Origin: Daucus carota subsp. sativus
Lineage: Eukaryota > Streptophyta > Magnoliopsida > Apiales > Apiaceae
Length of the DNA: 64,000 nucleotides
Assembly: GCF_001625215.2 (NCBI RefSeq)
Contig: NC_030389.2
Coordinates: 780,930 to 844,929, forward strand
Reading direction: 5' to 3'
Positions 1-64,000 of this stretch are shown here, in pieces. Positions within the stretch are counted from its first letter, which is position 1, and each line of letters starts with the position of its first letter. Under the pieces are notes generated by a model. The model saw nothing but the letters and a program-made list of their open reading frames with translations. It did no database searches and had not been told where the DNA came from. A program made the position numbers and the translations under genes.

Positions 1-1338
1 ATCTTGGTAAACAAACATAAAATTATACTTTTGATTTATAATGAAAGATTATAAGTTATAATCCTAGGTTATAATCTCATGAAACAAACATAGCCTTAGA
101 GTTCAACCTTAAAAAGTTAGAACATCTCCAACGGTGTTGGCTATAATCGTTGGCTAAATTGAATCTGTAAGACATTATGTAAAATTTGCTGAACCTGTAA
201 GACATTTTGCTTCGACGGTATTGTCTATATTGGTTGTCTATAATTTAAAAATAGTATGTTATTAATATTTTAGTTTGTTAAAATAGAATATATCAGTTCA
301 GTATAGTAATAAATGATGTGTAATCTTCTTATAGATTTCTTACAGACCTGTAGAGGTTCGACAAATATAGCCATCCATAGGAGATTGGCTAAAATTATAA
401 ACAACAGTTTCATGTGGTTGGAGTGTGCTTTTTTTAACAGATTGGCTATATTTTTTATACATGGTATGCCAACTCATTTTATACCTAAGAGTTTTGTAAG
501 GTTGGAGATGCTCTTAATTTTAGTGTTCAAACTTTGGCACGATCTTGGGTTTGGTTCAATACAAAACTATAATAAAATATCATTCCCATTAGATATTAAT
601 CGGATATAAATCCCATGATCTGAAAGGTTTCATTTAACAAACTTCTAATTAAGTTGAACAAATAGTTTCAAAAAAAAAAAATTGTGGAACAAGAGCATGA
701 TCCTTGCTGAACTTGCAGATTTAATTTAATTTGATTAAGTTCAACTCACAGGTAATTTAATCATCAGAATGGGATGGAATGAATTATGAAAGAAAAATAT
801 AATCATCGGATTGAGGAAAAATTTAGATATCAAAATTTGAATCCAAATGCTCGAAATCAAGCAAATTGCACAAGTACAGATTTCACAAAGGATATAGACC
901 CTGTATATCATACACACACTCTCATCTATCAAGATTATTTCACAAAGGTTATACTAATGCATACATGCATGGGAATGAAAGTCCGCTACCATATTCATTA
1001 ACCATGAACCAGACGTCTTTTGACATTCCTAAATAGAGTTTCCTATCTGTTAATTAAATTTGCACCTAGTTTACCAATCTTCAAAAATATGAAAGATAAA
1101 AAGAGCTGCTACGGAGTATGCAAATAGTTGTTATGCCATAAAGTCTGACATTTAAATCCTGATACGGAAAACGAAAACAGTCACTAAGCCTTCGATGTCG
1201 GTATATACAAACTACAGTACGAGGATCATTTTGCTACTGGATACTATCTCTACAGAAAAGTAAACATTTCAACAAGAAGTCTTTGCCATGTCAAAGACAA
1301 ACACCATCAGTTGATTACAATCAGCTGTAGGGCTGTGC
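1..1338. other. Intergenic region left of the BTB gene
   Basis: AT-rich non-coding sequence. It holds one Tourist-like MITE (120-513) and nothing else I can support. The short reading frames here lie inside the MITE or lack any recognisable domain. Confidence 0.6.
120..513. mobile_element. Tourist/PIF-Harbinger-like MITE, copy 1
   Basis: A 394-bp non-coding element with ends GAACATCTCCAAC and GTTGGAGATGCTC, flanked on both sides by the trinucleotide TTA (117-119 and 514-516). A 3-bp TTA target duplication is the mark of PIF/Harbinger elements. It is closely similar along its whole length to the element at 8682-9076. It encodes no transposase. Confidence 0.85.
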
Positions 1339-4300
1339 TTATAAAATGTTGTCCGCTGGGTGGGTGGGAGGTGGAGGTTGGTTTGCACGACGGAACCAAG
1401 TGTTGAAAGCTGTGACCAAGTGTGGGCAGTCATCAACATTTCGAGTTGAAAAACTGAGACACTCCTTCAACAACATCTGTGAATCAGCCATAGGTAGTGT
1501 AGATGTAATTTTCAAGAATGTTTCTTCTAGCTCCAGGTAGAGTGATTTGTAATTTGAAATCCCAGGAGAGACATTTTCTTTGCAAACTCTAAGCACCGGA
1601 AGCCAATCCTCAACAAGCTTCATCCTGACCTGCAAAAAGGAGACAAGAAAAGCTAAAAAATGCATATAAACAGTTCCTGTACGAGATAATATGATCACAT
1701 ATGGACACATAATTGTTTTTTAACAGGATTTCTAATTTTTATTTTTTGGAAATACGAACACTGTAATAGACGGATAATAGGTAAAAGTGGGACCAGCCCA
1801 CCCAGAGAAAAAGAAAGAAAGAAAGAGGGAAGGAGACCTAAAATGTAGAAGATCATAACATTAGTAATTTGCCAAACTCTTTAACAAATGTGAGGAAGTG
1901 TTGATTGCGCAGAGACAGTTTCTTGGAATCACTAATCAGCGCTCCTAGACCTTTGTTTCATCAACTTTTTGGTTACGGAGGTAACTTGCACTATTATCGA
2001 ATTAAGTTGCAGTGTGTAGTTCAATCGAAATTGAAGTGCAGGTGTTTAGTTAGATACTATGTAAAAAGAAGTTGGATGAAATAACAAATTAAAAAAGAAG
2101 TTGAATGATCAATTCGGGTAAATTCAAAATTTTAGTAAAAAAAAACTATGTAACTTGATAGTGACCATGGGGATCCTAGGTAACTTGGTTTATATCTTTT
2201 TTAGTAACTATAATTTTCTTGAACATACGAGTTCTTTGTCTGATTTTAGAATCATTAAACCAAACAAAGTAGCCCATCTAAGTTACAAGGAACTTGTAGT
2301 TACGTAGTTGAATTACATCGGTACAAACGAGGCCTAGGAGTCTGAAGACCGAGGGGCGACTCGGCTAGGCTCTTCCTGACTTCCTCTCAAAATATTCTCT
2401 CTAAAAAATAAACAATTCACTCTCTAAAACCCTAAACATTAAGATTGATAATATTTATGTGGTTTCTGGAGTACAGCTAGATCGAATCTGAACCACATCA
2501 AATTAGTTTAGTTATACTATAAATCACTATTCTTGCTACATAGCTTTTCACTGTCATGATTCCCCACGATAGTTTAGCTTTATTAATTCGGTCTTTCTAA
2601 TGTGTGCCCAAGGGCACACAATAATCACTAAATTCTATAAAAATGGCTTATTCTGATTGGTGGAGTTGATGTAAATGCAGGGGGGCCATTATCATTTATT
2701 ACTCATCCACCAATCAAAAGGAATTATTTTTATTGGAGTTAGGGACTATTGTGTGCCCTTGGGCACACCATAGAAAATCCCTTATTAATTTATTAAAACC
2801 TTCCTCACTTGTTGACACTGAAGGTAGCGATATTTTAGGGAGCAAATAATTAAATGGCCAGAAATTCAACATTTAATACACATGGTTTAAACTTTAAACT
2901 CATTAAACCTAAAGATATCTAATATTTCGAAATTAACCCTATTCCGAAAGAAACGTTTAAGTTTTTGCAGTTATAGAAATTCCTTTTCGGGCCAAAAGAT
3001 TGCTCATTTGACTCCATATATACACATGCGATCTGCAAACAAATCACATAGGCCCTCGAGTCGCAAGAGTGCAAAAAATTTAAAACAAGTTCCTACCTGT
3101 CACATTCACCAGAAAGGGTCCTCAAGATCATATCAACTAACCTTGTAAGTTTATAAGAAGAAAATGTAGCATTTAGATGCCAAGGGTATGGAGTAATAAC
3201 TTTATGCTAATGAGATATTTAAGCTTGAAGTTAAAAACAAAAACATGTGCTCGCACACACAAACTAACACATATTTTGATTAGTTCGTTTGCACAAATTT
3301 ATCAGTACAGCCTACAAAAGCAAACATACCGTAACTCCCAACTCAATCACCCTCTCAATAATCCTAATACCTATAACCAATCATTTTTTAAAATTTGGGT
3401 AGTTTCAGACATAAGAAACTCCTTTTCTGACCAAAAGGTTTCTCATTTAAACATGAACGATCGACATTCAAATTGCAAAGAAAACAAATATGTGAGCGCA
3501 CAGTTAAATAACACACACTTAATTACTTTAATTTGAACAAAAGTAGAATTATGCATACAAAAAATTCTCATCCATACACCTGCATTAATATTACAGATGC
3601 CTCGGTGGCACATACAACATTTAATGAAATTACGACAAACTTTGCACATATTTGACATGTTATACCACAGTGTGAGTAATTAAATCAAGGGCAAAACAGT
3701 AGAACAGTAAAAGGTCTTTTTCACAAGATGGAGGAGCAATAGTTTTATCAATATCAGAATTGCTTTTACTTTTAATGAAACAGGCATAGTGAAATATGTC
3801 AGGTAAAATAATTTGTATTAATAGCAAAAAGGCAGTAAAATAATAACTGTGAGCGCACCTTTCTATCAACCAATATAGAACCGCTAACAACCACATTAGC
3901 CAACTTAGATGTGCATCTTAACACAACACCAGGGAGTGCAGGCACAATATTCCTCCACGCTTCATCCCTAAACGCCCTCTGCAAATCCGTCGTAAGCGAA
4001 TCCTGATTTGTCCACTCGACCACTGCCAAATCAGCAACCCCTAACTCAACCATCCTCTCAATAATCCACAACAAATTCCTCCCACTCTTCATCGCGGTAT
4101 GCAAATGCAACCTCTGAATCGCTTCTGTCTCATTGTTATCCACCCTAAACTCCGGCCTCGAATACTCCTCCAACGAGTACTTAACCTCCTTCAAAGTCTT
4201 CAAAAACACACGGTCCAACACTCTCCTCGCACTTTCCTTACAAGAATAGTCCCTCAACAACTTCGCCACAAAAGCCTTTGCAAACGCCATATTCGACAGA

Positions 4301-4929
4301 TTATGAATCGCAACCACAAGCAACTCATACAACATTTCCTCCGACGAATTCACCTGCTCTGGTAAAACCCTAGCTAACAATTTCTCACATTCCTCGCGCT
4401 TCAACATCGGAACTAAAGCGATCACCATCCTCTCCTCATCCTCAGTCCACGGGACCGCCTCTAGAAACCTCACACACGCTTTCACGCAATCCTCAAACAA
4501 CAATTCAAGCGCAACAGGAAGTATCGCAATCGCAATGGCAACCGAGCAAATCACATCAGTAAAATCATCGCAATACAACAGCTTGATCACATTCACATAG
4601 TCCTCAATCAAAACATTAGTGACTCGTAAACTTACTTTCAATTTCGACGCCGAATCGGTGTCGTTTTGCCAGCGGCCAGATAGAAGAGCATCAAAGTACT
4701 TCGATTTGGAGAGGACTGACGAGTGCAAGTAGAGCACCACGTCGGATTGATCGGCGCCGGCGGAGATGTCGGCATCGTCTTCGGAGTTGTCGATGTAGAG
4801 ACGGAGGATGACGTCAGCGGTCGAGGCATCGTCGAAGATAGGTGACGGGGAGGGGATACGCGAGGAGATGATCACGCGCCGGCGTTTTTCGTCGTTTGAT
4901 GAGTCGCCGGCGATTGTATTTCCGGTCAT
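1339..4929 (-). CDS. BTB/POZ domain protein (At3g05675-like)
   Basis: Two exons, 4929-3859 and 1629-1339 (453 aa), joined in phase 0 (donor AAG|GTGCGC, acceptor GCAG|GTCAGG). The N-terminal half carries a BTB/POZ fold (about residues 30-130, with VVLYLHSSVLSKSKYFDALL), a protein-interaction domain often used as a substrate adaptor of CUL3 ubiquitin ligases. The rest is the helical C-terminal region of this plant subfamily, and the second exon keeps the diagnostic stretch LSFSTRNVDDCPHLVTAF. The Arabidopsis relative is about 440 aa, so the model looks complete. A possible TATA element on the minus strand lies near 5003-5012. The 2.2-kb intron holds a MITE. The family is sure; the substrate is unknown. 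Confidence 0.9.
2594..2776. mobile_element. Small MITE in the BTB gene intron
   Basis: About 183 bp with inverted ends. Each end contains GTGTGCCCAAGGGCACAC or its equivalent, which is itself a palindrome, and similarity continues outward through TTTCTA/TAGAAA and inward through CAATA.TC.CTAA. No coding capacity. The target duplication is unclear, so the superfamily is not assigned. Confidence 0.65.
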
Positions 4930-5228
4930 TGTTTCAGAGAAATTATCGGATAGAAGTGATTGGAAATGGATAGTGATGACTGGTTGTCTTTGTGGATAAT
5001 GTCTTTTTTATAAATCCTTTTTTTTGTTTCAAAATAAATAAATAAATAAATCTTTTTTAACCTAAACAATTACTCAATTAATAGCATTTCGAGACGAGTA
5101 GAAGTCAATTGGCAGGGAATAAATTTCTACCAATATAAATATATAAAAAAATATTTCTATAATTTTTTGATCAACAAAGTTGCTGCTAAAGTAAAATATA
5201 ATTCCAATGAAATTTTTATACATGTTGA

Positions 5229-5944
5229 TAGGGTTGTTATACGGACTATCCTTATATCCAACTCAAAAATATGATACATATCATATTCGTTTTGAAAATT
5301 GATCCAAATCTGACGGGAAAATTAAGTGCAGATAATATATCGTCTTGAATAGAACACTCCTATAACCGCTCAGATTACGTCTCATATAATTTTTCGTAAT
5401 ATGATTCTACCTGAATATCCGAATATGATCAATGGTTCATATTTGATTCAAACTTATATGCAGATTATATATTTAATCCATTTCATCTGTAAAAAAATAA
5501 TCATCATTTTATAATATTTTAATATTTTATTTAAGCTTAAATCTCCATAAAATATGATTTATTTACTGTGATAATGCTTATTAACTTTATATATATTAAT
5601 AAATTATATACCTACATATAATTGTAAATTTTAATTTAAAATTATTATATTTGGTAATATTATGTATTTAGACTAAATGATAATTGTTTGAATAATTGAA
5701 ATAATAATGATATTTAGTGTTGATGGATCATATTCGACTCATATTCGGTGTATCATAAACTATCCGGTTAAAAAATAAAATAGATGATACTGGATCATAT
5801 TCGATTCAAATTTGGACCTCAAACACCCGGGATCGATTTAAATCTGAATAAAATGATCCCAGACCCAAATCTGGACAAGTTAAAGATAATATGATCTGAT
5901 ACTTGAGCGCAACCCGATATTACCCGGATCATTTTACAGCCCTG
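5229..5944. mobile_element. Non-autonomous hAT element
   Basis: A 716-bp element with ends TAGGGTTGTTA and TTTTACAGCCCTG, flanked by a perfect 8-bp duplication CATGTTGA (5221-5228 and 5945-5952). The 8-bp duplication and the YAGGG..TG ends fit the hAT superfamily. The interior is AT-rich with repeated ATCATATTCG-like words and has no transposase. Confidence 0.8.
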
Positions 5945-6201
5945 CATGTTGATCACATTCGTTCATAATAAATGAAAGGTGGATGATTTTTCGTAGTATT
6001 TTTGAAAGCAATTTTAAAGATAAAAATGATTAGTTGAATTATATAAAAATTTGATTATGTAAAATTTATCGAATTGGTTAGATATTTTGGTCGGATGGGA
6101 TTAGCGATATTGATCGACTATATCTTAAAAAATTATATTATTTCAAGTTGTTATAACTTGAATATATTATATTAATATGATTATAAATGATGTGAAATCT
6201 T

Positions 6202-6337
6202 TGAGCAATTGGATGATCCAAGTGGCTGGCTTATCCAATGTTGTCGTGAGATATCAGGATCGACTCTCGCTCATCTCGAAAAACATATACTCATTTGTAA
6301 GTAATATAAGTCTAACTTTATTTTTAAAAAAATTGAC
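6202..6337 (+). mobile_element. SINE-like retroposon
   Basis: About 136 bp between two exact 13-bp copies of GATGTGAAATCTT (6189-6201 and 6338-6350), ending in a T/A-rich tail. The interior has a stretch resembling a pol III A box (TGGCTGGCTTA) and one resembling a B box (GGATCGACTCT, near 6258). These features fit a tRNA-derived SINE. The family is not recognised. Confidence 0.55.
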
Positions 6338-6380
6338 GATGTGAAATCTTGTAACTGAGTTATAAAAATTGGTCAAATAT

Positions 6381-6483
6381 AACCGGTATACTTGTTACAC
6401 TGATTCTACCAGTAATATATCTCTGAGTGTAGATTGGTATACTTGTTACACCGATTCTACAAGTAATATATCTTTATATATCT
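6381..6483. repeat. Two tandem copies of a ~55-bp unit
   Basis: The segment GGTATACTTGTTACACYGATT followed by CTACMAGTAATATATCT occurs twice in a row with few differences. It is non-coding and has no known role. Confidence 0.75.
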
Positions 6484-7327
6484 TTGAGTATATGAATGTC
6501 TTCTAAATCATATTCAACTTATCTCATTATCATTATTGGAGTGAATGCAACCAATCAAAATTCAACACATCATTTCGAAAAAAAGAAAATTTGAGATAAT
6601 TTATTGGGTACCTAGCAAAGACGAATATGTGTTGATTTTTTGTTTACATGTTATATTTTAAATTTATATTTTAATGAAAGAGCTAAGATCCTGAAAGGCA
6701 TACATTTTAACACGCTAATCAAAAGATATCTTTTTTTTTTCTGATTAGTTCTATTTTATATTGGTTCCTCTTTAGTTTTACGTATCAGTTTTACATGCTA
6801 CTTGTCTCCCTTCCTATTAGTAATTGTTTGTTTGGTTATAAGTTTGTTATATGATTGAGGTTATCAGGATGAATACACGATCTTCTAATTATCAAAAATT
6901 ATTTTTTTATCACAGAATCCGATCAAAGATATCGAAAGCTTGATCTTCCATGATTATCTCTTTCAACTTTAATTAAATAAATGAAAGTATATAATTGATT
7001 ATCCTACTTACTGACCAAAGTGTCTTTATAAGATAAATTTTAAAACAAAAATTTTAATGGTCTTGGATGTGGTATTTTCAGTCCCCTTGATAACATGGTT
7101 CTCCCTCAAGGCTTAATCAAAATAACGATATATATTTTCAAAGTTAAGCTGTCTGGCCGTGATAGATACGGTGCAGAAGGCAATGACAAATACGATGCAT
7201 AAGGTGATGACGTGAATAATATCAAAATTATAATGAAGGGTCATCTTCGTGGAGGCACGATTAAGTATTCTGTTTAATTTCAGGAATAAAATTATTTACA
7301 AATTTTTATGAACGACAACAGATTAGT

Positions 7328-7422
7328 GAAATCACATTGATGCGTGAACTGTTCTCAAGCGCATATGTAAAGAATGTGAAGAATTCACATCTGACTTGAG
7401 AACATGTAAAGAATGTGATTTC
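7328..7422. repeat. Imperfect foldback (~95 bp)
   Basis: GAAATCACATT (7328-7338) and TTCTCAAG (7352-7359) are mirrored by CTTGAGAA (7395-7402) and AATGTGATTTC (7412-7422). Transcribed RNA could form a hairpin. It may be a decayed MITE; nothing shows it is a microRNA. Confidence 0.5.
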
Positions 7423-8515
7423 AGTTGTTTCAGCCTCACATTTTTTGTTAAGATCTTCCAAAGCTAAATTAATAGAAAAAAAATAAAATCGTGCCGGATT
7501 TGCTATATAACAGAGAGGAGAATTCCAAAGCAGTCAAGACTCGTAACACTAATTCGAATATATATAGTCGTTTTCTTGTGACGAATTACAAAGACTTTAG
7601 AGATCGAGACAAAATCTCTTTTATTTATTCTATCTTATAATATTCAAATTTTGGAGCTACCAACTTTCACATTCAACGAAAAGAAAAGCATAATACTATT
7701 TCGTAGGCCCGTATACTGGATTTATGTATTTAATTAAATGCGACACTCTTGTGGTGCAAAAACTCTAAATTTAAATGCCCCACTATTTATGTACATTGTG
7801 GATCTATTTTGAATAATGGTCACTATTATCACACCAAGTCATTTATGTTTTGTTTTGTAGGACCATTTTTCCATGCGCTCCAACATAAACTTGTCCTTTT
7901 CATTTTGTTACTACCATTTTTATAGTCAATCAACTATTGATTTGGTAATTTTATAATTTAGCACCACAACTCACTAATCATTGATCCATACTACATACGA
8001 GAAAGTTGATAATTAGGAGCTTTTTGTCTGGCTTTTAAAAATACTATATTTGATTTTAAACTGAAAAATGTAGTTGAAAAATGTGAAAATATGTTTATTA
8101 TATTTATTAACATGAGGAAATTTTATAAATACTTGCTCTATTTTTTATGATATCTTGATTTGTGACACAAATTTCAGGTGGGTTAATAGGATAGTATTGT
8201 TTGTTATTAAATTTTTTTATGAACTAACCTTTTGGTTATCTATTTTCGTTAAAAAGCTAAAATAATTTTTAATCATTTAAACAAAAATTTAAAATTGTGT
8301 TTTAAAAGTCAAAACATCACGCAAAAAAACAAGATGAATATTATTTCCTCTGTTAAAGCTCCAATTGACCCTTTACGTTATGTTTTGGCACATATTCTGA
8401 TACTCGTACAAAGTATAGTTTCATAATTTATTTTTAAAAGAAATTTTATAAACAACAAATTGACGTTTAAATTTTGATCAAAGAGGAAAATATTAAAATA
8501 TTTTATAAAATTCTA

Positions 8516-9159
8516 CTCCTTCTGTCCCATTTAATTTTATACATTTTTTTAATTGTTCGACACGCATTTCAATGCTCTTATAAAATATAGTTCCGTAACT
8601 TATTTTTGAGATTTTTTTTTCTGTATAAAAATATAACATCCAAACTTTAATTCAAAAAAGAAAATTTTTTAAAATAGATTAGAGCATCTCCAACGGTGTT
8701 GGCTATAATCGTTGGCTAAATTGGACCTGTAAGACATTATGTAAAATTTGCTGAACTTGTAAGACATTTTGCTTCAATGGTACTGGCTATGTTGGTTGGC
8801 TATAATTTAAAAATAGTATGTTATTGATATTTTAAATTGTTAAAATAGAATATATCAGTTCAATATGGTAATAAATGATGTACAATCTTCCTACAGATTT
8901 TCTTACAGACCTGTAGAGGTTCGACAAATTTAGCCATCCATAGGAGGTTGGCTAAATTTATAGACAACAGCTGAGCATGGTTGGAGTTGGATTTTTGGAG
9001 CTGTTGGCTAAATTTTTTTATTTTAGGTATGCCTCCTCACTTTTTAGCCAAGGGCTTTAGATGGTTGGAGATGCTCTTACACAACTATGCAGGAGTATTA
9101 AAGTCCGTGCCGCGTCCGCGTCCCCGTCCCCAATATATACTACTCAGGGATGGATGGAG
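8516..9159. mobile_element. Stowaway-like MITE interrupted by a Harbinger MITE
   Basis: The left end TA|CTCCTTCTGTCCC (from 8516) and right end GGGATGGATGGAG|TA (to 9159) are Stowaway-type (Tc1/mariner) ends with TA duplications. The body is split by the complete TTA-flanked element at 8682-9076. The two inner halves do not pair well, so this reading is moderate in confidence. Confidence 0.5.
8682..9076. mobile_element. Tourist/PIF-Harbinger-like MITE, copy 2
   Basis: A 395-bp element with ends GAGCATCTCCAAC and GTTGGAGATGCTC and TTA duplications at 8679-8681 and 9077-9079. It is nearly the same sequence as the copy at 120-513, which points to recent spread of this family. No transposase. 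Confidence 0.87.
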
Positions 9160-9672
9160 TATTAAATATGAGTATCAAAATACGTGTAAAGTGAACCTAT
9201 TTTTATTTGAACTGACGAGGTAGTTTAACCTTCTCTCGTCAATCATCTCAATTTGTAATGCTGAATTACCGCAAAACAATACCGCCTAAACTCAATTTTA
9301 ACAATAAAAACATACTTGCATCAATAATTAATGTCTAAACATGTCAAGTACCACACCAAATTTAAATCCCAACCCACAAATTTATCCATTTTCGAAGTTC
9401 CGAAAAGTACAGACAAAACGATAGTATACAATGATTGTTTGTTCGGGTGGCGTTATGATTAGCAAGTTATACCAACCAGGCCGTTGCACCAATCGGTGAC
9501 CAAAATTATCGATTTACTTTAGTTTCGGCTTAACTATTTTTCCAGCTAATTACGAGCAATCAATTCGATTAATTACATGTTTAAATCACCGACGTAGCCA
9601 TGGTCATTGTTGACGTGTGAGCAACTTCTATACAGTGGCATTATGGTAGTATTTTTAAAATCTAAGCCTTTA

Positions 9673-10047
9673 GAGCATCTCCAAGAGCCTCCTTGTTGGC
9701 TCCTAAATATAATATAAAAAATGTGGCTCTTAGTAATTTAGGACAAAGTTAAGAGTGTAAACTCCAACAATACTCTCTACACCTCTTCTCTATTTCATAT
9801 TTTATTCATATATTGGGCTCCACTATAACAAAAGAGAGGGAAAGATGGAGGTTGATTGGAGGGAAGGATTTTTTTATTGTGAAAAAATAAGTTAGGAGCC
9901 ATGTGGTGGCTCTTAATTTTGAGGAGAGAGAAACAAGAGGCTCTTAAGATTTAAGAGCCACTTAAGAGTCTCTTGGAGCAACATTTTGCTTCTCCCTCCT
10001 CAAATCTCAAGTTAGGAGTCTAAATGAAGAATCTCTTGGAGATGCTC
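9673..10047. mobile_element. Tourist-like MITE with the same ends, different interior
   Basis: A 375-bp element with perfect 15-bp inverted ends GAGCATCTCCAAGAG / CTCTTGGAGATGCTC and TTA duplications (9670-9672, 10048-10050). Its outer GAGCATCTCCAA is shared with the other two Harbinger-like copies, but the interior is unrelated to them. It was probably mobilised by the same transposase. Confidence 0.85.
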
Positions 10048-10230
10048 TTAATGCGAGGTTTCCGTTTAATCCCCCCTCTATGTCACTTTCTATTTTAAAA
10101 TATATAAAAAGGGACTGAACAATGTATTTACGTGAGAAAGTCTTTCGAATTTCATACTTCATTTGAAAAAATTTGCTCCTCTACGTCACTCTTACACGTG
10201 AGAAGTAGATTTTTCTTTAAATTAAAAAAT

Positions 10231-10233
<3 letters not shown>

Positions 10234-10262
<29 letters not shown>
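10234..10262. repeat. (TA)n microsatellite
   Basis: An uninterrupted TA dinucleotide tract of nearly 30 bp in AT-rich intergenic DNA. Confidence 0.9.
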
Positions 10263-10269
<7 letters not shown>

Positions 10270-10325
10270 TTTCATATAAATATGAAACCGATCCTTTTGA
10301 AAATCCATCATCATTTTCAAACATA

Positions 10326-10579
10326 CTCCTCCGTCTCAAAATAGTTGTCACAATTCTATTTTTGTTGGTCAAATTGATTAAGTTTCGACCGAAGATTATA
10401 AGTCAATCACTAATTATCTTAAAAAACTGAAAATTACATCTTAAGGTATATAATCTTATTTCCGGTGATATTTTTTTTTTATTTTATCAATTGATAAAAT
10501 ATTAATAAATTTCAGTCAAACTTTAGTCAATTTGACCGGCACAAAATCAAATGTGACAACTATTTTGAGACGTAGTGAG
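10326..10579. mobile_element. Stowaway MITE
   Basis: A 254-bp element starting TA|CTCCTCCGTCTCAAAATAG and ending with the inverse CTATTTTGAGACGTAGTGAG|TA. Long inverted ends, an AT-rich centre and TA duplications are the Stowaway pattern (Tc1/mariner superfamily). No coding capacity. Confidence 0.9.
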
Positions 10580-10867
10580 TACTAAACTAGAAAAACATAT
10601 CTGAAATGAAATGGTAACATAGGTGGATCATAAGCTCGACTTCTGAATTTATAAGTTAAAAACACCTATTTGTCTTGTTTGTATAAAAAGTCAAGAAATA
10701 TTTAAAAGAAGTAGGATTACTAACTTTTATTTCAGGATTACTACTTAATTTTCAAACAGTATAATCACTTATAACTTTAAACATTTATTTTAAGATCACG
10801 CAAACCACCTCATGAAGTTTAAATAAAGTGGTAACATTTCCTTTGATTTATTTAAAGTACTTTTATT

Positions 10868-11593
10868 ATATTTTTAGGGGTTCTAAAATTAGGGTTTGCA
10901 GTTTTGAGAGTCGACTCCAAGTTCTAACCCCCACTTCTCCGTTCTTCATCCTTCATCCCCTCTGATTAATCATCTTCGTTCTTCCATCTTCTCTCGTATT
11001 TCTTAGTTTTATCAATAAAACCAAGATCTAATCCTTTTGGGTGAGTTCTTGTTGAGTACCTTGTCATCAAGGTCGTGCCCATCTTTTTGGGATGTTTGTG
11101 TTTGTTTTGACGTTTCTGTGTGTTTTGTTATGGGTCTCGGTAATGTTTCTAAGAAGGAGTTACATGATATTTTGGGTAATCCGTGAGGCTTGTATCAGAT
11201 ATGGCACGGTGGTGAATATCGTAAGAGCTCACCTTTCACGACATAAAATTGTTCATCTTTTGGGGTCATTTGTTGATCCAATATCGGTTGATGTAACTGA
11301 TAATTCTGAACATTGGGCTACAGATGCTGCTGCTTATGTGAAGGTCAATTGCGATGCTACTATGTTCACAACTCATATAGGTTGGATTGTTCGAGATTTG
11401 ATTGTAATACTTTTTAGTATAAAGAATTTAAATATTCTATCTGTTAAACGATCTGAAAACAAAGCGGCTATATGTTTAGCTCGTTTTTTGTTTCTTAATC
11501 AGGTTGTAATTGACAGTTCGAGGGTTTGTCTCGGCTGGGTTTTAGTTATCTATTAAAATTTTTTGCTTTTCGTCAAAAAAAAAAAAAAAAAAA
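10868..11593 (+). mobile_element. Short L1 LINE-derived insertion with poly(A) and 18-bp target duplication
   Basis: A 726-bp insertion flanked by exact copies of ATTTAAAGTACTTTTATT (10850-10867 and 11594-11611) and ending in a poly(A) run (11575-11594). The reading frame at 11092-11556 has residues typical of the RNase H tail of plant L1 elements (VKVNCDAT, GWIVRD, then a KRSENKAA.CLAR segment). Endonuclease and reverse transcriptase are absent. The first ~220 bp look like a LINE or gene 5' leader, so it may be an internally deleted copy that kept both ends. It lies about 225 bp upstream of the kinase start codon. Confidence 0.8.
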
Positions 11594-11819
11594 ATTTAAA
11601 GTACTTTTATTCAATTTGTTATTTACACACCCTTTTTCTTTTCCCCTCTACGCCTCCAGCAACCTTTACCCACTCCTCCTAAATTTACCTTTCTGCCCTT
11701 TGGTTTACACATATTTACCACCTCACTTGCTTGTTGCTCCACATAAACCTCACTTACATTTCCTTTCTCATTTTATACATGCCGCTCTAAAAGCTCTCAC
11801 TAATATCTCGCCGGAAACA

Positions 11820-14800
11820 ATGGCGGAATCCGACCAAACCTCCGGCAACTCATCAAACTTCTCCGTCACTAAGAAAACTCCAATCCTCGGTCTCAGACTC
11901 TACACTCTAATCCTCCTCACAATCGCAGCTCTGATCATCGTCTTCGCCGTCATCTTTTGTTATCTCCGGTCATCGAGACGCCGGAGAGCGCAATTGCGGT
12001 ACAGCTCCGGCCTGCTACCGTTAGTCAACAAGGAGATCACCGAGAGCAAGCAAGAAGATCATGTAAAAGACGTCGAAGTTGTCAATTTCGAGAAGACGAG
12101 TGCGCCGAATTTGAGTGGAGAGAAGAAAGGAAGCTTCGCGAGCAACGAGTCGAGTTCGAGTCGAGCTGAGTCAGTGTCGGTGGCGGCGGCGGAGGGCGTG
12201 AATATAGGGTGGGGGAGGTGGTATAGCTTGAAGGAGCTCGAAACGGCGACGTTTGGCTTTAGTGTGGAGAATGTCATCGGCGAAGGCGGGTATGGAGTTG
12301 TGTACAAAGGAGTGTTTAGTGATGGCTCAGTTGTTGCTGTCAAGAATCTGATGAATAACAAGTGAGTTTTCGCTTTTCGTTTATTTGTTTATTAAGTTTG
12401 AGTATCGATATTAAATTTTAGTTCATGAGTTCGAGTTGTTTTAGATCTGGATTGTGTGAGATTTTTGAGACATTGTGTTCATTTGAATTAGAGAAGTAAG
12501 GTTGACATTGCAATATTTAATCTTCACGTTTGCGTTGTGTTCTTCCGGTAGTATTAATTATTCACAAGTGTACGTTTATGTTCTATCTGTGTTCGACTTG
12601 GTTCTTACCGTGATTCAACTTGTTATGTTCAAATTTAGAGTTTTTGAAATGGAATCACATGTGTAGAGAATATATATGAAAGGAGTTCCGAGATTAGGAA
12701 GTATTTGTTTTTGCATTTGTTTTTGCGTACATTTCATCCACCCTAGATCCTACTTCCGAGTGGGACATACTATATGGGATATGTTTGGTTTGGTTTATGC
12801 GAAGAGCTTCATGATGTGGAATCATGTCTTTACTATAGTGCACAAGTTGTCTGCCTGCTTTAATTTCAGTCATCACTTAAGCACAGAGTCCACACACAAT
12901 TATGTGCACTTATGAAGTGCACTATAATTTGTTTTGGTTGCCAAATTGGTTGCAGCATAAAAGTGGTATGAACTATATAATATCCCTTGATAAAATGATT
13001 AGTTGCACTAACTACTTATATCAAACATATTATGAGGTACTTGAGCACTAATTTTCTTGGTGAACAACATAAGAGGATATATAGTAACGAGGTGTTGTAG
13101 TGGCACCGCAGAAAGTAAATTAAATGTAGAGAACAACCTCCGAAACTTCAGTAGAAGTTACAGAACAGAAGTTACTTTGTTACTAGTCTTCTGGGAATAG
13201 TTGTATGGTTTCACCTGTTAAGCAAATTCTTATCGCATCTTACAAATTCTTTTCAGCCTTTATAAATGAGTTTATGATTTAGTTTTGTCGCTTGTATCAT
13301 TATTTTTGTAGGGGTCAGGCAGAAAGGGAGTTCAAGGTGGAAGTGGAAGCTATTGGGAAAGTAAGGCATAAGAACCTTGTAGGTTTGATTGGTTACTGTG
13401 CTGAAGGTTCGCAGAGGTATCTCTTGCTTACGTATCTGTCATGACATTTATTGTCGTTATATTTGACGTAATAGTAAAAGTACCTAAAAGTTTCCTAAAT
13501 TGACTTTAAAAATCTGCCCACGCAGGTTACTTGTGTATGAGTATGTTGACAATGGCAATTTAGAGCAGTGGTTACATGGTGACGTAGGGCCTGTTAGCCC
13601 TTTGAGCTGGGAAATCAGGATGAAGATTGCTATAGGGACGGCAAAAGGGTGTGTAGTCTGATTTTGTTTCCCTTTTGGAGGATTATTTAGATCGCCCTTG
13701 CTCATTTAATGCATTTTAGCTAATTGAGATGTTTGGTCTTTTAGACCGGCTCATTAAATTCTCTTATGATAAGCAAGTGGCCTAATCTTCAACAAGGCTT
13801 AACATATTTTGATCTTTTATCAGTCTGGCCTATTTGCACGAAGGGCTTGAACCCAAAGTTGTGCATCGTGATGTTAAATCCAGCAACATACTTCTGGATC
13901 GTAAGTGGAACCCGAAAGTATCGGATTTTGGACTTGCCAAATTGTTAGGATCTGAAATAAGCCATGTGACTACACGAGTGATGGGTACATTCGGGTATGT
14001 TAATTCTTATGCTCTCAATAAAATGATCAAGTGTGAAGTTTGTTCTTGCATCCTGCTTACCGCTGCTTATTTCTGCAGATATGTTTCACCAGATTATGCA
14101 AGTACAGGGATGCTAAACGAAGGGAGTGATGTATATAGTTTTGGTGTTCTGCTCATGGAAATAATTACTGGAAGAAATCCAATTGATTATTCTAGAGCCC
14201 CCGGGGAGGTAAGTACCAAAGTTTTTTCTTTCCTTCTCTCTTCCTTATATTATATGGATTTTAACCATGTTTATCCTATATTGTTTTAATTCCCACATTT
14301 CAGATGAACTTGGTTGATTGGTTTAAAGTGATGGTTGCAAGTCGTCGTGGAGAAGAGTTGGTAGATAGTCTCATTGAAGTACATCCACCACCTAGAGCAT
14401 TAAAGCGCGCATTGCTTGTGTGCCTTCGTTGTATAGACTTGGATCCCCTGAAGCGGCCAAAGATGGGGCAGGTTGTTCACATGCTTGAGGCAGAAGACTA
14501 TCCTTTTCGTAGTGTAAGTTCCTCTTCTCATTTTTAATGCATTTTCATTTGAGTATAGTATAAGCATCGTTTCTCATGTTTTATGCATGTTAGTTGAGTA
14601 GTATACTAAAGCAATTAATGAATGCATTTTACCCAGAGCACACTGCTAAGGCTACAAAATATTTTCACAATTAACTATTGTGACCTGTCCAGTTTTGGTA
14701 TTAGTATATCGAATCAAATTACAAGAGCACCTCAAGGGATTTCACTGGTCAAAACATGTAGTCAAGTAACTAAGCTTGATCTTCGATCAACATACTGAAG

Positions 14801-15104
14801 AACTTTCAAATAAAATACACAAGTGTGATCCTATCAGCTCATGATTAGAATCTGCAACAAGCATATACAATCTTGATAAAATAAAGAATCTGGTTCCTGT
14901 ATATAAAGTGGTCATATACTCAACAATTATTTTCTTGACGTATATGCTACATTTTTCCGTAAACAATGTACCATATATATTCATGTCGTCATAATATTGT
15001 TTGTTTCACATTCTTGCACCTGTCATTTACCACAGGAACCCCGTTCAGCTCGCGAGACAGCCCCAATCCGCCCCCCTGAAGCTGATGCCAAGAAAGGTCC
15101 ATAA
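11820..15104 (+). CDS. Receptor-like Ser/Thr protein kinase (At4g34500-like)
   Basis: Seven exons: 11820-12361, 13312-13416, 13526-13648, 13824-13994, 14079-14208, 14304-14513, 15036-15104. They give 1350 nt, 449 aa. One membrane helix lies at about residues 25-49, with a short outer part lacking a ligand domain and no cleaved signal peptide. A basic Ser-rich juxtamembrane region precedes the kinase domain (from about 153). Intact motifs: Gly loop GEGGYGVV (154-161), VAVK Lys175, HRD 271-273, DFG 291-293. It should be an active plasma-membrane kinase phosphorylating cytosolic targets; ligand and substrate are unknown. The activation segment reads SPDYAS where relatives usually have SPEYAS, a conservative change. 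Closest family by memory is At4g34500 (about 437 aa). Confidence 0.93.
12690..12800 (+). repeat. Degenerate TS-SINE/RTE-like fragment in kinase intron 1
   Basis: The stretch TGCGTACATTTCATCCACCC, followed by CCTACTTCCGAGTGGGACATACTATATGGGATATG as two shorter blocks and a TTTGG-rich tail, resembles the 3' end shared by plant RTE LINEs and TS-type SINEs. It is only a relic. Confidence 0.35.
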
Positions 15105-15598
15105 GTCTCCTGGGACGCTGTGCTGGCGACGATAATTAGATATAGAAGTGGAAATTCAGATGTTGTGTGTAAAAAGGTAAAGTGTGACCAAGTTTTGTAG
15201 AGTGTATATGTAAATTTAATCTATATAGAAGGTTGGTATGGACAATACCATATTGTTATCAAAGAATCAAATACTTCTCTACCTTTTCCCTTCTGATTTG
15301 ATGCAGCACTCAGTTTCGGAAAAGCCTTTTTTTGTATATACATGTATTATTACCATACTTGAGTACTTGGACAATTTAATTGTCGAAACGAAGATCTCTG
15401 ACCTTGTATACAAGGTTGAGCCGGTTCACATATTATGTTAGAATCATTATAGAGCCATTGCTGCTACTTAGCCACTGGTAAGCTAAGCTAATTTCTCAAT
15501 GATGAGTAATGACTTCAGATTAGTTTTATTTTTCTTTCTTTGGATCGAGCATATGCAAAGTTGAATTCCACAAATTATTTGAAATAATTAAGCACGAA
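15105..15598. other. Kinase 3' UTR and downstream intergenic sequence
   Basis: Non-coding. The first few hundred bases probably contain the kinase 3' untranslated region. No further gene or repeat is seen before the hAT element. Confidence 0.5.
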
Positions 15599-16055
15599 CA
15601 GGGGCGGAACCAGAGGGGGCTGGGGGATGCTAGAGCCCCCCAACCTCGAAAAAACAGTGCATATTTTTTTCCCAGCCCCAGCTGAATTATTTTGATATCA
15701 CTTTGAACGAGTCCAGGAGGTACCTTATAACATGTCCTAAGTCATAATTTAGAACATTTGATGAAAAATGTTGATCCATGTCCTAGTGATGCCTTATATC
15801 ATAACGACAACCTCTTCGAACCTTATTTATAAGGCACCTCTCTTCTTTATTTGTCCCATATGTCCATTGGAAATGATAAATAAGAAAGGGTAAGAATGGA
15901 AAATTGTTGATAAATGTGCACTGAAAAGAAAGAAGCTCAACTATTTTGGAATCTCACTTGCTCTCCTCTCTAGATTCAAATTTCAATCAGTCCTCTACAA
16001 TTTCACTTGCTTTCAAATTTGAGCCCCCTAAGATTTATTCCTGGTTCCGCCATTG
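15599..16055. mobile_element. Non-autonomous hAT element (MITE)
   Basis: A 457-bp element with ends CAGGGGCGGAACCAG and CTGGTTCCGCCATTG and a perfect 8-bp target duplication AGCACGAA (15591-15598, 16056-16063). These ends are typical of plant hAT elements. It contains no transposase and lies between the kinase and CAP1 genes, about 340 bp upstream of the CAP1 G-box. Confidence 0.92.
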
Positions 16056-16395
16056 AGCACGAATTGATTATTTTCAAATACACACCAAAAGCCTCATATT
16101 ATTTTCTTCAAAGATGATAAATTGCTGGCCTTACCTGAAAAATTGTAGTAAAATATAATTTCATAATTTATTTTAAATTTTTTTATAAAAATTTAATTTT
16201 TGAATTTTGGTTGAGAAAAGAAGTTAAAATAATTTATAGATCAAAGTTTTAAGACCCATACATACAAAGTCTAATATAAAATAGGAGGATAAATAGAGTA
16301 TATTATAAAAAGAATTTTAGATATAACGAAAAAGGATGATAACAAACACGTTAATTTATTCAACGCAAAAAGTGCCAAACACATAAACAATCCGC

Positions 16396-16429
16396 CACGT
16401 GTCACATCCCAGATCCGGATACTATATAA
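16396..16429 (+). promoter_or_regulatory. CAP1 promoter: G-box and TATA box
   Basis: CACGTG (16396-16401), the core bound by plant bZIP and bHLH factors, lies 22 bp before a TATATAA box (16423-16429). The CAP1 start codon is at 16494, which leaves room for a leader of about 35-40 nt. Confidence 0.65.
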
Positions 16430-16493
16430 TCCCAAACAAACAGACTCACAGATATCCTCAAATTCGTTACATTTCTAGAGAGAGACTGTAGGA

Positions 16494-19400
16494 ATGGAGG
16501 AATCGTTGATAAAGAGGCTCGAATCCGCCGTGACAAGGCTAGAGTCACTCTCCGACGGCCTCCGATCAGGTGCATCGGCGGCGACCGGCGGCGACGCGGC
16601 GTCGGATCCGTCGGTGGTGGCGTTTGAGGATTTGATGAGTGAGTATGTAGGGAGGATTTTGAAAGCTGCGGAGACGATCGGAGGCGAGGTTTTCGATGTC
16701 ACGAGGGTTCTAGAAGAAGGATTCTCGGTGCAGAAGGATCTTATTATTCAAATGAAACAATCTCAGGTGACTCGGACTTGTATTTGTTCGTGATCACGTT
16801 TTATGAAGAACAGTTTTATAACCGCTTATAATAGAATGTAAATTTTTATTTAAGCACATTGCTTTGCAAATTAAATAATAATATGTATCCATATGAAATA
16901 AATTTGATATACTTCATAATTATTCGAAATATAAAAATGGAAACCTAGATGTGGTCATACTATCTACAATATTCGATCCTAATAAGCAGTGGCCAATCAA
17001 GATATACTTGTGAGTGACGCCTTAATGAAAATGCTGTGATTTTCTTTCTTCCCGCGAGGTAGTGCACATGGTACCAAAAAATAACAGCATTTTCATGTAA
17101 AGCAATGCGTTCAGTTGCTAGATAACGACTGCTTGCTTGAATGAGAATCGTTTTACAATATTCAGGCTTCTTACAGTTACCGATTGTAGTAGTGTACATT
17201 AATAAGTAGAACGGTGAGGGTAATAATGCACCTTCCAATATCCACTCTATAATCATTCATATATGTAATTAAGCTTCATTTGAGACTTTTAGGTGAATAG
17301 GGTTGTTAATTGCAATTGAAGCTTTTGCTATAACATGTATTTTTGAATTTTGTTAGGTGAAGTTGACTTTGTTATGATTGTGCAGAAACCTGATATGGCA
17401 GGTTTGTGTGCATTCCTCGGGCCATTAAATCAAGTAATCACAAAAGCAAACGAGATGACAGGAGGGAAGCGATCTGATTTCTTTAATCACTTAAAGACTG
17501 TTGCAGAGAGTATGTCAGCTCTTGCATGGATTGCATATACGGGAAAAGACTGCGGTGAGAGAAGTAGCCAAGATTATTATGAAGGTTACAGATGAATACG
17601 TATGTCTTTCTTGGTTTCTCATTATCCATCTTCCTTTATCAGGCATGAGCATGCCTATTGCGCACGTAGAAGAAAGTTGGCAATCAGCAGAGTTTTACAA
17701 TAACAAGGTACTGATATTACATTAGTACAGTAGCACTACTGTTAGTAACTTAATATGCAAAATATCTTTGTAAGTTAAAAAAAATAATTATTATATCATG
17801 TTAGTTAAACTGCACTGCAACTTTTCGGTATGTATATATATGTTGAAGATCCACATACCAAATAGAGGGCATTGTTCTGTGTAGACTCTGACTGATACTT
17901 AATTAGCTCTAGTGAACGACTTCATATAGAAAAATGATGCACAGACTATTCTACAAAGGAAAATCTGATCCCAAATATTTCTGTCAGATTAATAGAGTAA
18001 AGAATAACCACATCTTAACAAACTTTTTTTGCAGAGAATTTATCAGTAAGTTGTTTTTTATATTGCATAGATAATTAAAGTAGTTATGTGGCTTGTGGCA
18101 AGCGTCCTTCCCCAATCCCTTCTCCTGCTCCCCCTCATGGCCAAAGGTCAGTAGTTGGAATCCTCAATCTCTTCTTGCCGTATATTTAAAATTCTAATGC
18201 ACACAAAAATACCCAACTCGCCAGACGAAAATGACAAAATTTAACTATTTGATTATCAGAATATATATTTTTTCACGACACATACATAAGTGAACTTCAG
18301 GGGTTAAATAATAGCCATACTAAGTTCCAGACATATTCGAAGAGTAACCGAAGAACTCTCATCTTTTTTATGCCATTGTTTTTAGCTGTGTACTCCCATG
18401 CTTTTGGTATCCTTACTATTTCTAGTTTTCTACATGCTTCTGTTGGAGAATGTAAATTAGTATAATTTGTAAACTGAAATAACTATTTATGATTGAAACA
18501 TTCATATAACCCTGCAAAGTGATAGCAATCAGCAAACAGTTCAAAGTAATTTCTGCAGTTACTATTTTGTTGTGCAAGGTCCTTGTCGAGTACAGAAATA
18601 AAGACCCAAATCATGTGGAGTGGGCAAAAGCTATGAAGGAGCTTTTTACACCGGGTTTAAGGGATTATGTGAAGGCTCACTATGCTCTTGGACCTGTATG
18701 GAGTGCTACAGGGAAGACTATACAGTCTGCCCCTAAAAGTTCTCCTGCTCCTCCACCTGCTCCATCAGCCTCACTCGCCAATTCAGGAACTTCCAAGCCT
18801 TCATCATCAAACTCAGCGGGGATGTCTGCTGTTTTCAATGATATAAGTTCAGGGAATGTTACTGCTGGTGCGTTCCTTTCTTTTATAGTCAAATTGCGTA
18901 TTCTATTTTCCATTTGCTGCTCAACAGTTATTACTCAGTTTGATTACAATAAAATATATGCAGGGTTAAGAAAGGTCACAAATGATATGAAGACAAAGAA
19001 CCGTGCTGATAGAGGTGGATCTGTTACTACTACTGAAAAGGAGAGTCGGCCTAAATCATTTTCTTCCGCAAAGACTGGACCTCCAAAGTTGGAGCTTCAA
19101 ATGGGTCGAAAGTGAGTGTCAAATGTTGGTTATAACTTTTCTTTTAACATAATAGTTGATGTTGTGCTATGCATTTTGGCAGATGGGTGGTTGAAAATCA
19201 GACTGGAGTTAAGGATTTGGCCATTGACGACTGTGATGCAAAACAAACTGTATACATTTTTAATTGCAAAGATTCCGTCCTTCAGATCAAAGGTTTTGCC
19301 ATCTTATTCATATAATCTGTATCTTTCATTAATTAAGTTATTTATTATGTCAAAATGAAGAGCTTACACACCGCTTGCTGTCAGGAAAAGCGAACAACAT

Positions 19401-21424
19401 TACCATTGATAAATGCAATAAGATGGGGGTTGTGTTTGAGGTTAGTGCAGTATATCATTTAGTGAAGTTAAATGAGTTTCTATCAGAAATGTGAGGCTTA
19501 ACTATGTTCCAATTTCCAAATAGGATGTTGTGGCTGCTTGTGAGATTGTGAATTGCAATCGCCTTGAGGTGCAATGTCAGGTAAGCTCATAATATTTGTT
19601 AAAGTGTGCATTGCATGACCACAGTTAATGTGTCTGAAATACTTTTCTGTGGTATAATAGCCTTAATATGCTAAACTGCTAATTAATTATAGATGAGTTT
19701 TTGCATGCAAAGGCTATATATTAAACTGGTTTAGCTAAAAACTCCTTTTGTTTATGGTGTTTATATAGGGTACAGCCCCAACAATATCAATAGACAATAC
19801 GACAGGTTGCCAAGTTTATTTGAGCAAAGATTCCTTGGGGTCGTCTATAACAACAGCCAAGTCGAGCGAAGTAAACATGTTGGTGCCTGGTGCTAGTCCT
19901 GAAGATGATATGGTATTTTTCTGCGATTTTCTTTTATCAACTATTTTATTTTGTGTTGATGCTGCTATAGCTATACCTCTTAAACTTAAAATAAATGGAT
20001 CGGCATGTTAATATTTGGTTAAGAGACACTAAACACTGTAAACAGTAAAACGTGGATTGTTTTATCAAGTCCAGTTTGTTTCTTAAAATTCATCACTGGT
20101 GCAACTTTTCCCCTCTTAACAATTTTAAGATAGCAATTCGCTGAATATATTTGTAGTGTTGGTGTATTTGTAATTTGAATTCGTCTTTTTTTACAAATAC
20201 AATGATCTAATATTTTACGATAAGAACTGAACTTGTATATTTAAAATTAATGAGTACTTGGCACAAAGGATTAAGGATGGTCGTGGGTTTAAATCCTTAC
20301 TCGCCCATTAAAATATTATTACATATAAGTGCAAGAACACAACACACTGCATAGGCATTAGGTATATATATCTTGACACCTTAGGGTATTCGTTGTCACT
20401 CTAATTAGCAAATAAATATATAATAAAAAATTTGGTTGTCACTCATAAATAGGGTTTTGCAACCAAGGTAAAATAGACTTATTACACACCCAGTCCAGAA
20501 GCCTTTGTTAATTTTTGCCTCAAAGTTGGGCTTTTCTCAAAGTTAGGCACATATCAATCATGTATATTTGGCTGGCACCTGGCAGTGACGGGCCAAAGTT
20601 CTGATTCTTGGAGAGGGAGTCTTATAATGCACAATTAGATAATAGGCCAGTTGGAAGGGGAGTGGTACAGTGCAAATATATTAGGACTGAACCATGATAA
20701 CTCATGAAATTTGTTCACCTAATAAGATCCTTCCTTGTAATTTTATTTTTCTCCACACTATTCTTGATCAAGTGAGGTAAAGAGCAAATTAGTTTGGTTG
20801 TCGCTCATAGGCCATATTTTTATGCCTGTTGAAAGCTAAACAGCAGAACAGCTGGTTCTCTTCATGAGAAATAATAGATTATAGTCCATCCTTTTTCTTA
20901 CTTGCCCATAGGAAAAGTTCTATCCTTGTTATGAGCTTTGAAGATCATAAAAAAATTATTTTGAAATTGCTTTAGGCTTCAGACTTTCTCATACTAGATT
21001 ACTTCTGATTACATCATAATTTGCTCAGCGTTCATACAAATATGGATCGTGTTTTTGCCAAGACATTAGTCAGATATTTTTATGTTTGAATGCTTAGATT
21101 CTACCTTCCCGTGCAGTGCAGTCCCCTAGTCTGATATCCAATGATAAAACAGAAAATTTGCTCATGCTTTATGCTTGCAAAAAATATTCTACCTCATGTG
21201 CTTGTCCTATCCTGACATGTAAAAATATCAGTTAAAACCTACATGGCTACTGACTTTTGTAGTGCTTTGATTCATGTTCCGAATGCTGAATCTATCCAGT
21301 TTTCCATCTCCAAATGACTGTACTGTCCTTTTTACAGGTGGAACATCCCTTGCCACAGCAGTATATGCATGTGTTCCAGGATGGCCAGTTTGTAACAAGC
21401 CCAGTATCCCACTCTGGTGCTTAA
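16494..21424 (+). CDS. CAP1: Adenylyl cyclase-associated protein (cyclase-associated protein 1)
   Basis: Ten exons: 16494-16766, 17386-17554, 17643-17707, 18579-18867, 18964-19111, 19183-19292, 19385-19440, 19524-19580, 19769-19912, 21338-21424. They give 1398 nt, 465 aa (Arabidopsis CAP1 about 476). CAP binds actin monomers, recharges ADP-actin to ATP-actin and helps cofilin recycle filaments in the cytosol. The N-terminal RLE-repeat ([13 protein letters not shown]) and helical folded domain are present, followed by a Pro-rich linker ([12 protein letters not shown]), a WH2-like region, and the C-terminal beta-helix (CARP) domain starting at [13 protein letters not shown] and ending near PVSHSGA. 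Intron 9 is long (1.4 kb) and carries no gene. Confidence 0.96.
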
Positions 21425-22472
21425 TGTATGCACCTTCATCTTCTCAACACCATCATAAACCTCGTCGCACTCTTAAAGTTTTGATTTTTCTTTTATTATT
21501 TAGATACGAAACGTGCTGTGCATTTCGTTTTTGGTCTCTGTCATTCTCTGTAGCTCATTCTTTAATTAGTCAGATGTTGATTTGAAGAAAAAACTAGCAG
21601 AGTGTTTTTTATCGTCTCACTTGAACAGAGTGTTTTTCGAAGTTTTAGCAGTTGCGGTTATTTCATTTGTATAAAACTCTCAAACTTTGCATTCTCATTG
21701 CTTCACAATAAATAATAATTGTGATAATTGTCGATCCAGAGTTAGTTCACTCTACAAAATCTTCCATTCACATTTCTGAACTCATTCCAATTCAATTTAT
21801 GCAGAATAATATTAAAACACAGTCTTTCTTGCTCGAGAATATGATTGTCTGAAAAAATTTCTTTATATTTTTATTGTTTTATCAGTTTTACGCATGACTA
21901 GAATCAATGTACTACAAAACTATAAACACAAACTAAGAAGGTGTATTTATTGAGATTTTAAAGGATTTTTTTCATTTATGAAATCTTGGCATATTTAACT
22001 CGGATTTTAAAAAATGTATCAAAATCTTGGAGTATTAAAATTTTAAATTATGCTACAAAATCTGATGGTATTTAATCAGGATTCTAAATCATGATTGAGA
22101 ATTCAATAAAATTCAATTGAGATTATTTAAAATACATTAAAATATGATGATATTCAAACGCTGATGAATATTTTTAACTTCATAAAATGTGCAATAAACT
22201 AATATATTTTGTTATACCTTGCTTTGGTGAAAACTTATAGTTAATTCTGCTTACCGGTTACAAGTTAAGTATAAAGAACCACGAGCTTCATGCTAAGTAA
22301 GTTGATTAATGATTGATTACTTAGATACTTGACTTGAAGAACCAAAAAAGGAGGGATTTGAGCTTGTAATGTGGAGAGCTAAATCATAAATAATTACTCA
22401 ACCTGTGGAAAGAAATGTTTGTTTTATAATGTGAAGTGTGAACATGAAACTACATGAAATTGCACTGGTACT
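21425..22472. other. Intergenic region between CAP1 and the DC1 gene
   Basis: Holds the CAP1 3' UTR, then AT-rich DNA. At about 21940-22170 there is a diverged repeat of the type also seen at 56238-56730 and 54590-54850 (words like TTCAATTGAGATT and AAATCATGATT). No gene. Confidence 0.45.
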
Positions 22473-22479
22473 ATAAATG
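22473..22479 (+). promoter_or_regulatory. TATA box of the DC1 gene
   Basis: TATAAAT 53 bp upstream of the chosen start codon at 22532, the spacing expected for a short leader. Confidence 0.5.
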
Positions 22480-22531
22480 TCTGTTGTTTCTCATCTGAAA
22501 AACTCAGAAGAATCTAGTTGCTAACAATTCG

Positions 22532-24943
22532 ATGACAACAACAACAAATCTTGATCATATTAGCCATGAGCATCCACTGATCCTCATCGACGATTTTGAT
22601 GCTAGTAGCATTGCAGCACCACTTGTTTGCGGCGTGTGTGAGATTCCAATCATAGGAGTCTGTCATGCATACACATGTTCTCAGTGTTCATTTTTCCTGC
22701 ACAAAAGATGTGCAGAATCACCAAAACAAATCAAACACCCTATGCACCCGCAACACCAGCTCGGCCTCAGCACGGACTACAATCACCTGGTACATCCTGA
22801 TCCCTCTAATAGCTTTCTATTGCCTCGGACTTACATCTGTTGTGCAGGTTGTACCCGGGAGATCAATCTTAGTATGTGGGTTTACTCTTGTAAATTCTGT
22901 CATTTTGAGATGAAGATTCCGTATTTTAAGTCTCCTTTGACTTCTTATCAATTTGCCTTGTGCATGAGATGTGCCGTGATTGAGCCAGTGCTTGGTCATG
23001 AAGGGCACCAGCAGCACCCCTTAACATTATTGCGCAGAAGAGCTTATTTCTGGTGTAATGCTTGTGGAACGGAGGCTTGGGACATTTCTTCGTATACATG
23101 TCTTACATGTCATTATTGGATCCACAGCAGTTGCGCTGTTTCCCCTCACACAATCAAACTCCGAGTTCACGAGGACGATACTCTGCAGCTAATCTATTCT
23201 ATTCCAGAAATATATAGAAGGTTCACCCGCCACTGCCCTATCTGCAGATTGGGAGTTAATACAGAGAATTGGGCTTATTTTTGCGAAAACTCTGGATATT
23301 TTGTTCACATCACATGTGCTACTGCATTATTATCGTAAGCTCCTCATTCTCCTCAGTTTTTATCTGTGTTCAATAAAAGTTTGCTCCGCTGTAACTGATT
23401 AAGTTTGAGCATTTGTTTGTATTTAGATTTTGGCAAGTGTCGTGTCTGCCTAAAAGGACTGGCTAAGTCGTCGAATATTTAGTTCAGCTTTACAGTTGTT
23501 AGTTTTAAACATTTTATGATATGGATTTCATTTGATATTCTGAATTTGAACAAATAATCTGTTTGAGAATATGGATTTGGATATCAAATGAAATCCAGGA
23601 CATTCAAATATTAGTATAAACCTGAGAATTTGAAATGACAACTCAAATCCTGTCATTTGAAATGAAATGCACGTTTCCAAACACCCTCTTATAGTAATTG
23701 CCTTTTGATTCATTTACACGGTTCAATATGTTTCAGGTCTGGGAAAAATGTGATTAAAACCGAAGATGATGATGGGCAAACATATCCTGATCTGATGCAA
23801 TTTCCACTGGCCAGCGCAAATCCATTAATAGCGAATTTGATAGCAGAGTACCAGTCAGGTAAGCCGGCTAATCCCACTATGCAAAAAGAAGAAGGCGAAA
23901 ATGAAACACATGATGCAGTAATTTATCATTGGAGCCACAGGAAGCATCCCCTGATTCTTTTGGAAGAACTCAAGAATGCTGATAATAGTGATAATGATGA
24001 GAGTGATATCAACAATCATATCGATGAGATGTTAATTTGTGATGGATGCATTGAACCAATCTCAACAGAGTTATATAAATATTACTACGGCTGCATTGGA
24101 TGCAATTTTTTCCTCCACACGTCTTGTGCCAGTCACTTGCCACTGCAATCTTCCCCGGGAAAATGTGTATTCGATCCTCAACACACTCTGAAGCTCCAGA
24201 ACAACAATGGTCATGACATAACCTTCTGCACTACCTGCTCCACATTAACCAATGGATTCATGTACAAGTGCATAGAATTTTTTCCCCAAACTCAGATTGA
24301 TCTCAGTTGTTGTCTGGCGCCTCGCAGACTCAAACATGAGTACCATAAGCACCCCTTGCTTCTGCGTCCCTCAACATCAAAGAACTGCAACGCGTGTTTA
24401 TCAGAAACTAATCCAACATTTGAGTATGGATGTGAAACTTGCAGTGACATCCAGATTCACCCTCATTGCGCTCTGTCATTCCCGAAAGAATTCTCTCACA
24501 GATGGGATTCTCATTCCATTTCCTTGATATATCCCCCTATCTACTACAAGGGCTTAAGATACTGTGAGTTATGCGAGCTGGAAGTAAATCAAGAAGCTTG
24601 GTTGTATCATTGTCGCGAATGTGATCAAAGTTTTCATCCTTTATGCATTCGACAACCTCACAAAGTAAAGCTTGGCAAAACAATTTTGCCATCGACTCAT
24701 AATCCTCACTCACATACCTTAACATTAAGGATGGTGGACAAAAACTGGTATTCTGAACGTGTTCATAAATATTGGTCCTGCAGTGTGAAGCGTGAGGGGA
24801 TAATTCATGCATCAGCAGAGCGAGATTTTTACTTCGAATGTGCGGGTTGTAATTATCAAGCATGTCTGGTTTGTACACGCCTCCATGCTCTTAGCCAGTC
24901 AGGCAGTCACCATTGTGAATTGGAAGTCAGTCGAAGTCATTAA
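22532..24943 (+). CDS. DC1 (cysteine/histidine-rich C1-like) domain protein
   Basis: Two exons, 22532-23334 and 23737-24943, make 2010 nt and 669 aa. The protein is a string of plant DC1/C1-like zinc-binding modules, each seen as HP..L followed by C..C, 10-14 residues, C..C and H..C (for example LVCGVCEIP...YTCSQCSFFLHKRCA and LICDGCIEP...YGCIGCNFFLHTSCA). An acidic low-complexity linker with EEGENET and DNSDNDESD separates two clusters. There is no signal peptide or membrane helix. The family is large and plant-specific; some members act in defence, hormone or cell-death responses, but no role can be given here. The splice keeps frame (TC|GTAAGC, TTTCAG|GTCTGG). Confidence 0.88.
23527..23690. 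repeat. Inverted-repeat relic in the DC1 gene intron
   Basis: ATTTCATTTGATATTC at the left is mirrored by GATATCAAATGAAAT near 23577 and again by CATTTGAAATGAAATG near 23653. This is probably a decayed MITE. It has no coding content. Confidence 0.4.
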
Positions 24944-26054
24944 TAAGCCAAAATTACTCAAACAGCCTCTTCTTAAGAAGTATACATCGGGGACGGGAAC
25001 GCGACTTTAATGCTCCTAAATATTATATTCCATCCGGGTTGTTTAATTGTTTTATATTGGAAGACAGTGGTTCGGCACATATTTTAAGACTTTTATTAAA
25101 TATAGTGTGATAAATTATTTTAATTACTTATGAATCTATACTTTATATGCATCTTAAAATACAAGTAAATAATTGAAAAAAAATATAAAAAAATGAGAAA
25201 GAGAGGGGGGGAATAGTTTGAAACTCATTTTTAAGATTTAACATCATTGTGCCTCAACTAAGTAGCAAGCTTCGGCTCGATCCTTTATCGACTTTGTTGA
25301 TCAAAGTTTGATAACCATGGACAACTTGATTTGATAATTCTCTGTACGGAGACATGTTAGTATACTTTGATAAAGAGATGGACCATGCATTCTATTAAAT
25401 TAAACAAATTCAGATAAAAATTATTTATTTTTAAATAAATCATATATTAATATTTTGAAAATAAATGACTAATTTCCATAAATAGAAAATGTTGTGCATT
25501 TATTAAATTAAATATTAAATATACTAAGATAATATTATATAAATATGAAAACATTTTGAAATAAGTTCTTATATTATCGAATAAGTCCAAATATAAAGGT
25601 TCTGTATCTTGTAATTTGAAACTTATTTTGTGCATCAATTCGGGGTCTCCTAAAGACACAAATTCAAAAATATCAAATCATATACGAACAATCTAATCCT
25701 TAATTACCCCAATTAATTAGGGGACACTAATTTATTGCATCCAACAAATTAATTAGTGGCGTATCTTTAATAGACTTATTTCTTCTCTTGAAACTGTTCT
25801 ATGTTTGAACCTAAAAAAAACTAAATAAGGAAATTAGGCTGTGAATATTATATCAGAAGTGGACGATCCCGAATCCTATGTTTGTGATCGAATCAGGTGC
25901 CATAATATAACCTTAATTCCATAAAACCAATTCCATAAAATAACCTTGATTCCACAAAATCAATTAACCCTCATTCAACGAAAAATCGTATAATTAGAAT
26001 CCATGATTTATACAACTGCCTTAACTACACTGCATAATCGTTCCTCACGTAGGC
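24944..26054. other. Intergenic region before the multi-CLE gene
   Basis: AT-rich. A Stowaway-like fragment lies at about 25025-25220 (TCCATCCGGGTTGTTTAATTG ... GAGGGGGGG in separate blocks). Just upstream of the promoter (25895-25970) the phrase ATAACCTTRATTCCA/TAAAACCAATT is repeated two to three times. No gene is supported. Confidence 0.45.
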
Positions 26055-26063
26055 TATAAATAG
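26055..26063 (+). promoter_or_regulatory. TATA box of the multi-CLE gene
   Basis: TATAAATAG. An in-frame ATG at 26071 lies too close to this box to be inside the mRNA leader, so the next ATG, at 26110, is the better start. Confidence 0.65.
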
Positions 26064-26109
26064 CCTTTGTATGCTTGAGTGCAATGCATTGTATTACAAT
26101 ATTCTAAAG

Positions 26110-26895
26110 ATGGCTCCTAATAATTCAGTTGCTGCTAAACGCTTGATAATCATTCTGCAGATTATCCTAGCTGTTTTCTTATCCTTTTCTGCGAATTCAG
26201 AAGCACGCCTTATGATACATGATAGAAGCAGCCTGGCTCTTTTTCATAAGCTGGGGTTTAAGTTGCCTGTGCACAATACTGGAGCAGCAAAGAGACTTGT
26301 GCCATCCGGACCCAATCCGGAAAAGAGTCCGGGAACACCGCCTGGTGTCGTAGGTGCTGGTGAAGTGAAGAGACTCGTTCCATCTGGACCCAATCCAGAG
26401 ACTAGCCCAGGAACACCGCCACCAGGTGCTGGTGAAGTGAAGAGACTCGTTCCATCCGGACCCAATCCAGAGACTAGTCCTGGAACACCGCCACCAGGAG
26501 CTAGTGAGTCTAAAAGACTCATTCCAACCGGACCCAATCCAAAGACTAGTCCGGGAACACCGCCACCAGGTGCTGGTGAAGCGAAAAGACTCGTTCCAAC
26601 TGGACCCAATCCGAAGAAGAGTCCAGGAACACCGCCGCCAGGTGCTGGTGAAGTGAAGAGACTCGTTCCATCCGGACCCAATCCGAAAAAGAGTCCAGGA
26701 ACACCGCCTGGTGTTGTAGGTGCTGGTGAAGTGAAGAGACTCGTTCCAACCGGACCCAATCCGAAAAAGAGTCCAGGAACACCGCCTGATGTTGTAGGTG
26801 CTGGTGAAGTGAAGAGACTCGTTCCATCTGGACCCAATCCAGAGACTAGTCCAGGAACTCCGCCACCAGGAGTGCTAGGTGCAACTCTGCCGTAG
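26110..26895 (+). CDS. Secreted precursor with eight tandem CLE-like peptide units
   Basis: Intronless, 261 aa. A signal peptide (hydrophobic IIILQIILAVFLSFS, likely cut after NSEA) and a ~40-residue leader are followed by eight repeats of KR-L-[VI]-P-[ST]-G-P-N-P-[EK]-[TK]-S-PGTPP. Units start at 26290, 26368, 26440, 26512, 26584, 26656, 26734 and 26812; each is 24 or 26 residues, the last 27. The core RLVPSGPNP is identical to the first nine residues of the CLE9/CLE10 dodecapeptide, which in plants is cut from a secreted precursor and sensed by LRR receptor kinases. The last three residues differ (ETS, EKS, KTS or KKS instead of LHN/LHH). There are no cysteines. Repeats are very alike in DNA, suggesting recent expansion or gene conversion. 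Function is inferred; it could instead be a structural Pro-rich protein. Confidence 0.75.
   Translation: MAPNNSVAAKRLIIILQIILAVFLSFSANSEARLMIHDRSSLALFHKLGFKLPVHNTGAAKRLVPSGPNPEKSPGTPPGVVGAGEVKRLVPSGPNPETSPGTPPPGAGEVKRLVPSGPNPETSPGTPPPGASESKRLIPTGPNPKTSPGTPPPGAGEAKRLVPTGPNPKKSPGTPPPGAGEVKRLVPSGPNPKKSPGTPPGVVGAGEVKRLVPTGPNPKKSPGTPPDVVGAGEVKRLVPSGPNPETSPGTPPPGVLGATLP
26290..26892 (+). repeat. Coding tandem repeat, 72/78-bp unit x 8
   Basis: Units 2-5 are 72 bp, units 1, 6 and 7 are 78 bp with an extra VV before GAGE, and unit 8 is 81 bp. Length changes are all multiples of three and the reading frame is kept, which suggests selection on the encoded peptide. Confidence 0.95.
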
Positions 26896-28652
26896 ATCAT
26901 ATCCAGAAGGACTAGCCGTAGAATGGTCTTATGATGTAATGTAGTATTTTTAGTTCCATAAAGTCATGCATGAGATTATATGATTATAATTTTAATGATT
27001 TTGAAATAATTTGTTCTTGCCTTATCGACCAATAAGCGAGATTTTAAGTTAGCAAAACAGAAGTAATCATCAAATCTTTTAACCTACTGAAAACATAAAT
27101 GAGCTACTAAATAATGCTCGACCATGTTTTGTACAGATTTCATACTTAACTTTATGTAGTTATATCTCAATTCTCAACCATGTAATTGATCAGACATAGA
27201 AATGGCAAAAAAAATACCACAACCAGGCAAGAGATGATGATAATTGTTGGGAAAAATCATTTAGTCGCTTGTTTAAAGTGAATTAAACATCGATTAGGAA
27301 AATCGTATTATGATAATTGACGTGCATTGTCCCTGATTTGATTTGGTTAGTTTAATCATGTAATCACGTTTACTCCATGGACTCGTAGTCTATTAATTTA
27401 TAAAGATACTAAAATAATCAGTTTTTTCTTTAAAAGTTACAAGTCGAATATGGCAAGGGATGAAAGATGGTATTCAACCGATCTTTCATTTTTTTTGAAT
27501 AAGATTTTAAATATTACAATCAGAGAAAATGACATCAAATAGCAGTTTATAATTCAAAATACTGAAATCGTGTCGCGTTTTATGTTTAAGACATAAACAC
27601 AATATAATATAGCGTTTTCTTTCGAAAATCAAAACGCTTGATTATGGGATTAATAAGAGATATAGTGTCCTTTCTCCCCACTCTCTATGTAACATCACAC
27701 GTATTAAAAGAACGTATGGATGATGGACTTTATAAACACAAGCACATAACTAATATATAATAATTTGTTAATATTTTTGGAAATGGATTGTTAGGTTTGG
27801 TACGTATTCGATCGTGGGTTTTGGAATTTTCTACTCTCTAGTCGTAGTACACTAGTACCGGTATATTATAACATTGACCTTAACTTTCAAAAGATCAGAA
27901 GTCTTTTTAACGAAAAAGAGATAACCATAGTTTCTTGTCTTGGCGTCACTAGCTTTACGTGTGCATCTGGAACATCTTTATTTGCGTTTGATTTTTATAA
28001 ACTTATCCTCCTCACACCAATTTTGGTCTTTCAAAAGATCAAATATGGATATACATGGCATTTAGGTGCCACCGAAAAAGAAATTTCTGGACAAACAAAT
28101 TATATTTTACACAACTGCACATGAATTTCTCCTTACCAAACAACCCAATATTAGACATGGAGAGGAAACTACCAGGTCCTTTAGCTTAACTGTGTTTTAT
28201 AATTTGACTTGCAAAGAAAAGTATAAGAACTTTAGCAACAAAACAAGAAGATTGTAGCCCACATGGCAAGGGATGAAAATAAACACAATACAATATAATA
28301 TTTTATTCCAAAAATCAAAACACTCGATTACATGCTATTTTAAAAGAGATCCTGTTTTAAAAAAAGAAATAACTATTTTTTAATTTTAGAAGAAGTTCAA
28401 AACATATGAAAACATATTGATTACATCTAAAAATATAAAAATATATTTCAAATATTTTATTTAATATCTACAGAAAGATTAAATTCTAGACCCTTCCCAT
28501 CATGACAATATAATGCTAACGATACAAAAGAAAAAACTAGAAAGATACAAAGCAATGGGAAAGCACCATGATTGGCCCTATATTTCAAAACTCTATTCAC
28601 CACCTTTTACATTATTTTCCACATCCTCCTACACTTTCACCATCCTCATCTC
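26896..28652. other. Intergenic region between the multi-CLE and glucanase genes
   Basis: AT-rich with no gene. Two segments resemble each other: 27447-27660 and 28262-28350 share ATGGCAAGGGATGAAA and, further on, AACACAATAYAATATA followed by AATCAAAACRCTYGATTA. This is an old duplicated repeat, family unknown. Confidence 0.5.
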
Positions 28653-28659
28653 TATAAAA
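28653..28659 (+). promoter_or_regulatory. TATA box of the GH17 gene
   Basis: TATAAAA 65 bp before the start codon at 28724. Confidence 0.55.
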
Positions 28660-28723
28660 ACAAGTTACAATTTTCATATGATCTATATATATACTTGTAC
28701 TCAAACCTCAAAGTTGCTCAATC

Positions 28724-31700
28724 ATGGCCATCACTATGCTTTCTTACATGCTCTTTATACTTGTGCTGCAGTCTCCTTACTTTGCTAGTAAGCAACCAAC
28801 TTTTTATTTTTTTTGTATTGTTAGATTCTGCAATTGTTTCTGTACAACAATTCTGTAAATTTTGTAATGCAAAATTTATAATATTCAAATTTTACAGTAT
28901 AAAGTTAATAAGCCTTTATTGTCAAATATTCAAATATTCGACCTGGCAACTTTGATTTTTTTCCAAAACAATGAAGATTTTGATTGATAATTTGTGAAGA
29001 AAATTATAACCCCACATCAAAGATTGAATCTTTTTTCAAGAAAAAGCTTCAAGTGTTTTAAAGATCAAATCTTTTTGAAACCCAAGTAAAAAAAGAATTG
29101 AACTTTAAATTTCAAGTTTAAATATTTTGCAGGGTCACAATCTTTTATCGGGGTGAATTATGGTCAACTTTCCGATAACTTACCGGCGCCGGCGGTGACA
29201 GCGAAGCTACTTCAGTCAACGGCGATTGGAAAAGTGAGGCTTTACAATGCTGACGTGGCAATTATCAAGTCACTGGCTAATACTGGGATAGGGATAGTGA
29301 TCGGAGTGGCAAATGGGGAGATTCCGGGTCTTGCATCCGACCCGAATGTGGCGGGTCAATGGGTCGGGTCAAATGTGTTGCCATTTTACCCGGGAAGTAA
29401 GATTGAGGTCATAACTGTTGGAAATGAAGTGATGACTTCTGGTGATCAGGGTCTTATGGCACAGCTCTTGCCTGCCATGCAAAATGTCCAAAATGCCCTT
29501 AATGCAGGTTAGATGCAATTTATTTACTTGTTCTGCATTCATGGATGTGTATTTTTGTGTTGGTCAGATGTTTATGTTCTCTGATTATTGATGTCTGTGT
29601 GTTTTTGTGCGTCGGAAGTAAGATTTGCGTACATTTTATTCTCTTCGGACAAAATGTATCCCAGGTGTTTGTGATTCTTATATGCTATACTGCATGTTCT
29701 CTGTTTCCATGTGTCGGTTTAATTCTTAGGCGTGGAGATAGGTTATGTGGTTTGCGCACATCAAAACCCGAATATACAAGCAGAATAGCCTGAGACTCAA
29801 TTATAAGGTTCTTAAAGAACAGCCTGAAACTGAATTCTGAGGTCACATGCTTTACAAACAGGATAAATAGTTTGTCTTGGTGTTGTATATGAAAGAATGT
29901 GTACGGCGTAGTTACATACTTCTGTTTAAAGTACCCGCATTAGTGTATATTCGTAAATTGAAAAGTTACAATGGAGATTTACCAAAGTTCTTTAACTTTT
30001 TATATAGTAATATTGAAAATGAAACTTGTCTGGTTTGATTTTCTAATAGATAGTTATGAATGAAATCCGCAATTTATCTTCTTCTTTTTTTTTTTTTTGC
30101 TTTGGTTAACATTTGGTGTCTAAATTTAACATGGCAATTCTGTGCAGCTTCTTTGGGTGGGAAAGTTAAGGTCTCTACTGTGCATTCTATGTCAGTGTTG
30201 GCTAATTCTGATCCGCCATCATCAGGAAGTTTTAATTCTGGTTTTAGTGACACAATGAGAGCATTGTTGCAGTTTCAAAGAACCACTGGTTCTCCTTTTA
30301 TGATAAATCCGTACCCCTTCTTCGCATACCAAAGTGATCCGAGGCCAGAAACACTTGCATTTTGTTTATTTCAACCCAATGCAGGGCGAGTGGACTCTGC
30401 AAGTGGTATCAAGTACATGAACATGTTTGATGCTCAGGTAATTCCCATATCATGCTAAGAATAGCTAGGGTCAGTGAAACCAACTTGATTACATTATATA
30501 TGAGCAGTGAGCTTCTCTTTTGCAAAATTAGATGTGCGTGTGTGAACTGATGTTTTCAGTTTTGGTTTTCACATATTAAACACTTACTAAAGTTGTGGCC
30601 AAGATGCATTAAGGTTGTTCTGATAGTCTATCTGCCTGGAAGAAGTATCAGCATATTAGGAACTTTATTCTACTTCATGGTTAAACTAACTGGAAACGTG
30701 TCTGATATTCCAGATTAAAATTGAAAAAGGTAAACTTGTCTCTGTATTAGAATAATGGTAGTGCTGTTCAATTCGTAACTGTCTTATTATGGGCTGGAAG
30801 TCTTAGAAACAGGCTCTCTGTAAATAGGGTGATTTTATTTGTACAGATAGTCTCTGTTGGATTATGACACATAACCACTGTTTTCAAGGTTATTCACTGA
30901 ATATAAAATAATAGGGTTTGTTCGAGATGGATTGCACAAAAGAAATTAGGTATAAGAAAAAGTTGTCAGCACATATCACCGTCGTACACTACCTACTTCA
31001 CCATAATTTGGGAAACATGCAAAGATTATGACAAAGCCTAATCCAATATTACATTTGATTGATCACGACACTTCCAGTTTGTTACGAGACCTTGGTTGGC
31101 GTTTTAATATCATGGCTGGAAAGATCTTAGGCAATATAAAGTGTTTTGTTGAGTGTCTTTGTTTCTCTTGTCCAGTCACAGCTCATACAAGTCTGTACAG
31201 CCAACTTACTCACTCTACTAACAAATTTTTTTTAAAGGGATATCTAACTTGCACGTAGATGTCTGCGTGTTTAAGGTAAATGTATCGGAAGGATAGCATT
31301 TGTCTGTAGCATCTTCCATTCACCATATTTCATTTTTTTTGCTAATTACCATATTTCATTTTAGTACAATTATAATATGATTTTAGGATCATAGAAGAGT
31401 TTTTGTGTTTTGTGACATCTGAATCCATAGTAGTGGTGAATATATCATTGTTGTGAAATATTCAGTTTGTTTAATAATATGAAAAGTTTTAGGCGATCCC
31501 TAAACCTGCAGCATTGTATACCCTGGAGTCTGGACTGTTAATTTCCGTTTAATATGTCAACCTTTGCGCATGGATATGATTAGTCTCTGCTCATAACTTT
31601 TGGCAAGTCCATTAGTGACGCAGGGAACATTTTAATAACATACTGAGACATTGGAACAATGGTATTTGTTATCAGTATCTATCGTATGTCCTCTCTTGCT

Positions 31701-32771
31701 TACCGTACCATCTGCAATACCTATTTGTGCTATATGAGGAGTACAAGGTTTTCTCATTTGATATAGGCATTGAAGTCATTGTATAAAATAGAAGTGGATA
31801 ATTTTCTTAAATGGTTTCTCTTCTTCTGCAGGTTGATGCTGTAAAATCGGCCTTAAATTCGATGGGATTCAAAGAGATAGAGATTGTGGTTGCAGAGACA
31901 GGGTGGCCTTACAAGGGGGATCCCAATGAGGTCGGCCCTAGTGTGGACAATGCAAAGGCTTATAATGGAAATTTGATCAGCCATCTTAGGTCAAAAGTAG
32001 GAACTCCACAGATGCCCGGGAAGTCAGTTGACACCTACATCTTTGCACTCTATGATGAGAATTTGAAGCCTGGTCCCGGCTCAGAGCGCGCGTTTGGGCT
32101 TTTTAAGCAGGATCTTTCCATGATTTATGATGTTGGTCTCTTGAAGACTAGCCAGGTGAGTCAGCATTCAATCTTTATTTATTCTTATAAATAAGGGGAG
32201 ACATTTTTCTATTACGGTATCTGAAAACTCATACATAATTTCCTCTTTTTTGCTGCATTACGTTTCTTTTGTTGTATGTGTTATTAAACGGCCTTAAATC
32301 TCTTTCCTTTATGGTGGTTATTATTTTTCCTAGACTCCGACCACTCCTACGACTCCTTCTCCAGCCACTCCAGCACCAAAGGCTGCAGCCTGGTGTGTTC
32401 CGAAGCCTGGCGTTTCTGATGCTCAGTTACAATCAAATCTCGACTACGTCTGCGGCCATGGTCTTGATTGTAGCCCTATTCAACCAGGTGGTGCCTGTTA
32501 TGAACCAGCTACCATACTAGCTCATGCAGCATACGCAATGAATCTATACTATCAAAGTTCTGGGAAAAATCCATGGAATTGTGATTTTGCTCGAACTGCA
32601 ACTCTCTCTTCCACTAACCCAAGTAACTTTTCTTGCATTTTCTTTTTTCACCGAACTGAAAATGATATTCTTGAAGCACTGCAATTGAGCAGAAGTATGC
32701 ATATTTTGGGCTGATAAATTTTTATCTTGTATGTAGGCTACAATGGTTGCATCTATCCAGGTGGAAACTGA
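28724..32771 (+). CDS. Glucan endo-1,3-beta-glucosidase, GH17 with X8/CBM43 domain
   Basis: Six exons: 28724-28787, 29133-29507, 30148-30437, 31832-32155, 32334-32622, 32737-32771. They give 1377 nt, 458 aa. It hydrolyses internal beta-1,3 bonds of callose-type glucans in the cell wall. A signal peptide (about residues 1-21) leads into the GH17 barrel starting IGVNYGQLSDNLP; the acid/base Glu is in VGNEV (Glu120) and the nucleophile Glu in VAETGW (Glu265). A Thr/Pro linker (352-367) joins it to a C-terminal X8 callose-binding module (from Trp371) rich in cysteines. The protein ends at CIYPGGN without a hydrophobic tail, so a GPI anchor is not indicated. By memory it matches At4g34480 (glucosidase 7). 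Confidence 0.95.
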
Positions 32772-33309
32772 TGGAACGATCCAAGATTGTATAGCTTGGT
32801 TGTAGTTAATAATCTACCTTTCAATAATAGAGTTGTCAAAAAATAAGCTTCGAGTTGAATATATCAGTTATACGTTAAAGTATCTTAGTTTCGAAATATA
32901 GAATATGAAGGTACCGATTTTTGTTTCTTTTCGGATCTGAAAACCAAAGGTATAACCAAGTCTCCATTCATAATTTCATATTACTCCAAATCCTACCAAA
33001 CTGCATCTCTTAAAGGATCACAAGGCTTCACGGGAAAAGCTATACCGAATACGAATACAAATTCAACTTACATGATCAAAATTTTGAAATCAATTCACAA
33101 AACTTGTTGAAAGTAATTCACAGAACTTGACATATAAAAAGCTAATTCTTTCTTTATAATCTACATACAAAAACAAAACCTATGACATTTTGGCAAGTAC
33201 AATCTTCAATCAAAAAATTGACTGCTATCGCACATAATAAAGGTATGTTCGAGAGCCTTAAATTTTAGATCTCATTTACTTAAGAAAAAAAAAATCAACC
33301 ATAAACCAG
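32772..33309. other. Convergent 3' region between GH17 and gamma-COP
   Basis: The two genes face each other over 538 bp, which must hold both 3' UTRs and polyadenylation signals. Nothing else is seen. Confidence 0.6.
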
Positions 33310-36300
33310 CTAGCCACTTGCCACAATTTCATGAATAGCTTCACTGACAGATATATCATCAGATCTGACGGCAAGCTTCATTGCCACCTCCTTTGGTCCA
33401 TCGAAACCAAATGATACCCTGACAAGCACCTTGAAGTTGCCAATGTATATACCAGACAACAAACATGTGTGTGATCTAGCATTTTTGGGGACAACCTCTG
33501 TTCCCTGTGAAACATAAAAAAGCGTCTAAGTTTACACATTACTTTTCAGAAGACAAAGGGCGTGACAATCTAGGGGCATAAAATTACAATTAAGCTACTT
33601 GAAATCTCATGATTCCAATTTTGATACGTTGTGCTGGGAAAATCAACACAATTAGATCATATGTTTGAGGATGTTTTACAAAGTACTCCCTGGTCCCTTT
33701 AATATTGGGCAAGAGCCCCACTTTATTTGTTTTTCATATATTAAATAAATAATACTCCCACAGCCATCAGTTATTACTATGACTAGTGGGTAGTGATTGG
33801 GCAGATGGTAAGAGGAAAAACAAATGCAGTGGAAAATGATTGCTCAGAATAAAAACAAACTCATTAAAAAATTCATACCTCGCAAGGCTGCATGCCAAGA
33901 AGGTTGGTCACAACAGTGATGGCTTCCGCCAAGGTTTCCCTTGGTCCAAGCCCATACTCATCTACACGCTCACAATCTGGGTCCAAACTTTCCCAGGCAT
34001 TCTTAAAATTGGAGACCCCCACCTTCAAAATGTAATCAGCTGCAACTACCTCAAGATCCTCCAACTGGTATTCGTCTTCCACCCCATCATCCTCAGCCTC
34101 GCCAGAAGAAGTATCAACCTGAAAATGATATACATCATCAATCCACAATGAATATAGCCAAGTATAAGATGCTAAAATATTAATATAAGAATAGTACCTC
34201 TTTAACAATAAATTTCAGAGTATTTGAGAATCTTCCAAATGAAGTGACGCCTACTGGCTTCTCAAAAGCCACAAATGTCTGTCCAGGTGAATCATATGGA
34301 AGAGAACGTATAGGCTTGATTGCTACTTCTGAAAATTCCTCAGCTTCAGAAGCATCCACAATAACAGAAACCTAGCAACACGCAAATCAAGATATTAAAC
34401 AAATATACTAGCGACGCACTGATTTTGATACGTAGTATACAAGACATACGTTTTCTAACAGTTGTTCAGGAATTGTATTGGTGCAGTTATATTGAAACAC
34501 CACATGCCCATCAAAAATGTGTTTGACGGCATTGACTGCATACTCTGTTTCAGCCTCTGTGAGCTCCACTGGCGTCGAGGACTGGCCATTAAAATGTGAT
34601 GTAAATCATATTAAAAAAATTTAAAGAATAAAAACAACTATACAACCAAATCACAGCCTTACACTAACCTTGAAAAGCTTCCCAAAATTGGAAAATTCTG
34701 GGATAGATGATAAGAGTTTTTCATAGGCGTCCGTGGTAGATGTAGGAGCAGGTAGCGGAGCACCTAAACCTGAAGGCTTTTTAGTCTGTGATTTCTTCTC
34801 TACATGTTGCTGAGATTTGACTTCCTTGGGCACAGAATAAATATCAAAAGGTTCCTCAGAGGGCTCCTGTAATGCCATAGACCAAGTTAGTTGGTTTATC
34901 AATGCACAATGCAGTAACAAAGAGTTATCAGTACACTCACATAGTTCTTTAAACTTGTCTCCAGGTTAACCAGTGGGACATCAAGTGACCCAAAGAGAAA
35001 TTCCTTCACATCTTTATCAGTTTCAACAACTGAACCATCACCACCAAGTGTATTTAAATATAGTGTAGCCCTGTCACGAACCTGTAAACAGGAGCAATAA
35101 TATTTTTCAGATACTATGTTCTCAGGAAAAACCACACTTAATATCAGAGATATGCGTAAATTATAAAGCATGACAATTAAATAAATAGTAACACAGATTA
35201 GAAAGAAAAGAAGAAGAAAAATCTATTAAGACTGTGTGATGTTCACTTTAAGAACGATTTAAAAAGTACAAACAAAGTGTGAAGTTAATGTTATTATTTA
35301 TGTGCGGTTTCAATGCTAGCATGATTCAGTTTCACCAGAATCTACGGATGGTTAATATGTATTACTATAGGACACAGGCATGAGGCAACAAAAGACTATT
35401 GAGCTGACATCTAGTGAAAGAGCAGAATCCACAACACTCGAAAGAATGTTTTAGTTATAGGTGATTCAGGCCAAAGAATATAGGAGGTACAACAATTACC
35501 ACGGTGGTAAGCTAAGGGGTCAATCAGTTGGTAGGAATCATGATTTATTGGGAAACAATAACAGACCAGAAACTGCAGAGCCTCGAGCTAATGATTTTCA
35601 CATGACATGGTAGCAGAACTTTATATTTCTAAGCAATTTAGCAGGTAAAACAATGATCCTCAGCTGACAAGTATAAGAAAGCAATATACTCTGAACATGC
35701 AAAACATAGACAAGCAACCACAGCAGATAAATATGATGCTACTGACCTCATCATCGCTGTCAAAGAGACAACGTCTTAGCAGAATAAATATGCGGGGCTG
35801 CAAAACAGTATAACAAAGCATCTTTACATAAGTGGCGAATAAATTAACTTAATGACACTCGTACGAGATATATGAAAAATTTGTTTTAGACAAGTATGAG
35901 GGTGCAATTTTACCTTCAATGGATCAACCATAGCACCAAACTTTGCTAATGTGCTCACAGCACTGGCGCGGACAGTTGCATTCTCAAGTATAACTCTATT
36001 ATAGATATACCTTATGTATTTGCTAGGGTCAGAAGTTTTTGGTCCTTCAATACCAAGAAAATGTAGTATCTGACAACAACACAACCTTCAGTAACCCAAC
36101 TAGTATATATTTAGATTGCAGCATCATGTAATGAAAAAATGGGAAGGAAAAGACATGGGAAGAAAATACAAACCTGGGTAGAAAGATAAGTGAATTCACA
36201 ATCCTCGATAAATTCACATAGATGAAGCAACCCACTCTCTTTTGCATCTGGGATCTCTCTTATGAAGATCACAATTGAATCAACGATTGCCTTTTTGTAC

Positions 36301-39300
36301 TCAAAACCACCTTCCTCCCTTAGTATATTGCTTAAGAAATTCATCCTGGAATATAAAATTGTGATACAGTATAAACCACTAACAATACCAAAAGTTGCCC
36401 ACGTAAGAAGCATGTTAATATTCTCTTTAAATAAAATAAAACAAATTAAAGACTTACAGAGATTTGTACTTAAGGGGGAACTTTAAACACAATGATCTGA
36501 TGGCTTCCACCACTACGATTTTGAACTCATCAGCAATGTCGGACATGAAATTGGTTATTTGTTTCATCAAACGATCAACGCTTGATTCATTGCCTGTTTT
36601 CAGTAGTGTGGTTATGGCAAGGGTGGCTATGCTTCTATTCTGGTCTGAAATTAAGCTTTCCATATCTATATTGCAATTGGTTACAGCCAATGGATGGGTC
36701 ATAGCCACCTAAATATAATTTAAATAGTTAATCAATTAGAACAGGTCAGTTACATAAACGGAAGTACAGTGAACTTTGTTGTTACATTCTAGAAGAGTTA
36801 CCTTATTTAAAGTACGAACAGCAGCAAATCTAAGTACTGGCTTAGAAGAAGTTAGGAAGAGTTGCAGAACAGTAATTGCAGGAGTCAGTTCGCGACTAGT
36901 CACACCACTCAACTCAGTAATCGCCCTAGCTGCTTCAAAGATAACCATTTCTGCTTTGTGACGGAGACAGCTTTCAAGGTAGTCATAAAAAGGCCTGTCT
37001 CCAGCTTGGTTCATACCCGACTCTCTGATAACCTGCACAAATTATGATGTCATGCCTGCTTGAAATTGTAAGAGATAGCATTCTGGCAAGGTAGACAACA
37101 TCATTGGAAAAGCACCTGACTAGTATAGCGAATCAGTAAACATTGTGCTAAGGGGGAGCGAACAGTTCCCTTGGTCAAGCTTGTTACTAGCTTACTAACA
37201 GCCAGCCGGTCATTTTGTCGAACCTGCAGATGTGCAAACGATAAAATTTCTGTTGCATCTTACAAACAAACAAGAGACCGATATACTATACAATGCTGAC
37301 TTGAAAGAGACAACATTGTCCACACCAAAAGAGAAATAATACACCTTTATCTCTGTAATATGCATCCACAAAAAGATTAAACAAAACAGTGACACTTTTA
37401 GTCCAACAAGAACCATTCAGTGACACCTTCATGCATGACATTCAGCTGTCACAGAAACTATTTAACGAGAATGCAGTAGATAACTTCTAAAATCTTCTTT
37501 CTGTTAAAAAGTAAAAACCACAACATAATATGCACCTGATGAAGCAGAGCAAGCGCGTGAAACTGTACAAGTGCTGCCCTTGATTGAACAGCTTCCTGTA
37601 CTTCGTTACTCCACCTCTTCACAATTTCTGGGTTTGTCTAACAAACAAATTATGGCAAAACATAAGTGGAGAACTCCAAGAGAACAATTCAGATCGAGTC
37701 ATACTCGAATTGATTTTACCTGCAACAAATGAATTCCACTAACAAGGGCTGCACTTGCAACTACAGGGTTTTTGTCAACGATAGCTTGCTTCAAGTATCT
37801 CTCAATTTGTGTCAGAAGTGTGCCATCTACTATACGGCAAAGAACACGGATAGCATTTGCCCGGTACATATCAGTCTTGCTATTCATGTCCTTCATTAGG
37901 GAGCTTGTGACAATGATAACCTTCAATATACAACAAGAGGCAGCATTTCATCAGCATTTACTTTTGAACAAATGAACAATATCGCACACATATATATACA
38001 CACACAAACACATATGTATGTGCATCACCTCATCAGAAGATGGAGAGAGCTCTTTAATTATCAGATAAACCATCCTCCTCAGACCAAGATCTCTTGACTG
38101 AAAAAGTTTTGTGACAGCGAAGAATACGTCTGTTGCTTCAAACTAAATATCGAGAACAAATAGATCGAGTTAAAAACCTCTCAATAAGAACCCAAAAACC
38201 AACATGTGGCTTAAAAAATTGATCTCATGGACTTGCAATGACACACAAAAGACAAATTTGATAAACCTGCTTCCAATTTAAGCTAGCATACTTGTAGATA
38301 GGAAAACACAAAGTTATCTTACAAGAATTAATTCAAGTAGCCCTAAAAAATGATAATGCAATTGCCTGTTCCCCTAATTTTTCGTAAAAATTCACGATTT
38401 AACTAGAGATCATGTAGGGAAAACGTCAAAAACAAATGTCCATAATACATGAAGCCATAGAAGACATATACATACACAGAAAAAGAAGGCTAGTCAGAAA
38501 AAAACGCATGTTTTCTATTCAATTATGTTTGTGACTTAGAAGTAGATGTAACTTTTCCCTTTCAAGGTATTATTCAATAATGAAATACAACTTGCCATTT
38601 ATATTGTTTAAGAAAATGACAAAGAAAACCAGAAGTTACATGCAACCAGAGTATCAACAGTTCTTGCCGAGTCAAAGTAAAATTTCCAAAAGTTACTATA
38701 TATGTATTCTGTTCCAACTTTTCGAATTATACTTATAAATTGTAATGATAAAGTAATTTAGAAACTCGAACATGCCCTAATTGATATAAAAGTAGGTCGT
38801 GGTATACAACTTCTAGTTTTCAGGATATAAGGATCACATTCATCCATTAGTAAGAACAATCACAAAGCTAGTCATTTATTCTTCATGCATAGATATCAAC
38901 AATGCTTTGGTGTTCTGTCATCACTTCTAACTATAAATTAGGCAGCAAATTAGCCAAACCTTCGTAAATGACTCCCCCTGATTCAGAAGATACAGCAGCT
39001 TCGTGATGACCTGGAAATAATATAGTTCAGATATAGTTTTGATAGCATATTAGCATATAGTCAATTCCAGGAGAAGAAACTTCAAGGATCTACTCATATG
39101 ACAGAAGAAAATATATATATATTTACCTGTGAACATCTTCTGGGATCCAGCTGAGGGTCGTTAAAAACTCTGGCTTCTTGAAGAACTGCTCCCTTCTCGA
39201 TTCCAAGAAATGGGGAATACTCTGCTGAAAAGCACAGTATCAAGATCAGACGTGCAATATTAAATCATAAAGCAAGTAACTGCAGCACTTCATATGTTTG

Positions 39301-41423
39301 TCGTACTAACTAAAAAGGACTGAACAGAACTTAGAAATTAGTTTCAAATTATAATCAACCCTTGCAATATTTCTTTCAAGTGTTTGCACAAATAAAGTAA
39401 TGTCCATGATACTTGTCACTTGTCATGCAGGAAAAGAATTGGAAAGAACAATATATGGAATCAAAATCTAAACTTAATATAGAACATCATACTAGGGTAA
39501 TTCAACACAACACTAGCGTTTCCCAACCACAGAAAGGTAAAAGATTATGTATTAGTATTACAACACATAAAAGAAGACATTTAATCCAATGTTTTCAATT
39601 CAATACTCTGCTAATGAATATTTGGAAAGATTAGTACACTAGTTATACAGAATATAACTTCTAACAGAATAATTCATGATACACTACCAATCAAAGATCA
39701 CCTAAGCATGTATAGACCCATTTTCAGATAAAATTTGGGACCACTAGCGTATTTATATTGATAATCCCAGGTAAGGGTTGAGCCCAGTCTGCACGTAGTT
39801 TGCTGCAAACGAAACTTCTACAATGTTGAGGGGGCTGGGTTGCTTTTAGACCAAATGCGGTGGTTGATCAGTTGGTGTACGAAACAACAATCTCCAACAG
39901 TGCATGACAAGTATCATTCTGGGTGTCTCTTTAAGTATCTTACAGAATGTGTCTTAGTGAACCACCCTTAAAACGAGTATATCTTAACAACAACAAGTTT
40001 AACCCATTTACCCAAATATAATAACAGCTGTAGTTTTTTTCAGCATTGTGGTACAGATACTATTTTAGCACCAAAAACCGCTTGTTGGTATCAAAATACA
40101 GATACATTTATAGGTATATTAGTGTTAGCATTGAACTTACCTTGGGGGTTATCTTTCTGAATGTAACTAACTTCTAAAATGCACACAACTGTTTCATAGC
40201 TATAATCTATGTAAGTGCATTGGACTTCCTACTGTTAGCAATGTACAAAAGAGGATTATATATTTTGTTCATTTTGGAACAACAGGATACTATAGCTGTT
40301 TTATGAAGGGACGAGTTAAATTCTCGTCCCCTAGAACACTGGGTCAGATGTAACTCCTAATTTCCAAATATAACTATATCAGAATTAACGTAGATTGTTT
40401 TTTCCCTTTTTATAAGGTCATTCCTATGGACACCTCCTAATGCCAATTCGATTTTTAAAACAGATTTTGTGTAACTTGGATAGAAAAGGCTGATCTAACA
40501 TATTCTGAAACAGAGCACTGGAGTTCTGTTCATAGAGAAAAATCTGTACTGATGCAGAATAGGCTGATAGAAAACCTAGATAATCAATTTGGGAGCATTA
40601 TCACAGGCTTTTGGAAGTCCAATTAGGATACCCCCTGCCACCCCATCAGGCCATCACCTAGGGATCCGACGATTGATAGTGGTTATATTTCTCATAGTGT
40701 TCTCTATCCCTAAGAAATTGTGGCAAAGGGATATAACAACCCTAAACAGTGCCTGCCCAACAGTTCTGAATGTGCCCGACTCTTAAATTATACTACCAAT
40801 TTCGTATCAGTAGTACCACATACGCACTAACATAATTATGTTGCATTAGTTCGGGTGACTAAACATCGTCACCCAGTAAACCAATTTTACATCACTTAAA
40901 CTAAACTACATTTACATAAAATTCTAAGACACCAACTTATCACAGTAAATCAAACAGCTGATCCCATACCATCAGAGCCATAGAAACTACAATCAAAATA
41001 AATTCAAACAAATTCATAAACTTATCCAAACCAAAAATGCATTCCCTCAGTTACGCAAAAACGAGACACTATCAATCATACATTGTCTCAATCACACATA
41101 ACACCGAGATCTTATCGACCTTCAAAACACATGGTCACAAACACAAAAATATACATCGAAAACGTCAATTATCGAGATTCCGCTATACGCAATCATAACT
41201 AACTGTTCCAAATCACCAAACCAAACAACTCAGATCTACACACACAAACACACACACAACATCATACAAAATTAACAATCAAATAGCAAATTTGAGCTAA
41301 AAACACAACAAATCTTAACAAATTAAACACATGTGACTATACAAAGGATGTAAATGTATGAATTGATGAAAGTGTAGTACCTTCGCCGTCGAGATCATCG
41401 TCTTTCTTCACGAACTGAGCCAT
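33310..41423 (-). CDS. Coatomer subunit gamma (gamma-COP)
   Basis: Eighteen exons on the minus strand: 41423-41381, 39224-39127, 39010-38960, 38142-38029, 37920-37720, 37637-37536, 37223-37116, 37032-36802, 36708-36458, 36345-36174, 36069-35914, 35797-35747, 35081-34941, 34866-34669, 34581-34450, 34371-34198, 34118-33879, 33504-33310. The total is 2658 nt, 885 aa, matching the ~886 aa of Arabidopsis. Gamma-COP is part of the COPI coat that forms Golgi-to-ER and intra-Golgi vesicles; it binds ARF1 and dilysine cargo. The N-terminal adaptin/HEAT solenoid (about 1-540), a Lys/Pro-rich hinge (around [18 protein letters not shown]) and the C-terminal appendage, ending AIHEIVASG, are all seen. Intron 1 is 2.2 kb; intron 17 holds a Stowaway-like end (near 33678). 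A TATA-like TATATAAAA lies at 41537-41529. Confidence 0.97.
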
Positions 41424-42399
41424 GGATATAGATACAGCGAGATCTGTGTGTATAGGTTCGTTAGAATGTGAATGAATTAGATCTTATAGATCTGTATGTG
41501 TGTGTGATTTTATGCAACTGTGTGTGTATTTTATATATGGGCTCTTGTGTAATGGGAAGAAAGCGAGAGCCGAGAGGGGAGATGTGATCTTCTGAGTCTC
41601 GGTTTATCGTGCACACTCACTTGCCGAAAAACAAATTATTATATCGAAATATCGTTTTAAAATTCGCATTTATTAAGAAAATTGATTAATATCTGATTTA
41701 TTTTTTAAAAATCTTTTGATTTGATAATTTATGATTATATTCTGATCTTGTTGTACAAATTTTGATTTATCAAAAAAAATTCTAATAAATCATGAATTAG
41801 TAGATGAATAGATTAGTTTTAATTTTTGATTTTTATAAGCAAATCCAACAGTGATTATATCAAAATATGATACAATACTCTTCAAAAAGTAATTCTTTTA
41901 AAGCATTTGTGAGTTAGCGAAACTTTGAAATATGAGATGACAAAATATAAGTCCAACAATATATAAACACGTGAGAGTAATCGTGTATTATCATATGATT
42001 AATATTATTACATGATAATATCAAATTAAGAAAGGTGGGATATATGTTTTAATGAGCTGTTCAATGCAACGACAACGAGAGAGATGGACATTCAATTTAT
42101 TAAAACCTGACTTTAGTTTAAGTTAGGATATTAGCTATGAATATGTGAAGGTAGTATTGAACATATAAGACTATAGGTCTATATGAGATTTTTAATGGAG
42201 TATGGACTTATTTGACAAGATCGGGTGAATAATGGTCAAAATAACTCTTAACTGTGATACTTAGGATAACCAAGATCACCAGATGAATGTGTTTGGGTGT
42301 TGTGGTGCTTATCTCAAAAGAAGAAGAAAAAAGGCCACCCACAATTGTAACAAGTATCACAATATTATGATATTCAGTCATACAATAGAATCATGGGAA
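41424..42399. other. gamma-COP promoter side and intergenic DNA
   Basis: The gamma-COP leader and promoter occupy the first few hundred bases. The rest is AT-rich, without a gene or recognisable repeat. Confidence 0.5.
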
Positions 42400-43490
42400 A
42401 GAGTTATCGAAAGTATGGTTAAGAGTAGCTAAAACTTTAGCGAACAAATTTGATTTCATGTCTAAACACGTCATAAGAATCTTCATACGATGTTTATAGA
42501 TCTTATAATCTTTACGAAATTATAACACAAGAGGTTATTTAAAAGTGTTTAGAAGCTAAAGGACTGTATATTAGTCCAAGACAAAATATGTATTCAGAAC
42601 TATAGACATATATGTGTCGGACATCGTGAAGAGATGCTCAATATCTTACAATTGAAATAGGTGTTCATCAAGGACGAGAAGTATTTAGTCCTTTGTTAAA
42701 ATAATTAGATATGATAATTCATAACATTCAACATATGATTTCATGTTGTATGCTTTTAATTGATGATATTATATTAGTAGCTAAGTGGAGAAGAGATGTT
42801 AATATAAAATTAGAACAATAACGTGTAACATTAAAAACTAAAAGATTACTTTTATTTCGTATATAGACCAAGTATCTTTGGACGAATTATGATGTTGAGA
42901 ATAGTATTGATGATGTAGTAATTGTATTGTTGATGACAGATTTTCATAAAATGATAATTTTAAATATTTGGGTTATATCTTATTGAGTAACATTAATATT
43001 GTTGAGAATGTTACAGATTTATTAAGGCATATGATGAAATTATGGGCTATATAGGAATGTTGTGTGACAAAAGGACACCTTTAAAATTGAATGACAAATT
43101 GTAAGTAAATATATCATACCTTCATTATTATATATTTCGAGTATTGGCCACAAAAAAAGGGTCAAGAATATAGGTATTAGGTATTAGATAATAAAATGTG
43201 TATATTGGGATGGGCTTGTGACGACATTGAATGATGTTTTTAGATGAGTGTTAAATGTATGGTCTATTTCTAAAAATGTGAGCGGGAGGTGATTAAAGTT
43301 GTATGTGATTGACAACATATCGCTAGAGGGATGGGACAAACATGGATAGACTAAATAGGGTGTGGACTGACCAACTAAGTTAAAACATGGAGGCTTTAAA
43401 TCTCATAGGTAATATGAGATCATATATGACTGATAGGAGACGACATATTAAAGTGGTTTATTCCGAGTTTACCACGCTTTTATTTCGGGT
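42400..43490 (+). mobile_element. Decayed RTE-type LINE (3' part)
   Basis: Fragments of a plant RTE reverse transcriptase can be read in different frames: IDDIILVAKWRRDVN at about 42759-42803 matches the catalytic F/LADDIVLV..SR..VN region, and GMLCDKRTPLKLNDKL at about 43052-43099 matches the conserved VLCDRRTPLKLKGKFY tail. Further on, TDRRRHIKVV (near 43430) fits the C-terminal end. The copy is full of stops and shifts and its ends are not visible, so it is old and inactive. Confidence 0.6.
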
Positions 43491-43699
43491 TTACTAGGCT
43501 ATGATGGATTTCGTCAATTAGTAAGTTTTTCTTAAAAAAAAAACTTCTTCACAATATTTTTTTTTCATCTAGTAGCAATAGAAAAAATCGAGTTAAAAAC
43601 TAACAATTTTTTTTATTTCCCTACGTGTTAATCCTTCGTTGTATAAAGTATTCATGTTGAATATTATTAAAGAAAACATCATCATTTTTAAAAATGATG

Positions 43700-43890
43700 A
43701 ATAAATAAATTATGCATTCAACACGTATATAATTAGGTTTCAACATAGTGCGTTGAACACTAATTATCATGGTGACTAATTATCATGGTGTTTAAAAACA
43801 ACGTAAAATTAAATTATGTACTCAACTTATTTGTAATTAGGGTGCAACATCGTATTTGAACGCTAGTTATGATAGGTTATTACTAAAGTG
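43700..43890. repeat. Diverged tandem duplication
   Basis: A ~100-bp phrase (ATTATGCATTCAACACG .. AATTAGGTTTCAACATAGTG .. GAACACTAATTATCATGG) is followed by a diverged second copy (ATTATGTACTCAACTT .. AATTAGGGTGCAACATCGT .. GAACGCTAGTTATGATAG). Non-coding. Confidence 0.6.
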
Positions 43891-45578
43891 GTTGATGTAC
43901 TCTCTGATTCAAACTTTGAAAAATCAATTTCATCCAAATTAAGTGCATAAAATAGATTATATCCGCATGCAAATTCAATAAAACATGTGTTTGGAACTAT
44001 CTTGAGTCCAAATACAAACAAATCATATCAGACAGTTAAGAAGCATAATGTTAATTATTTGCTCAAATATCAAACAAGGAATCATGGAAAATATGAAATA
44101 TTATGAATATTATTAATTGTTTACTCAAATATCAAATAAGTTATCGTGAAAAAAATGCTCCCTCCCTCAGTTTCAATCATTCAATTCGAATGAAATATTT
44201 CTTTCTTTCTCCTCTTTCTCTTTTATTTATATTTTGTTTGTTATTGTTTAACAAGAGTTTAGTGGTTAGAGACTAGATCCAATTGTGAGTTAGATTTTAG
44301 TTTATATTGTCTCTTTTTATTAGATATCTTCTTTTGCCCTCAAATTAAGAGATTTAAAATTAATTAGCTATTTACACAAGGGGTTCGTCAAATTAATCAT
44401 GTAAATTTTATTGAATATGTAAGATATGTAATTTTGATAGGACTATTTATATCTCAAAAATAAATTCTGAATCCTAGTACTTAACCATTTTTATTTCTTG
44501 CCCGATCTATGAGTAAATTGGCCAGCCTTGACTTTTACGATAAATTATAGACAATGATTAGAGAAATTATATGTAACCATTTATTAAAACTTGATTTTAT
44601 TGTATTTTTAAAAATTATCAAACATGTGATGTGATACATACTCTCTATATACTCTCTCTTTCTATATATAATCTCTCCTCGTACTAGTTTACCTTGGGGC
44701 CTTTTGTAGTTTATTTTGGGGGTCCCTCTGTCTCTCTAGATAGTTTATTTGGGACCGAAAATTTGACACGCATTCTAATACTCGTAGCACACATAGTTTC
44801 ATAACTTATCTTTTGATTTTTTTCCTTTTGAATAAAAATTTGATGCTAAAATTTTTATACATAAGGAAATCTCAAAAATAAGTTACCTAACTATGTTTTA
44901 TAAGAGTTTTAAAATACGTGTCAACAAGTGAAAAAACTGTAAAGAAATGAAAGGGACGAAGAGAGTATTATTTAACATGAAAACTGTTATCGTTAAGCTT
45001 CAAGTTCAAAAACTGTGTACACTAAAATTTGATTGAAATAAATTCAAATTATACAGGGGGAAAAGTGAAACAGTACTAAGTTTTCCCGGAACAAAACCTA
45101 TTTTCATTTTTTATAACCTTGTCAAAGTGTGGTGGTGTTCCCTAATTAGAAGCAGGCTGAGCAACTATCTTTTTCCTTCAATTCGCAGGTCAAAGTAGAT
45201 GGCATATAGAGAGAAGAATCGGAATGACTCGAAGTTGGTAAACAGCACAAGTCTGAAGATGAGCACTTAATAGTAGCATTCACTTCAAATTCTGAAGGAA
45301 ATTCTGGAACTGCCACTAAGGCATGTTCAACTTTCCTAAACTTATGACATGTTACATAGTGCAATTTTTGGGTAAATGCTAAACGCCAGTTAATTGATTA
45401 AAGAAGTCTGCAATTTGAAGGCAAATAGATCGGGCTTGAAAGCACATATTACAAGTAACAAGAGCGTGCTTGGCCTTAAAATACTACACTGCACCAAAAC
45501 AGACAAGCAAAATGTTAAAAACATAATACCTATATTTTAGCCAATACTAGATGGCATCCACATGTTATCAAGGCAAGA
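43891..45578. other. Intergenic DNA downstream of SWI3D
   Basis: AT-rich. It holds the MITE at 44720-44966, a short direct repeat TTAATTRTTTRCTCAAATATCAAA (two blocks, near 44051 and 44114), and probably the SWI3D 3' UTR in the last ~450 bp. A 72-codon minus-strand frame at 45146-45364 has no recognisable domain and is not called. Confidence 0.45.
44720..44966. mobile_element. Stowaway-like MITE, degenerate
   Basis: The right end GGGACGAAGAGAG is followed by TA (44967-44968); the left end GTCCCTCTGTCTCTC is less clear. The interior GACACGCATTCTAATACTCG..ATAGTTTCATAAC is shared with fragments at 8395-8440, 8562-8600 and 25074-25104. The left limit is approximate. Confidence 0.5.
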
Positions 45579-48500
45579 TTAATTCATTCCAGATGAAGAA
45601 TGGTTGCCCTGATTGGACTGAACTGAATTTCCGGCCATAGGATTGGATGCCATCATTGGTCTTGCAATCGGTGGTCGTTGGAAGGTCATGTTCCCCGGAG
45701 GTCTTAGTGCTGAGTTTGCAAAATGCATTGCAGCCCTATTGACAGGTAAAGACTGAGACATAGGCCTAGAAGATGAGTTGGATACACCAAGACGAACAGC
45801 AATTATCTGTGCCCGCTCCTGGTAAAGTCTCTGCTTTGACCTTTCCAGTAGTTCCCTCACCCTCATTACCAAACCATCCATCTCCGTAAAGAAAGCCAAC
45901 TTAGTTTCTAACTTGTGCAACTGCATTTAACCGAAAAATTAACCGATATAACAAAATTTCTGCAAATAACCACTGCACAACTGACTAAAGTGTAATGACC
46001 AAGTATTCACCTGCTTCTCAACCAATAGGGTAGCAAGCAGCCGAATTTGGTCTTCCTCCTGATCAGCAAGTAGTTTTGCCTTCACAGCTGCAGCCGAGAC
46101 TGCAGTAATGGCAGCTTGTCTTACCTTCTTGGTGCAGAGATCACCTTTGGCATCGGCAGAGTCTTTGTTTTCATTTTTGCTGTCTGCTGCTTCTCTTACA
46201 TCTGCGTGAAACAAACCAAAAACAATCAGTTTAGCTAAATTGAAGGTGTACTAAACGGCATAAGGATAATTATCTTATACACCAAATTCTTAATGCATCA
46301 TCCTTCCCGCCTTGTTTTTAGTACAAATCTTCAGGTCTTAATTTCCTATGCTTCAATAGAATGTGACTTGAGTCATAAATATGTTGTATGAAAAAGTGCT
46401 TAATCAACTGCTACAACTCGAATTGCCTTTATACCAACTTCTTACTTGAATTATTACAACTGGATTTTTAAGTTTAAAATAGACTTGGTGAGAAGGTTAA
46501 AAGAAAAACCTTTAGCTCCATTTTCGATGATAGAGTCTGATGTTACTAGATTCCCCTGATCTTTCTGTTCAGTGGGGGACTGAGATAGCTTCTCATCCTT
46601 TAAAGCCTCCGTAGACTCAGAGTTTAACATCTCACCTTTTGGAGCATCTAATGATAGAGACGTAGCATCTTTGGCCTTTTCAAGAGAAGTAGGAGGAAGC
46701 TCAACCTTGGAGTTCAAGCCACCTAACTCTTCTGCATTACTTGCTTCCGCTTTCCTGGGAAATTTCTCAATATCAGACCTTTTTACAGGGCCAGGTTCGA
46801 CTGTTTCATTTACTACATCTGGTCCTTTCAAAGCTTGGGAATCCTTTAAACATTCGCCATTTGGAGAAACTAATTGTTCTTCTGCATCTCTTAAAGAATT
46901 CTCCTTTTTATCTTTATCATGGACACTTGATAAATCACTGTTATCAGAGACTAAATTTGACTTTTCATCTTCTTTCAAGCTCACCTGGTTAATATTATTT
47001 TGACCTTCTGGCCCAACTGCTTCAGCGACAGCCCTGCAGAGTGCATACTCAGGTTCAATTAATGATAATGATTACTATATATAAGCCTGCTAATAAAATA
47101 TGATATGATCTATACCGTAGTGGTTCGGCTGTTTTTTTACCCTCATCCGTCGGATCTTCCAACAGAAAGCAGTGCCTTGCAGCCAGTTGCGTACCAGAGG
47201 CAGTGCCAGATACAGATTTCAGGGAAGTACGAGTAGAAGCAGTAACAACATTAGGTTCCACCAATCTTACGAGAAATGCTGCCTGAAAAAGAAAAACATT
47301 TGAAACATTAACAAAATTCTGATGGAACCATAAACTCTTGAATGTTTCTTTGACTTTACCAACTCAATTTCTCTTGTGGCCTTTTTTGATACTAAAATTT
47401 TATTTCAAATGATAGTTACAGTTCAAATGACACTCAAATCTTTGAGAGAAATTCAATTTGGTTCAATTTTATAACATTCAATATAACTATATAAGCTCAA
47501 GATAGGGAATTTAGATTCATGTTTTCAAACACAGTTGTAGGAATCATAAACTTTAAGCCCTGAGAAGGTTTTTTTTACCAAGAAAAAACAATCAAGGTTA
47601 TAATTTGATCTCAATAAGCACCCAACTTACCAAAGCCATGACAGGATTACCAGCTTCAGAAAATGAGAGTTTATCTTTAGGTGAATGAGAAGAGTCAACA
47701 ACGTCAAATGCTTCTGTAAGTGCCCTTAAGATGCTGTTTTCACCTTGTTCCTGAATAATTTGTGTTTCACTGACTGGCTTTGATTTTTCTATTGAAGTGG
47801 ACGAGGGGGAACTGCTAATGTTTTTATCTTTATTTTCTGCTCCATTCACATCTTTGGAATCCTGAATATCGTCAGTGGCTGAAAGTGGGCCCACATCGTC
47901 TTTGAGGCTCACGTCAGGCTGATCATCACAATCCATGAAAGGGTCCTCGATTGGCATCTGCACAAAGTGCAAGATACACTGAGCTTTAGTTTTAGTAGCA
48001 ACATGCTCAGCAATTTCATTCCAGTTTTCTTTGTAGAGTTCTAGTGCTTCAAGGAGGAGAAGCGTCTCTTGATCTGTCCATTTTCCGCTACTGGCACCAG
48101 CAGCATCACCAGGCTCCATTAAGATGAAATCAGTAGGAGACATATCGGAGTCAAACTTGCCACTGGTGAAGCATTCAGTACATAAGTCATAGTCTGCCTG
48201 CCTAACAGAAATGAAATCAGCATACCAAACATTCAAGTACTAATTACTGGGGAAGGTTATATAACAGTAAAACATTTATTCAGTATAATGCGATAGAAGT
48301 TATGCCTTTTAAATATAACAAATGCCACCGCTTTTACAATATACGGATGCAAGTACATGACCTTAATTATTAACCTTATCAAATAAGTCAAATATATAGT
48401 AACACTGCAATTTATTTCGAGCAAACCTCCGACTTAAAAGTATTTACTGGCACAGAATACAACAATTCTAAAACACATTAACAAGACAATACTCTGTAAA

Positions 48501-50874
48501 GGCACAAAATATTCGTGTTTAAACAAAAGACATGCTTGCATGAGAAATAATTATGTATTTGACCAATAAAGAACACATTATCTGCTAAACTAACTCTAAC
48601 GAAACAACAGACCTGCTTCTGGCAATGATAGCGCTTGCGAGAGCAGTCAGCTGAGCAAGAATTGCAATGATATTCAACGGATGGACCCTCAGCTGTCATC
48701 AACTCATCAGCAATAGAAGACTCAGGAAACAATCGAGATGCAAGAGTTGGTGTTGCCACATTACTTTTAGAAACGGCTAGTGCACATGATTCTTCCTTGT
48801 CAAATTGGTAAAGTTTTTCAAGCAAAGAATCTGTTTTCTCTGCTTCTTCAGCATCAATATTTAAAATGGAAGAATTGGTCTCCGGAAATGGATGGTAATT
48901 AATTAGACCCCAATAGTCAAGAAACTCCAAAATCTCTTGCTTTGCATCTGAGTCGCCAACTACGATTTCAGATAGATCTTTCAATTCAATTCTGGCATTA
49001 GGATTTGCATGAAATTTATTCATGATCCCATTACGAATTTCCATGTACAATTCAGGAGTCCGATTCTCTGATTTCCCACTAAAGAACGAAGGCAATGATC
49101 GCTCCTCCAATGTATGTATTTTTGTCCAAGAAAACCAACCTACATACTTCTATAGAATTAGAGACAAATATTACTGTATAAACAACTTGAACAGTCTTAG
49201 TTGGTCGATATGAACCTTATAGGCCTGCATTCAATGGATATTTTATAGCATAAGTTTCAAGAGAAGTTCAAACAACATTTACCATCAAATTTTTATCCTG
49301 TATCTATTATAAGAAATGCATAATTTCCATGATTCTCGTACCTACCAATCTTTTCAAGACTTCCATCAAAATCTGGAATTCATCACAGGGAGGTAAGGTC
49401 CATGTAAATCACGCGCTCAGCAGACCCTACTTTTGCCCGTGTGAGATACACTGGGAATTTTTATTTGGCCTTCACTACAAATTGCTTTCTCTTTTATATT
49501 ATTTTTTATTTGTTGTACTTTTTTGACTAAACATGTTAATCTCTCAAGTTACATCAGTTTCAGTTACAATACTGAAAAATTCAACATCTTAGATCTCCTA
49601 ATCCTTATAAATCACTAAAATAAACAGAGACATGCTCTACATATCTTAAATAAAGAATCAAACTTTATAAACTTCATCTTAAACTTAATTACTTACATAG
49701 AGCCTAACATTTAGTTACAAAAAATGCATCTTTTACACCTCCAGTTCAAAAACTCGAATTAGCAGTTCGCATGGAATCAGAAATAAACACTTTTACACCG
49801 CCATAATAATTATTCAAGCAAGTCATTCCCCAAATTTGCAACTACACTCCAAAAATCAACAAAACAACACACTCAATATCAAACATTCAATTAATTTAAA
49901 CCTGAAAAAGTTCCATGCAGAAATCCACATTTTGCTTTAAAAAACTTACCCTCGCTAACGACTTACAATCATAATTTATTCAAAACGACGCCACCTTTCC
50001 GACTCTACTTAATCCAAAATACACACTTTCATATCTATCTAAAAATTCAAAACATTGAAGGACTTAAAGTTAACGGATGAACTGACAAAACTAATCAACA
50101 GAACACTACAACATCTAATCAACCTCCAACTAAAAGAAATCATAAAAATTATTCAAAAACATGAAATAAAGTAGTTTAATTAATCTGCAATAAAAACCAA
50201 TTCATGAAACTCACGAAATTCATCCCATTTCACCAAATAAATTTCAGTAAATTCACTTTTCACATAATCAACTAAAACTCATCAAATAAACTTAATTCAG
50301 AATAATTCAGCTAAATAAACTCAACTAATTCAATTAATCCACAACTAAAACAATTCATCCCAAAATTCAAAAAATTGACTTCCTTAAATCCACATTTCTT
50401 CTTAAAACAACATTACAACTCACCGCAGTGCACAGGCACGACATGATCACCAACATTCCTCGACATTAACTTCTTACACTCCGCCTCAATCTTCGCCTCC
50501 AAGGCCTCGTAATCCTCTCTCGCCGCAGCCAGCTCCTCCTCCGCTTTCTTCGCTCTCGACTCCAAAATCCTCGCATTCGCCAAATCGACATCACTCTTCA
50601 CCTCCGGAGCTTCGAAATACGGCTGCAGCCGTGCGCGCGTCAACGGACCGTTGTGGATCTGGTATAACGGCGCCACCGGAGGCTTCTCGCGAGCTTGCCG
50701 CTTCGACGACGTCGTTTGGTGGCCAGAGAGGTTACTTAGGCTCTGATGCTTGCGTTTCTGAGCGCCACCGCGACGTCGAGACGGCGGCGTGTGTTCCGGC
50801 GGTGGATCGGAGAGCTTCGTCGGAGTGTCGACGGCGGGAGCTAGGGTTTCGGCGAGTTTGTGCTTGTCGTCCAT
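45579..50874 (-). CDS. SWI3D: SWI/SNF complex subunit SWI3D
   Basis: Seven exons on the minus strand: 50874-50424, 49139-48613, 48197-47631, 47282-47116, 47033-46510, 46201-46011, 45920-45579. They give 2769 nt, 922 aa (Arabidopsis SWI3D about 985). It is a core, dimerising subunit of the nuclear SWI/SNF (BAF) ATP-dependent chromatin remodeller. Order of parts: basic N-terminal tail (PPSRRRGGAQKRKHQ), a coiled coil of Ala/Glu/Lys (about 110-140), SWIRM domain (from WFSWTKIH, about 152-236), ZZ zinc finger (YHCNSCSADC..YHCQKQADYDLCTECF, about 308-340; only the D-type SWI3 has it), SANT (from KWTDQETLLLLEALELY, about 365-411), a long acidic Ser/Lys-rich disordered part, and the C-terminal SWIRM-associated helical dimer region. 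Intron 1 is 1.3 kb. Confidence 0.96.
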
Positions 50875-51660
50875 CGTGTTTTGGTTAGGGGTTGTTTGGA
50901 TGGTTGGTAATTTAAGAGAGTGCTTTTGTTAGATGAGTGTTGGTATTTTTTGTCTGTGTAGGTGGCGTAGGATATGGAATTTATGTTTTAATCTGGACCG
51001 TTCATAAATAAAGGCAAGAAAGAAACGTTGATCTGTTAATTGAGTTTTTGACCAGGGTGTTTGGACCAGGCCGGTTTAAAATCTTGGCTTCTTCCCCTTC
51101 TTGGTTCATAAGTTACAAGCACTTATTCGTAATATTTCTGTAAAAAATCTGAAAGTACTTAAAAAAAAGTTAAGAATACTCTTTTATTTCATGAATTCCA
51201 TTTTTTTCCAAACACTTTAATCATTTATAAGTCTTAACTTGTTTCTAACTTATACTTCATTCTTTTATTATAAGCAATAAGCACTTATTTTATACCCAGA
51301 CAAACGACCTCGACATATATTTTATAGCAATATTATCTACATGGTTAAATTTGTTATTAAAGCTCTTTTTAATCTCTAATAATAAAATTGATATTTGGAA
51401 AGTGATAAAATGCAATATTCCAAAGCCTTGGGTAAATTTATACATTAGTATCGTATATAGTGATAATTATGAATAAAGTTTTGTTGATTTTCGTGAGATT
51501 TTGAACATTTCAAATATTTTCAATTATAACCTAATCACATAAGTTAAATAAAAATTTTAAATTTTTAAAATTTTGGCCAATTATCATATTAAACTTAAGT
51601 AAAAATTCAATGAATTGGCCAATTATATTTGTCTCACTTACAACATAATCATTAAGAAAA
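50875..51660. other. SWI3D promoter side and AT-rich intergenic DNA
   Basis: The SWI3D leader and promoter, then AT-rich sequence. At 51100-51305 a loose foldback (CATAAGTTACAAGCACTTATTC versus AATAAGCACTTATTTTATACC) looks like an old MITE. No gene. Confidence 0.4.
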
Positions 51661-52109
51661 AGGGTTAAATAAATGACTAGTTGCATCCACAAAATTCAAG
51701 TAGGGCACTTATTACAAATTTGACTCAAACTAATCACCGATTAACTTAATTTGATCATTCTGCTAAAGTCGAAAATTGAAAAATGTTAACATAAAAAGAT
51801 GGAGCTCATTTTGAGCTTGAGCATGCTATTTGGGTCATGGAATCATGATAAATTTTGTGCCCCCCCCCCCAACTTTTTAGTTTTCAGAATCAAAGCCAAA
51901 TTTTATTATAATTTTGTGAGCCAAATAGCAAGTTTGAAGTCCAAAACGAGCTTTGTCCTCTTACGTTATCATTTCTCATTTTTGGGTAATTTTAAATTTA
52001 ACGGAATGATCAAATTAAGTAAATTGATGATCAATTTCAAACAAATTTTCAATGAGTGACCTACTTGAGTTTTTCGGACACTGTCAGCCATCTACTTGAT
52101 ATTTAACCC
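51661..52109. mobile_element. Mutator-type MITE with ~100-bp inverted ends
   Basis: A 449-bp element starting AGGGTTAAATA and ending TATTTAACCC. The first ~110 bp match the inverse of the last ~110 bp with some differences (shared blocks CTCAAGTAGG/CAAGTAGGGCACT and TTACTTAATTTGATCATTC-like). The flanks carry a 9-bp direct repeat TTAAGAAAA (51652-51660, 52110-52118). Long inverted ends and a 9-bp duplication fit Mutator-like elements. A C(10) tract sits at 51861. No transposase. Confidence 0.8.
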
Positions 52110-54167
52110 TTAAGAAAATGGAGACAACTAGAGATGAAATAAATTGGTAGCCAGTTTCACCTAAAGTTTTTGTAAATTATCAATACATGACAACTCATTT
52201 ATGTATATGGTCTTCTTCAACTATGTAAATACTTACCTTGATATTGCATTATTACTTGAGCTATTGCTCTTAAATTAGCATATTTAGTTGGTGTTTGCGG
52301 AGTTGGAAGCTAGCTTATTTAGACTAAAAAGTTGCTTCTACTTCTACCCTTTTATTTGGGTAATAAGTTTGATCAACTGTTTTTAGGCTTTTGAGATAGA
52401 AGCTAGAAGTGGAAATGTCTAGTTTTTTTTTATCCCATAACTCTCAATTCCCTTACTTGTATTTAAAATTATCCAAACACGTTAACAACTTATAAGTACA
52501 CATCTACTCATCACTTATAATCCACTTCTTCAATTTAAACAATAAGTAACTTCTTTTAAACTAACCCAAACGGCCCCTCAATCTCGATTTCATCCTTAAA
52601 AATGCTAACCAAAACCCTTCCATCTTGTTTGTAAGTGAGCAATATCACCAAATTGTCACCACTGTCATATTGATAACACGGAGGATAAAGATTATTGGAT
52701 GCTTTTTGTACGACAAATTAATTTCACTTCGATATGGAAATTCAAATTTCAACTCTGTGATAATTTATTTCCAGTTTCATTAAGAAATTGAGCGAGAAAT
52801 TGCTGATTTTTTTATCATATATACAAAATCATGTCGAAAACTATACACCGAAAACAACTACTTCTATATAGATACTAAACTAATAAACATAAATAAACTA
52901 TATTATATGAACATAGTCCTCAAAATTAAGTCCATTAACATGAAGAATGAATTTCTAATAAACATGAGTGGATTAGTCGGTCTAGTGTTAGATGAATTTC
53001 TTGTGATTTTCTACAGAGCCTGAAAAATTCTAAGAAACAATTTGGGCAAATATGTGTAGTTATCATGATTGCAAGTTTTGATTAATTTTTATGAGACATT
53101 TTACACTTCGACCAACTAGGTTGTATGAATATAATACATAAAGTGAAGAATATGAGTAAACCCATTCATAATTCACGCAATCAAACAAGTAGAGAATAGA
53201 CCATTGCAAATAGCCATCATGCTACAACTTACGTGAATGTAGGGGTGTATATAATTAGATGAACCAGTCATGTGACTTAAAGCTCATGGATTACATCTAT
53301 GTTGTAATTTCGAGCTTAATATATGATACCATGATCTCACTCATTATTTTGGAGGAATGTGCCACCTAACAGTTAATGTCATTACTAGTTTTAAATCGCA
53401 TGAGGGATGGGACTCAAATGTTTCATTCATTGTTCTAATTTCAACCTTAGCAACACTAATTTGTGCTTATTATGTATAACAATAACACCTTTACAATGTA
53501 TATGATCATTTTATGGATCCTTAAGAGTTTAAAACTTTGTTCAATTATTTTGGCCTATTTTTTGTTGATCTTTAAAAGGTTATTAAAATGTTTTGCCTCT
53601 AGTGTGATCATTACTTATTCTATTCCATAATTTCGCATCATGTAGAGCTTCAAGAATATTAGTGTTTGGTATTATACACCATGTTTTTTTATCATGTTAT
53701 AGTTAGTCGGCAAGAAAAAAACCTCAAGTGTGGTTCTAGACACGTACCATGTAGACAGGGTTCCACACGAGAACATACGAGAAGATGACTTTCTCTTTGA
53801 TCTCTCAATCAGTTAGGAGATCCATTAAGAATATAGAGAGAGAGTCTTACTCTTGTACAAACTATTAAGTACAAACTTAAATGTGAACCAATGCTTTAAA
53901 AGTATGGTGAGGTTTATGGGCCCCGACAATGAACCATGAGGTGGGCCTTGGTAAGACTAAGTGGGGCTGAGTGGAATGGGATGGAGTAAGTATTGGCTCT
54001 TGGGCTTGTCTAGAGCCCCTCTAGTTCCAGTCTGGAGCATTAGTGAGGTTTTAGTGGGACCGAGATGGATTGAGTGGGGATAGGAGCTCCCCCAAGTAGG
54101 TGATGACATCTAGGGGTGCGTGATGACATCTAAGGGGTGGGTGGTTTGTATTTGATTATTAGCCTAT

Positions 54168-54217
54168 ATATATATACATATACATATATATATATACATA
54201 TACATATATATATATTC
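54168..54217. repeat. (TATATA/CATA) microsatellite
   Basis: Alternating TATATATA and CATATACATA units over about 50 bp. Confidence 0.85.
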
Positions 54218-54589
54218 CATGGAGTATACAAAAATATTGGAGTATTAGAGTCCAAAATTGGATAAAATATAATCTACTCATTTTATAGAGACCTGGTCTA
54301 TGTAGTCTAGTTAAAATTCTACTTTTCTAAGCTTCTGGGGCCATCTTGCATGACCTTCAGTTAGAAAATTAACTTTCTTGAACGAAAGAATTCCCATGTG
54401 TCAGCTATTGTATTCGATGCAATTCATCTACGTGTATGTAGACCCTGAAAAAAAAATCTGAACCTAAGTTAGTGACTAAAAGAAATTCCAAACCAAAAAT
54501 TAGTGAGTAAAACGAAACAAAATGTAGTTGAGTGGTAAGTTTCTAAAGGTACAATAAGTTGGGTGACAAAAAAATCTGTTTTCCCCATT

Positions 54590-54850
54590 TGAATATCATC
54601 AGATATTAATAGATTTTAGATAATATCAATTGAATACCATCAGATTTTTAAGGATAATTTAACATCCTCATTAAATATCACCAGATTTTTAAGGATCTTT
54701 TAATATCCTCATTAAATACCATAAGATTTTTTTAGGATAATCTCAAATAATCCAAGATTTTAATAATTTTTAAATTCTGAGGTAAGCAATCCTTACTGTA
54801 TTGAATGAAAAAATCTTTAAAAATCTCAATTTATCCTTAAATGTAAAAAG
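54590..54850. repeat. Repeated ~55-bp phrase around CATCAGATTTTTAAGGAT
   Basis: ATACCATCAGATTTTTAAGG, ATATCACCAGATTTTTAAGG and ATACCATAAGATTTTTTTAGG follow one another about every 55 bp, each with a nearby TAATATCCTCATTAAA-type stretch. The motif also resembles the MITE family at 56238-56730. Confidence 0.6.
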
Positions 54851-55028
54851 TCAATATAGAGCGAACAAAATCCATATCCACCAACTACATATACTTATTA
54901 TGCTTATGTATCAATATAGTTGGGGGTTAAAATATTAAATATTATTATTTTAATGCATACGTTTTATTATGGTTGGGAAATAGATATTAAATATTTTTGT
55001 TTTCCCCTCATGGAATGCAATTTTCTTG

Positions 55029-55035
55029 TATATAA
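55029..55035 (+). promoter_or_regulatory. Candidate TATA box of the BURP gene
   Basis: TATATAA 83 bp before the start codon at 55118. Confidence 0.4.
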
Positions 55036-55117
55036 TAAGTGTCTCGAATGTTTATCTTTACAATTCGCTAGCTTTGTGTCCATTTATAACCATCTTGTTT
55101 GACAAAAAACACATAAA

Positions 55118-56088
55118 ATGGCTTTTGGATTTGCATCCTACAACTTTCTCATATGTGCTCTACTTGTTTTACAGGTAATACATGTCGTTGATATTATATA
55201 TAAATCTGATCATGTTTGTGCCATCTTTGCAATATTAAAACATTTATTTGATTCTTTTATGTATGACTTATAATCTTGATTTTTTTTTAAATTTGATCAC
55301 AGTGTGGATATAGCATCAGTGCTCGGATGACCATTGAACGAAGAATGTATCTCGAAGAAGAAATTGATGATGATTTAATAAACATCACAAATCCGAAACC
55401 TTCTTATAATGTTTGGTTTACACCAAAAGATCTTTACAAGGGTTTTACAAAGCCTGTTTATTTTGAAAAAGAAGATCCAGCAAAAATGCCTTATTTTCTC
55501 TCCAAAGAAGAAGCTGATGCAATCCCATTTGCTATACCTGAACTTGATAACATACTCGCCCGTTTCTCTATTTCCAGGAACTCCCCACAAGGCAAAGCCA
55601 TCGCATATACAATTTATAACTGTGATTTGCATCCCACAGGCCACATGATTGCGAGTTGTGTTTCGTCGCTAGAGTCCATGCTTGATTTAGTCCAAAAGTC
55701 TTACGGACCGAATACCAACTTTGATCTCTACACATCAGTCATTCACCATTCAGAAAATACTCCACTTTTACAAAACTACACTTTCCTTGACACTCCTTAC
55801 CAGATTCCAACACAAAAAATGATCGCTTGTCACCCAATGCCTTATCCGTACGCGATTTTCTACTGTCATGGTCATTTAGATGGTTCCACAAAAGTATATA
55901 AGATTCCGCTCGGCGGTGAATATGGAGATAGAGTTGAAGCTATAGCTGTTTGTCATGCGGATACTTCTGGTTGGGATAAAGACCATATTTCTTTTAAAAT
56001 GTTGCATATGAAGCCTGGGAGTGGGCCTGTTTGCCATGTTATTCCACAAAATAATTTTGTGTGGATTCCTACAATTTCTGTTCAGTAG
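55118..56088 (+). CDS. BURP-domain protein (USP/RD22-like)
   Basis: Two exons, 55118-55174 and 55303-56088, give 843 nt and 280 aa. Exon 1 is nearly all signal peptide (MAFGFASYNFLICALLVLQ). A short segment with an FTPKDLYKGF-like stretch leads to the BURP domain, which has the exact spacing CH-X10-CH-X27-CH-X25-CH (CHPMPYPYAIFYCH, then VCHADTSGW, then PVCHVIP). BURP proteins are plant-specific and secreted; members include the unknown seed protein USP, stress-induced RD22 and the polygalacturonase beta subunit, and newer work links some to copper-dependent cyclic peptide formation. There is no long repeat region, so this is a short USP-like type. Its precise role is unknown. A short Asn-rich loop is visible (QNYTFL), with a possible N-glycosylation site. 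Confidence 0.92.
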
Positions 56089-56237
56089 AGGTATGATCAT
56101 ATATATATGATCAAAGAATCATGCTTGTTAAATGTGAACGACATTTGACTCAATAAAATTTTATTTGAAAATACCTGTCTTCAAAACTAAGTCTTATATA
56201 CCGATGTCAATTGAAATCGTCAATCTCATATTAATGA

Positions 56238-56730
56238 CTTGGGGTGTATTCAATCTGAATTTAATGGATTGATAATAATTTATTAATTTTAATAGATTGT
56301 ACATAATTTTATTTTTGAGTTTAGTGACTTTAAGGTAAATGTCATACAGTTCACAATTCTTCAAAATCTCGTGGATTATGGTTGGATTTCTTAAAACATA
56401 AAATACATTAAAAATTTCCACAAATTTCATCATTTTATATTATCAAAAAGATTTATTAGCTTTTGAATACGATTAGATTTTATCTAATATTAAATAATTT
56501 CTACAGAATGCAACCAGATTATTAAGCATAATTTGAAATCATGATATTATTTTTGAAAGTAATTTGAAATCATGATTGAATACTACCATAATTTTTAAAA
56601 TAATTTAAAATGCTAATTAAATATTCCAAGAGTTTATTTATATCTCTTAAAATCCGCATTGAATATACCTAGATTTCAGTAAGAATGAGAAAAAACTCTT
56701 TTGAGAATCTCAATTGAATACATCCCTTCG
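56238..56730. mobile_element. MITE-like element with GGGGTGTATTCAAT ends
   Basis: The left end GGGGTGTATTCAATC is mirrored by ATTGAATACATCCC on the right. The AT-rich interior repeats ATTTGAAATCATGAT-like phrases. Diverged relatives occur at 21940-22170 and 54590-54850. The target duplication is not clear. Confidence 0.55.
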
Positions 56731-56830
56731 TGCGTATTCAATTATATCAAGGGAAGTGCGTATTTAATTATATCAAGGGAAGTGCGTAAAAAAATCTTTA
56801 ATATTTAATTATATTAAGGAATGTGTAAAT
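56730..56830. repeat. Short tandem repeat of ~33 bp, three copies
   Basis: GTGCGTATTCAATTATATCA, GTGCGTATTTAATTATATCA and a third, more diverged ATATTTAATTATATTAAGGA follow one another, with AAGGGAA between the first copies. Non-coding. Confidence 0.7.
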
Positions 56831-57237
56831 TAGTCCGATCTTTATTGAATCAACAAGGTAGTTACAGTAGTTGCAAATCTCTCTCTCTCTCTTAAACCCT
56901 AGCTTGCAAAAACTCTCAAACCCTCTCTTCCTTTTCTAGCCACAGTCGGAGGTTCCATCGATTTTCTCCGATGAAAAACTCTGAATCAGTTAATTTCTCT
57001 TTATTTGTTCTTATTTTCTCGATAATACTCCCTAACAGATCTGTACTTGGATATTAGATCTACTCAATTTTCAAGATTTTGATTTGGTGATGAATCAATT
57101 GGGATGACTGCGATTCAGTTTTAGCCATTTCTGGTATCTACATATATTTATATTCGATAAAATAAGGATTGTGTGAAATGACCCCACGACAATGGTATGA
57201 GTTCAAAATCTTTGTTCTTATTGTTTTTAAATGTATT

Positions 57238-60200
57238 GGGTTGGGTAAACCACATACAATTCGCTTCTTAAAAGAACTTACCCATCAAATAAAGCCTAAT
57301 ATTATTTTCCTGTCTGAAACTCTATCAAAGCAAAATAAAATAGTTGAAGTTTGTAAAATCCTAAATTATGCAGGTTGTTGGTCGATTGATGCCCAAGGTC
57401 GTAGTGGGGGTTTGGCTCTTTTCTGGAAAAATGAGGGAGGATGTGAAATAAAGGGAGGAGGTAGACATTATATTGACTTTGAGGTTGTAAATGATCAAGT
57501 AGGGAGATGGAGGTATACTGGTTTTTATGGGTGTCCAGAGCGAGGGAGGAGACAAGAATCATGGGATATATTGAAGGAGTTGGCAGCGAGGTCGAATCTG
57601 CCATGGTGTATTATCGGGGATTTTAACGATATGATGAGTGCGGATGAAAAAAGAGGTGGGAGACCTCATCCGCTTCATCTGCTTCAAGGTTTTGTAGATG
57701 TAGTGAATGAATGTGGGTTGAGGGATTTAGGTTATGTGGGTGATAAATATACCTGGGAAAGATCTCGTGGGAAGCGGAACTGGATTCAAGAGAGACTTGA
57801 TAGGGGTCTTGCTAATCAAGCCTGGTGTAATTTATTTCCTCATGCAGAGGTGCAAACTTTGGAAGTAGCTACGTCTGACCACTTACCTTTGCACCTGTAT
57901 CTGAAAAAACAGGTTTATAGACCTAAGGAACGTAGATTTAAATTTGAGAATTCTTGGCTTCGAGAGAAAGATTGTGAAGGGGTTATTCGTAATGGTTGGA
58001 GTGAAGCAGGATGGTTGGAAATTGTTGACAAGGTGAGGGTGTGTAGTATGCGTTTGCAGGAGTGGGGGGGTGGTATTGCTTCTGAGTACAAGCAGCAGGG
58101 TAAAGCTTTTCGCGAGAGATTACGAAAATTAAGGTCAAGAAGAGATACATGTGGTATAAATATGTACAATGAAGTTAGATGGCAGTACATGAATTTATTA
58201 GAGAAACAGGAGGTATACTGGAAGCAACGAGCAAAAAATTTCTGGCTGCGGGAAGGAGATAGTAATACACGTTTTTTTCATAAGTTTGCTTCTGGGAGGA
58301 AAAAATCAAATCAGTTGCAAAGGATCAAGGATGTGAATGGTGTTTGGAGAGAGACAAAACAGGAGGTTCAGGAAGTCGTGGAGAATTATTTCTCTAATCT
58401 TTTCACAGCAGGGAACAGGGGGGAAAGTTATCGGATAGAGAGATTGTAAAGCAAGTATCGGAGATCGAAAACGAGAGTTTGATAGCTGAGGTTACATTGG
58501 AGGAAGTAAAAGCTGCAGTCTTTTCTATGCACCCGGACAAATCACCAGGTCCGGATGGGCTTAATCCTGCGTTTTTTCAATCTTTTTGGAATGTGGTTAG
58601 GGATGATGTGGTTCAGTTTTGCCAGCAGTACATGGAAAAAGGTGAGCTTCCTGAAGGTATAAACCACTCACTTATTTGTTTGATTCCAAAAATTAAAGCT
58701 CCGCAAACTATGTCTGATCTTAGACCTATTTCACTTTGTAATGTGTTGGTGAGAATTTTGTCTAAGGTTATGTCGAATAGGTTAAAAAGATGCTTGGGAT
58801 CAATTATATCGGATAAACAGAGTGCTTTTATAGAAGGGCGTTTACTTACAGATAACGCAATGTTGGCGTTTGAAATAAATCATTACATGAAAAGGAAAAC
58901 TCAGGGGCAAAATGGGTGGGCTGCTCTCAAAATAGATATTTCTAAAGCTTATGACCGTTTGGAATGGGATTTTATTTATAACATGATGGTGAAATTTGGT
59001 TTTCATGAATTATGGATATCACGTATAATGAAGTTCCTAAATTCGGTTTCATATAGTTTTTTGCATGATGATGGTGATTTTGGTAACATTTTGCCTCAGA
59101 GGGGATTACGTCAAGGTGATCCTATTGCACCATACATTTATATAATGTGTGCGGAAGGGTTGAGTGCTATGATCAGGAGAAGTGAACAAGTTGGTTTGCT
59201 ACATGGTTGTAAGGTAGCCAGAGGAGCCCCAACAATTTCCCACCTACTATTCGCTGATGACTGTTATTTTTTCTTTCGTGCAAATGCAGATGAGGCAAGA
59301 TTAATGAAAAGAATTTTGGATCGGTATGAGCATAACTCGGGTCATATGGTTAATTACAACAAGTCAGCTGTTACTTTTTCGCCTAACACCACGGAGAATA
59401 GCAGAAATGAGGTGTGTCATGAGCTTAGTGTTCGAGAAGCTACAACACCAGGTCGGTATTTAGGCATGCCAATGCAGGTTGGGAAGAATAAAGTGGAAGA
59501 ATTTAATTTTCTAGTGGGAAAAGTTGATCAGAAATTGCAGAACTGGAACAATCAGACTATCTCAAGAAGTGGTAAAGCTATATTGTTGAAGACAGCAGCA
59601 CAATCTGTACCAAATTTTTGGATGCAACTGTTTTTGGTTCCAAACACAATTTGTGACAAGATAGAGAAGCGTATGAATGCCTTCTGGTGGGGAAAAAGTG
59701 GAACAAATGGTGGAATAAAATGGATGTCATGGGATAAAGTTTGTACGGTCAAGGAAGAAGGTGGGTTGGGATTTTAAAAATTAAAGGACTTTAATATTGC
59801 AATGCTAGCTAAGCAATCATGGAGATTGATGGTGGAATGTAACCCTATAGTTAGTCAATTTATGAAAGCACGGTATTACCCAAAGTCAGATTTTTTAAAT
59901 GCTTCATTGGGTTCGAATCCAAGTTATCTTTGGCGTAGTATTTTGGCGACTCAAGATACGATGAAACGGGGAATGCGTAGGAAAATTGGTAATGGTCTGA
60001 CAACTACGGTTTGGAAGGTGCCATGGCTCCCTGACTTGCAAAATGGTTATCTTACAACCGAATTATATGAGCAGTTGCAGGATATTAAAGTGCAGAGTTT
60101 GTTAGCTGAAAATCAGAAGTCCTGGGATGTTGAAGTTGTTTCAGACTTGTTTACTGATCGTGATAAAAAGCTCATTCTGCAAATTCCTATTCCTATCCGC

Positions 60201-61295
60201 GACAAAGAGGATTCCTGGTACTGGGCTCTAGAAGATAAGGGAGTTTTTTCTGTCAAAAGTTGCTATAGGAAGATTCGAGGGGAGTATGATTGTGTGGATC
60301 GAGTGTTTTGGAAAAGAGTGTGGGGTCTGCAATTGCCGGGGAAGATGCTTAATTTCTTATGGAGGGCTAGTGTGAATGTTCTGCCAACTGCAGTGGCTTT
60401 GCAAACTAAAAGAGTTAACGTCAACGCCGAATGCTCGTGGTGTCATGTAGCGGTGGAGAATGCAGTTCATACGTTATTTGAGTGCAGCATTGCTCGAGAG
60501 GTATGGAACTCAGTTGGTCTGCAAGATGTTTTCCGAGTAATGAACAATGATACGGTCATGACGGTGCTTAAACGAGCCATTAATATAGGTACACGGGATC
60601 AGTTTATCATGGTAGCAGTGTTGTGTTGGAGTTTATGGTCGAGAAGGAATAAATGGGTGTGGGAAAAGGTGAATACATCGGCGTTTGGAATTAAAGCAAT
60701 GGCTTTAAATCTGGTAGCTGATTGGAGAAGAGCTAGACAAAATGATGAAACAACCCGAGGTACAAGTACTGGGCACCGTAAAACATGGATAAAACCACCA
60801 CATGACTGGATTAAAATTAATGTTGACGCAGCTTATCGTGTAGGAGGGGATAGTATTGGTGTTGGGTGTGTGGTCCGTGATAGTACTGGTAAGTTTCTTC
60901 GAGCCAGAAACAACCTGATGTATGGTACATCTCAAGTCCGCGAGGCAGAAGCATGGAGTTTGAAAGAAACTATTGAGTGGGTGAAAAGCTGGAGAACTAC
61001 AAAGTGCATCTTTGAATCAGATGCCAAACTACTGGTGGACGCATTTCAAGTGGATAGAGGTCGATCAAATTTTGATACTATTGTGGAAGCTTGTAGTGAT
61101 AATCTTAAACACTTTGAGGAAGTGTTAATAGTGTTTGCTAGTCAATCTGCGAATAGCATAGCTCATGAGTTAGCTCGGGCTGCACATTCTATGTCAGGTC
61201 CCATGGAGTGGTTTAATACTGCTCCTGATTTTATCTCATGTAATATTGATTTAGAGTCTCTTTAATATAAGCAAGAACCTTTTACTCAAAAAAAA
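57238..61295 (+). mobile_element. 5'-truncated L1-type LINE, young
   Basis: About 4.06 kb. The 9-bp direct repeat AAATGTATT stands at both edges (57229-57237; 61296-61304 after the poly(A) run). The insert opens exactly at GLGKP of the endonuclease, so ORF1 and the first residues of the endonuclease, with its catalytic Asn, were never copied. Parts in order: endonuclease (GDFN, ATSDHLPL), reverse transcriptase (58479-59777; DKSPGPDGLNPAFFQ, FADD), zinc-finger zf-RVT region (about 60270-60500) and RNase H (INVDAAYR, GCVVRDSTG, about 60800-61240). Two visible lesions: a frame change at a G-run near 58419 and one in-frame stop at 59775-59777. Such few breaks suggest recent insertion. Confidence 0.88.
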
Positions 61296-61304
61296 AAATG
61301 TATT

Positions 61305-62375
61305 TGTCTTATGTCCTTTGTTATTGGTTATATTTTCATAATTGAATTTTGTGTCTCGTTTATTACTAGATTTATAAGACTTTATATCGTATATTGTGTT
61401 TTGGACATGTTGTATCTTTAGTTTGAATTTTGTGTTCCTTTTGAGAGAGTGCCATGGTTGATGGCTTCCTGATCATATATTGCGATTTTGGTTGTCGTTA
61501 TTTTAACGATTGTGTCATTTTAGATGACTTTGTTTTGGTGCCTAGCATAATCTTTCATGCTTGTTTCTTTCTTGCTTCCTCTTTTTTTTCTCTCCACCTT
61601 ATTCTTTTCCTTTCCGCGGATTTTTGTCCTTCATCTGGGTTTTCCTCTCAGACATTAAAGTTTTATTAGCTAAATTTTCGGAACCATCTCTGCATGACCT
61701 TCGGTTAGTCGATAGACTTTTTTGAATGAAAGTTCTCCTTTCTTCTTAGTTCCGCGGATTTTGTTTTCTTTTGAGTGTGTTTTTCAAGGCATCATAAATT
61801 TTTATCTAATTTCTTGTGGGGCTTTTTGACATGCCCTTGGTTAGATGAAAGTTTTTATGTATGAAAAAAACTCTCCCAATTCTTTCGGTATTGTATTTCA
61901 GTACAATTCACAGACGTGAAAGTCTTATGACAAAAAATATATATATATCAAGGGACTCCAACAAATCTATAGCAATATAAATTTATTATTATTAGTATTT
62001 TAAAAAAAACACTCCTAACTTTCACAAAATCAATGCCCATGGATTTTCTCAAAAAGGAAAAAAAAATCAATTAGCCCCGAAACTTGAATCTTTTTCCAAA
62101 TTTATAATGGGTTTGGCTGGACACATGCTAATCGATAAATTTGATGCATTTAGCTTATTTTAATTGCTTTTGTGCATGCAGGATTCGCATTATTAATAAA
62201 TAGTAGTGGAAATGAGTTGATAAAATTAGGTGATTTTCTCGGAAAAAGAAAGATAATATTTGGTGATTAGTATTAGTCAGAAAGGATCGGGTTGGGTCGG
62301 GTCAATACAGCTTCTTCTTCAATTGGGTTCCTCTATCTTCTCACTCCTCAATCTCTCTCTCTCCAGAGCTGCAAA
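61305..62375. other. Region between the LINE and CLPP6
   Basis: No gene. 61675-61925 resembles 54313-54435 (GCATGACCTTCGGTTAG, TTGAATGAAAG, GTATTGTATTYMRTRCAATTCA). The last ~100 bp carry the CLPP6 leader, with CTCTCT runs and a GGGTTGGGTCGGGTC stretch near 62289. Confidence 0.45.
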
Positions 62376-64000
62376 ATGGTAACATCAGCAATCTCAGCTT
62401 CTCTAAGCTTCTCTGTATCTTCAAGCCACAACCCATCATCTCTTTCTCAATGGTACACATATACATACATGTTTTTAATATATATAGCTCTGAAATTTTC
62501 GCTCATATACTAAATAACTTAATTATTGTATTGTGTTTATATTTATATTTGAGTTGTTTCTTGATGATAGGAGCCTTAAAAAACCAATAATTTCTGCCCT
62601 GTCAACCCCTTATGGTGATTCTTCAAGAACTGGTAAAGTTTACTTTTTTATTTTATTTTTAACTTAAAGTTTGTTACTTTGACTTCAAATGTTGTTAATT
62701 TTTGCTAATGCACTGCTTATTATGTTTTTAACATACCCTCTTGCTGATATTTGGGCACACTTTGTTTAAGTTGTGTTGGATTGTTATTTCGAGTGTTGGA
62801 ATGGAAAGTTGGTTTAGGTTAATTAAGTGGGTGTGCTTGTTTGTTGTTACCAGGATTATCGAGTAGGTCGCATGGATTAAGGTTGAAGGTCGATGAAAAA
62901 GAATCCCTTGCTGTTGCTAGTCCAAGGTTTGCTGCGTCTGATAGTATATAAACTAGTTTGCTTTGTATATTTTTATGTCCTTGTCTCATTGTGGTAGTTA
63001 CTGATGTTGTGCTCGATGTCCATATATCTTGTTTTTATGTGTAATACGCCTGGATTGTGATTGTCTTCATGTTTTTGGTCATAGTATGTAGGAGAGAATT
63101 GAGCAGGAACTAGGGAGTATGATTGGAACTTGTCAAGTTATGCGGAATTAGTTCTTGCTGTTTGAAAAATTGCTATAAGTTAAAGTGTTTGGTTTCGGAA
63201 TTTTTAAACTCATCAATTGTGATCGTTTTGGAAGAATACTAGGGCCAACTCTAGGGATTACTGATCATGATGTAATATCCACAAGGTCACTTTACCTTAC
63301 TGCTAACATGATAATAGATAATACAGGATCTCATGTATACAAAACAAATTGTTACCACTTTGTCAGAGCTTGTCAACCGGAATCATGAGCTCACTTGATC
63401 ATTCAGATCTTGAGATAGCTTATGCTTCTGAGGCTATTGCTAATATTTTTAGTATAAGAAATTTTAATCTCAAGTTTGAATTGCCTTCGTGTATATTTCA
63501 ATTCGTAAGAATTATCAGTTGCTTCCACTTATTTGTTATTCTCAAACCTCAACAGCTATGGTCCTATAGAAGCCAAAAAGGGGAATCCACCCGTAATGCC
63601 AGCTGTACTGACTCCTGGAGGACCATTGGACCTTTCTACTGTATTATTCAGAAATCGTATAATTTTTATAGGACAGCCAATCAACGCACAGGTGGCTCAA
63701 AGAGTAATATCACAGCTTGTAACTTTGGCTACAATTGATGAAAATGCAGACATCTTGGTTCGTATACAATCTATAATGTCTTTATTACACTGGAAAATAT
63801 CTTAAGCCCTCAAACCTATATTATTAACTATTTAACTGTGTTTTATTAGATGTACCTGAACTGCCCTGGTGGGAGCACCTACTCTGTCTTGGCAATTTAT
63901 GACTGCATGTCTTGGGTAAGAATGAAATTTACCCTCAATTAATTTGGTAATTCAGTATAAGAAAATAATCTTGCTGCTTCGTTCTCTTCTATTTTGTCTA
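62376..64000 (+). CDS. CLPP6: Plastid ATP-dependent Clp protease proteolytic subunit 6 (5' part)
   Basis: Five exons are visible: 62376-62452, 62571-62632, 62854-62926, 63556-63757, 63850-63915; a GT donor (63916) shows the gene runs off the window. The first 160 codons are in frame. A Ser-rich, acid-poor N-terminus (MVTSAISASLSFSVSSSHNP) is a typical chloroplast transit peptide. Then follow the mature part (IEAKKGNPPVMPAVLTPGGPLDLS), the handle/head region (NRIIFIGQPINAQVAQRVISQL) and the NCPGGSTYSVLAIYDCMSW segment just before the catalytic Ser, which lies beyond the edge. ClpP6 is one subunit of the stromal Clp core that degrades unfolded and regulatory plastid proteins. By memory it matches At1g11750. 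Confidence 0.93.

Follow-up and report, generated by a model that had tools for sequence, protein, structure and literature searches.

A carrot gene (Daucus carota subsp. sativus) encodes eight head-to-tail units, each of which begins with a CLE-type core and continues, in place of a canonical CLE ending, into a conserved SPGTPP tail. The gene lies in a stretch of 64,000 nucleotides of contig NC_030389.2, here called the window and numbered from its first letter, and it belongs to a family of four loci in whose units both core and tail are constrained. Judging from the sequence, we see about an even chance that its product is a secreted polyprotein from which extended peptides with a CLE core are released to act on a CLE-class receptor.

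Layout of the precursor and its gene family

The predicted coding sequence (26110..26895, plus strand) is apparently a single exon. The frame runs uninterrupted from the ATG at 26110 to a TAG at 26893-26895, encodes 261 amino acids plus stop, and shows the synonymous-biased variation described below. It begins with MAPNNSVAAKRLIIILQIILAVFLSFSANSEARLM, a signal-peptide-like N-terminus as judged by eye (26110..26205), which comprises a basic AAKR, the hydrophobic stretch LIIILQIILAVFLSF and ANSEA, the likely cleavage region. This segment is kept in the four paralogues, in two of them with a deletion, its typical layout again being a by-eye judgement. It is followed by a non-repeat pro-region, RLMIHDRSSLALFHKLGFKLPVHNTGAA (26206..26289), in which RSSLALFHKLG is identical in all four paralogues, and then by the eight units. 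Across the non-repeat part, pN/pS is 0.14-0.47 (six pairs among the four N-termini).

A TATA box (GGCTATAAATAG; 26052..26063, plus strand) stands 47 bp 5' of the ATG and is identical in the four aligned promoters. Plant transcription usually initiates about 30 bp 3' of the TATA box; an in-frame ATG at 26071 would thus precede the transcript, and 26110 is the likely start codon. Directly 5' of it lies a tiny out-of-frame ORF (26084-26107, plus strand; seven codons, ATG to TAA); whether the transcript includes it would depend on where transcription begins. We also considered coding on the opposite strand, where a 218-aa ORF spans 26244-26900, and rejected it on the signal peptide, the TATA box and the promoter rather than on codon data: over the 18 codons of the unit, the plus frame has 23 synonymous and 6 nonsynonymous changes and the minus frame 20 and 8, the latter bias arising because the third positions of both frames coincide. 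The minus-strand ORF is probably a by-product.

In the translated frame, unit 1 reads KRLVPSGPNPEKSPGTPP followed by GVVGAGEV (26290..26367, like all units on the plus strand). Units 2 and 3 share KRLVPSGPNPETSPGTPP, followed by PGAGEV (26368..26439) and PGASES (26440..26511), respectively. Unit 4 is KRLIPTGPNPKTSPGTPP with PGAGEA (26512..26583), unit 5 KRLVPTGPNPKKSPGTPP with PGAGEV (26584..26655), unit 6 KRLVPSGPNPKKSPGTPP with GVVGAGEV (26656..26733) and unit 7 again KRLVPTGPNPKKSPGTPP, here with DVVGAGEV (26734..26811); unit 8, once more KRLVPSGPNPETSPGTPP, runs on through PGVLGATLP as the C-terminus (26812..26892). In general, a unit opens with KRL[VI]P[ST]GPNP, a variable pair of residues leads on to SPGTPP, and a Gly/Ala/acidic spacer closes it; this pattern recurs every 24-26 aa until the last unit continues into the C-terminus; TRF reports the array as 26290-26870, with period 72, 7.8 copies and a score of 655. 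The eight motifs occupy the last 201 residues of the precursor, a layout other than the single motif at or near the C-terminus that is usual in CLE precursors, to which multi-CLE precursors are known exceptions.

The preliminary description had proposed eight CLE-like units after a signal peptide, and all eight are there, behind an N-terminus that is signal-peptide-like. The start it gave them, R-L-V-P-S/T-G-P-N-P, is found in seven of the eight, the remaining one reading RLIPTGPNP. Its match to the CLE9/10 nonamer is exact in five units (RLVPSGPNP), while the other three carry T and/or I (RLVPTGPNP twice, RLIPTGPNP once). Residues 10-11 are EK in one unit, ET in three, KT in one and KK in three, with Ser next in all. 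Finally, the proposed spacer SPGTPP(P)G(VV)GAGE holds for SPGTPP throughout, but the rest is more varied than stated (GASES, DVVGAGEV).

The assembly totals 441,086,747 bases, in nine contigs of 33-65 Mb plus two small ones (250,368 and 127,500 bases). A protein-level search of it gave four family loci. Besides the window gene with its 8 units these are C9b (C9:43.82 Mb, minus strand; 7 units), C4a (C4:48.434 Mb, minus strand; 12 units, much of the pro-region missing) and C4b (C4:48.440 Mb, minus strand). The last has a broken frame with five core matches: three intact units, a break in the fourth, and a fifth core in another frame. N-termini of the other members are 85-91% identical to that of the window gene. 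About 470 bp 5' of the ATG (25640..26109, plus strand) are shared by all four loci; identity in the pieces that match is 73-88%. This promoter holds a 33-bp direct repeat (25900-25965, plus strand; two copies, 87%) about 145-210 bp before the ATG, and related sequence is also seen in the paralogous promoters. The interval that separates the C4 genes holds a promoter-only fragment (L010 4830-4978, minus strand; 83% identical, query 3-154), next to which we recognised no coding remnant; it is perhaps a lost fifth copy of the family.

The last units of the three intact genes end similarly (PGVLGATLP, PGVLSATRLG and PGLLGSTRLP), and the S/T residue of the core is T in all 12 C4a units and S in all 7 C9b units. 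Together, these features suggest that an existing array was duplicated and then homogenised within each gene. When a single-copy ancestor was sought in the assembly with the 70-aa N-terminus, the four matches at E up to 10 all belonged to the family.

For the precursor, NCBIfam gave no match and Pfam-A none past the cut-off (one match at E 3.4); two matches among solved structures (E 0.6 and 0.68) were judged to be chance. With its repeats, the precursor is probably disordered. Pattern matches in bacterial and archaeal genomes (124) and in viral contigs (12) yielded no confirmed relative. The repeat family, its SPGTPP tail and its variation pattern were not found in the open-licence literature, and no carrot CLE survey was among the matches listed there. 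Elsewhere in the window, two adjacent C1_2 (DC1-type) zinc finger genes (22499-23338 and 23795-24943, plus strand) lie directly 5' of the precursor gene; a BURP-domain gene (55297-56088, plus strand; E 3.4e-63) and a LINE-like element (57166-61265, plus strand), with endonuclease, reverse transcriptase, zf-RVT and RNase H-like domains in successive frames, were also seen.

The CLE core and the CLE motifs of the same genome

The assembly was searched for the core with the DNA-level pattern R-[L/I/V/M/F]-x-P-[S/T-like]-G-P-[N/D]-P, the C-terminal side being left unconstrained. It gave 40 matches in 441 Mb, 32 in the repeat family and 8 elsewhere; the reversed pattern, as a control, gave none in the same 441 Mb. 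All eight matches outside the family end in LHN or LHH, with no demand made on the end by the pattern; seven of them terminate precursor-length frames and one sits in a 43-residue frame. Five CLE precursors of this genome carry the same decamer as the family, KRLVP[ST]GPNP.

A second pattern, GP[ND]P-x-H-[NH] with x as any NTN codon, gave 25 matches (control: 1). From these we kept as reference the 22 frames with at least 30 in-frame residues before the motif and dropped 3; two of the 22 are short (43 and 69 residues) and seven carry 1-31 residues after the motif. A CLE score was built from the 17 distinct motifs among them and applied to one unit type, the ET type. Its residues 1-9 scored 29.0, within the 23.2-30.9 of canonical motifs, while its residues 10-12 scored -6.4 against +8.6 to +11.8, a difference to be read with the bias of a reference gathered via H-[NH]. 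When the unit was shuffled 300,000 times, a score of 29.0 was never attained, and the lowest canonical score was attained 7 times. Given the empty reversed search and these shuffles we rejected artefact or chance as the source of the resemblance; the proposed tandem precursor with a CLE-type core is supported.

The non-canonical ending was also borne out: LHN or LHH closes none of the 30 intact family units, whose residues 10-12 are [EKA][TKI]S (AI in one unit). The dibasic KR proposed as a cut point before each unit is not supported in that form, since its K occupies position -1 and the CLE motif itself already begins with its R. As K stands at -1 in 17 of the 22 CLE-motif frames, the K|R junction appears to be the natural head of a mature peptide and not an upstream dibasic site.

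We then compared the pro-regions of three family members with the 22 frames (66 comparisons; C4a was left out as much of its pro-region is missing). The best z was 3.3, a value reached by 0.7% of shuffles and unsurprising among 66, and the next was 1.7. Furthermore, a stretch EIDPRYGV precedes the motif in the five decamer-sharing CLE precursors and is absent from the family's pro-region. With no convincing pro-region relation and this stretch missing, common descent with the CLE genes finds no support here, and we set aside the idea that a CLE precursor in this assembly gave rise to the family. The family thus shows the CLE features of residues 1-9 and lacks L/I-H-N/H at residues 10-12; because this C-terminal feature was tested and is absent, we do not file the family under CLE, although it may still work like one.

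These observations bear on a different kind of hormone. The precursor could be HypSys-like, or another multi-copy source of hydroxyproline-rich secreted peptides in defence or growth, with a receptor of its own and a CLE-like start acquired by convergence. HypSys precursors give several short Pro-rich peptides from one secreted protein, as is proposed here; they are not known to carry a CLE core. As described in PMC11371470, a tomato HypSys precursor with a signal peptide gives three peptides of 15-18 aa, similar in size to the conserved stretch of about 17-18 residues that ends in SPGTPP. The loss of CLE anchor residues 10 and 12, and the unconvincing relation of the pro-region to CLE-motif frames, would fit such an origin. 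Against it, the decamer is identical to that of five CLE precursors in this very genome, the core search matched only the repeat family and frames ending in LHN/LHH, and HypSys peptides, in the account of the same source, are described in Solanaceae and Convolvulaceae. We regard such a separate hormone as unlikely, though a serious contender.

Variation among the repeat units

Variation was assessed by minimum-change counts over units from the four genes of this one genome. Thirty-one units could be read in frame, a set outside which the C4b core in the other frame falls; 30 have the full stretch of 18 codons, the broken fourth unit of C4b being dropped. CLE residues 1-9 show 11 synonymous and 2 nonsynonymous changes (V/I and S/T), residues 10-11 show 4 and 4, and SPGTPP shows 7 and 0. 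Excluding residues 10-11, the remaining 16 codons have 19 synonymous and 2 nonsynonymous changes (12 and 2 in the window gene alone), for a rough binomial P of 1.5e-8 if 0.70 of changes are taken to be nonsynonymous under neutrality; the repeats evolve in concert, so that the units are not independent, and gene conversion inflates such tests. Segregating sites in these 16 codons fall at 12 third, 3 first and no second positions.

In the 17 units that are 24 aa long, by contrast, the spacer with its six codons shows 3 synonymous and 8 nonsynonymous changes (Fisher P 0.0006 against the core). As this contrast between core plus SPGTPP and spacer is internal to the unit, the selected peptide seems to span both core and tail. 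Residues 10-11 differ less clearly (P 0.03 against the core and 0.08 against SPGTPP alone, a modest contrast), so that their freedom to vary is only suggested; their variation comes from the window gene and C4a, while C9b has ET in 7 of 7 units. Position 12 is Ser, and SPGTPP is present, in 30 of 30 units. As to where the peptide ends, two forms had been proposed, one closing with ETS, KKS or KTS and one extended through SPGTPP; variation leans to the extended form (7/0 versus 4/4), again with a modest contrast.

The same 30 units from four genes speak to whether Pro/Gly content alone is conserved, a doubt attached to the original proposal. It did not materialise: R, L and N are invariant in 30/30 units, V changes only to I and S only to T. 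This weighs against a proline-rich structural or antimicrobial wall protein that stays uncut and whose CLE resemblance has no signalling meaning, as does the failure of shuffled units to match the CLE score. The richness in Pro and Gly, the head-to-tail repeats, the changing copy number (7, 8 and 12) and the gene-by-gene homogenisation of units would all suit such a protein, and the single Pfam-A match at E 3.4, with no family above the cut-off, says nothing either way. On balance, we find a wall protein rather unlikely.

The units might also be trimmed to a dodecamer of CLE length (RLVPSGPNPETS and similar), which would bind CLE9/10-type receptors weakly or block them. CLE peptides have 12-13 residues, and position 12 of the family's units is always Ser; losing the usual end should weaken anchoring and co-receptor contact, and the variation makes only a modest case for a longer peptide. 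However, a peptide ending at residue 12 leaves unexplained why residues 10-11 took 4 nonsynonymous changes next to an invariant SPGTPP, and position-6 variants tried as CLE antagonists were often weak or unaltered rather than antagonistic in the experiments reported in PMC4526918. We hold trimming to a dodecamer to be improbable; our estimates for it and for the extended peptide overlap, because the receptor class is common to both.

Related peptide systems and a possible mode of action

The closest comparison is with the CLE9/10 class (RLVPSGPNPLHN), which the family resembles in residues 1-9, in K at -1 and in its signal-peptide-like N-terminus. Where that class ends in LHN, the family has [EKA][TKI]S and SPGTPP, and it further differs in its many copies per precursor and in a pro-region without EIDPRYGV.

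Precursors with two to nine CLE motifs have been published for rice, wheat, maize, Medicago, Lotus and soybean (PMC2254619, PMC5570945, PMC4526924, PMC6747155, PMC12677920). Examples given there are CLE75 and CLE76 of Oelkers, MtCLE14, LjCLE32/33 and GmCLE37a/b, with up to nine motifs in Lotus, and their processing in plants is described as little known. They are described as combining a signal peptide with regularly spaced motifs, much as the window gene has a signal-peptide-like start and regular units; against 24-26 aa here, repeats measure 24-35 aa in legumes, and most of those in the Oelkers table measure 25-37 aa. The family shares this regular spacing and lacks a recognisable CLE end on each motif: 14 of the 18 motifs considered from the Oelkers table (PMC2254619) end in HN or HH, as opposed to none of the 30 intact units, which carry a conserved Pro-rich tail. 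A partial parallel is rice CLE76, whose four motifs R[KE]VP[TS]GPDPITSDPPP (Table 2 of PMC2254619) have no LHN; as in the ETS-P units, the non-LHN end has T-S at 11-12 and a proline-rich stretch next. It differs in a hydrophobic Ile at 10, in its core (R[KE]VP.GPDP) and in being a grass gene, and the relation shown is limited to the motif. Many motifs and a missing LHN are thus each precedented.

A CEP-related or CLE-CEP hybrid peptide is very improbable: the P-x-x-S-P-G stretch in the second half of the unit recalls the CEP end (residues 7-15 most commonly [PS]GHSPG[VI]GH in PMC4197245) and CEP genes can hold more than one domain, but agreement is at 4 of 9 positions by eye, the closing GH of SPG[VI]GH is PP in 30 of 30 units, and the N-terminal half is CLE-like.

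Returning to extended CLE-core peptides, we envisage the following course. The precursor would probably enter the secretory pathway through its signal-peptide-like N-terminus, its prolines would probably be hydroxylated, and it would probably be cut between the K and R that head each unit and trimmed inside the Gly/Ala/acidic spacer. In this way the array would give several peptides per precursor, near-identical and of the form RLVP[S/T]GPNPxxSPGTPP, about 17 residues or slightly longer. They would retain residues 1-3, which govern receptor choice, and P-S/T-G-P-N-P, with the Leu-His-Asn/His end, which serves receptor anchoring and co-receptor contact, swapped for the conserved SPGTPP tail. 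Such a peptide would most likely be an altered ligand of a CLE-class LRR receptor kinase of the BAM/CLV1 or HAESA/HSL type.

Published structural work helps to place these residues. In TDIF-TDR, as reported in PMC5383425, the first three residues dictate specificity, residues 8, 10 and 12 form a conserved C-terminal anchor whose end is capped by Arg421/423, and losing the contacts at positions 10 and 12 strongly weakens binding. For HSL1-CLE9-SERK1, PMC8847575 reports that the last two residues contact receptor and co-receptor, mostly via the backbone, and that BAM1 requires the first three residues of CLE9. The repeat family retains residues 1-3 and 8 and has lost residues 10 and 12, which is why we favour a CLE-class receptor and, as its ligand, an extended peptide whose tail is new; with the contacts of positions 10 and 12 gone, an ordinary CLE receptor might also fail to bind it.

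More speculatively, the family could be a lineage-specific hormone of two modules, a CLE address (RLVPxGPNP) and a new, conserved SPGTPP tail, each intact precursor supplying 7 to 12 copies. Such a hormone might bind CLE receptors while bypassing the customary co-receptor contact, or recruit another partner, and so naturally antagonise or reroute signalling of the CLE9/10 type; we think this unlikely as it stands.

In the usual view of CLE receptors, the first residues of a ligand give its identity, and its C-terminal residues provide general anchoring and co-receptor contact. A family in which the first residues are under purifying selection, the usual end has been dropped and a new tail is fixed would be a natural test of that division. 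Activity of its peptides would mean that tandem precursors serve plants as a bulk source of altered CLE ligands; if they are inactive at CLE receptors, the family would represent a new family of peptide hormones.
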